Below, piece by piece: positions 1 through 35,079 of a DNA stretch of 35,079 nt. The notes below the pieces were generated by a model that did no database searches, had not been told where the DNA came from, and saw nothing but the letters and a program-made list of their open reading frames with translations. The translations under genes were made by a program, and so were the position numbers. Each line of letters starts with the position of its first letter. Position 1 is the first letter of the stretch. Source of the stretch: Candidatus Woesearchaeota archaeon (GTDB lineage: Archaea > Nanobdellota > Nanobdellia > Woesearchaeales > GW2011-AR4); NCBI GenBank assembly GCA_016192985.1, contig JACPTC010000015.1, forward strand, positions 1-35,079, in the 5' to 3' direction.

Positions 1-871
1 AGAAGCACCAACAGCACATTTACTGACCTCATTTGTTTCTATTGCCACTGTTGGTGTGGTATCACTCGTTACGCATGCATTCGCTTTGTCTGTAGTCCAA
101 TTAGTACAGCCAATTCCACCTCCTGAGGTTACGTTATAAGAAATTATTTCAGGTGGTGTTGATTCTGTGCCCTGATTTTGAGGTGCACCTCGTTGAGGGT
201 ATGCAAACACATCCCTGATAGAGTATCCTTCTCCTGCATTACATGAACCACCGCAAACCAGCACAAATGTAAGATTTGCTGTGACAGTTTCAGCTCCAGT
301 GCCTTGACTTGTACTTAAATCATTTGTGTTGTTAAAATAGACGACACCGTTAATAGACGTACTATTTTGACAAAATGTGACGTTTTGATATTCAGTTTTA
401 GGCATGGGCAAAGGGATATTTGTGCCATCGCAGCCATCGGCTAAATTAGCTCCAATATTCCAATATCTCTTGCCTGCACCACAATTAGTGTTATCTCCAT
501 AAAACAGTATTGGCGATGCAGCAGGGTCGGTACCTGGCATTACACCGTTGCTCCATACAATTTTAATAAAGCCTGTTGAACCACTTGTGCTTATATCTTT
601 CACTTGGTTGGTTAGCAACCAAAATAGTAATATTGAATTCGTGGTCACTTTTATAAATAGCAGTATTTCCTGCACTTGAAAAATTAAACCAGTTATTGCC
701 ATCTACAAATGAATTTGCTTGTGTCCCATCTATAAACCTCCCTCCTGTTGCATTATATGCTGAAATTATAATTGAAGGATTGCTTTGGCTGCCGAATGTA
801 GTGTTAATAATGGCAAATGAACTCGGAATTAAAAATAATAGTGCAGCAACCAAAATAATTGCCTTTCTCAT
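1..871 (-). pseudogene. Secreted/surface protein, partial, frameshifted near 604-613; continues past the left edge
   Basis: ORF 563-871 (-) has a signal peptide (MRKAIILVAALLFLIPSSFA). After ~610 a shifted frame stays open to base 1 (VKDISTSGSTGFIKIVWSNGVMPGTDPAAS...). A TTGGTTGG tandem sits at the break. Confidence 0.7.
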
Positions 872-1476
872 TCTTCCACCTCCCTGATAGCCAACTGGCT
901 CAGGTAGAAGCTAGGATCATCCTCTGCGAACTCTGCTCTTGAATTCTTGTAATAAACTTTTATCCTGTAATTGCAGATCTCGAATCTCTGGCAGCTTTTG
1001 CCTCCTTTGCAGTCAGTGAACTTTCCTTGATGTGCACCGTCATATTTTGAAACGCAAGTGACTATCACGCAGCCATTCTCTTCTGAATGAATGCAAGGGC
1101 CCCAATTCGAGAAGTCAATTTCATAGTTTTTGGGCACACTATCCCTTTGTGCTCTTATTGAAAATGAATTACGGCTTATACAATCAGTTTTGTTCCTAAG
1201 CATAATCTGATTCCCTGTGATTTCATAGCTTTGGTAAGACTCTGTGCCATTGATGCAGATATAAGGAGTCAGGTTTACAGGGTCTATGCAAGTGGTATTG
1301 GTATTCCTTGTCCTTGTGACGTTTCCATAAACGCTTTCCGTTACATTATAGTAAGACACAGAGCAATCTTGCCTTTCTTCCAGACTAACCGTGCCTCCTT
1401 GAATCTGGCTTGTTACAGTTATCGCTAAAATACCGATTAAAAATAGAGTTAAAAATAATATCATTCTTTTCTTCAT
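868..1476 (-). CDS. Secreted Cys-rich protein, N-terminal signal/TM segment
   Basis: 202 aa ORF, hydrophobic N-terminus, NxS/T-rich and Cys-rich; overlaps the next ORF by 4 bp. Confidence 0.7.
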   Translation of the reverse strand: MKKRMILFLTLFLIGILAITVTSQIQGGTVSLEERQDCSVSYYNVTESVYGNVTRTRNTNTTCIDPVNLTPYICINGTESYQSYEITGNQIMLRNKTDCISRNSFSIRAQRDSVPKNYEIDFSNWGPCIHSEENGCVIVTCVSKYDGAHQGKFTDCKGGKSCQRFEICNYRIKVYYKNSRAEFAEDDPSFYLSQLAIREVEE

Positions 1477-1767
1477 TTAAACCACCCCAAGAATTTTTTT
1501 ATTGAATAGAAACGGTTTGTAAAATTTTAAAAACCAAGATAAGAGATTATTATAACTAAAATAACAAGACATGCTTTTATCTATCACTTCTTCTATGATA
1601 AACCACACCCTTTTATTTGGCATAAAGCTTAAGACGTATATAAACATTTCTATGTTACAATTTATTGACCATTATATGCATTTTAAAAAGAAAATTATAT
1701 TAATTAATGACGCAGATAGGTAAATTTTCAAAACAAATATAAATACAAGATTTCCCTCGCATTCGTA

Positions 1768-2222
1768 ATGAAAACATATTTTGTTGTTACGGCGGTTGTC
1801 AAAGTCAAAGACAAGGTTTTAATCCTAAAGAAATCAGCGAAGGACTATAACTATCCAAACAAATGGAGTTTCTGCTCCGGCTATGTCAAGGAATTTGAGT
1901 CTGCGGAAATCCAAACAAATGGAGTTTCTGCTCCGGCTATGTCAAGGAATTTGAGTCTGCGGAAGATACAGTTTTAAGGGAAATAAAGGAAGAAACAGGC
2001 TTGGATGCAAAAATTATCAGGAGAGGCACCCTTTTCGAGAAAACTGACAAAAACAAAAAAAGAAACTGGGTTATAATGCCCTTTCTTTGCATAGTAAAGT
2101 CAAGAAATGTAAATCTTGACCATGAGAATGTAGATTTTAGATGGATACATTCCAAAAATATAAAAAATTATCCAACGGTTCCGGGATTGGAGAAAGATTT
2201 AAAAGTCCTTGGGCTGATATAA
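1768..2222 (+). pseudogene. NUDIX hydrolase interrupted by an exact 56-bp tandem duplication
   Basis: Removing one copy gives MKTYFVVTAVVKVKDKVLILKK...GYVKEFESAEDTVLREIKEETGLDAKI...VLGLI with a full NUDIX box (GX5EX7REUXEEXGU). Confidence 0.85.
1853..1964. repeat. Exact 56-bp direct tandem duplication
   Basis: 1853-1908 = 1909-1964 (atccaaacaaatggagtttctgctccgg...ctgcggaa). Confidence 0.95.
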
Positions 2223-2251
2223 AAATTATAATTGGCAATTAAAGAATAAAA

Positions 2252-2707
2252 ATGAAGACAAAAAAAATTTTCTTAGGGGCGGATCATGCAGGATTTGAGT
2301 TAAAAAGGCATGTTAAGGAATACCTACAAAACCTTGGAATTAAGGTTGAGGATAAAGGCGCATACTCATACAATAAGGATGATGACTACCCTGACTTCAT
2401 AGCTCCAGTAGCTAAAAAGGTTGCAGAAGACAACACAAATAATAAAGGAATCATTTTTGGCGCTTCTGGGCAGGGGGAGGCGATTGCCGCAAATAGGATT
2501 AAGGGGGTAAGGGCTGCCATCTACTATGGCGGCAACCTTAAGATTGTCAGACTTTCAAGAACCCACAATAACGCGAATATACTTTCCCTAGGTGCACGAT
2601 TTTTAAGCAAAGAAGAAGCAGTCGAAGCTGTAAAGGTTTGGCTAGATGCCGAGTTCAGCAATGAAATAAGACACGCTAGACGAATAAAGAAAATTGACAA
2701 GATATAA
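2252..2707 (+). CDS. rpiB: Ribose-5-phosphate isomerase B (RpiB/LacA family)
   Basis: GADHAGFELK, DYPDF, GASGQGEAIAANRIKGVRAA, NNANILSLGARF motifs. Confidence 0.9.
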   Translation: MKTKKIFLGADHAGFELKRHVKEYLQNLGIKVEDKGAYSYNKDDDYPDFIAPVAKKVAEDNTNNKGIIFGASGQGEAIAANRIKGVRAAIYYGGNLKIVRLSRTHNNANILSLGARFLSKEEAVEAVKVWLDAEFSNEIRHARRIKKIDKI

Positions 2708-2708
2708 T

Positions 2709-3206
2709 ATGCAATTCCTAAATTATTTTTTAGCATCCATGGTTTCATTCTCCGGCTTATTCATCGGAATAATGCTTGTAAAAATAGCGCCTGAAGAGCA
2801 AAAGCCATTGCAAAGATACTTTATTTTTTTAATGAGGGCAATGCTATTGGCTGTCCTTTTTTTTTTAATCCTGCAGCATTTTAATGATGTTAAACGCTTT
2901 TTATTACTGATTCCACTTTTCGCATTCTTACTATTTGCGGAATTAAAAATCACCGATTTGTTGAAAAAATTTGCAATAAACTATGCGGTCTTTGGCGTCT
3001 TATTCTTTTTGAGCTCAAAAAACACAAACCTTTTTGCCATAGAATCTAGCTTAATGCTGCTTTATGGGCTGCCTGCTTCATCTTTGATGTATAAAAAAAG
3101 AGAAAAAACACATTATAAGATGCTTTTTTATAATATGCTCTTCATTGCAACTGCAAATCTTTTATATATGCTGGATTACCATTTCTCATTTCTTATATTC
3201 ATGTAG
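2709..3206 (+). CDS. Multi-TM membrane protein, unknown function
   Basis: Hydrophobic ORF listed from 2694; 2709 is the likelier start (MQFLNYFLAS). Confidence 0.55.
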   Translation: MQFLNYFLASMVSFSGLFIGIMLVKIAPEEQKPLQRYFIFLMRAMLLAVLFFLILQHFNDVKRFLLLIPLFAFLLFAELKITDLLKKFAINYAVFGVLFFLSSKNTNLFAIESSLMLLYGLPASSLMYKKREKTHYKMLFYNMLFIATANLLYMLDYHFSFLIFM

Positions 3207-3724
3207 AAAGCAGCATGGTTGATTAGAATATGCAATACAAAGCTCAGTAGCAATGAAACAACAAATATTTTTAATGTCAAGCCAAAAATGGGAATAACAA
3301 ATACCAAAGAGCCCACAACAAAATCTGTTTGGTCAAAAGGCACAAATTTATCGCCTGGCTTTATGCCAATTTTTCTTTTAAAAAAGCTCTTCACTAAATC
3401 GCCTGCCATAGCCCCAAGGCCCATCAAAAATCCGAACAAAAGCCAATTTTTGTAGTCGATGAATGAAATATTCCTAAAAGGCTCTACACCATACAATAAA
3501 AATTGTAAATATGCAGCTATAATGGCAAAAATAATCCCAAAAATCAATCCCCTAAAAGTCTTGTTTTTACCCAGAATTTGCTTGCTGTTTATTTTCCTGT
3601 TAAAGTCAATAGGATATGCAAGCAAATTGACTTTCTTAACAATCACAGGAGCCATATTTGCAAAGTATGCAGGTAGCATCAGGTAAAAGCATTTCAGAAT
3701 GAAAATTCCAAGCCACTCATCCAT
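3176..3724 (-). CDS. carS: CDP-archaeol synthase (CarS, DUF46)
   Basis: LPAYFANMAPV, GKNKTFRGL, GDLVKSFFKRKIGIKPGDKFVPFDQTDFVVG. Confidence 0.92.
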   Translation of the reverse strand: MDEWLGIFILKCFYLMLPAYFANMAPVIVKKVNLLAYPIDFNRKINSKQILGKNKTFRGLIFGIIFAIIAAYLQFLLYGVEPFRNISFIDYKNWLLFGFLMGLGAMAGDLVKSFFKRKIGIKPGDKFVPFDQTDFVVGSLVFVIPIFGLTLKIFVVSLLLSFVLHILINHAAFYMNIRNEKW

Positions 3725-3812
3725 TATAAGACTTGTTGGACATTGATTTAAATAGTTTTTGAAACATTAAACATTAGAAAGATTATTAAGCATATTTTAA
3801 TATTTCCAATTT

Positions 3813-4932
3813 ATGCAATTCAAATTCAATATCCCAAACAAGATAACCCTGATAAGAGTAAGCTTGATTCCCTTATTCGCAGTAATACTTTTGATTGACA
3901 TCCCCTACAAAAACATTTTAGCTGCTTTTATCTTCGGCATGCTTTCTGTTTCAGATTTTTTGGACGGGTACTTTGCCAGAAAGAAAAAACAAGTAACTCA
4001 GTTGGGAAAGCTTATTGATTTCTGTTTCAGATTTTTTGGACGGGTACTTTGCCAGAAAGAACAAACAAGTAACTCAGTTGGGAAAGCTTATTGATCCAAT
4101 TGCCGACAAACTGCTGATTTCAACAGCATTGGTTTTTTTGGTTGGAAAAGGCGTTCCATTATGGATGGCTGTTGCGATAATTGCAAGGGAAGTCATAATA
4201 ACCTCAATAAGGGCTTATTTACTGCCAAGCAAAATAGTTGTTCCTGCAAGCAGTTTTGGCAAGGCAAAAACCGTTGTGCAGAGCATAGCAATTGTTTTTG
4301 TGCTTTTAAATCTGCCCTTAAGTTGGCATATGATGTTTGCCGCTGTTCTGCTTACTGTCTTATCAGGCTTGGAGTACCTTATGAGAATAAGGCAAATGAC
4401 TGGAAACAAGATTGTCAACCTGCCTAATTTAATCACTTTGTTTAGGTTCCTTTTAATTATGCCGTTTGTTTATTACTTTTGGAGCTCCGAAATTCACATT
4501 GCATTATTGATTTTCGCCTTGATAAGTTTAAGCGACAAGCTTGATGGAATCTCTGCAAGGCTGATGAATCAAAAAACTGAAATTGGCTCTGGGTTTGACT
4601 CTTTTACAGACTGGACTTTGATAATAACCACATTCATACTCTTGGCTATAAAAAACTACATCAATCTGTTCTGGGTAGTGCTACTTGTGGTGCCTTCAAT
4701 AATAAGCGGAGCAATGAAAATTATATATATAAAGAGGCAAAAGACAGTGCCTGTTACAATTGTTGCAAGGCTGAGTGTCGGAATGACTTATACAACCATA
4801 ATCTCAATAGTCATAAATTTTAGATACACTATATATTTACTTTTGGTTACTGTGCTTCTTGTTTATTTTGCAATGATAGGATATATTTTCAAAACTTTAA
4901 CCTTGCCTAAGAAGCCACATAACAAGCAATAA
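3813..4932 (+). pseudogene. pgsA: PgsA-like CDP-alcohol phosphatidyltransferase fused to a second CDP-alcohol phosphatidyltransferase domain; reading frame broken by a 76-bp tandem duplication
   Basis: Domain 1: SDFLDGYFARK(K/N)KQVTQLGKLIDPIADK. Domain 2: DKLDGISARLMNQKTEIGSGFDSFTDW. Deleting one repeat unit joins ORFs 3813-4094 and 4015-4932. Confidence 0.85.
3943..4094. repeat. 76-bp direct tandem duplication with one mismatch
   Basis: 3943-4018 vs 4019-4094; aagaaaaaac vs aagaacaaac is the only difference seen. Confidence 0.93.
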
Positions 4933-4935
4933 TTT

Positions 4936-6048
4936 TCAATGCAGTTTCTTTACCCTTAAGGAAGAAACCATTAAGATGCCAAGCACTAAGTATACATAAG
5001 GATAGAACTTTATTGGCATGTCCAAGAAGTATGCAAGTGGGATTATAATGCCGTTTAAGGTTATCGGCATCCCCTGAAAAGCTCCCTTTAGGTCCATTAT
5101 ATTGTAGCGGGCCAGCCTTAAAATGCCACAAAACAAGAATATGGTGAACGCTATTATTCCAAATGTGATTTGCAGCGGGTTAATGCCGGATGCAACTTGC
5201 ATCAAGCTAAATCCAAATATTGCAGGCGCAACTCCAAAAGACACTGTATCTGCTAGGCTATCAAGCTCTTTGCCAAAGGTATTTTGCTGCTTCATGGATT
5301 TTGCAACTTTTCCATCCAGATAATCAAAAAAAACCGCAATAAACAAGACAAAGGCGGCTTGCTTGAAGCTATTGCTGATTGAAAGCACTATGCTAATCAA
5401 GCCGAGCGCAACATTGAGAAGCGTTAATATGTCCGCAAATTTTAGGAGCTTGTAAATTCTGAATTCATCCAGGTCGCTCTTTCTCCTCATAAACCTAAAC
5501 TCTGATTTGACAAATGAATAAACCCCGGCAGAAATTGTAAGGATTAGCGCAGCCGACATCACATACCAGTCAACCTGCCTGTTTAGCATTGGAGGCATCA
5601 ACGCCATAAGCTGGAAAAAATAGCTGATTTTTCCAAGCACAGTGGGCTTAAATTCCCTTCTTAGATTCTTGTAAAGAAGAATTGTACCGCCTGTCACAAG
5701 CAGAGTGTCCCTTGAAAGAAAAATGATAGCAACCCAAACTGGAACTATCCCTTTTAATGCAAGCACTATTGACGCAATGTTCACAAGAAGCTTGTCAGCG
5801 AAAAAATCAATTATCATGCGCAGCTGAGAAGGGTAGTTTCTTGTGATGAAATTCTCAAAAAACCCAACTAATGCAGTAAGAATGAAGATAAACAATGCTA
5901 TATTCCTCCTGTTTAATAAAAGCGCTGTTCCAACTACAAAAGCCAGTATCCACCTTAGCCATGTTACTGTAAAAAATATTTTTTCTCTTTTAATCCTTAA
6001 TCTCATTTCATTATTTCTCGCATATGTATACAAAAGAAGGCGGCACAT
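4936..6048 (-). CDS. Phosphatidylserine synthase-like protein (C-terminal PssA domain) with a degenerate N-terminal CDP-alcohol phosphatidyltransferase domain
   Basis: C-term FFDYLDGKVAKSMKQQNTFGKELDSLADTVSFGVAPA (PssA signature). N-term GFFENFITRNYPSQLRMIIDFFADK lacks most of the DG-AR motif. Initiation may be internal (MRLRIKREK). Confidence 0.87.
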   Translation of the reverse strand: MCRLLLYTYARNNEMRLRIKREKIFFTVTWLRWILAFVVGTALLLNRRNIALFIFILTALVGFFENFITRNYPSQLRMIIDFFADKLLVNIASIVLALKGIVPVWVAIIFLSRDTLLVTGGTILLYKNLRREFKPTVLGKISYFFQLMALMPPMLNRQVDWYVMSAALILTISAGVYSFVKSEFRFMRRKSDLDEFRIYKLLKFADILTLLNVALGLISIVLSISNSFKQAAFVLFIAVFFDYLDGKVAKSMKQQNTFGKELDSLADTVSFGVAPAIFGFSLMQVASGINPLQITFGIIAFTIFLFCGILRLARYNIMDLKGAFQGMPITLNGIIIPLAYFLDMPIKFYPYVYLVLGILMVSSLRVKKLH

Positions 6049-6568
6049 TCACAGGAACGAACTTTCTGTTTACTTTGGCAAAGCACGACTTAAGCATATC
6101 GCTTAGCCCGTTCGTATATTGAAACAGAATAAATCTGCCTTGCTTATTCAGCGAATCCCTTGCCTCATTAAGGATCTTTCTTTTTTTTTTATCTGAAAAA
6201 TTAAAGAATGGCAGCCCGGAAACTATGCAGCCAACATTCTTTATTTTAAATTTTTGCAGAACGATGCCAAGCCTTTCAGCTCCTGAATTTACAACCGTCA
6301 ACCTCCTGTCTTTTATATTATTTGACAGGTATCTGCAGAATTTCTTGTTTACTTCAAAGCACAGGACTCTTGTATCAGGCTCAGCTTTTTCAAGAATAGC
6401 CCTTGTGAAAGTGCCTGTGCCGGGACCAAGCTCAACAATGGTATTTAATGATTTAAATTCTATGCTGCTTATAACTTCTTTTGTCAAAAACTTTGAGCTT
6501 GGCGCTACCGCCCCTACCTCCTTTGGATTTTTCAGGAAAGTTGACAAATGCAGTAAAGAGTCCTTCAT
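6011..6568 (-). CDS. SAM-dependent methyltransferase, phospholipid N-methyltransferase (PmtA)-like
   Basis: FLKNPKEVGAVAPSSKFL then VELGPGTGTFTRAIL; sits between pssA and psd. Confidence 0.75.
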   Translation of the reverse strand: MKDSLLHLSTFLKNPKEVGAVAPSSKFLTKEVISSIEFKSLNTIVELGPGTGTFTRAILEKAEPDTRVLCFEVNKKFCRYLSNNIKDRRLTVVNSGAERLGIVLQKFKIKNVGCIVSGLPFFNFSDKKKRKILNEARDSLNKQGRFILFQYTNGLSDMLKSCFAKVNRKFVPVNVPPSFVYICEK

Positions 6569-7173
6569 TTTAAACCAGCTATTATTGTTGTGCCTGCCTT
6601 GATTTTATCATTAATCTTGGCTTTTAAATCCACCCCTATTGGAATCACAAGCGTTGTTTGGCTTCCCAAAGCTATCATGCCTATTTTTTGCCCTTTATCA
6701 ACTTTTTGATTTTTCTTAACATAGCATTTTATCCTCCTTGCAAGAAAGCCGGCAATTTGTATAACCTTGACCTTTATGTTTTTGTTTTGGATTATCATTT
6801 CATTTTTTTCATTCTTAAAGCTCTTTTCCAAATCATAAGCCTTGAAGAAAGCGCCTTTTGTGTGCTTTACCGATTTAACTGCGCCTCCTATGGGGGCCCT
6901 GTTGATATGAACGTCTAAAGGCGACATGAAGATTGAGATGACATAACAATTATGCGAAATGTCTCTTGTCATTGCTCTTATTTTTCCGACTAATCCTTTC
7001 TTTATTTTTATGCTGTTTTTTGATGTATCAATTATACTGATAATCTTCCCATCTGCCGGAGACACAATATTGCTGCCCTTTGGTATTCGCCTTTTTGGGT
7101 CCCTATAGAAGTTTAATAAGAATAAGACTAAGAGAAGCAGTATAGCCGCAATGATTTTTAATAGCCACCCCAT
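6565..7173 (-). CDS. psd: Phosphatidylserine decarboxylase (archaeal/short type)
   Basis: FYRDPKRRIP, VSPADGKI, MSPLDVHINRAPIGG, LGSQTTLVIP (pyruvoyl-forming GS). Confidence 0.9.
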   Translation of the reverse strand: MGWLLKIIAAILLLLVLFLLNFYRDPKRRIPKGSNIVSPADGKIISIIDTSKNSIKIKKGLVGKIRAMTRDISHNCYVISIFMSPLDVHINRAPIGGAVKSVKHTKGAFFKAYDLEKSFKNEKNEMIIQNKNIKVKVIQIAGFLARRIKCYVKKNQKVDKGQKIGMIALGSQTTLVIPIGVDLKAKINDKIKAGTTIIAGLK

Positions 7174-7197
7174 AAAATATGATTAAACTCACTTAAT

Positions 7198-7422
7198 TTA
7201 AACTTTTTTATAGCTTATTCTGTATTTCAACGAGTTGTTGTTATATACAAGAATTGACAGAGCAATAAGCACCAAAGCGATTCCTATCACCATATGCTTT
7301 ATGTGCAGGGTCTTCTCATCAAGACCAAGTTTGGCATGCATTGCGTGAGGCAAAAAGGCAAGAGAAAATCCGATGAATAGCAATATTGTGCCTGCAATAT
7401 CAATTATTTTCCTGCTTTTCAT
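7198..7422 (-). CDS. Small membrane protein
   Basis: 74 aa, two predicted TM segments. Confidence 0.5.
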   Translation of the reverse strand: MKSRKIIDIAGTILLFIGFSLAFLPHAMHAKLGLDEKTLHIKHMVIGIALVLIALSILVYNNNSLKYRISYKKV

Positions 7423-7446
7423 AAAAAAGAAAAAAATGAAGAAGCC

Positions 7447-7812
7447 TTATGCTCCTTCTTTTACGCCGTAAGCAACTCCCAAGGAGACAACAGCAACTGC
7501 AAGGTGAAGCCATGTAATTGCCATGTTGATAGCAAACAAGCTTGCCAATAATTCCTTGACTACAGGCACCAAGCCGAGCACGCCAACAACAGCTGCTACA
7601 ACGCCCAGCACCATATTAGCTGTTTTTCCGCTTCCTTTGTATCCAAACCATAACATAACTGCCCCACCTACAAGGTGCAGCACGTTCTGTGCAGGATTAA
7701 CTCCAAATATGCCCAGTATAGGCGCTTGCACAAAGCCAACTAGGCCGAGCAGCACTAAAACTGCACCAATAACCATTGCATATAATTTTTGCACCTCAGC
7801 GATATAGACCAC
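7447..7812 (-). CDS. DUF4383-like membrane protein
   Basis: FGVNPAQNVLHLVGGAVML; four hydrophobic helices. Confidence 0.65.
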   Translation of the reverse strand: MVYIAEVQKLYAMVIGAVLVLLGLVGFVQAPILGIFGVNPAQNVLHLVGGAVMLWFGYKGSGKTANMVLGVVAAVVGVLGLVPVVKELLASLFAINMAITWLHLAVAVVSLGVAYGVKEGA

Positions 7813-7917
7813 CTCCGCACAAGGTTTTAGATAACCACTTTTCTTATCGCTTATTTAAGCTTTTCGTGAAAATATTTAGCTTATAATATATTTCCTAAAA
7901 CATATATCAGTTTATAA

Positions 7918-8012
7918 CTATCGTAAATTGCGGTAATTAGTTGAAATAAATAGCCGCAATTTACGAGATAGACAATTGCGTGCAAATATAATAAATCAAC
8001 GCAATTGTCTAT
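7918..8012. repeat. Two adjacent near-perfect inverted repeats (hairpin pair)
   Basis: CGTAAATTGCGG (7922-7933)/CCGCAATTTACG (7954-7965); ATAGACAATTGCGT (7968-7981)/ACGCAATTGTCTAT (7999-8012). Confidence 0.9.
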
Positions 8013-8023
8013 ATCATAATTTA

Positions 8024-8443
8024 TTACCTACTATGTCCAAATGTCAAAATAGAAAACTCTATTACTCGTGCAAATCGTAAATTCCATTGATAAGGTGGAC
8101 CATAATTACGCCCATTTTTTTGCCCGACATATTCTGCTTCTGGATAATTAGTTGTTATTTTTATATCTAAACTAGTCAAAAATTTATTTAATTTTTCTTC
8201 ATCAGGGTAAGAATTTCCTTGCAAAGAAAGGGTGTTAATGTCAATTCGTGAATAACCAATGCTTAATCTGTCATTAAAACCTTCTAACAAAAAATCAACA
8301 CCAATAAAAGTTGCATTGTATGAGGGCCTAATATCAGATACAGACCTTATTCGTTTCAATAACTCTTCTAATCCTCTTGCAGCTATGAGCTCTGTCGAGA
8401 TTGGTATTGATTTAGGTGCAGCTTTAATTTGTCCATCTACCAT
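8024..8443 (-). CDS. Hypothetical protein
   Basis: 139 aa ORF; no motif recognised. Confidence 0.6.
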   Translation of the reverse strand: MVDGQIKAAPKSIPISTELIAARGLEELLKRIRSVSDIRPSYNATFIGVDFLLEGFNDRLSIGYSRIDINTLSLQGNSYPDEEKLNKFLTSLDIKITTNYPEAEYVGQKNGRNYGPPYQWNLRFARVIEFSILTFGHSR

Positions 8444-8495
8444 TTGATTTGCATTAGGAATTCACCACCCAATTTAAAGTTTTTTATATGAAATT

Positions 8496-8536
8496 AGAAC
8501 GAATTAAGCAATTATTATGAATATTTGATTCGTTCT
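8496..8536. promoter_or_regulatory. Inverted repeat AGAACGAAT-N23-ATTCGTTCT upstream of the radical SAM gene
   Basis: 8496-8504 / 8528-8536, about 50 bp upstream of the 8588 start. Confidence 0.6.
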
Positions 8537-8587
8537 CTATAATTTAACCTGCAAACCTTTTTAATATGCTAAATAATACTTCTGATT

Positions 8588-10075
8588 ATGGAATGCACAG
8601 TCTTGGACTGCTATACAGACGAGCCAGCCGGCTTAGGAGTTCCACAGTATCTCGGCACATATCCTAGGTACATAGCAGGCTATTTGAATCAGGATGCGGC
8701 TTATTTGACTGTTGATGATTTAAGGCTTTGGAAAAAACATGATTCAATAATTCGCAACATCAAGCCATCCCAAAAAACAGATATCACAACTTACAATTTG
8801 ACAATAAATTATAAAAATACAAAAAAAATTTTGGAAGAAACAGATACTTTGATTGTTGTTCTTGGAGTCCATGTGCCTGGGAAATATCTATCTGCTGTTC
8901 CAGGAACCTTGCGCGAGATAATCCCGATGATTAAAGATTTGAATTGCAAAAAAATACTGACAGGCCCTGCTGTTTTCGGCACTCAGCTTTTTGGAGGAAG
9001 GTTTTATGAGAAAGCTGATTTAAGTGTTTTTGACAAAGTTGATTATGGAATGTTCAATTTTAAGTATTCTGATGTAAAGGAATATGCTGTGAAAGGAGCA
9101 TCTATACTAAAACAGATTCCTGATTTGAGAATGATTGAGATTGAGACAGGGCATGGCTGCGATATAGGAAAATGCTCATTTTGCACAGAGCCGATAAAAA
9201 ACAGAGTTGAATTCAGAGAGAAAGAAGATGTTTTAAGAGAGATTATTGAATTCTATAAGCTAGGTGCAAGATATTTCAGATTAGGAAAGCAAACTTGCTT
9301 TTACACATTGCCATATGCTGTTGAATTGTTGAAAGAAATAAATGAAAATTGCCCTGACATAAAGGTATTGCATATTGACAATGTCAATCCTGTCAAGGTT
9401 GTGATGGACAAGCAGAATGATTTTGAAATCACGAAAGCGATTGTAAAATATTGCACTTCGGGGAATATAGCTGCTTTTGGAGTTGAGAGCTTTGACATCG
9501 AAGTTGTAAAGGCCAATACTTTGAACACTCCTCCGCAGATTGCTTATGAAGCGATAAAGATATTGAATAAGTATGGTGCAGAAAGGGGAGAAGATGGAAT
9601 GCCTCGATTTTTGCCTGGGATTAATATTATATTTGGGTTGAGGAATGAAAGCAAGAAAACACATGAAGAAAATATGAAATGGCTTTCAAGGATTTACGAA
9701 GAGGGCTTGATGCTGAGAAGAATCAATATAAGGCAAGTTGCACTCTTTGAAGGCACTTCTTTGTATAATGAAGGAAAAGACAAATTTTTGAAGAAAAATA
9801 AAAAAATGTACTGGAAATGGCGCAATGAAATAAGACAGAAGATAGACTGGCCAATGCTGCAAAGAGTTATCCCTTCAGGAACTATCTTAACAAATTGCTA
9901 CGCTGAAATCTACGACGGTAAAACAACTTTTTGTCGTCAGTTTGGAACGTATCCGATAATTGTTGGGGTGAAAGGACGCATTGAATTGAAAAAATTCTAT
10001 GATATTGAAGTAACGGGGCAGATGTTACGCTCGGTTACTGGGAAAGTTGTGGTGGAGAAAAAGATTGAAGTTTGA
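8588..10075 (+). CDS. Radical SAM protein, COG1031-like
   Basis: GVPQYLGTYPRYIAGYL, GHGCDIGKCSFCTEP (CX4CX2C), GVESFD. Confidence 0.8.
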   Translation: MECTVLDCYTDEPAGLGVPQYLGTYPRYIAGYLNQDAAYLTVDDLRLWKKHDSIIRNIKPSQKTDITTYNLTINYKNTKKILEETDTLIVVLGVHVPGKYLSAVPGTLREIIPMIKDLNCKKILTGPAVFGTQLFGGRFYEKADLSVFDKVDYGMFNFKYSDVKEYAVKGASILKQIPDLRMIEIETGHGCDIGKCSFCTEPIKNRVEFREKEDVLREIIEFYKLGARYFRLGKQTCFYTLPYAVELLKEINENCPDIKVLHIDNVNPVKVVMDKQNDFEITKAIVKYCTSGNIAAFGVESFDIEVVKANTLNTPPQIAYEAIKILNKYGAERGEDGMPRFLPGINIIFGLRNESKKTHEENMKWLSRIYEEGLMLRRINIRQVALFEGTSLYNEGKDKFLKKNKKMYWKWRNEIRQKIDWPMLQRVIPSGTILTNCYAEIYDGKTTFCRQFGTYPIIVGVKGRIELKKFYDIEVTGQMLRSVTGKVVVEKKIEV

Positions 10076-10156
10076 AATATTCTACGTCAATAAATTTAAA
10101 TACTAGTTTCTAAAGAGTATTGATGGGAGTGGTTAATAAACTATTTATTAAATAAC

Positions 10157-10978
10157 ATGAGATTAGGGAATAATGAATGGGTTGAAGACATTCAACAAAT
10201 AATACGGAAAAATTCCGTACGAGAATTTATATTTTTCATCGCTTTAGTTGTAACTTACATATTTTTTGCTTTTCTTGTATTAAATGGTTATTACATAATT
10301 GGAATTAGCGTATTCATTATTGGTATTATAGTCATTTTCCTTCTGCCTAAGTCTATTAGAATAGCTTTTGCAGATTTAATAGCATTTAATCTTTTTAGGT
10401 TATCTATAAATATTGAAAGATATAATGGTAGAAATCCGCATTATAAAGAAGAAGCTAAAAAGGCTTTAGTTGATTTGGATATAGATATTGAAGATTATAT
10501 AAGAAAAAAGAAAAAATCAAAATTAATAGACTTTGAAGATCCTAAAATTAGAGAATACATAATTAGATTACATGATAATACTAAAAAGATTCTACCTTTT
10601 TTTGAAGAGTATAACACATATAAAAATGAACAGGATAAAATTAGTAATATAGTAAAAAGATTAGCATTTTCATTTCGCCAATATGAAAATTTTCCTAATG
10701 AAGCGTATAATTTAATTGACGAATTAGATAGAATTCAAATACCAAAAAAACCAATTAGAATAGAATTAAAACCTTTGGTCAAGAAATATATTTTAGATAA
10801 TATGTTAGTTCGAGGATTATTGTTTATAACCATCTTTACTTTTGCAGTTTGGTATCTACCTAATTATACTCCATGGACATTGTCAACAGAAAATAAGTTA
10901 ATTATAATTATACCAGTTTTAGCTTTAGCAATTATTCAAATGATTTTTCCATCACCTGCCAGTTCTAAAAAATCTTAA
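10157..10978 (+). CDS. Membrane protein with N- and C-terminal TM pairs, unknown
   Basis: 273 aa ORF, hydrophobic ends. Confidence 0.6.
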   Translation: MRLGNNEWVEDIQQIIRKNSVREFIFFIALVVTYIFFAFLVLNGYYIIGISVFIIGIIVIFLLPKSIRIAFADLIAFNLFRLSINIERYNGRNPHYKEEAKKALVDLDIDIEDYIRKKKKSKLIDFEDPKIREYIIRLHDNTKKILPFFEEYNTYKNEQDKISNIVKRLAFSFRQYENFPNEAYNLIDELDRIQIPKKPIRIELKPLVKKYILDNMLVRGLLFITIFTFAVWYLPNYTPWTLSTENKLIIIIPVLALAIIQMIFPSPASSKKS

Positions 10979-10994
10979 TCAAAACCTTTATATA

Positions 10995-11016
10995 CAAGTA
11001 AGACTAATCTTACTTG
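10995..11016. promoter_or_regulatory. Palindromic operator CAAGTAAGA-CTAA-TCTTACTTG
   Basis: 9-bp perfect arms immediately after a TATA-like TTTATATA, just upstream of the AbrB-type antitoxin. Confidence 0.7.
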
Positions 11017-11026
11017 GTGATTAAAA

Positions 11027-11293
11027 ATGGACATAAGCATAACTAAAATGAGTTCAAAAGGCCAGATTGTAATCCCGCTTGAAATGAGAAGCAACATAAA
11101 GGAAGGCGATAAGCTCGTCCTGATAAAAAACAAAAACCAGATTATAATGAAAAAGGCTTCAGAGATGGATAAAAGCCTTGCTGAAGACTTGGAGTTTGCC
11201 AGAAGAACTGAAGAGGCATACAAAAGATACGAAAAAGGCGAATTTATTTCTATGCCTGCTGATAAGTTTCTTGAAGAACTTAAAAAATGGTGA
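11027..11293 (+). CDS. AbrB/MazE-type antitoxin
   Basis: MSSKGQIVIPLEMRSNIKEGDKLVLI swapped-hairpin motif. Confidence 0.87.
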   Translation: MDISITKMSSKGQIVIPLEMRSNIKEGDKLVLIKNKNQIIMKKASEMDKSLAEDLEFARRTEEAYKRYEKGEFISMPADKFLEELKKW

Positions 11294-11535
11294 ATGTTGA
11301 CCGCCATCCGCAATTTTCCAATATATTTAAAAAAATAAAAGACAATGTTCTAAGGGAAAAAATCAAAAAGCAAATTGAGAAAATAATCATGAATCCAGAG
11401 ATTGGAAAGCCAATGATGTACAATCGCAAAGGAACAAGGGAAGTTTATGTTTCGCCTTATAGGCTTTCCTACATGTATTCAAAAGAAGAAGATAAAATAA
11501 TCCTTCTTGACTTATATCACAAAGATGAGCAATGA
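11287..11535 (+). CDS. RelE/ParE-family toxin
   Basis: GTREVYVSPYRLSYMYSKEEDKIILLDLYHKDEQ; overlaps the antitoxin by 7 bp. Confidence 0.83.
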   Translation: MVNVDRHPQFSNIFKKIKDNVLREKIKKQIEKIIMNPEIGKPMMYNRKGTREVYVSPYRLSYMYSKEEDKIILLDLYHKDEQ

Positions 11536-11567
11536 CTTAAAATTCCCAACCCTCAAAAATAATCAAA

Positions 11568-11611
11568 TTCGGAAAACTCCGAAAGGTATATAAATAGGGC
11601 AATCTATTGCC
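11568..11611. promoter_or_regulatory. Two inverted repeats flanking a TATA box: TTCGGA-AAAC-TCCGAA and GGCAAT-CT-ATTGCC
   Basis: 11568-11583 and 11598-11611 around TATATAAAT, just upstream of the 49-aa antitoxin. Confidence 0.7.
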
Positions 11612-11617
11612 AAGCCA

Positions 11618-11767
11618 ATGAAGCAGGGCATGATTCTTATATCAAGGAAAGAGTACGAAGGGATGAAGGAAACGATAGAAGTATTGCAAAATCCGGAAAT
11701 AATGAAGCAAATTCTGGAAAGCGAAAAAAATATTTCAAGAGGAAAGCTAAAGAAACTAAACATTTAA
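11618..11767 (+). CDS. Short Phd/RelB-like antitoxin (49 aa)
   Basis: MKQGMILISRKEYEGMKETIEVLQNPEIMKQILESEKNISRGKLKKLNI; below the ORF-track cutoff. Confidence 0.7.
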   Translation: MKQGMILISRKEYEGMKETIEVLQNPEIMKQILESEKNISRGKLKKLNI

Positions 11768-12021
11768 TATATTTCATGAGTTCCGACTGCTTCTACAATA
11801 ATCCTTTTGTTGAAGTCATCAATGCTGTAAATCATTCTTATGTTTGAGCCCAGCCAGCAGCTCCATTTGCCTGCTAATCTTCCATGCAAAGGATGAGCGC
11901 CAATTTCGGTTCTAGGCGATTGTTTTAATCTTTGAAGCTTGGCGGCGATAGCCTGCCGTTCCTTAACGTAATGCTGAAGCAGCTTTTCTGTCTTATTGTT
12001 TGCTGTATAAATTTCATACAT
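11764..12021 (-). CDS. RelE/YoeB-like toxin
   Basis: HPLHGRLAGKWSCWLGSNIRMIYSIDDFNKRIIVEAVGTHEIY. Confidence 0.8.
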   Translation of the reverse strand: MYEIYTANNKTEKLLQHYVKERQAIAAKLQRLKQSPRTEIGAHPLHGRLAGKWSCWLGSNIRMIYSIDDFNKRIIVEAVGTHEIY

Positions 12022-12151
12022 AATAAAGTATTAAGCATGGTACTATTTAAATTTTAGTTTTGAATTATATAATTAATTTTTGCAAATCTGAATAAAAATT
12101 CAAGCTTAACCCACAACCCTTAAATAATATCACTTCTTTCATGCATATTCG

Positions 12152-12223
12152 GTGATTGACTTGAACCATCCATTGGCGGGAAAGGAATTGAATTTTAAGG
12201 TAAAGGTTGTGGCTGTAAAATAA
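12152..12223 (+). pseudogene. Orphan C-terminal tail of an SlyD-like FKBP peptidyl-prolyl isomerase
   Basis: VIDLNHPLAGKELNFKVKVVAVK* matches the typical FKBP C-terminus (VDFNHPLAGKTLNFxVxV). Confidence 0.7.
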
Positions 12224-12869
12224 GCGGCATTATATTTGTTCTTGCTATTGATGTTTGCGGTCTTAGGATGTAAACAGAATAATTGTAAAGCCTTACAGCT
12301 AAATCTTCATGCCCCTCTGCAATGAAATTTAGAATTAAATCAGCGACATTTAGTGAACGGCTATATCGAGGACTTCGCGGATTTCTTCTAACTGTAACAT
12401 ATCCTATTATAAAAGTAGCCACTTTTTCAACGCTAATCCCAGTTTCCCGGGCAACACATTCAGGTGTAAGATACAAGTATCGCGGCAATGCCATTGTGTC
12501 TATCTCCTTAACACTATCCACAAAATCCATGCTTCCCATTTGGTAGGCGGGTGGATTTCCATGGGCAAGCTGTTCAAGGTACTCTGTCACACCAGGAATT
12601 TCCCTCATACGGCTTATTGCGCCCATAATTGTTTGTTTTCTTCCTGAATTACTCCTTCTATTTGACGCCCATCCAATCAATTCAGCCAGAGTCATATCAG
12701 GATAGCTGTTAAAGGCTCTTGGGTTGTCTTTGGCAATGCGGATTAATTGCTCTAATGTAACGTCGCTTCCTTTCCCGTCTAGTAAAGCAAAAACGTCTTC
12801 AACTTTCCTGTAACTGTGTACCGCTTCCTCGCCAGTAAGAATTTGAAATCTCTCTCTGCCATCAGCCAT
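12195..12869 (-). CDS. Hypothetical protein
   Basis: 224 aa ORF; no motif recognised. Confidence 0.6.
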   Translation of the reverse strand: MADGRERFQILTGEEAVHSYRKVEDVFALLDGKGSDVTLEQLIRIAKDNPRAFNSYPDMTLAELIGWASNRRSNSGRKQTIMGAISRMREIPGVTEYLEQLAHGNPPAYQMGSMDFVDSVKEIDTMALPRYLYLTPECVARETGISVEKVATFIIGYVTVRRNPRSPRYSRSLNVADLILNFIAEGHEDLAVRLYNYSVYILRPQTSIARTNIMPLILQPQPLP

Positions 12870-12990
12870 ATATCAGGTAAGCCCAAACGCCTTTTAAAAT
12901 TATCCTTTTATGGTAAGAACAACGTAGATTTTCTGCGCAAAAATATTCATAGAAACCTATTTAAACAAAACTTTTAATCCAGAACATGAT

Positions 12991-13121
12991 GCCTTCGTAG
13001 CTCAGTAGGTGGAGCGTACGAATCAAAAATTACGAAGCTGTTATCCTACAGGGTTAGACACCGTAAGATAAGCTAAAAAACTTATCCGTTAAAGGTCCGC
13101 AGTTCAAGTCTGCGCGAAGGC
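12991..13121 (+). tRNA. Intron-containing tRNA, isotype unresolved (Asn-GTT possible)
   Basis: Acceptor GCCTTCG/CGAAGGC, D-stem GCTC/GAGC, T-arm CGCAG-TTCAAGT-CTGCG; anticodon region expanded. Confidence 0.75.
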
Positions 13122-13174
13122 GTTTTATTTCTCCCAGCATAACTATTAAATATGGTATATTATATTCTCAGCTT

Positions 13175-13474
13175 GTGCAACAAATTAATTATAAGCCATT
13201 GAAGCACATCCTAGTCTGCACCAATGAAAGGGAGCGAGGAAAAGATTGCTGCTCTCACGTCAAGGGCTATGAAATATTTAGAGAATTAAAAGACTGGACA
13301 AAGGCAAATGGATTAGCATCTTCTGTCTGGGTCACGCGAACTGGCTGCTTGGGATTCTGCAACAATGTTGGCGCAACTGTTGTGATTTACCCCGACCAGA
13401 TTTGGTTCAAGGAAGTTAAGAAGGAAGAAGTGCAAAAGATAAAGGATTTTATTTTGAGTTCTTTAAATAAATAA
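13175..13474 (+). CDS. Thioredoxin-like [2Fe-2S] ferredoxin
   Basis: HILVCTNERERGKDCC ... TRTGCLGFCNNVGATVVIYPDQIWF. Confidence 0.85.
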   Translation: MQQINYKPLKHILVCTNERERGKDCCSHVKGYEIFRELKDWTKANGLASSVWVTRTGCLGFCNNVGATVVIYPDQIWFKEVKKEEVQKIKDFILSSLNK

Positions 13475-13512
13475 AACTTTATAAACCAGCCAAGATTTCA
13501 AACTCCAGTTTC

Positions 13513-13683
13513 GGGCCTGTAGTTCAGTCTGGCAGCTGCCAATCAGTGAGATGCGAGTGAGCATGGTTCTTTGCGAACTCGCTCACAACTGACTGGCTCG
13601 CTGGACAATTAGAATGCTCGACTGATAAACATTCATCAAATGATCGATTCGAGTGGTCACCAGTTCAAATCTGGTCAGGCCCA
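13513..13683 (+). tRNA. tRNA-Ile(GAT) with two apparent introns (D-loop and near 37/38)
   Basis: GGGCCTG/CAGGCCC, GTTC/GAAT, CTCGA-CTGATAA-[intron]-TCGAG, ACCAG-TTCAAAT-CTGGT. Confidence 0.85.
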
Positions 13684-13823
13684 TTTCTTTTCGATATACT
13701 CTTTGATAAAAACTCACATTTTGCATTCGGCAACTCATCGAAAAAATAAAAAATCTTTTAACTACCGCAAAGTTTAAATATAAGTTATTATTTTAAAATA
13801 GCAACACTTTTTAATAGCTTGAA

Positions 13824-15554
13824 ATGTTCACTAAAATAAAAAAATTGGAGGGGTGCATGATGAATTTTAAAACACAATTTTTGGTTTTGTTGACTATTTC
13901 TGTTTTCTTGCTAAGCGGTTGCGAGGTTTACCAAACTCTTTATGGAACTACTCCTCAAACTGCGCCAGTAGCGGCACAAGTTGTTAGGGTGGAGGGCGAG
14001 CAGGCAAAAGATGTTGCTAATCTTGCAAAGCAGGTTTATGGTGCAGCAGCGCCAACTCAGCATGACCCTTTCAAAGTCGGACAAAATCCATTGGGCCCGT
14101 TCGAAAAGGGAAAGGGGCTTGGATTTACTTTACAGCAATGGCTGGCTGCAAGCGGCATAGGGATATACAGTGTCGATGGTCAAAATGCAGAGCTTGAGCT
14201 TTCATTGAAAAATCTTGTTCCAAATGGAATTTACACAGTTTGGTGTTCAAGCAGTTCGTTCCCTCCAAATTTCAGTGTTGTGGACAAGCCATGCGGCGCT
14301 GAAGACGGCTCGGAAAATTCCCTGAAAGCAGATGAGAAGGGCAATGGGCAATTCTCCTTGAAGGTTAAGGCTCTTGAGCAGAGCACCAAGGAAAAAGCAA
14401 CCATAATCGCGCTTGCATATCATAGCGACGGCAAAACTTACGGCTCAAGCCCAGGCGACTTTGGCACAAACACGCATGTCCAGATATTCTTCTTGCTTCC
14501 TATTCAGACGGAAGAGCAGGCAAAATACCAGATTCCTATAAAATTCGTTAATCATATAGATGCGGGATTGCCAGAGCAAGATGTATTTATTGAGCACATA
14601 GCACCTCAAGAAGAAGCGCCAAAAGAAGAAATGAAAGCTGAAGAGCCTGCGATGGAAAAGCCAGAAGAGCAGGCCAAGGGCGAAAAGGAAGAAACGGTGA
14701 AGGTGGAAGAGCGCCCTAAAGAGAAAGAGCTAGTTGAAGAAAAGCCAAGAGAAAAGCCAATTGTTGTTGTTGTTCAGGAAACTGATTTGGTAAGCTTGAC
14801 ACCAAAAGCCGAGGACCCGGACAAGGAAACCAACTTAGTTTTCACATTCACATCCCCATTGAATGAAAAAGGGGAATGGCAGACAAATTACGGCGATGCT
14901 GGCGAGTACACTATAACTGTGACAGCATCGGACAGCGAAACAACCACATCAAGGGATGTTTTGATAATTGTCAATAAGAAAGAAGAGTCACCTGCAATTG
15001 ACAGCGCAAAGCCGATTGAAAGCGGCTTAACCATAGACGAGACGCAGTCAATTGAGTTCAGTGCTGTAGCAAGCGACCTAAACAAGGATATTCTGGCATA
15101 CAGCTGGAAGCTTGACGGGGTTGATGTCGGCACAGACAGCAAGTACAGCTACCAGTCCACTTATGATGATGCAGGAACACACACTGTCAAGGTTGAGGTA
15201 TCTGATGGATTATCAAGCGCAAGCAAAATATGGTCTGTGGATGTTGGGAATGTAAACAGGAAGCCTGCTTTGGAGAAAATGGAAGACATAAACATCAAGG
15301 AAACTGACAAGATTGTGGTAACAGCATTGGCAACAGATGACGATAAGGATAAAATAACCTACTCAGTAAGCGACAAGAAATTTGCCCAGGAAGACAATGT
15401 TTTCACATGGCAAACAGATTACGAGAGCGCGGGCACTTATCAAATTACCGTAAGCGCAAGCGACGGCCAAGACACAACATCGCAGGAATTCACAGTAACT
15501 GTCGCAAATGTAAATAGGGCACCATTGATAACAGACATAGTGCAGAAGAGTTAG
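13824..15554 (+). CDS. Lipoprotein with Ig/PKD-like repeats
   Basis: Lipobox LLSGC (internal start MMNFKTQF likely), Glu/Lys-rich linker, repeated DxxD...YxxxGTHTVKVxVSDG modules. Confidence 0.8.
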   Translation: MFTKIKKLEGCMMNFKTQFLVLLTISVFLLSGCEVYQTLYGTTPQTAPVAAQVVRVEGEQAKDVANLAKQVYGAAAPTQHDPFKVGQNPLGPFEKGKGLGFTLQQWLAASGIGIYSVDGQNAELELSLKNLVPNGIYTVWCSSSSFPPNFSVVDKPCGAEDGSENSLKADEKGNGQFSLKVKALEQSTKEKATIIALAYHSDGKTYGSSPGDFGTNTHVQIFFLLPIQTEEQAKYQIPIKFVNHIDAGLPEQDVFIEHIAPQEEAPKEEMKAEEPAMEKPEEQAKGEKEETVKVEERPKEKELVEEKPREKPIVVVVQETDLVSLTPKAEDPDKETNLVFTFTSPLNEKGEWQTNYGDAGEYTITVTASDSETTTSRDVLIIVNKKEESPAIDSAKPIESGLTIDETQSIEFSAVASDLNKDILAYSWKLDGVDVGTDSKYSYQSTYDDAGTHTVKVEVSDGLSSASKIWSVDVGNVNRKPALEKMEDINIKETDKIVVTALATDDDKDKITYSVSDKKFAQEDNVFTWQTDYESAGTYQITVSASDGQDTTSQEFTVTVANVNRAPLITDIVQKS

Positions 15555-15595
15555 CTTTTTACATTTTATTTTTCTTTTTTTAATGGGGGAAATAA

Positions 15596-17488
15596 ATGAG
15601 TAAAAACATCACATTACTATTGATTATGTTTTTAATGTCCCCTTATATTGTGTATTCAGCCTCTACTTTTATTGTGCAGGAAACCGAGAAAATAAGCCTG
15701 CAGCCAAGCGCATCAGACCCTGATTCCGACCAGCTTGCTACAATATACAGCGCCCCTCTCAATGAAAAAGGGGAATGGCAGACAAATTACGGTGATGCTG
15801 GCGAGTACAAGGCAACAATCACTGTTTCTGACGGCTTTGCAAATGTTTCTGAGGAAGTCCTAATCATAGTGAAAAAGAAGGAAGAGCCGCCAAAGATTGA
15901 GTCGTTTCTGCCGGATCAGGATGCCATAAGTGTTAAGGAAACTGATTCAATAGATTTTAGGGTTTTAGCAAGTGATATCAATAAAGATGAGCTAAGCTAT
16001 GAATGGTTATTGGATGATAAGGCAGTAAAAGATGGCCAAGAATTTTTTTATAGCACAACATACAAAGATTCAGGCAACCATAAGCTATCTGTTACAATAT
16101 CAGATGGGACAAATAGGGTAAGCAAGTCATGGGACATCCATGTAGAAAATGTCGATGTTGAAGGCTTGCTTAATGAGATAAAGGAGGTTATTGCATATGA
16201 AAATGAAATTGTCAAGTTAACTCTCCCAGATTTTGAAAAATACGGGCTTATTTATTCAATTTCAGGGCCTGTAGGCAGCAGAAATGAATGGAAAACCACA
16301 TATAACGACTCCGGAAACTATGAAGTCAATGTGCATGCAGAGGGAAAGGGATTTACAGGAGATAAAATCGTCAAGGTAACTGTCGCTGATATAGACAGGC
16401 CGCCTGTTTTTGAAAAAATAGGAAACAAATTTTTGAATGAGAATGAAGAAATCAGGATTGCGCTTAACGCCTATGACCCAGACGGAGATGAGATAACCTA
16501 TTCTGCTGGCAACTTGCCTGAAGGCGCAAGTTTTGATGGAAATGTGCTTGCATGGAAGCCAAGCTACGACACAGTAAAAAAACAGGGCTTTGTTAATCTA
16601 GTCATGCACAAGTTCAGGGTGCTCAGCAAGAGCTTCTATGTTCAGTTTACAGCATTGTCCAAGGGCAAGAAAATTGTACAGAACGTCATTATAACCGTCA
16701 GGGATGCCAACAGGGCGCCAGTTATTGACGACTTGCAGCCTATTGCAATAAGTGAGGGCGAGACTGTGAAAATAACTCCTTCAGCGTATGACATGGATGG
16801 CGACAAGATAAAATTGAGATATTCAGGATTTATGGAAAGTGATTCCTACAAATCAGGATTTGACGATGCAGGCACATACTATGTAAAAGTGACTGCAAGC
16901 GACGGCTTGCTCGAAGCATCTAAGTTTATGCAGGTCAATATAACAGAAAGCAACAGGGCACCTTCCTTTGAAAATATAAAAAATGTCAAGACAGGCGAAG
17001 GCGACAGCATAGCAATCTTGCTTAATGCAAACGATCCTGACGGGGATGATGTTACTTTTTCAATTGACAATCCCCCACCTAATTCCTCCTTGAAAGGCAA
17101 TGCTTTTCTTTGGACGCCTGACTTTGGGACGGCAGACAGAGCTAAAACAAAAATATTCGACTTTGTTTTTGTTGCAAGTGACAAAAAGCTTGAGTCAAGG
17201 CAAATAGCCAAAATTGAAGTTACAGACAAAAACAGAGCACCTAGAATAACTGATGCAACCAGAGGCATTGTGGCAAAGCCGAATGAGCAGGTTCTTATGT
17301 TTGTAAAGGCAGCCGATGACGATGGTGACGAGTTGACATACACATGGGAGTTCAGCATACTGGAAAAATACAAAGCAACTTCAATACACCAAAGAATATT
17401 CAAGACAAAAGGAACCAAGGCTGTCAATGTCATTGTAAGCGACGGCATCGATGAGGCAAAGCAGGTTATCAATGTGAATGTGGTTTGA
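15596..17488 (+). CDS. Secreted Ig/PKD/cadherin-like repeat protein, paralogous to the preceding gene
   Basis: Signal peptide, NDPDGDDVTF-type repeats, shares NEKGEWQTNYGDAGEY with the neighbour. Confidence 0.8.
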   Translation: MSKNITLLLIMFLMSPYIVYSASTFIVQETEKISLQPSASDPDSDQLATIYSAPLNEKGEWQTNYGDAGEYKATITVSDGFANVSEEVLIIVKKKEEPPKIESFLPDQDAISVKETDSIDFRVLASDINKDELSYEWLLDDKAVKDGQEFFYSTTYKDSGNHKLSVTISDGTNRVSKSWDIHVENVDVEGLLNEIKEVIAYENEIVKLTLPDFEKYGLIYSISGPVGSRNEWKTTYNDSGNYEVNVHAEGKGFTGDKIVKVTVADIDRPPVFEKIGNKFLNENEEIRIALNAYDPDGDEITYSAGNLPEGASFDGNVLAWKPSYDTVKKQGFVNLVMHKFRVLSKSFYVQFTALSKGKKIVQNVIITVRDANRAPVIDDLQPIAISEGETVKITPSAYDMDGDKIKLRYSGFMESDSYKSGFDDAGTYYVKVTASDGLLEASKFMQVNITESNRAPSFENIKNVKTGEGDSIAILLNANDPDGDDVTFSIDNPPPNSSLKGNAFLWTPDFGTADRAKTKIFDFVFVASDKKLESRQIAKIEVTDKNRAPRITDATRGIVAKPNEQVLMFVKAADDDGDELTYTWEFSILEKYKATSIHQRIFKTKGTKAVNVIVSDGIDEAKQVINVNVV

Positions 17489-17526
17489 AAAGATTTATAT
17501 ACTACAATTCAATATAATGATTTTAG

Positions 17527-18030
17527 ATGGAAAACAAGAAGCTGGGATTTGTTATAATTTCATTCAGCATAGTAGCCAGCGTTATAGCCTTTGGCTTTAT
17601 GAATGTGCTTGGCAGGCAAACAAGCGCCCTGCAATGTTATCCCACAAGCGAATGCCAAAGGGTTGAAAGCTTGATTGGGCTTAGCCATATCTCAGTTGGA
17701 TTAATCTCTTTTATTGCAGCTCTTGGAATTTATTTGCTATTCTTCAGCACAAGCGAGGAAGCTATACTCAAAAGGCTTGAGGAAGAGAAGCAGATGAAGA
17801 TTGACGAGGACAAATTCGAGCTGGTGCTGAAAGCGTTGGACGAGAATGAGAAGAAAGTGCTCAAAGCTGTCAAAGAGCAGAATGGGATAACTCAATCAAC
17901 ACTAAGGTTCAGGACAGACTTGTCAAAAGCGAAAATCAGCCAGATACTCACTGACTTTGAGAGAAAGCACTTGGTTAAAAGAGAAGAGAGAGGAAAAACT
18001 TATGCAGTTTATTTGGCTGAGACTTTTTGA
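17527..18030 (+). CDS. Membrane-anchored winged-HTH regulator
   Basis: Two N-terminal TM helices plus a C-terminal wHTH (GITQSTLRFRTDLSKAKISQILTDFERKHLVKRE). Confidence 0.75.
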   Translation: MENKKLGFVIISFSIVASVIAFGFMNVLGRQTSALQCYPTSECQRVESLIGLSHISVGLISFIAALGIYLLFFSTSEEAILKRLEEEKQMKIDEDKFELVLKALDENEKKVLKAVKEQNGITQSTLRFRTDLSKAKISQILTDFERKHLVKREERGKTYAVYLAETF

Positions 18031-18075
18031 ATCCAAATATTATTAAATATACATCAATTCTAGTCTTTGGTTTAG

Positions 18076-18630
18076 ATGGATAAGAAAAGGGTAAGGAATG
18101 CTGTTACAGAGCTGCTAAAGGCGATTGGCGAGAACCCAGACAGGCAAGGCTTAAGAGAAACGCCAAGCAGAATAGCTGAGCTTCTTCAAGAGATACTTTC
18201 AGGAAACGGGAAAGACCCAAAAGACATCCTAAAGGTTTCCCATAGCCTTGAGCATGACGAGATGGTTATTGTCAAAAATATCCCTTTTTACTCGATGTGC
18301 GAGCACCACTTTCTTCCTTTTTTTGGAAAATGCCATGTTGCTTATATTCCTGAAGGTAATAAGGTGGTGGGAATAGGAAAATTAACAGAAATAGTGGATG
18401 TGATGAGCAAAAAACTGCAGCTGCAGGAAAGACTTACAACAGAAATAGCAAATATAATAATGCAGTGCCTAAAGCCAAAGGGTGTTGCTGTTGTTATCGA
18501 AGCAAGGCATCTTTGCATTGAGATGAGGGGGATTAAAGATTCAAGGACAGAGGCAGTTACATCAGCTGTTAGGGGCATATTCAGGAAAGATATAAAGACA
18601 AGAGAAGAGTTTCTGAAGTTGATTAAATGA
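18076..18630 (+). CDS. folE: GTP cyclohydrolase I
   Basis: YSMCEHHFLPFFGKCHVAYIP, GIGKLTEIVD, QERLTTEIA, SAVRGIF. Confidence 0.95.
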   Translation: MDKKRVRNAVTELLKAIGENPDRQGLRETPSRIAELLQEILSGNGKDPKDILKVSHSLEHDEMVIVKNIPFYSMCEHHFLPFFGKCHVAYIPEGNKVVGIGKLTEIVDVMSKKLQLQERLTTEIANIIMQCLKPKGVAVVIEARHLCIEMRGIKDSRTEAVTSAVRGIFRKDIKTREEFLKLIK

Positions 18631-20078
18631 TAAGTGAGTATCCATCAAAATCAGCTTTTAATAAGCTGAAAGGCAAATTTAACATGGTGCCACTTTTTAC
18701 AAAGCTCAAAATAAAAGAAGATATAATCTCCGTCTATAAACGGTTTAGGGGAAATAATTCTTTTATTCTCCACAGCTCCAGGACAGATAAGTCCCTAGGC
18801 AGATATTCTTTTATTGGTTTTGAGCCATTCCTTAGAATAAAATCCAAAGGCAATGATGTCTTTATCAATGACAAGCTTGTCAAAGGCAATCCAGTTGAAA
18901 TCCTTAAAAGAGAGCTCGATTTTTTTAAAAGTCCAAAGTACAATGACCTGCCTATTTGCTTTGGCGGCGCGTTTGGTTATTTTGCCTATGGGATAGCAAA
19001 TCTTTTTGAAAAATTGCCCAAAACAACAACAGATGATATAAAAGCTCCAGACCTTTACTTCTTATTCCTAGATAAGTCAATAGTCTATGACCATATAAGC
19101 AATGAGCTTTACATTATCGTCTTAGGAAATGACTACTACAGGCTGCTCAACCGCCTATATAAAATTAAAGAATGCATAACCAATGGACAAGGCAACAAGC
19201 AGGATTCGGGTTTATTGAACAGAAAAATAAAATGCGGGGCATTGCAATCAAATTTCAAAAAATCAGATTATATCAAAGCTATTCACAGGGTAAAAGAATA
19301 TATAAGGGCAGGAGACACATTTCAGGTGAACTTATCTCAGAGGCTGGAGGCATTTACTTATTGTGATGCTCTTGCCATATACGAAAACTTGATTGAAATA
19401 AACCCTGCACCTTTTTCAGCATTATTAGAGTTTGAAGAGCTTAAGATTATAAGCAGCTCTCCTGAGAGGCTTGTCAGGCTTGAAAATGGAATTGTAAGCA
19501 CAAGACCAATTGCCGGAACAAGGCCAAGAGGAAAAACAAAAGAAGAGGACTTAAGGCTTGAAAGGGAGCTGCTAAACAGCAATAAAGAGCTTGCTGAGCA
19601 CACAATGCTCGTCGACTTGGAAAGAAATGATTTGGGCAGAGTATGCGATTACGGCTCTGTAAAGCTAACAGAAACAATGGTTGTGGAGCGCTACAGCCAT
19701 GTGATGCACCTTGTTTCAAACATTACAGGGAAACTCCACAAAAGCAAAGGCAGGTTTGATCTGATTAAGGCAGTTTTTCCAGGCGGAACAGTAACCGGAT
19801 GCCCAAAGATACGCACTATGGAGATAATTGACGAGCTTGAGCCGACTGCAAGAGGCCCTTACACAGGCTCTTTGGGCTATTTTAATTTTTCAGGCGATAT
19901 GGATTTTAATATCATAATCCGAACGCTAATAATGAAGAGCAATAAAATTTATTTTCAGGTGGGCGGCGGCATAGTGGCTGATTCTGTGCCAGAGCAGGAA
20001 TATAAGGAAACTTTGTATAAAGCGGAGGCTATGATTGAGGCCATCAAAGGTGGAGCCCATGATACTGGTTATAGATAA
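18627..20078 (+). CDS. pabB: Aminodeoxychorismate synthase component I (PabB/TrpE family)
   Basis: FQVNLSQR, SSPERLVR, PIAGTRPRGKT, MLVDLERNDLGRV, PGGTVTGCPKIR; assigned by context. Confidence 0.85.
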   Translation: MISEYPSKSAFNKLKGKFNMVPLFTKLKIKEDIISVYKRFRGNNSFILHSSRTDKSLGRYSFIGFEPFLRIKSKGNDVFINDKLVKGNPVEILKRELDFFKSPKYNDLPICFGGAFGYFAYGIANLFEKLPKTTTDDIKAPDLYFLFLDKSIVYDHISNELYIIVLGNDYYRLLNRLYKIKECITNGQGNKQDSGLLNRKIKCGALQSNFKKSDYIKAIHRVKEYIRAGDTFQVNLSQRLEAFTYCDALAIYENLIEINPAPFSALLEFEELKIISSSPERLVRLENGIVSTRPIAGTRPRGKTKEEDLRLERELLNSNKELAEHTMLVDLERNDLGRVCDYGSVKLTETMVVERYSHVMHLVSNITGKLHKSKGRFDLIKAVFPGGTVTGCPKIRTMEIIDELEPTARGPYTGSLGYFNFSGDMDFNIIIRTLIMKSNKIYFQVGGGIVADSVPEQEYKETLYKAEAMIEAIKGGAHDTGYR

Positions 20079-20619
20079 TTATGACTCATTCACGTACAAC
20101 CTTGTGCAGACTATCGGGCTATTTAACAAGAATATCAAGGTTGTGAGGAACAACAAAATAACTTTAAAAGGAATAAGGCTTTTAAATCCAAGCCGCATTG
20201 CTATATCTCCAGGTCCATGCACCCCAAATGAAGCCGGAATTAGCGTAGAATTGGTAAAGAGTTTTGCAGGCAAGATTCCAATATTGGGAGTTTGTTTGGG
20301 GCACCAGTGCATAGGAAAGGCATTTGGCGGCAGGATAATAAAGGCTCCAATTCCCGTGCATGGCAAAACATCAAGCATACATCATGACGGCAAAACAATA
20401 TTCCGCAGAATAAAAAATCCATTCATAGCCACAAGGTACCATTCTTTGATAATAGAAAAATCCACACTGCCTGACTCGTTGGAAGTATCTGCAGAGACAA
20501 ACGGACTTATAATGGGAGTAAGGCATAAAAAGTATGATGTTGAAGGCGTTCAATTTCATCCAGAAAGTTTTTTGACTTCAGAAGGAAAAAAGCTGATAAA
20601 AAATTTTATTTTGGAATGA
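20059..20619 (+). CDS. pabA: Aminodeoxychorismate synthase component II (glutamine amidotransferase)
   Basis: MILVIDNYDSFTYNL, GVCLGHQCIGKAFGG, GVQFHPESF. Confidence 0.93.
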   Translation: MILVIDNYDSFTYNLVQTIGLFNKNIKVVRNNKITLKGIRLLNPSRIAISPGPCTPNEAGISVELVKSFAGKIPILGVCLGHQCIGKAFGGRIIKAPIPVHGKTSSIHHDGKTIFRRIKNPFIATRYHSLIIEKSTLPDSLEVSAETNGLIMGVRHKKYDVEGVQFHPESFLTSEGKKLIKNFILE

Positions 20620-20625
20620 GCAAAA

Positions 20626-21465
20626 ATGCACGTATTCATCAACAACAAATTTTACACTGAGGAGAATGCAAAGGTTTCAGTTTTTGACCATGGCTTGCTT
20701 TATGGGGATGGCGTTTTTGAAACATTGAGGGCTTATAAAGGCAGTGTTTTTAAAATCAGCGAGCACATTGACAGGCTCTTTCATTCTGCTTTGCGCATTA
20801 AATTAAAAATCCCGTTAAAAAAATCAGAATTGAAAGAGGCAGTTTATTCAACCATAAATAAAAACAGGCTAAATGAAGCTTATATAAGAATAACAGCGAC
20901 TAGGGGCACAGGCGATATTGGATATACTTCAAAATGCAGTCCAAATGTCATAATAATGGCTAAAGAATTTGTACCCTATCCAAGCCGAATATATGAAAAT
21001 GGAGTTTCAGTAATAACCCATGATGCAGAACGCTTTTTTCCTGATGTAAAGTCAGTCAGCTGCCTGCCACTTGTATTGGCAAAAATTAAAGCTGAAAAAA
21101 TGAACTGCTTTGAGGCGCTTTTGGTTGACGAAAATGGATTCATAAGGGAAGGCACTCTAAGCAACGTATTTTTTATCAAGAAAAATGAATTGCATACCCC
21201 TAAAGCAGATATACTGCACGGCGTCACAAGAAACACACTCATAAAAATAGCAAAGCCAATTGTAAAAATAAGGGAAACGAATATCAAGAAGGAAAGCATA
21301 CCTAATTTTAATGAGTGCTTTTTGACAAACACCTCTGCTGAAATAGTGCCTGTTGTTGCAATAGACTATAAAAAAATAAGCGCTAGTCCGGGACCAATCA
21401 CAGAAAAGATGATGTATGAATTTAAGAGGCATATCATAAGGGAAACAAATGCTGAAAGACATTAA
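20626..21465 (+). CDS. pabC: Aminodeoxychorismate lyase / class IV aminotransferase
   Basis: DHGLLYGDGVFETLRAY, REGTLSNVFF, TRNTLIKIA. Confidence 0.85.
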   Translation: MHVFINNKFYTEENAKVSVFDHGLLYGDGVFETLRAYKGSVFKISEHIDRLFHSALRIKLKIPLKKSELKEAVYSTINKNRLNEAYIRITATRGTGDIGYTSKCSPNVIIMAKEFVPYPSRIYENGVSVITHDAERFFPDVKSVSCLPLVLAKIKAEKMNCFEALLVDENGFIREGTLSNVFFIKKNELHTPKADILHGVTRNTLIKIAKPIVKIRETNIKKESIPNFNECFLTNTSAEIVPVVAIDYKKISASPGPITEKMMYEFKRHIIRETNAERH

Positions 21466-22276
21466 ATGCGGAAAATTTAACCTGAAATTCCATAAAACAT
21501 TGCTTATGGGAATAATTAATGTGACTCCAGACTCTTTTTCTGATGGCGGCTTGTTTATAAATGCCGATAAGGCTGTTGAGCATGCCAAACAAATGGTGAT
21601 TGACGGCGCTGAAATAATTGATGTCGGAGGAGAAAGCACAAGACCGGGCTCAAATTTTGTTTCTGAAAAAGAAGAGCTGAAAAGATTGAAGCCAGTGATA
21701 AAGAGACTGGCAAGCGAAGTTGAGGTTCCTATTTCTATAGACACTTACAAGCCGGAAGTTGCCAAAGAGTGCCTTAATCTGGGAGCGCACTTGGTTAATG
21801 ATATAACGGCATTGGCTAATACGGAAATGATTAATGTGGTAAAAAAATACAGTGCGCCGGTTGTGATCATGCACATGAAAGGAACACCCAAAAGCATGCA
21901 GCAAAATCCAGTTTATGCAGATGTTGTTAAGGAAATTAAAGAATTTTTAAATTATCGTGTTGCAGAGGCTCGAAAAGCCGGGATAAAAGATATCATTATA
22001 GACCCTGGCATAGGCTTTGGAAAGACGACAGAGCACAATCTGCAGATATTAAAAAGATTGAGCGAGTTTAAAGACATGCAATGCCCTGTTCTGGTAGGGG
22101 TGTCAAGGAAATCCTTTATCGGCAATATAAGCGGAATGGCTGTTGGCGAAAGGCTGGAGGGCACTATCGCCTCTATATCGATTGCAATAATGAATGGCGC
22201 AAACATAGTGAGGGTGCATGACATAAAAGAATGCAAGAGGGCAGTTCAAATAGCTGATGCAATAAGGTGTGCCTGA
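21449..22276 (+). CDS. folP: Dihydropteroate synthase
   Basis: MGIINVTPDSFSDGG, DVGGESTRPGS, IDPGIGFGKT, VGVSRKSFIG. Confidence 0.95.
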   Translation: MLKDIKCGKFNLKFHKTLLMGIINVTPDSFSDGGLFINADKAVEHAKQMVIDGAEIIDVGGESTRPGSNFVSEKEELKRLKPVIKRLASEVEVPISIDTYKPEVAKECLNLGAHLVNDITALANTEMINVVKKYSAPVVIMHMKGTPKSMQQNPVYADVVKEIKEFLNYRVAEARKAGIKDIIIDPGIGFGKTTEHNLQILKRLSEFKDMQCPVLVGVSRKSFIGNISGMAVGERLEGTIASISIAIMNGANIVRVHDIKECKRAVQIADAIRCA

Positions 22277-22638
22277 TGGACAAAATAACAATAAAAGGCG
22301 CATTATTCCTGTGCAATATCGGTATATCAGAAAGAGAGAGAAGAAAAAAGCAGAAAATTTTTATTGATGTCGAATTATTTTTAGATGCAAAAAAGGCAGG
22401 GCAAACAGATGATTTAAAGCATACTGTAGACTATTCAGAAGTTTATGATTCTATAAGGAGAACAATCAAAAGAAAAAAGTACAGGTTGATTGAGTCAATT
22501 GCAGGAAATATTGCTAAGAATGTATTAAATAGTTTTAATGTCAATAAAGTTAGTGTAACAATCAAAAAGCCCGGCGCATTAGCTCGCAAAAATGTGGAAT
22601 TTGTCGCTTTAGAAATAATGCGGGGAAAAAATGGCTGA
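22267..22638 (+). CDS. folB: Dihydroneopterin aldolase
   Basis: FLCNIGISERERRKKQKIFIDVEL, DDLKHTVDYSEVYD, VSVTIKKPGAL. Confidence 0.9.
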   Translation: MCLMDKITIKGALFLCNIGISERERRKKQKIFIDVELFLDAKKAGQTDDLKHTVDYSEVYDSIRRTIKRKKYRLIESIAGNIAKNVLNSFNVNKVSVTIKKPGALARKNVEFVALEIMRGKNG

Positions 22639-23128
22639 TGCGTTTATTGGAGTTGGCTCTAATTTGGGAAACAAGCTGGAAAATATAAGAAAGGCAATGA
22701 GTTTGATAAAAGAAAGGTGTAAAATTCTGAAGATTTCGCATTTATACAAAACAGAGCCCGTTGGCTTCAAAAGCCAGCAATGGTTCTTGAACTGCGCTGC
22801 AAAGGCGCAAACCAGCTTAAAGCCAAAAGAATTGCTTGAATTTTTGCTTTCTATAGAAAAGAAATTGGGCAGGGTTAGGACAATCAGGTACGGGCCAAGA
22901 ACGATTGACTTGGATATTCTCTTCTACGATGACATGATAATAAGGGAGGACAACCTTGTGGTGCCGCATCCTAGGCTGCATGAAAGGCTGTTTGTTTTAG
23001 TGCCATTAAAAGACATCTGCCCTGATTTTATCCATCCTGCACTGAATAAGACAATCAGCGAGCTTTGCTCATCCGCCAGCAATTCAAAGGTTTCAAAGCT
23101 TCAAACTGAAGAAAACTATTTAAATTAA
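22631..23128 (+). CDS. folK: HPPK, 6-hydroxymethyl-7,8-dihydropterin pyrophosphokinase
   Basis: AFIGVGSNLGNK, QQWFLNCAAK, RYGPRTIDLDILFYDD, VPHPRLHERLFVLVPL. Confidence 0.95.
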   Translation: MADAFIGVGSNLGNKLENIRKAMSLIKERCKILKISHLYKTEPVGFKSQQWFLNCAAKAQTSLKPKELLEFLLSIEKKLGRVRTIRYGPRTIDLDILFYDDMIIREDNLVVPHPRLHERLFVLVPLKDICPDFIHPALNKTISELCSSASNSKVSKLQTEENYLN

Positions 23129-23148
23129 AGATTATTTGACATTAAATT

Positions 23149-23475
23149 ATGGACAAATTAGACATTGGCATTATAGAAATCCTGTTAAAAAACTCAAGGA
23201 CGCCATTCATGGAAATAGCGAGAAGACTAAAGGTTTCTGAATCCACAATAAGAAAAAGAGTTTTGAATCTTGAGAAAAAAAGCATTATTAAAAAATATTC
23301 TCTGGTGGTGGACACAAGCAAAATAGGCTTCAGCCACATGGCTTTAGTCGGGGTTGATGTAGTGCCTGAAAGGTATCTGGATGTGGCAAAAAAGCTTACA
23401 GAGTTTGATGGTATCAAATATGTTGCTTCTTCAACAGGCGACCATATGTTTATGCTTGAAGTTAGGATACTTTAA
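23149..23475 (+). CDS. Lrp/AsnC-family regulator, apparently C-terminally truncated
   Basis: Close paralog of 24500-24931 but lacks about the last 35 aa of the RAM domain. Confidence 0.75.
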   Translation: MDKLDIGIIEILLKNSRTPFMEIARRLKVSESTIRKRVLNLEKKSIIKKYSLVVDTSKIGFSHMALVGVDVVPERYLDVAKKLTEFDGIKYVASSTGDHMFMLEVRIL

Positions 23476-23505
23476 AAGGGACTTTGTAGATAATAATGAG
23501 CTAGT

Positions 23506-24135
23506 TTAGACTTCTTTACTTGCTTTAATAATTTCTACCAAATCTTTTTTAACATTGTCATGGCTACCTTTTAAATTCTCATCAATAGACAAATTTTCTC
23601 TTTCATTATTATTTGTTCCTTCATTTTTATCGTTGGAATTGGTAGGTTCTTCTTCTAATGCTGTATTAATAGTAGCTGCTTCCACGTCTTCAGTATCTTC
23701 CTTCTCTAATTTTGTACCTGTACCATAAATAAATTCTTCATGCATATAATTGTAATCAAAATTTATTTCATTAGGCTTAATTTCATCCTCATCTTTTCCT
23801 ATTTTAGGAACATAGTTAGCATAATGAAGTATATCATCTGCCGCTCTAGCTGCCCTTAGCACATGCTTTGTATCATATCTCTGCTCAATTCTATGTAAAG
23901 CGTCACGATGATGAAGCCAAACACCCCAAGGTGAATGCAATGTTTCTGGCGGGTCTTCTACCTCAGCAGGCTGCATTCCCAATAAGCTGGAAGTTGGAAA
24001 ACTCAATATTCCTTCGATACCTCCTGTATTGGCTTTTGCTACATTACTGTCCTGCAAAAATCCACTATAAAATACCCCTTTTTCCATAACTATTCCACAA
24101 AAATTTACTTCAATCCTGAACTGATTTGGCCACAT
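23506..24135 (-). CDS. Hypothetical protein with acidic, Asn/Glu-rich C-terminus
   Basis: 209 aa ORF; no motif recognised. Confidence 0.5.
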   Translation of the reverse strand: MWPNQFRIEVNFCGIVMEKGVFYSGFLQDSNVAKANTGGIEGILSFPTSSLLGMQPAEVEDPPETLHSPWGVWLHHRDALHRIEQRYDTKHVLRAARAADDILHYANYVPKIGKDEDEIKPNEINFDYNYMHEEFIYGTGTKLEKEDTEDVEAATINTALEEEPTNSNDKNEGTNNNERENLSIDENLKGSHDNVKKDLVEIIKASKEV

Positions 24136-24313
24136 AGTAGCCGGTAATTCCGCTAATCAATGGCAAAAGTGCAGGAGCAAAAGGGCCAAGCAAAGGTATT
24201 GAAAGGTATGCGGCTGGTGCCAGCAAATAGCCCATGTAACCGATTGTTGCTCCTGCACCTGCAAGCATAATGTGATGTGGGTCTGCACCCTTAACAACAT
24301 CATCTATAGCCAT
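24110..24313 (-). CDS. Small Gly/Ala/Pro-rich membrane protein
   Basis: 67 aa, preceded by GAGGTGA ribosome-binding-like sequence. Confidence 0.6.
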   Translation of the reverse strand: MAIDDVVKGADPHHIMLAGAGATIGYMGYLLAPAAYLSIPLLGPFAPALLPLISGITGYYVAKSVQD

Positions 24314-24349
24314 AAACTCACCTCAAATATCAAAACATTTAAATAAAAG

Positions 24350-24363
24350 TTAACAATTGTTAA
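24350..24363. promoter_or_regulatory. Palindrome TTAACAATTGTTAA (copy 1)
   Basis: Perfect 14-bp palindrome upstream of the 24110-24313 gene; identical to copy 2. Confidence 0.75.
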
Positions 24364-24499
24364 GTTAAAAGTTAATTTATAAGCTTTATTGATGTATTTT
24401 CAAAATAATAACGAGAAATTTTGGTTTAATTATTAAGAAGCGTTACAAAAACTATGTTTTTCACCAAAAAATTAAAACCAATAATAAAGGCAAACAAAA

Positions 24500-24931
24500 A
24501 TGCTTGATGAAACTGATATAGGAATTTTAAGAATTTTAAGGCAGAATGCAAGAACACCATTTTTAGATATAGCAAAAAAATTGCGAATTTCAGAATCGAC
24601 AATAAGGAAAAGAGTAAAAGATTTGGAACAAAAAGGAGTTATAAAAAAATATTCTGCAATAGTTGAACCATCAAAATTAGGCTACGGAAGCGTTGCCCTG
24701 GTTGGAATTGATGTTAAGCCAGAAAAATTCTTGGAAGTTGCTAAAAAGCTTACTGAGTTAGACAACATTAAATTTGTTGCAACAAGCACAGGAGACCATA
24801 TGATAATGACAGAGATTTGGATGGAAAATTCTAGTGACTTAAGAAATTTTATTTCTGCAAAGATTGAAAGTATAGAAGGAGTTACAAGAACTTGCCCAGC
24901 GATATTGATGGAAAGATTAAAAGAAGTATAA
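24500..24931 (+). CDS. Lrp/AsnC-family transcriptional regulator
   Basis: LDETDIGILRILRQNARTPFLDIAKKLRISESTIRKRVKDLEQKGVIKKY plus RAM domain. Confidence 0.9.
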   Translation: MLDETDIGILRILRQNARTPFLDIAKKLRISESTIRKRVKDLEQKGVIKKYSAIVEPSKLGYGSVALVGIDVKPEKFLEVAKKLTELDNIKFVATSTGDHMIMTEIWMENSSDLRNFISAKIESIEGVTRTCPAILMERLKEV

Positions 24932-25045
24932 GCTTGATTTTTAGTTAAAATACATATTTTAGTAAAATAATAACGAATTCCGCACTTTTTTAAGCTATAT
25001 TCGCAAAGCCTTCAGAAAGCTTTAAATATATACACAAATTCTGAA

Positions 25046-25059
25046 TTAACAATTGTTAA
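25046..25059. promoter_or_regulatory. Palindrome TTAACAATTGTTAA (copy 2)
   Basis: Between a TATA-like TTTAAATATATA (25021-25032) and the FTR1 start. Confidence 0.8.
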
Positions 25060-25074
25060 GTTTTTGGTTGACTA

Positions 25075-25896
25075 ATGCTAGAATCATTTTTGGTGACATC
25101 AAGGGAAACATTGGAAGCAAGCTTAGTTGTGGGAATTGTCCTTGCCTATCTGAACAAAACAAACAACCAAAGCTACAGGAAGACAGTCTATTATGGCATT
25201 GGATTTGGAATTCTTGCAAGCGTAATTGCAGCCTTGATTTTTACACTTTTTGCAGGTGGCTTTGAAGGCAAAACAGAGCAAATCTTTGAAGGCATGACAA
25301 TGCTTATTGGAGCATTTTTGCTTACAACCATGATACTATGGATGATGCAGCAAAGGCATATTGCAAAAGAGATTGAGGGAAAGGTTGAAAAGCATTTAAT
25401 GAGCGCGCAGCCATTGCTGAGCCATTTGGGAATTTTCATGCTTATATTCATTGCAATCATAAGGGAAGGCGTTGAGACAGTTATTTTTTTGAATGCAATA
25501 AATTATGCAAGCGGCATCAATTTCATTGGAGGTACGCTTGGAATTCTGGCAGCCATAGTTGTAGGATACATTTTCTTTGCAAGCACCAGAAGGATTAACC
25601 TGAAAAGGCTGTTCAATGTCAGCAGCATTTTGTTGATTTTATTTGCTGCTGGACTTGTAGCTCACGGAATCCACGAGTTCGAGGAAGCCGGCATTGTAAG
25701 CGGAATTGTAAGCCCTTTATTCGACATAAACCCTATTCTTAATGAAAAAGGAATTGTTGGAAGCTTTTTGAAAGGCTTGTTTGGCTACAACGGAAACCCA
25801 AGCCTGCTGGAAGTTATGGCTTATGCTGCTTATTTGGGAATTATATTTTATTTGTACAAGAGGATTGAGATTTCTATGGTTAAGGTAAACGGTTAA
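25075..25896 (+). CDS. FTR1/EfeU-family iron permease
   Basis: TSRETLEASLVVGI and IREGVETVIFL (REXXE motifs). Confidence 0.92.
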   Translation: MLESFLVTSRETLEASLVVGIVLAYLNKTNNQSYRKTVYYGIGFGILASVIAALIFTLFAGGFEGKTEQIFEGMTMLIGAFLLTTMILWMMQQRHIAKEIEGKVEKHLMSAQPLLSHLGIFMLIFIAIIREGVETVIFLNAINYASGINFIGGTLGILAAIVVGYIFFASTRRINLKRLFNVSSILLILFAAGLVAHGIHEFEEAGIVSGIVSPLFDINPILNEKGIVGSFLKGLFGYNGNPSLLEVMAYAAYLGIIFYLYKRIEISMVKVNG

Positions 25897-25929
25897 TTAC
25901 AGATTTGTTATGAACGAATAGGTTAAATT

Positions 25930-26718
25930 TTATCCAAAAGAAAATGTAGTCAATGGCATATAAATTATATTATTGTCTTTTCTTATTTTTTCTGTATTCG
26001 AAATAATTATTCCATAGCCTGAATCATATCTTTTAATTGCTGTTTTGACTTGCTCTTGATTTTTGTCACCGATACTAACTTCTATAGGAATTATACTATT
26101 TTTCGCATTGTGGATTAAAAAATCTACGCCTCCTTCCTCAGAATCATAAAAAATTCCTGTTGGCATGTTAACAGTCTCCATCATTCTGAATAGGTATGAA
26201 GCTACAAGATTTTCTGCAAGCACCCCCAACATTTCCCTATTCCTAATATCATAGACACCTAGTTTAAATCTGATAGCGGCATTTATTGATGGAGAAAGAA
26301 AATAATACTTCCATGGCTTTCTTATAACCTTGCCTGCACCTCCATAAGGTTTGATGCTAAAAATAAGATGAGTTTTCTCTAAAATATCCAAAATTGTTCT
26401 TACTAAAGTTGGCGATATTTTAATTCTTTCTGCCAGTTTCGCGTCTGATGTTCCGCCAGGTGTTTGCAAAGCCAAAAAGGTAAGTATCCTTGTTATGTCA
26501 TTTCTAGTGTCGGTATTAAATGATTGCAGCGCAAAGACATCTTTTTCTATAACCCTGTCAACCATGCTAAAAATCCTTTGATGGACTTCTATTTGGCTCA
26601 TATTTAATCCAAAAGGAAAGCCGCCATAACATAAGAAGTCTTCCCATATCATATCCATCCTCTTATTTAAACTCAATGTTTTTCTCATTAATTGATTTTC
26701 ATTTGCAGATACTGCCAT
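25930..26718 (-). pseudogene. C-terminal part of a COG1373-type AAA ATPase (DUF4143), lacking the ATPase domain
   Basis: YGGFP, RVIEKDVF, SPTLVRTILDILEKTHLIF, GVLAENLVASYL, VDFLI; no Walker A in the ORF. Confidence 0.7.
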
Positions 26719-26824
26719 TGAATTAAGGGGTTACCTTAAACCTTTTTATTTTCCATATTGTAAATAACTATTTGTTGAGGAAAACTTTATATAGATTAAT
26801 TTATATTATTATCAAAGGTAAAAG

Positions 26825-27034
26825 GTGTTCAAAATGAAAGACAAAAACTTCGAAAAATTAAGAAAGATGAATAAAAACAGATACGAGGGTAAATGTATCG
26901 GCTTGGCAGATGGAAAAGTAGTTTTTTCGGATAAAGACCCAATTAAAGTTATGGATAAATTAATGAAAAATTACTCGAATAAAGAGATAATGGTAACCAG
27001 CATACCAAAAAAGAATGTAAATTTTGTTCTATGA
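26825..27034 (+). CDS. DUF5678-like small protein
   Basis: YEGKCIGLADGKVVFSDKDPIKVMDKL...VTSIPKKNVNFVL. Confidence 0.7.
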   Translation: MFKMKDKNFEKLRKMNKNRYEGKCIGLADGKVVFSDKDPIKVMDKLMKNYSNKEIMVTSIPKKNVNFVL

Positions 27035-27468
27035 TTATACAAATACCTAAAAAAGATTCTATTATCTTTGAGTATATTCCACACAATAATAAACTTAAGC
27101 CTATGGCTAATATAAAATTCCAGTATGCTGGAAATAAAGAAATATATTTTCCCGCGCTTATAGACTCTGGCGCTGATAAAAGTTGTTCATTTGTGTCAAT
27201 TGGCAAAAAATTGGGCATTGATTTCACCGATTATGATAGGCAAAAAGACATAGCATTTGGGCTGAATGGAAAAGGCGTGCCAGGTTATATTGCTCCTCTA
27301 TCCTTCTGGATAGGGAATAATTGTGTTACAGCTGAGATTGCATGGCTAAACATAAAATTTGATCCACAAAGACACTACTTTTTCTTGTTGGGTAGGGAGA
27401 TTATCTTTGAGCAGTTTGATATAGTGTTTCAGGAGCATCAAAAAAGAATTATATTCAGAAAAGTATAA
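27031..27468 (+). CDS. Retropepsin-like aspartyl protease
   Basis: FPALIDSGADKSC and FFLLGREIIFEQFDIVF; 4-bp overlap with the DUF5678 gene. Confidence 0.75.
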   Translation: MIIQIPKKDSIIFEYIPHNNKLKPMANIKFQYAGNKEIYFPALIDSGADKSCSFVSIGKKLGIDFTDYDRQKDIAFGLNGKGVPGYIAPLSFWIGNNCVTAEIAWLNIKFDPQRHYFFLLGREIIFEQFDIVFQEHQKRIIFRKV

Positions 27469-27501
27469 AAGCGTTTACATTTCATCAATCTAGCCGACAA
27501 A

Positions 27502-27672
27502 ATGCTCTCTCTCAACAAAAAGCTCCAAGAAATCGGAGACAAAAACACTTTGGAAAAGCAAAAAATAGAGCAGGAAATCAGAAAAACAGACAATGAAATA
27601 GACGAATTAGTCTATCAACTTTACGGAATAACCGAAGAGGAAAAGAAAATAATTGAAGAGAGCTTGAAGTAA
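27502..27672 (+). pseudogene. C-terminal remnant of a Type IIG RM / N6-adenine DNA methylase (copy 1)
   Basis: NLADKMLSLNKKLQEIGDKNTLEKQKIEQEIRKTDNEIDELVYQLYGITEEEKKIIEESLK*. Confidence 0.75.
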
Positions 27673-28035
27673 TTATGCATTTTTAGCAGACACTGCTAGC
27701 CCTTTCATTGACGATGAAGATTTAAAATCTTGTTTAATATCTTCTTTGTCTCTAATTTCGTTCTCAATAACTTCCCAATAAAACTCTATGAATTTTTTTA
27801 CCTCTGGATTTTTTACATTCAGCTTATACAATTTAATCTTTGAGATTTTTCTTGTAGGAATTACCCATTTATCTTTTACTAATTTTTTAATTAAAATCTT
27901 TACAGTTGAATATCCCGCTTCAGAATGTTTTGCTATTTCTTTTAGGGAGTAATCCAATTCGGAGTATGTTATTAAAAAATCCAGTACTTTGTTTTTTGGA
28001 GTGCCTCCTTGTTTTTTCAAAAATAGCGATTTCAT
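27673..28035 (-). CDS. Winged-HTH protein
   Basis: YSLKEIAKHSEAGYSTVKILIKKLVKDKWVIPTRKISKIKLYKLN. Confidence 0.7.
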   Translation of the reverse strand: MKSLFLKKQGGTPKNKVLDFLITYSELDYSLKEIAKHSEAGYSTVKILIKKLVKDKWVIPTRKISKIKLYKLNVKNPEVKKFIEFYWEVIENEIRDKEDIKQDFKSSSSMKGLAVSAKNA

Positions 28036-28264
28036 TTCAACACCTCTTTTTATTTAATGCCCAATCTCACTCTCTTTTTTAGGAGTTATTAAAGGTAAGG
28101 TACATTAGTTATATTATCAATATTACTTAGGTTATTTTAATTATATTTAAATGTTTTCATTTTTAGCCATATAAGTTTATAAAATTAGCCTTATAAAGCT
28201 TAAAAAATACCACAAGATTTATAAATTGTTGCATTATACACAATAGATTTTGTTTGCATTAAAC

Positions 28265-28591
28265 ATGGTAAAAGTTAAAAGAAGTGAATATATTATTATA
28301 AGCAGAGCAGTATGCAGAACTCTCTTCAAAGCAGGTTGTTTTGGTAAAGGCTCACTTTATCTTGATAATTTGGCGAAAGGTGCTACAGATAGAGAATTCT
28401 CAAAATTGCAAATTACTAAGGACAAAGTAGAAATTGTAGTTGAAGCATTAGTCAAACAGAAAATCTGCGGCAAAAAGAAAAAAAAGCATGGTTGGAAATA
28501 TTATTTAAACATGGATCGTCTTGACAAAATAAATGAGATAATTAAAGAAATTGGCAGTAATTCAACAATTCCAATATTGTTAATGTTATAA
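28265..28591 (+). CDS. wHTH-like protein
   Basis: Listed ORF starts at 28250; MVKVKRSEYIIISRAVCRTL is the likely start. Confidence 0.55.
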   Translation: MVKVKRSEYIIISRAVCRTLFKAGCFGKGSLYLDNLAKGATDREFSKLQITKDKVEIVVEALVKQKICGKKKKKHGWKYYLNMDRLDKINEIIKEIGSNSTIPILLML

Positions 28592-28678
28592 ACAGACAAC
28601 GAAATAGACGAATTGGTCTATCAATTATACGGAATAACAGAAGAGGAAAAAGGAATTATTGAGGAGAGTTTGAAATGA
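28592..28678 (+). pseudogene. C-terminal remnant of a Type IIG RM enzyme (copy 2)
   Basis: TDNEIDELVYQLYGITEEEKGIIEESLK*, nearly identical to the end of copy 1. Confidence 0.75.
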
Positions 28679-28719
28679 AAAATGGGTTTTAAAATCGAAA
28701 CATTTAAATAGTTCTAAGA

Positions 28720-28735
28720 TGTAACATACGTTACA
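28720..28735. promoter_or_regulatory. Palindromic operator TGTAAC-ATAC-GTTACA
   Basis: Between TATA-like CATTTAAATA and the 28738 ATG. Confidence 0.7.
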
Positions 28736-28737
28736 AA

Positions 28738-29319
28738 ATGAAACCGATTGTTACAAAAAAGTTACTTACGTTCTATATAGAAACCGCTAGGCAGAGAACG
28801 TGGAGCGTGTTTCTGAGATATCCTGAAAAAGAGTTCAGCCTTTCTGATATTGCAAAAGAAGCTGGTGTGGCAAAAGCCCATATAGGAGAGATTCTAAATG
28901 AATTTTACTCTCTAGGGTTAATAAATATTGTTAAATTGAGCAAAATATGGAGAATAAAAGCTAACCAACAAAGCCCAGAATTTATAAAGAGCAAGATAAT
29001 CTACAATCTCAATTTTGTTTATCAAAGCAGCTTGGTGGAATTTCTTAACGAGCGCTTCAACAATCCTAAAACAATAATCCTATTCGGAAGCTTTAGAAAA
29101 GGAGATGATATCTCAACTTCAGATATAGACATTGCAATAGAAACTGACGAAGTTTATGAATATAAAACAGTAACCACAAAAGAATTAATTGAATTTGAGA
29201 AATTAATCAATAGAAAAATCCAAATACACATATTCAATAGAAAAAATGTAGATATCAATGTGTTTAATAATATAGCAAATGGGATTATTCTACAAGGATT
29301 TTTAGAGGTAAAACCATGA
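28738..29319 (+). CDS. HTH-fused minimal nucleotidyltransferase (MNT antitoxin-like)
   Basis: FSLSDIAKEAGVAKAHIGEILNEFYSLGLI plus TIILFGSFRKGDDISTSDIDIAIET. Confidence 0.87.
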   Translation: MKPIVTKKLLTFYIETARQRTWSVFLRYPEKEFSLSDIAKEAGVAKAHIGEILNEFYSLGLINIVKLSKIWRIKANQQSPEFIKSKIIYNLNFVYQSSLVEFLNERFNNPKTIILFGSFRKGDDISTSDIDIAIETDEVYEYKTVTTKELIEFEKLINRKIQIHIFNRKNVDINVFNNIANGIILQGFLEVKP

Positions 29320-29741
29320 GGAAAGAAGCAATTGAAATGTATGTTAATACCGACCAAATTAGGATAAGACATCCAGACAAAGAGAGGGTTAAATCTATAT
29401 TAGAATCAGCTAAGATAAATGCAAAGATTGCAAAAAATGTTCCTTTAGATAATGATAGCGCCACACTTGTATTCAGAGAAATTTATGAATCAATAAGGCA
29501 ATTAGGGGATGCTAAATTGTGGATGTTGGGTTATGAGCCAAGAAACCATGAGGTTTGCATGGAAATCCTTAAAGAGTCCAGCATCAAAGAAAAATTAATG
29601 CTAAACTATCTTTCAAGATTTAAAAGGATAAGAAACGATGCAAACTATAGGGGTTTTAAGGTTACTATTTGTCAAGCAAAAGAAGTAATTGATTTTTGGG
29701 ATAAGTGCTCAAATGATATCATTAAAGAAATTTTAATATAG
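29316..29741 (+). CDS. HEPN-domain protein (toxin-like)
   Basis: FKRIRNDANYRGFKVT HEPN C-terminal helix; 4-bp overlap with MNT. Confidence 0.8.
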   Translation: MRKEAIEMYVNTDQIRIRHPDKERVKSILESAKINAKIAKNVPLDNDSATLVFREIYESIRQLGDAKLWMLGYEPRNHEVCMEILKESSIKEKLMLNYLSRFKRIRNDANYRGFKVTICQAKEVIDFWDKCSNDIIKEILI

Positions 29742-29742
29742 C

Positions 29743-29838
29743 ATGACCAATCTATCCGACAAGCTCCCATCCCTAAACAAAAAACTCCAAGATTTGAGCT
29801 TCTGCGAAAATAATTTAATTCACTTTCAAAAACTATAA
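29743..29838 (+). pseudogene. Internal remnant of a Type IIG RM C-terminal tail (copy 3)
   Basis: MTNLSDKLPSLNKKLQDL aligns with NLADKMLSLNKKLQEI of copy 1. Confidence 0.6.
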
Positions 29839-29865
29839 AAACTATTAAAAAACTCATTTATTAAC

Positions 29866-30150
29866 ATGAAAAACCTGTTGTGGTATCTCGTAGCAGGCAC
29901 CAGAGGAGGAGAAACAAGAGGGAAAATCATCGATTTGTTAAGGAAAAAACCATCTAATTCCAATAAGATCGCAGAGATTCTGAAATTTGATTACAAAACA
30001 GTAAAGCATCATATCAAGGTGCTTGAGAAAAACAACATAATCACTGCTATAAACAAGGGGAAATATGGCGCTGTTTATTTCCTGTCAGAGTTCATGGAGC
30101 AAAATATCAAAACCTTTGATGAAATCTGGGTGCAATTTGGGAAAAAGTAG
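29866..30150 (+). CDS. ArsR-like winged-HTH regulator
   Basis: NSNKIAEILKFDYKTVKHHIKVLEKNNIITAINKGKYGAVYFLSE. Confidence 0.8.
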   Translation: MKNLLWYLVAGTRGGETRGKIIDLLRKKPSNSNKIAEILKFDYKTVKHHIKVLEKNNIITAINKGKYGAVYFLSEFMEQNIKTFDEIWVQFGKK

Positions 30151-30154
30151 ATAA

Positions 30155-30463
30155 ATGACACCATTTCCAAGCTTAATTATGGCAATCTTAATGGGCATCA
30201 CCACAGCTTTGACTTTTATATCTGCATTATTTCTTGCAGCGTTGATACATATCTATACAAAGAATCTAAAAAAAATTAAGTCAAAATTTACAATTGGCTT
30301 ATTCGTGTTTGCTGCGCTATTTTTATTGCAAAACACGGTTTCATTATATTTTTATTTTACAATGATGGATTATTACGCGCCACAAGTTGGGCTGCATGTT
30401 TTTATTTTTACACTATTGCAGACCATAGCATTTTTTGTGTTGCTAAAGCTTACATGGGAATAA
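30155..30463 (+). CDS. Three-TM membrane protein
   Basis: 102 aa hydrophobic ORF immediately after the ArsR-like gene. Confidence 0.6.
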   Translation: MTPFPSLIMAILMGITTALTFISALFLAALIHIYTKNLKKIKSKFTIGLFVFAALFLLQNTVSLYFYFTMMDYYAPQVGLHVFIFTLLQTIAFFVLLKLTWE

Positions 30464-30475
30464 AAAGGTGAGAAA

Positions 30476-31162
30476 ATGAGGAATAATTTTTTTGCTGTTT
30501 TACCAATTATTTTGATTTTAGTTGCTGTTGGATGCGCAAAACCAGCTGAAAAAAGCATGATTGGGAAAGAAGGGGTAAGCGTCAAAGACGAATCTGCAAC
30601 AAAACAACCAACGGAAGAATCTGCAAATGAGGCAGAGCCTGTGGCAAATCCTGAAAGCATGGAGAAAGAGGATTTGACCGAAAGAGCTGTCATGCCGAAC
30701 GAAGACGCAACTGAGAGCAGTCAAGCGCAGAATGCTGAAGAAAGCGCTACAGAAGCCACTTTCGAGCAAAGCACTGTGCCATCACAACAGGCTTACACAG
30801 GAAAAGTTTTGGCAGGCAGTGAATCCACAAAATACCTAGATTTCAACAAGCCTGATTACCAAAAAGCGTTAAAGGAAAAGAAAAAAATATTGCTCTATTT
30901 TTATGCAAACTGGTGCCCTATATGCAAGCGTGAGCAGCCTGACACATTTGCTGCATTTAGCCAAGTAAAAGATCCGGATTTAATAGGCTTCAGGGTGAAT
31001 TACCGTGATTCAGACACAGATGCCGATGAAGAGGCGCTGGCAAAAGAATTTGGGGTTAGCTACCAGCATACAAAAGTGATTTTGAAAAATGGTCAAAGAG
31101 CCGGCAAATTTCCAGATTCATGGGACAAGCAAAGGTATTTGGAGGAGCTTGCAAAGATTTGA
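30476..31162 (+). CDS. Thioredoxin-like lipoprotein
   Basis: Lipobox VAVGC, acidic linker, YANWCPICKREQPDTF. Confidence 0.87.
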   Translation: MRNNFFAVLPIILILVAVGCAKPAEKSMIGKEGVSVKDESATKQPTEESANEAEPVANPESMEKEDLTERAVMPNEDATESSQAQNAEESATEATFEQSTVPSQQAYTGKVLAGSESTKYLDFNKPDYQKALKEKKKILLYFYANWCPICKREQPDTFAAFSQVKDPDLIGFRVNYRDSDTDADEEALAKEFGVSYQHTKVILKNGQRAGKFPDSWDKQRYLEELAKI

Positions 31163-31187
31163 TTATATTTGTTTTTTTATAATTAAA

Positions 31188-31544
31188 ATGGAAATACTAA
31201 CAAAACCAGAGCCATCAAATGTTGATACCATTTTTACATCTATCGTGCAAAAAATGCTGAAGGAACGAGGGGTTACTGAAGCGAAAATGTTTGGTGCTTC
31301 AGGCCTAAAAATTGACAGAAAGATGTTTCTCATGTCGGTGAAAGGTGAACTTATCATAAAGCTTCCAAAAGAGCGAGTAAATATCCTCATTGCCTCAAAG
31401 CAAGGGAAATATTTTTATCATCTATTTGACAAGAGTCGTCTTATGAAAGAGTGGGTTTCAATAGGACATAAATATAAAAGTAATTGGCTCAAACTTGCTC
31501 AAGAGGCAAAAGATTTCGTAGCATCAACACAAAAAACTCATTAA
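31188..31544 (+). CDS. TfoX N-terminal-domain protein
   Basis: KMFGASGLKIDRKMFLMSVKGELIIKLPKERV...LMKEWVSI. Confidence 0.75.
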   Translation: MEILTKPEPSNVDTIFTSIVQKMLKERGVTEAKMFGASGLKIDRKMFLMSVKGELIIKLPKERVNILIASKQGKYFYHLFDKSRLMKEWVSIGHKYKSNWLKLAQEAKDFVASTQKTH

Positions 31545-31566
31545 AAAATAAATCAAAAAATAAAAA

Positions 31567-32268
31567 ATGGTAGAAACAAGCATAGTAGTTGCCTTTATTG
31601 CAGGCATTGTATCTTTTGTCAGCCCTTGTGTTTTGCCATTGATTCCTGGATTTTTAGCCTATCTTTCTGGGACATCAACAGGGCAGCAAGGCGCAAGATT
31701 AAAAGTTTTTTTGAATAGTGTAGCTTTTGTTTTAGGCTTTTCAGTTATTTTTGCTTTGCTTGGAGTTTTGCTGAATACAATACTTGAAAGAGTTTCTTAT
31801 AATGTGCAGACATGGCTTTCAAGAATAGGCGGAATTATAATTATTTTATTTGCTTTGTATATTTTGGGATTAATAAAAATAAGCTTTCTGGAAAGAGAGC
31901 ACAAGTTGGCTGTGAAGAAAAAGTTCAGCATAACTTATGTTACATCATTTGTCTTTGGAGCAGCTTTTGCAGTTGGCTGGACCCCATGCGTCAGCGCTAT
32001 CCTTGGCAGCATATTTGCTTTGGCGGTTACAAATCCAGGCTCTGCGTTCATCTTGCTTATGTCTTATGCGCTTGGATTAGGCATACCCTTCCTGATTGTA
32101 GGCTTGTTTACAACACAGGCAACTAACTTGATAAACAAATCTGCTACGGTTTTGAAATATTTCAACATTATTGTTGGTATTTTATTGCTGATATTGGGAA
32201 TACTTGTATTTACAAATAAATTGAATGTAGTGGCAAATTTGTTTTTTGCATCTTGGCTTCTTCAATAA
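31567..32268 (+). CDS. ccdA: CcdA-type thiol:disulfide interchange membrane protein
   Basis: VSPCVLPLIPGFLAYLSG and VGWTPCVSAILGSIF. Confidence 0.92.
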   Translation: MVETSIVVAFIAGIVSFVSPCVLPLIPGFLAYLSGTSTGQQGARLKVFLNSVAFVLGFSVIFALLGVLLNTILERVSYNVQTWLSRIGGIIIILFALYILGLIKISFLEREHKLAVKKKFSITYVTSFVFGAAFAVGWTPCVSAILGSIFALAVTNPGSAFILLMSYALGLGIPFLIVGLFTTQATNLINKSATVLKYFNIIVGILLLILGILVFTNKLNVVANLFFASWLLQ

Positions 32269-32292
32269 AATTAATAAACTAAGCATGAAAAT

Positions 32293-33411
32293 ATGAAAAA
32301 GCCCAATTTTATTGAAAGGTTCATTAAAAAGCCGTTTTTGACAGTTTTTGTTGTGATTTTGGTAGCGGCAGCCATCCTTTACATTGAATATCAAAAGCCG
32401 GATATAAGCAATGCCAAGCCTGAAAAAACTGATGCTCAAAAAGATTTGAAGTACCCAATAGCGCCTGATTTTGTTGGCATTGGAAGATGGATTAACTCAG
32501 AGCCTCTGAAGATTGAGCAGTTAAGGGGCAAGGTTGTTCTTGTTGATTTCTGGACTTACACATGCATCAACTGCATAAGGACGCTGCCTTACTTAAAGGA
32601 ATGGGATAAGAAATACCGTGATAAAGGGCTTGTAATTGTTGGAGTCCATACTCCAGAGTTTGAGTTTGAGAAAAAATATGAAAATGTGCTGAAAGCAGTC
32701 AATGACTACCAATTGAAATATGCTGTTGCCCAAGACAACAACTATGCAACATGGAGCGTTTACCAAAACAGGTACTGGCCGCACAAGTTTTTGATTGATG
32801 TGGATGGCTATATAAGATATGACCATATTGGGGAAGGGGCATATGACGAAACTGAGAAGATGATACAACTGCTGCTGAAGGAAAGAATGGAAAGATTAAA
32901 CAAAAAAAACGGGATTAATGTAAACATAACTAAACCATCGGATATGCCAGAATTTCAGAAGATAGGCACGCCTGAAATATATTTTGGATACCAGTTTGAC
33001 AGGGGCAACCTTGGCTACCAAGGATTGAAGCCGGACAGCACAACGGATTTTAAAATTTCCCCCTCTCCTTATAAAAACTATGTTTACCTATCCGGAAAAT
33101 GGAAATATAGTATAGACAACATGGAGCTTGTAAGCGACGAAGGCGAGATTCTATTGATTTTTGAGGCCAAAAAGGTCAATATAGTGGCAGGCTCTGAAAA
33201 TGGCTCTGACGCCTATGTTTATCTTGACAACAACCCATTGAACGAAAAAAACAAGGGCAATGATGTTCAGCTGAATGCAAATTTCAGCGTTTCAAAAATA
33301 AATGAGTTCAAGCTCTACAATCTCGTGTCCGCTGGAAATTATGGGACACATGCCCTTGACATAGCTGCAGTAGGCAAAGGTTTCAAGATTTATACATTTA
33401 CTTTTGGGTGA
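32293..33411 (+). CDS. DipZ/TlpA-like membrane-anchored thioredoxin
   Basis: DFWTYTCINCIRTLPYLKEW, GVHTPEFEFEK, WPHKFLIDVDGYIRYDHIGEGAYDETE. Confidence 0.9.
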   Translation: MKKPNFIERFIKKPFLTVFVVILVAAAILYIEYQKPDISNAKPEKTDAQKDLKYPIAPDFVGIGRWINSEPLKIEQLRGKVVLVDFWTYTCINCIRTLPYLKEWDKKYRDKGLVIVGVHTPEFEFEKKYENVLKAVNDYQLKYAVAQDNNYATWSVYQNRYWPHKFLIDVDGYIRYDHIGEGAYDETEKMIQLLLKERMERLNKKNGINVNITKPSDMPEFQKIGTPEIYFGYQFDRGNLGYQGLKPDSTTDFKISPSPYKNYVYLSGKWKYSIDNMELVSDEGEILLIFEAKKVNIVAGSENGSDAYVYLDNNPLNEKNKGNDVQLNANFSVSKINEFKLYNLVSAGNYGTHALDIAAVGKGFKIYTFTFG

Positions 33412-33730
33412 AAATATTTTTTAGGATTTAATAAAATACAGTAATTTTAAAATGGTTAAGCTACTGTACACTTAATTATTGTTTTCCTGTTTTCTGCCTT
33501 TCCTCCTCGAATCTTCGAAGACCAGCAAGATAATTCCTTAAAAATTGCCATGAAAGATTTTTTTGATAGGCATCCAGAACTGAAAGAAAAAGAGTATATC
33601 ACCATAAAGATAATAAAGCCGTTTGAAGAATATAGATTAGTGTATTAATAAGATGGCAGTTATAAATTTGGAAAATAAGCAAAATATTGTTTCATGCTAT
33701 TCAAAATAATATGATAAGAACTGCGGTTAG

Positions 33731-34561
33731 TCACAATCTCTCATAAACCTTCTTCATCAACAAAGCATCTCCCTCAATACTCGGGCTTTCAGAAATCACA
33801 ACCCCTTTGACTTTAAAATCTTTCAATGCCTTGAGCAATTCTTGGTATTTTAAATCTGATTCTTTTAGATTCAAATGCCTTTTCTCGCCTTTTGGGCCGT
33901 ATGCAATTCCTGTGATGTGCATATGCATATTGTCCAATCCCCTTCTGCCAAGCTTTTTTTCAATTGCCTCCAGAATGCTCGCAAATTCCTCATAAGTGTT
34001 GTATTTTCCATTTGTTCTTGCATGGAAATGCGCAAAATCAACGCATGGCATGACATTGTCAAGCTCTTGGCTTAACTGTAAAATCTCGTCAACATTCCCA
34101 AATTGAGTTTCTTTTCCAGTTGTCTCTGGTCTTATCCAAATGTTGTTATTTTCTTTTTTCAGAGTTAAAACAATCTCTTTTAAATTTTGCTTTATTGTAT
34201 CATATACTTTCTTTGGCTCTTGCTCCATGTAAAATCCAGCATGGAAGCATACACTATATCCACTACATAAATTAGCTATTCTTGCAGAATTCAAAATCCT
34301 GCCAATGCTTGCCTTAATCTTTGCCTTTTCCAGAGAATTCAAGTTTATAAAATAAGGCGCGTGACACGTCAAAACAACGTTGCTTTCTTCTGCTGCTTTT
34401 TTGACTTCAGGAGATTTTTCTTTGGTTATGTTTACGCTTCTCACAAATTCCAGCTCCATTGCGCCTAAGCCAAGATTTCTAACATGCTTTATCCCGTCTA
34501 TAGTTGTGCGGGGGTTTGCGCTTAATGGTATACCAGCTGTGCCGAATAACAAATCTTTCAT
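33731..34561 (-). CDS. nfo: Endonuclease IV / AP endonuclease family 2
   Basis: CHAPYFINL, VCFHAGFY, IRPETTGK, PCVDFAHFHAR, MHITGIAYG, SESPSIEGDALLMK. Confidence 0.87.
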   Translation of the reverse strand: MKDLLFGTAGIPLSANPRTTIDGIKHVRNLGLGAMELEFVRSVNITKEKSPEVKKAAEESNVVLTCHAPYFINLNSLEKAKIKASIGRILNSARIANLCSGYSVCFHAGFYMEQEPKKVYDTIKQNLKEIVLTLKKENNNIWIRPETTGKETQFGNVDEILQLSQELDNVMPCVDFAHFHARTNGKYNTYEEFASILEAIEKKLGRRGLDNMHMHITGIAYGPKGEKRHLNLKESDLKYQELLKALKDFKVKGVVISESPSIEGDALLMKKVYERL

Positions 34562-34596
34562 TGAGAAAAGGTAGATTTTGTTGTTTTTAAAGTTTT

Positions 34597-34884
34597 TTAG
34601 TGCATATTGGATTTAATCAATTTTAACTCTGTAAATACTGGTTTTTCTACACAGTTTGGATAAAGAATACTAACAAACTTTTTGACATAAGAAGTATTTT
34701 CATGAATTTTTTTGGATTTTTCATCTCTAAATTCCATAAAATGAACAAAAGAAACATTGTCGTTAAGCTGATATGCTCCATAATAATGTGTTCCAGGCTC
34801 GTTTTTCAGTACAGAATTAATAAACTCTCTAATTGCTTTTTTTGCTTCATTTATTTCTTCTTTTTTAATCTTATACTTTACCAT
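34597..34884 (-). CDS. Antibiotic-biosynthesis-monooxygenase (ABM)-like protein
   Basis: GTHYYGAYQLNDNVSFVHFMEFRDEKSKKIH; start MVKYKIKKEE. Confidence 0.6.
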   Translation of the reverse strand: MVKYKIKKEEINEAKKAIREFINSVLKNEPGTHYYGAYQLNDNVSFVHFMEFRDEKSKKIHENTSYVKKFVSILYPNCVEKPVFTELKLIKSNMH

Positions 34885-34919
34885 TATACCTATCATTGTA
34901 TTAAAAAATAAAATTTCTA

Positions 34920-35079
34920 TTAAACCCAAACAGCCAAAATAGCACTCATAACTGCAAGCACCACCAAGTAATGCAATGTATTGATTATGTATAGCTTAAT
35001 CGGCTTGCCTTCCCACAAAACCATTCCAATTTGGGTGGTTGCCAAAAATCCTATCCAAACCCAAAATCCAAGAACAACG
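34920..35079 (-). CDS. DUF1761-like membrane protein, partial at right edge
   Basis: VLGFWVWIGFLATTQIGMVLWEGKPIKLYIINTLHYLVVLAVMSAILAVWV*. Confidence 0.7.
   Translation of the reverse strand, partial: VVLGFWVWIGFLATTQIGMVLWEGKPIKLYIINTLHYLVVLAVMSAILAVWV

Follow-up and report, generated by a model that had tools for sequence, protein, structure and literature searches.

BHB (bulge-helix-bulge) introns at D-, anticodon- and T-arm positions, several of them within one tRNA and affecting most tRNA genes, have been described in the Thermoproteales (Pyrobaculum and relatives; PMC4033280, PMC8450103), in which splicing is carried out by an (alpha-beta)2 endonuclease equipped with a Crenarchaea-specific loop (CSL). 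Introns at unusual positions are likewise found in the tRNAs of the ultrasmall archaeon ARMAN-2 (Micrarchaeum), which uses an epsilon2 three-unit enzyme with ARMAN-specific loop (ASL) residues (PMC12397907). Published models accordingly link introns outside the anticodon site to extra-loop endonucleases, either (alpha-beta)2 or epsilon2, whereas alpha4 enzymes such as those of M. jannaschii (1a79) and the Nanoarchaeota (Nst1) are described as cutting canonical introns only (PMC12397907, PMC4033280). Outside tRNAs, BHB introns processed by the tRNA machinery are known from a crenarchaeal protein gene, cbf5 (PMC2738675).

The locus analyzed here, a tRNA-Ile(GAT) gene interrupted in both its D-loop and its anticodon loop, resembles those of the Thermoproteales and ARMAN-2 in the placement of its introns. 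In contrast to both, its host is a member of the Woesearchaeota (DPANN) in which we found a lone alpha-type endonuclease subunit, and the CSL, the epsilon2 architecture and the ASL residues are missing. In this respect the closest described enzymes are the alpha4 endonucleases, with which it shares a single alpha subunit of about 180-200 aa, a candidate Tyr/His/Lys triad and the absence of a loop insertion, but here the sole endonuclease gene found stands beside many non-canonical introns, and the homotetramer is putative. A partial literature search retrieved no work on tRNA introns in Woesearchaeota. The introns themselves belong to a known class; what is new is the host lineage, the co-occurrence of a lone alpha-type endonuclease with many non-canonical introns, and the enlargement of one intron by a genome-wide repeat. 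We consider it very probable (roughly 0.9) that the gene encodes a functional tRNA-Ile(GAT) with two BHB introns, the one in the D-loop being shared within the genus and enlarged in this species by a repeat copy.

Architecture of the interrupted tRNA-Ile(GAT) gene

The gene occupies positions 13513-13683 of the window, by which we mean the whole 35,079-nt stretch of DNA analyzed, and belongs to a Woesearchaeota groundwater genome (G000) available as a 65-contig draft assembly that is 77% complete. Using an excision search, in which BHB-compatible removals were tried and the remainder scored for cloverleaf fit while no intron positions were supplied, the best end product in the window was GGGCCTGTAGTTCAGTCTGGTTAGAATGCTCGACTGATAATCGAGTGGTCACCAGTTCAAATCTGGTCAGGCCCA (cloverleaf score 32.0), a sequence of 75 nt that is left when 13533-13608 and 13629-13648 are excised. 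With both introns out, a complete cloverleaf is formed by the acceptor stem GGGCCTG/CAGGCCC, the T arm ACCAG-TTCAAAT-CTGGT, the D stem GTTC/GAAT and the anticodon stem CTCGA/TCGAG. The original prediction had held that all four stems can be drawn once two blocks are taken out, and a search blind to introns picked the same two removals. The fold of the whole gene also beats those of 200/200 shuffles (z = -4.7).

Three exons result, all on the forward strand. Exon 1 (13513-13532) carries the acceptor 5' strand, U8-A9, the D-stem 5' strand and the D-loop to G18-G19, and is 100% identical to contiguous tRNA-Ile in same-genus genomes. Exon 2 (13609-13628) provides U20-U20a-A21, the D-stem 3' strand, base 26, the anticodon stem 5' strand and the loop CUGAUAA with the anticodon GAU, while exon 3 (13649-13683) holds the anticodon stem 3' strand, the variable loop, the T arm, the acceptor 3' strand and the discriminator A73. 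A candidate archaeal TATA-like box, ACTTTATAAAC, was recognized by eye upstream of the tRNA (13477-13487, forward strand).

The gene was missed on the window by ARAGORN (default settings) and by Rfam at its gathering threshold, and a lax tRNA-model search of the genome saw only its 3' part (13603-13683, 15.4 bits). As tRNA finders miss such genes, the tRNA counts used for DPANN completeness may be too low. Rfam returned no match to a ribozyme intron (group I, group II or other self-splicing) at the gathering threshold, and relaxing the cut-off to E up to 10 added none of relevance. For the D-loop block, Rfam gave weak matches (mir-590, tmRNA and others) that were dismissed as chance.

The 76-nt D-loop intron (13533-13608, forward strand) lies between tRNA positions 19 and 20. 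The cut falls between G19 and U20, where empty-site relatives read AGTCTGG directly joined to TTAGAAT, and the cut site is unique because sliding it by one base alters the product. As relatives carry an uninterrupted D arm, the size of the intron is fixed; the block of about 74 nt first placed at 13535-13608 is indeed a D-loop intron, but it measures 76 nt and starts at 13533. In the corresponding BHB, the outer helix is the D stem, the central 4-bp helix is GUCU/GGAC, the bulges are GGC and AAU, each divided by the boundary after its second base, and the inner helix starts with AGC/GCU. This geometry is a strict 3-4-3 BHB at an unusual position, and only 0.19% of shuffled introns give the 4-bp helix together with a 3-bp inner helix when the boundaries are fixed from relatives. 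Of the pairing GTCTGG/CTGGAC previously assigned to the junction, the GUCU/GGAC portion is the working helix, whereas the longer pairing, of GUCUGGC with GCUGGAC across the 5' cut, represents a competing fold that is present in the minimum-energy structure.

The 20-nt anticodon-loop intron (13629-13648, forward strand) was correctly anticipated as a BHB with a TGAT/ATCG helix, but its position, first given as near 37/38, is after base 38, a single base 3' of the canonical anticodon site. Its central helix is UGAU/AUCG and its bulges are AAA and AUU, likewise divided after the second base. An intron of the same length is present in four related genomes (G002, G007, G013 and G017) and absent from two others (G019 and G011), both of which keep the loop CUGAUAA.

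On the basis of this architecture, transcription, cutting and ligation in the cell would proceed as follows. The transcript would fold such that each intron junction presents a 4-bp helix with a 3-nt bulge on either side, the D stem acting as the exon-side helix of the D-loop intron; within each bulge, the endonuclease would cut behind the second base; and the exons would be joined, most likely by RtcB, into the 75-nt tRNA.

The D-loop intron in related species

A stretch of 33 contiguous nt with 100% identity to the spliced 5' half, running across the D-loop junction, is present in two genomes of the same genus (G003 and G006) and in two of the same family (G020 and G022), and the whole D arm is uninterrupted in G013 and G023. 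Orthology was followed by means of the upstream gene (99 aa; 13175-13474, forward strand), which gave no match in a Pfam search and is 79-91% identical in ten other genus members. This gene adjoins the tRNA in G002, G003, G009, G011, G013, G016 and G017, and the same downstream gene is found in G017; the named relatives sharing this upstream gene are groundwater MAGs of Candidatus Woesearchaeota.

An intron at the same D-loop bond was found in four other species of the genus, measuring 33 nt in G017, G016 and G019 and 24 nt in G007; in G017 and G016 the same upstream gene lies alongside. The cross-species comparison supports the original claim of a tRNA-Ile(GAT) that carries a pair of BHB introns, one of them in the D-loop. 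Within the five species, all 55/55 cells of the 11-pair BHB structure are standard pairs, and three pairs, one per helix, have changed on both sides (U-A/C-G in the D stem, U-A/U-G/C-G in the central helix and C-G/U-A in the inner helix). When the structure was slid by 1-3 bases, 27-44% of the cells were paired, and the covariation score was reached by 5/500 control shuffles. The covariation is supportive of a BHB at this position, being fair and not massive with five sequences. At the level of the sequence, these comparisons establish the intron boundaries, the conserved structure and the mature tRNA.

The same data bear on two further readings of the block. One would make it an internal loop retained within an oversized D arm of the mature tRNA, a reading for which no support was found and which we regard as barely credible, given that its length varies between 0, 24, 33 and 76 nt among close relatives, that its boundaries fit a BHB and that the D-loop lacking it has an ordinary 10 nt. 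The other would attribute the block to assembly or binning, a repeat-driven chimera having placed it in the tRNA. Repeats do break MAG assemblies, and the genome is a multi-contig draft; however, the genes on both sides are syntenic with those of relatives, and an intron occupies this bond in other species whose genomes were assembled independently, so that an artefact appears highly improbable. We retain the reading of a genuine D-loop intron, which at least five species of one genus share, the other four having a shorter version of 24-33 nt.

The excision search yielded a complete tRNA-Ile(GAT) in 16 species. The genes of G006, G022, G020 and G003 (L046-L049), which have no D-loop intron, contain two or three introns at other positions, following mature base 32 and within the anticodon/variable region. 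Intron positions turn over rapidly among these orthologues. On the endonuclease tree, which is weakly resolved, the species with a D-loop intron do not group together, and the history of the intron would involve either one gain with losses or several gains.

A palindromic repeat within the D-loop intron

The stretch that makes the D-loop intron longer than its orthologues (about 13544-13591, reverse strand) represents one copy of a palindromic, interspersed repeat with the consensus AGTTGTGAGCGAGTTCGCAACGAGCTCACTCGCATCTCACTG (~45 nt), of which the tRNA gene carries the reverse complement. A consensus built from the other copies matched the window with 87% identity over 47 nt (E 1.4e-7). Using a covariance model that includes the window copy, whose own E-value is for this reason not independent, copies were detected in 19/20 genus genomes, with 2 to 81 in each at E up to 1 and 20 in the host genome (C3:32516, C12:14537, C39:10065, C58:13872 and C57:13543, among others). 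On C39, the copy falls within an open reading frame similar to a family-2 glycosyltransferase. The long hairpin originally proposed for the block does appear in the minimum-energy fold; that it is in addition a genome-wide repeat had gone unnoticed.

The immediate flanks of the copies are complementary to each other more than swapped flanks are (0/10,000 permutations), which suggests a location at hairpin tips; part of the copies also have a second, outer repeat in common. The Rickettsia palindromic elements are likewise short palindromes found inserted in genes, whereas the copies described here are bordered by complementary flanks and one of them is located within a BHB intron. A candidate interpretation of the repeat as a family of BHB introns was rejected, as strict-BHB placement was not above the swapped-flank control (mean best score 6.7 vs 6.1). 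Among full tRNA introns parsed around repeat copies in other species (L143, L144, L150, L154 and L149), only L143 gave a plausible tRNA.

From its spread we infer that the repeat is mobile, and it probably reached the D-loop intron by insertion. The present length of 76 nt would be due to a copy having come to lie in the apical part of the intron, which left the BHB intact. Sister species hold the same intron at 24, 33 and 76 nt, with the repeat copy in the longest form, and offer a snapshot of intron growth.

An insertion of this kind could also have killed the gene, in which case the block would remain unspliced within a pseudogene. Such a reading draws on the presence of an interspersed repeat copy in the block and on the long hairpin, which competes with folding of the D-loop. 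It is nevertheless very unlikely, as the remainder of the intron shares homology with the shorter introns that four repeat-free species carry at this bond, the exons are undecayed and give the same kind of mature tRNA, and BHB pairing has been kept through compensatory changes. Moreover, a second, intact tRNA-Ile(GAT), which in the original prediction counted, together with a lack of spliced reads, as refuting the introns, was not detected in a search of the 77%-complete assembly, and the D-loop intron is retained in orthologues, where compensatory changes are seen.

Removal could also occur in two steps, the BHB-like repeat hairpin leaving first and the remaining 41-nt intron second. The top-scoring excision path is indeed nested, with a 35-nt inner BHB followed by the outer one, and a strict BHB is present in 24/33 repeat copies in the tRNA orientation and in 23/33 in the opposite one. 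However, the outer cut alone suffices, copies sharing descent amount to one observation, a bulged palindrome can give such geometry on both strands, and inner excision alone would leave residual repeat sequence. We therefore consider two-step removal unlikely and favor excision of the D-loop intron as one unit.

Splicing enzymes and other introns of the host genome

Searches with PF01974 and PF02778 found one endonuclease gene in the host genome (C49), with N- and C-terminal domains, and one gene in nearly all relatives, mostly of 179-269 aa between stops; extra strong matches were confined to G013 (two) and G002 (a second N-terminal match at a contig end). The host protein has ~198 aa, is of the alpha type and of M. 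jannaschii-like length, and among solved structures it is closest to the N. equitans alpha subunit (3iey_A) and the M. jannaschii enzyme (1a79). The candidate catalytic Tyr/His/Lys, assigned from motif position, are present and conserved across the order. The CSL is missing, as indicated by a 9-residue gap in the alignment with A. pernix, as are the ASL residues Y160-K161 (a 2+1 gap in the alignment with ARMAN-2), and the spacing between the YG and LSLIE motifs is the same across the order, which leaves no CSL/ASL insertion with its lysine. Neither a second (beta) subunit nor a three-unit fusion was found by profile search of the 77%-complete host assembly. A divergent beta subunit may escape detection or fall in the missing 23%, but the related genome G032 (one contig, 100% completeness) shows one endonuclease gene too. 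On the sequence evidence, a single alpha-type gene is what was found in the host.

Among the tRNA genes found by model and checked in the host genome, 17/18 are interrupted; the best published comparison is with the Thermoproteales, at 0.84 introns per tRNA gene (PMC8450103). There are at least four D-loop introns (Ile, Arg-TCT, Val-TAC and Phe-GAA), T-arm introns in Gly-GCC, Gly-CCC and Arg-CCT, and an intron at about 30/31 in Lys-TTT, the parses of Cys, Ser, a Pro/Ala-like gene and the later introns of Phe being tentative. Several of the other introns look relaxed, in that the inner helix is missing or three of the four central pairs are formed.

These observations qualify the proposal that a splicing endonuclease tolerant of non-canonical sites is implied. 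The D-loop intron has strict geometry and therefore makes by itself no demand for a relaxed enzyme; an alpha4 enzyme reading geometry and ignoring position could cut it. The relaxed introns would need enzyme tolerance, and the only gene found is of the alpha type, lacking the expected specificity loops. A DPANN lineage with such introns in many detected tRNAs, one alpha-type gene and no loop renders the loop rule testable.

RtcB was not found in the host assembly (77% complete). It is present in 15/19 other genus members and was not found in four, one of which is 99% complete. In seven relatives (G003, G010, G006, G001, G016, G011 and G013; L129-L135), rtcB is interrupted by blocks of 12-33 nt that contain stop codons or alter the frame. 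In G003, G010 and G001, the conserved MPDGHWGYGFPIGG is recovered exactly by the BHB excision with the highest score, and BHB excisions among the top few restore MPDGHWGYGFPIGG or GGIGFDINCG in G013, G006, G016 and G011. This suggests, as far as can be read from the genes, mRNA introns within the gene of the very ligase that splicing needs; as predicted for rtcB, the situation would resemble cbf5 in that a protein gene is spliced by the tRNA machinery, but in another gene, that of the RNA ligase itself, and in another phylum. The rtcB of G019 (L140, C18:39900-43200) contains, following the conserved GGIGFDINC, a large insertion that preserves the frame and lies in an open frame of 992 codons; this insertion is probably an intein.

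A broader model, to which we would assign somewhat less than even odds, combines these elements. A lone alpha-type endonuclease free of the known specificity loops would excise BHB introns at many positions, in almost all tRNAs and also in the rtcB mRNA, while the mobile hairpin-tip repeat would use introns as safe landing sites, enlarging them with no harm to the tRNA.

Signs of duplication were also observed in and around other genes. The T-loop introns of two different tRNA genes (L016, G000:C47:11165; L124, C39:5300-5450) share the GCAAGCGAGCATGCTTG hairpin, as if one intron had been copied between tRNAs. The 3' part of the tRNA-Val(TAC) gene, whose D-loop intron measures 46 nt, occurs once more between that gene and tRNA-Gly(GCC) (L128, G000:C30:5697-5912), which amounts to a partial tandem duplication. 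Within the window, overlapping frames at 3813-4932 repeat SVSDFLDGYFARKxKQVTQLGKLID in a CDP-alcohol phosphatidyltransferase-like gene, reflecting either a partial tandem duplication or an assembly error.
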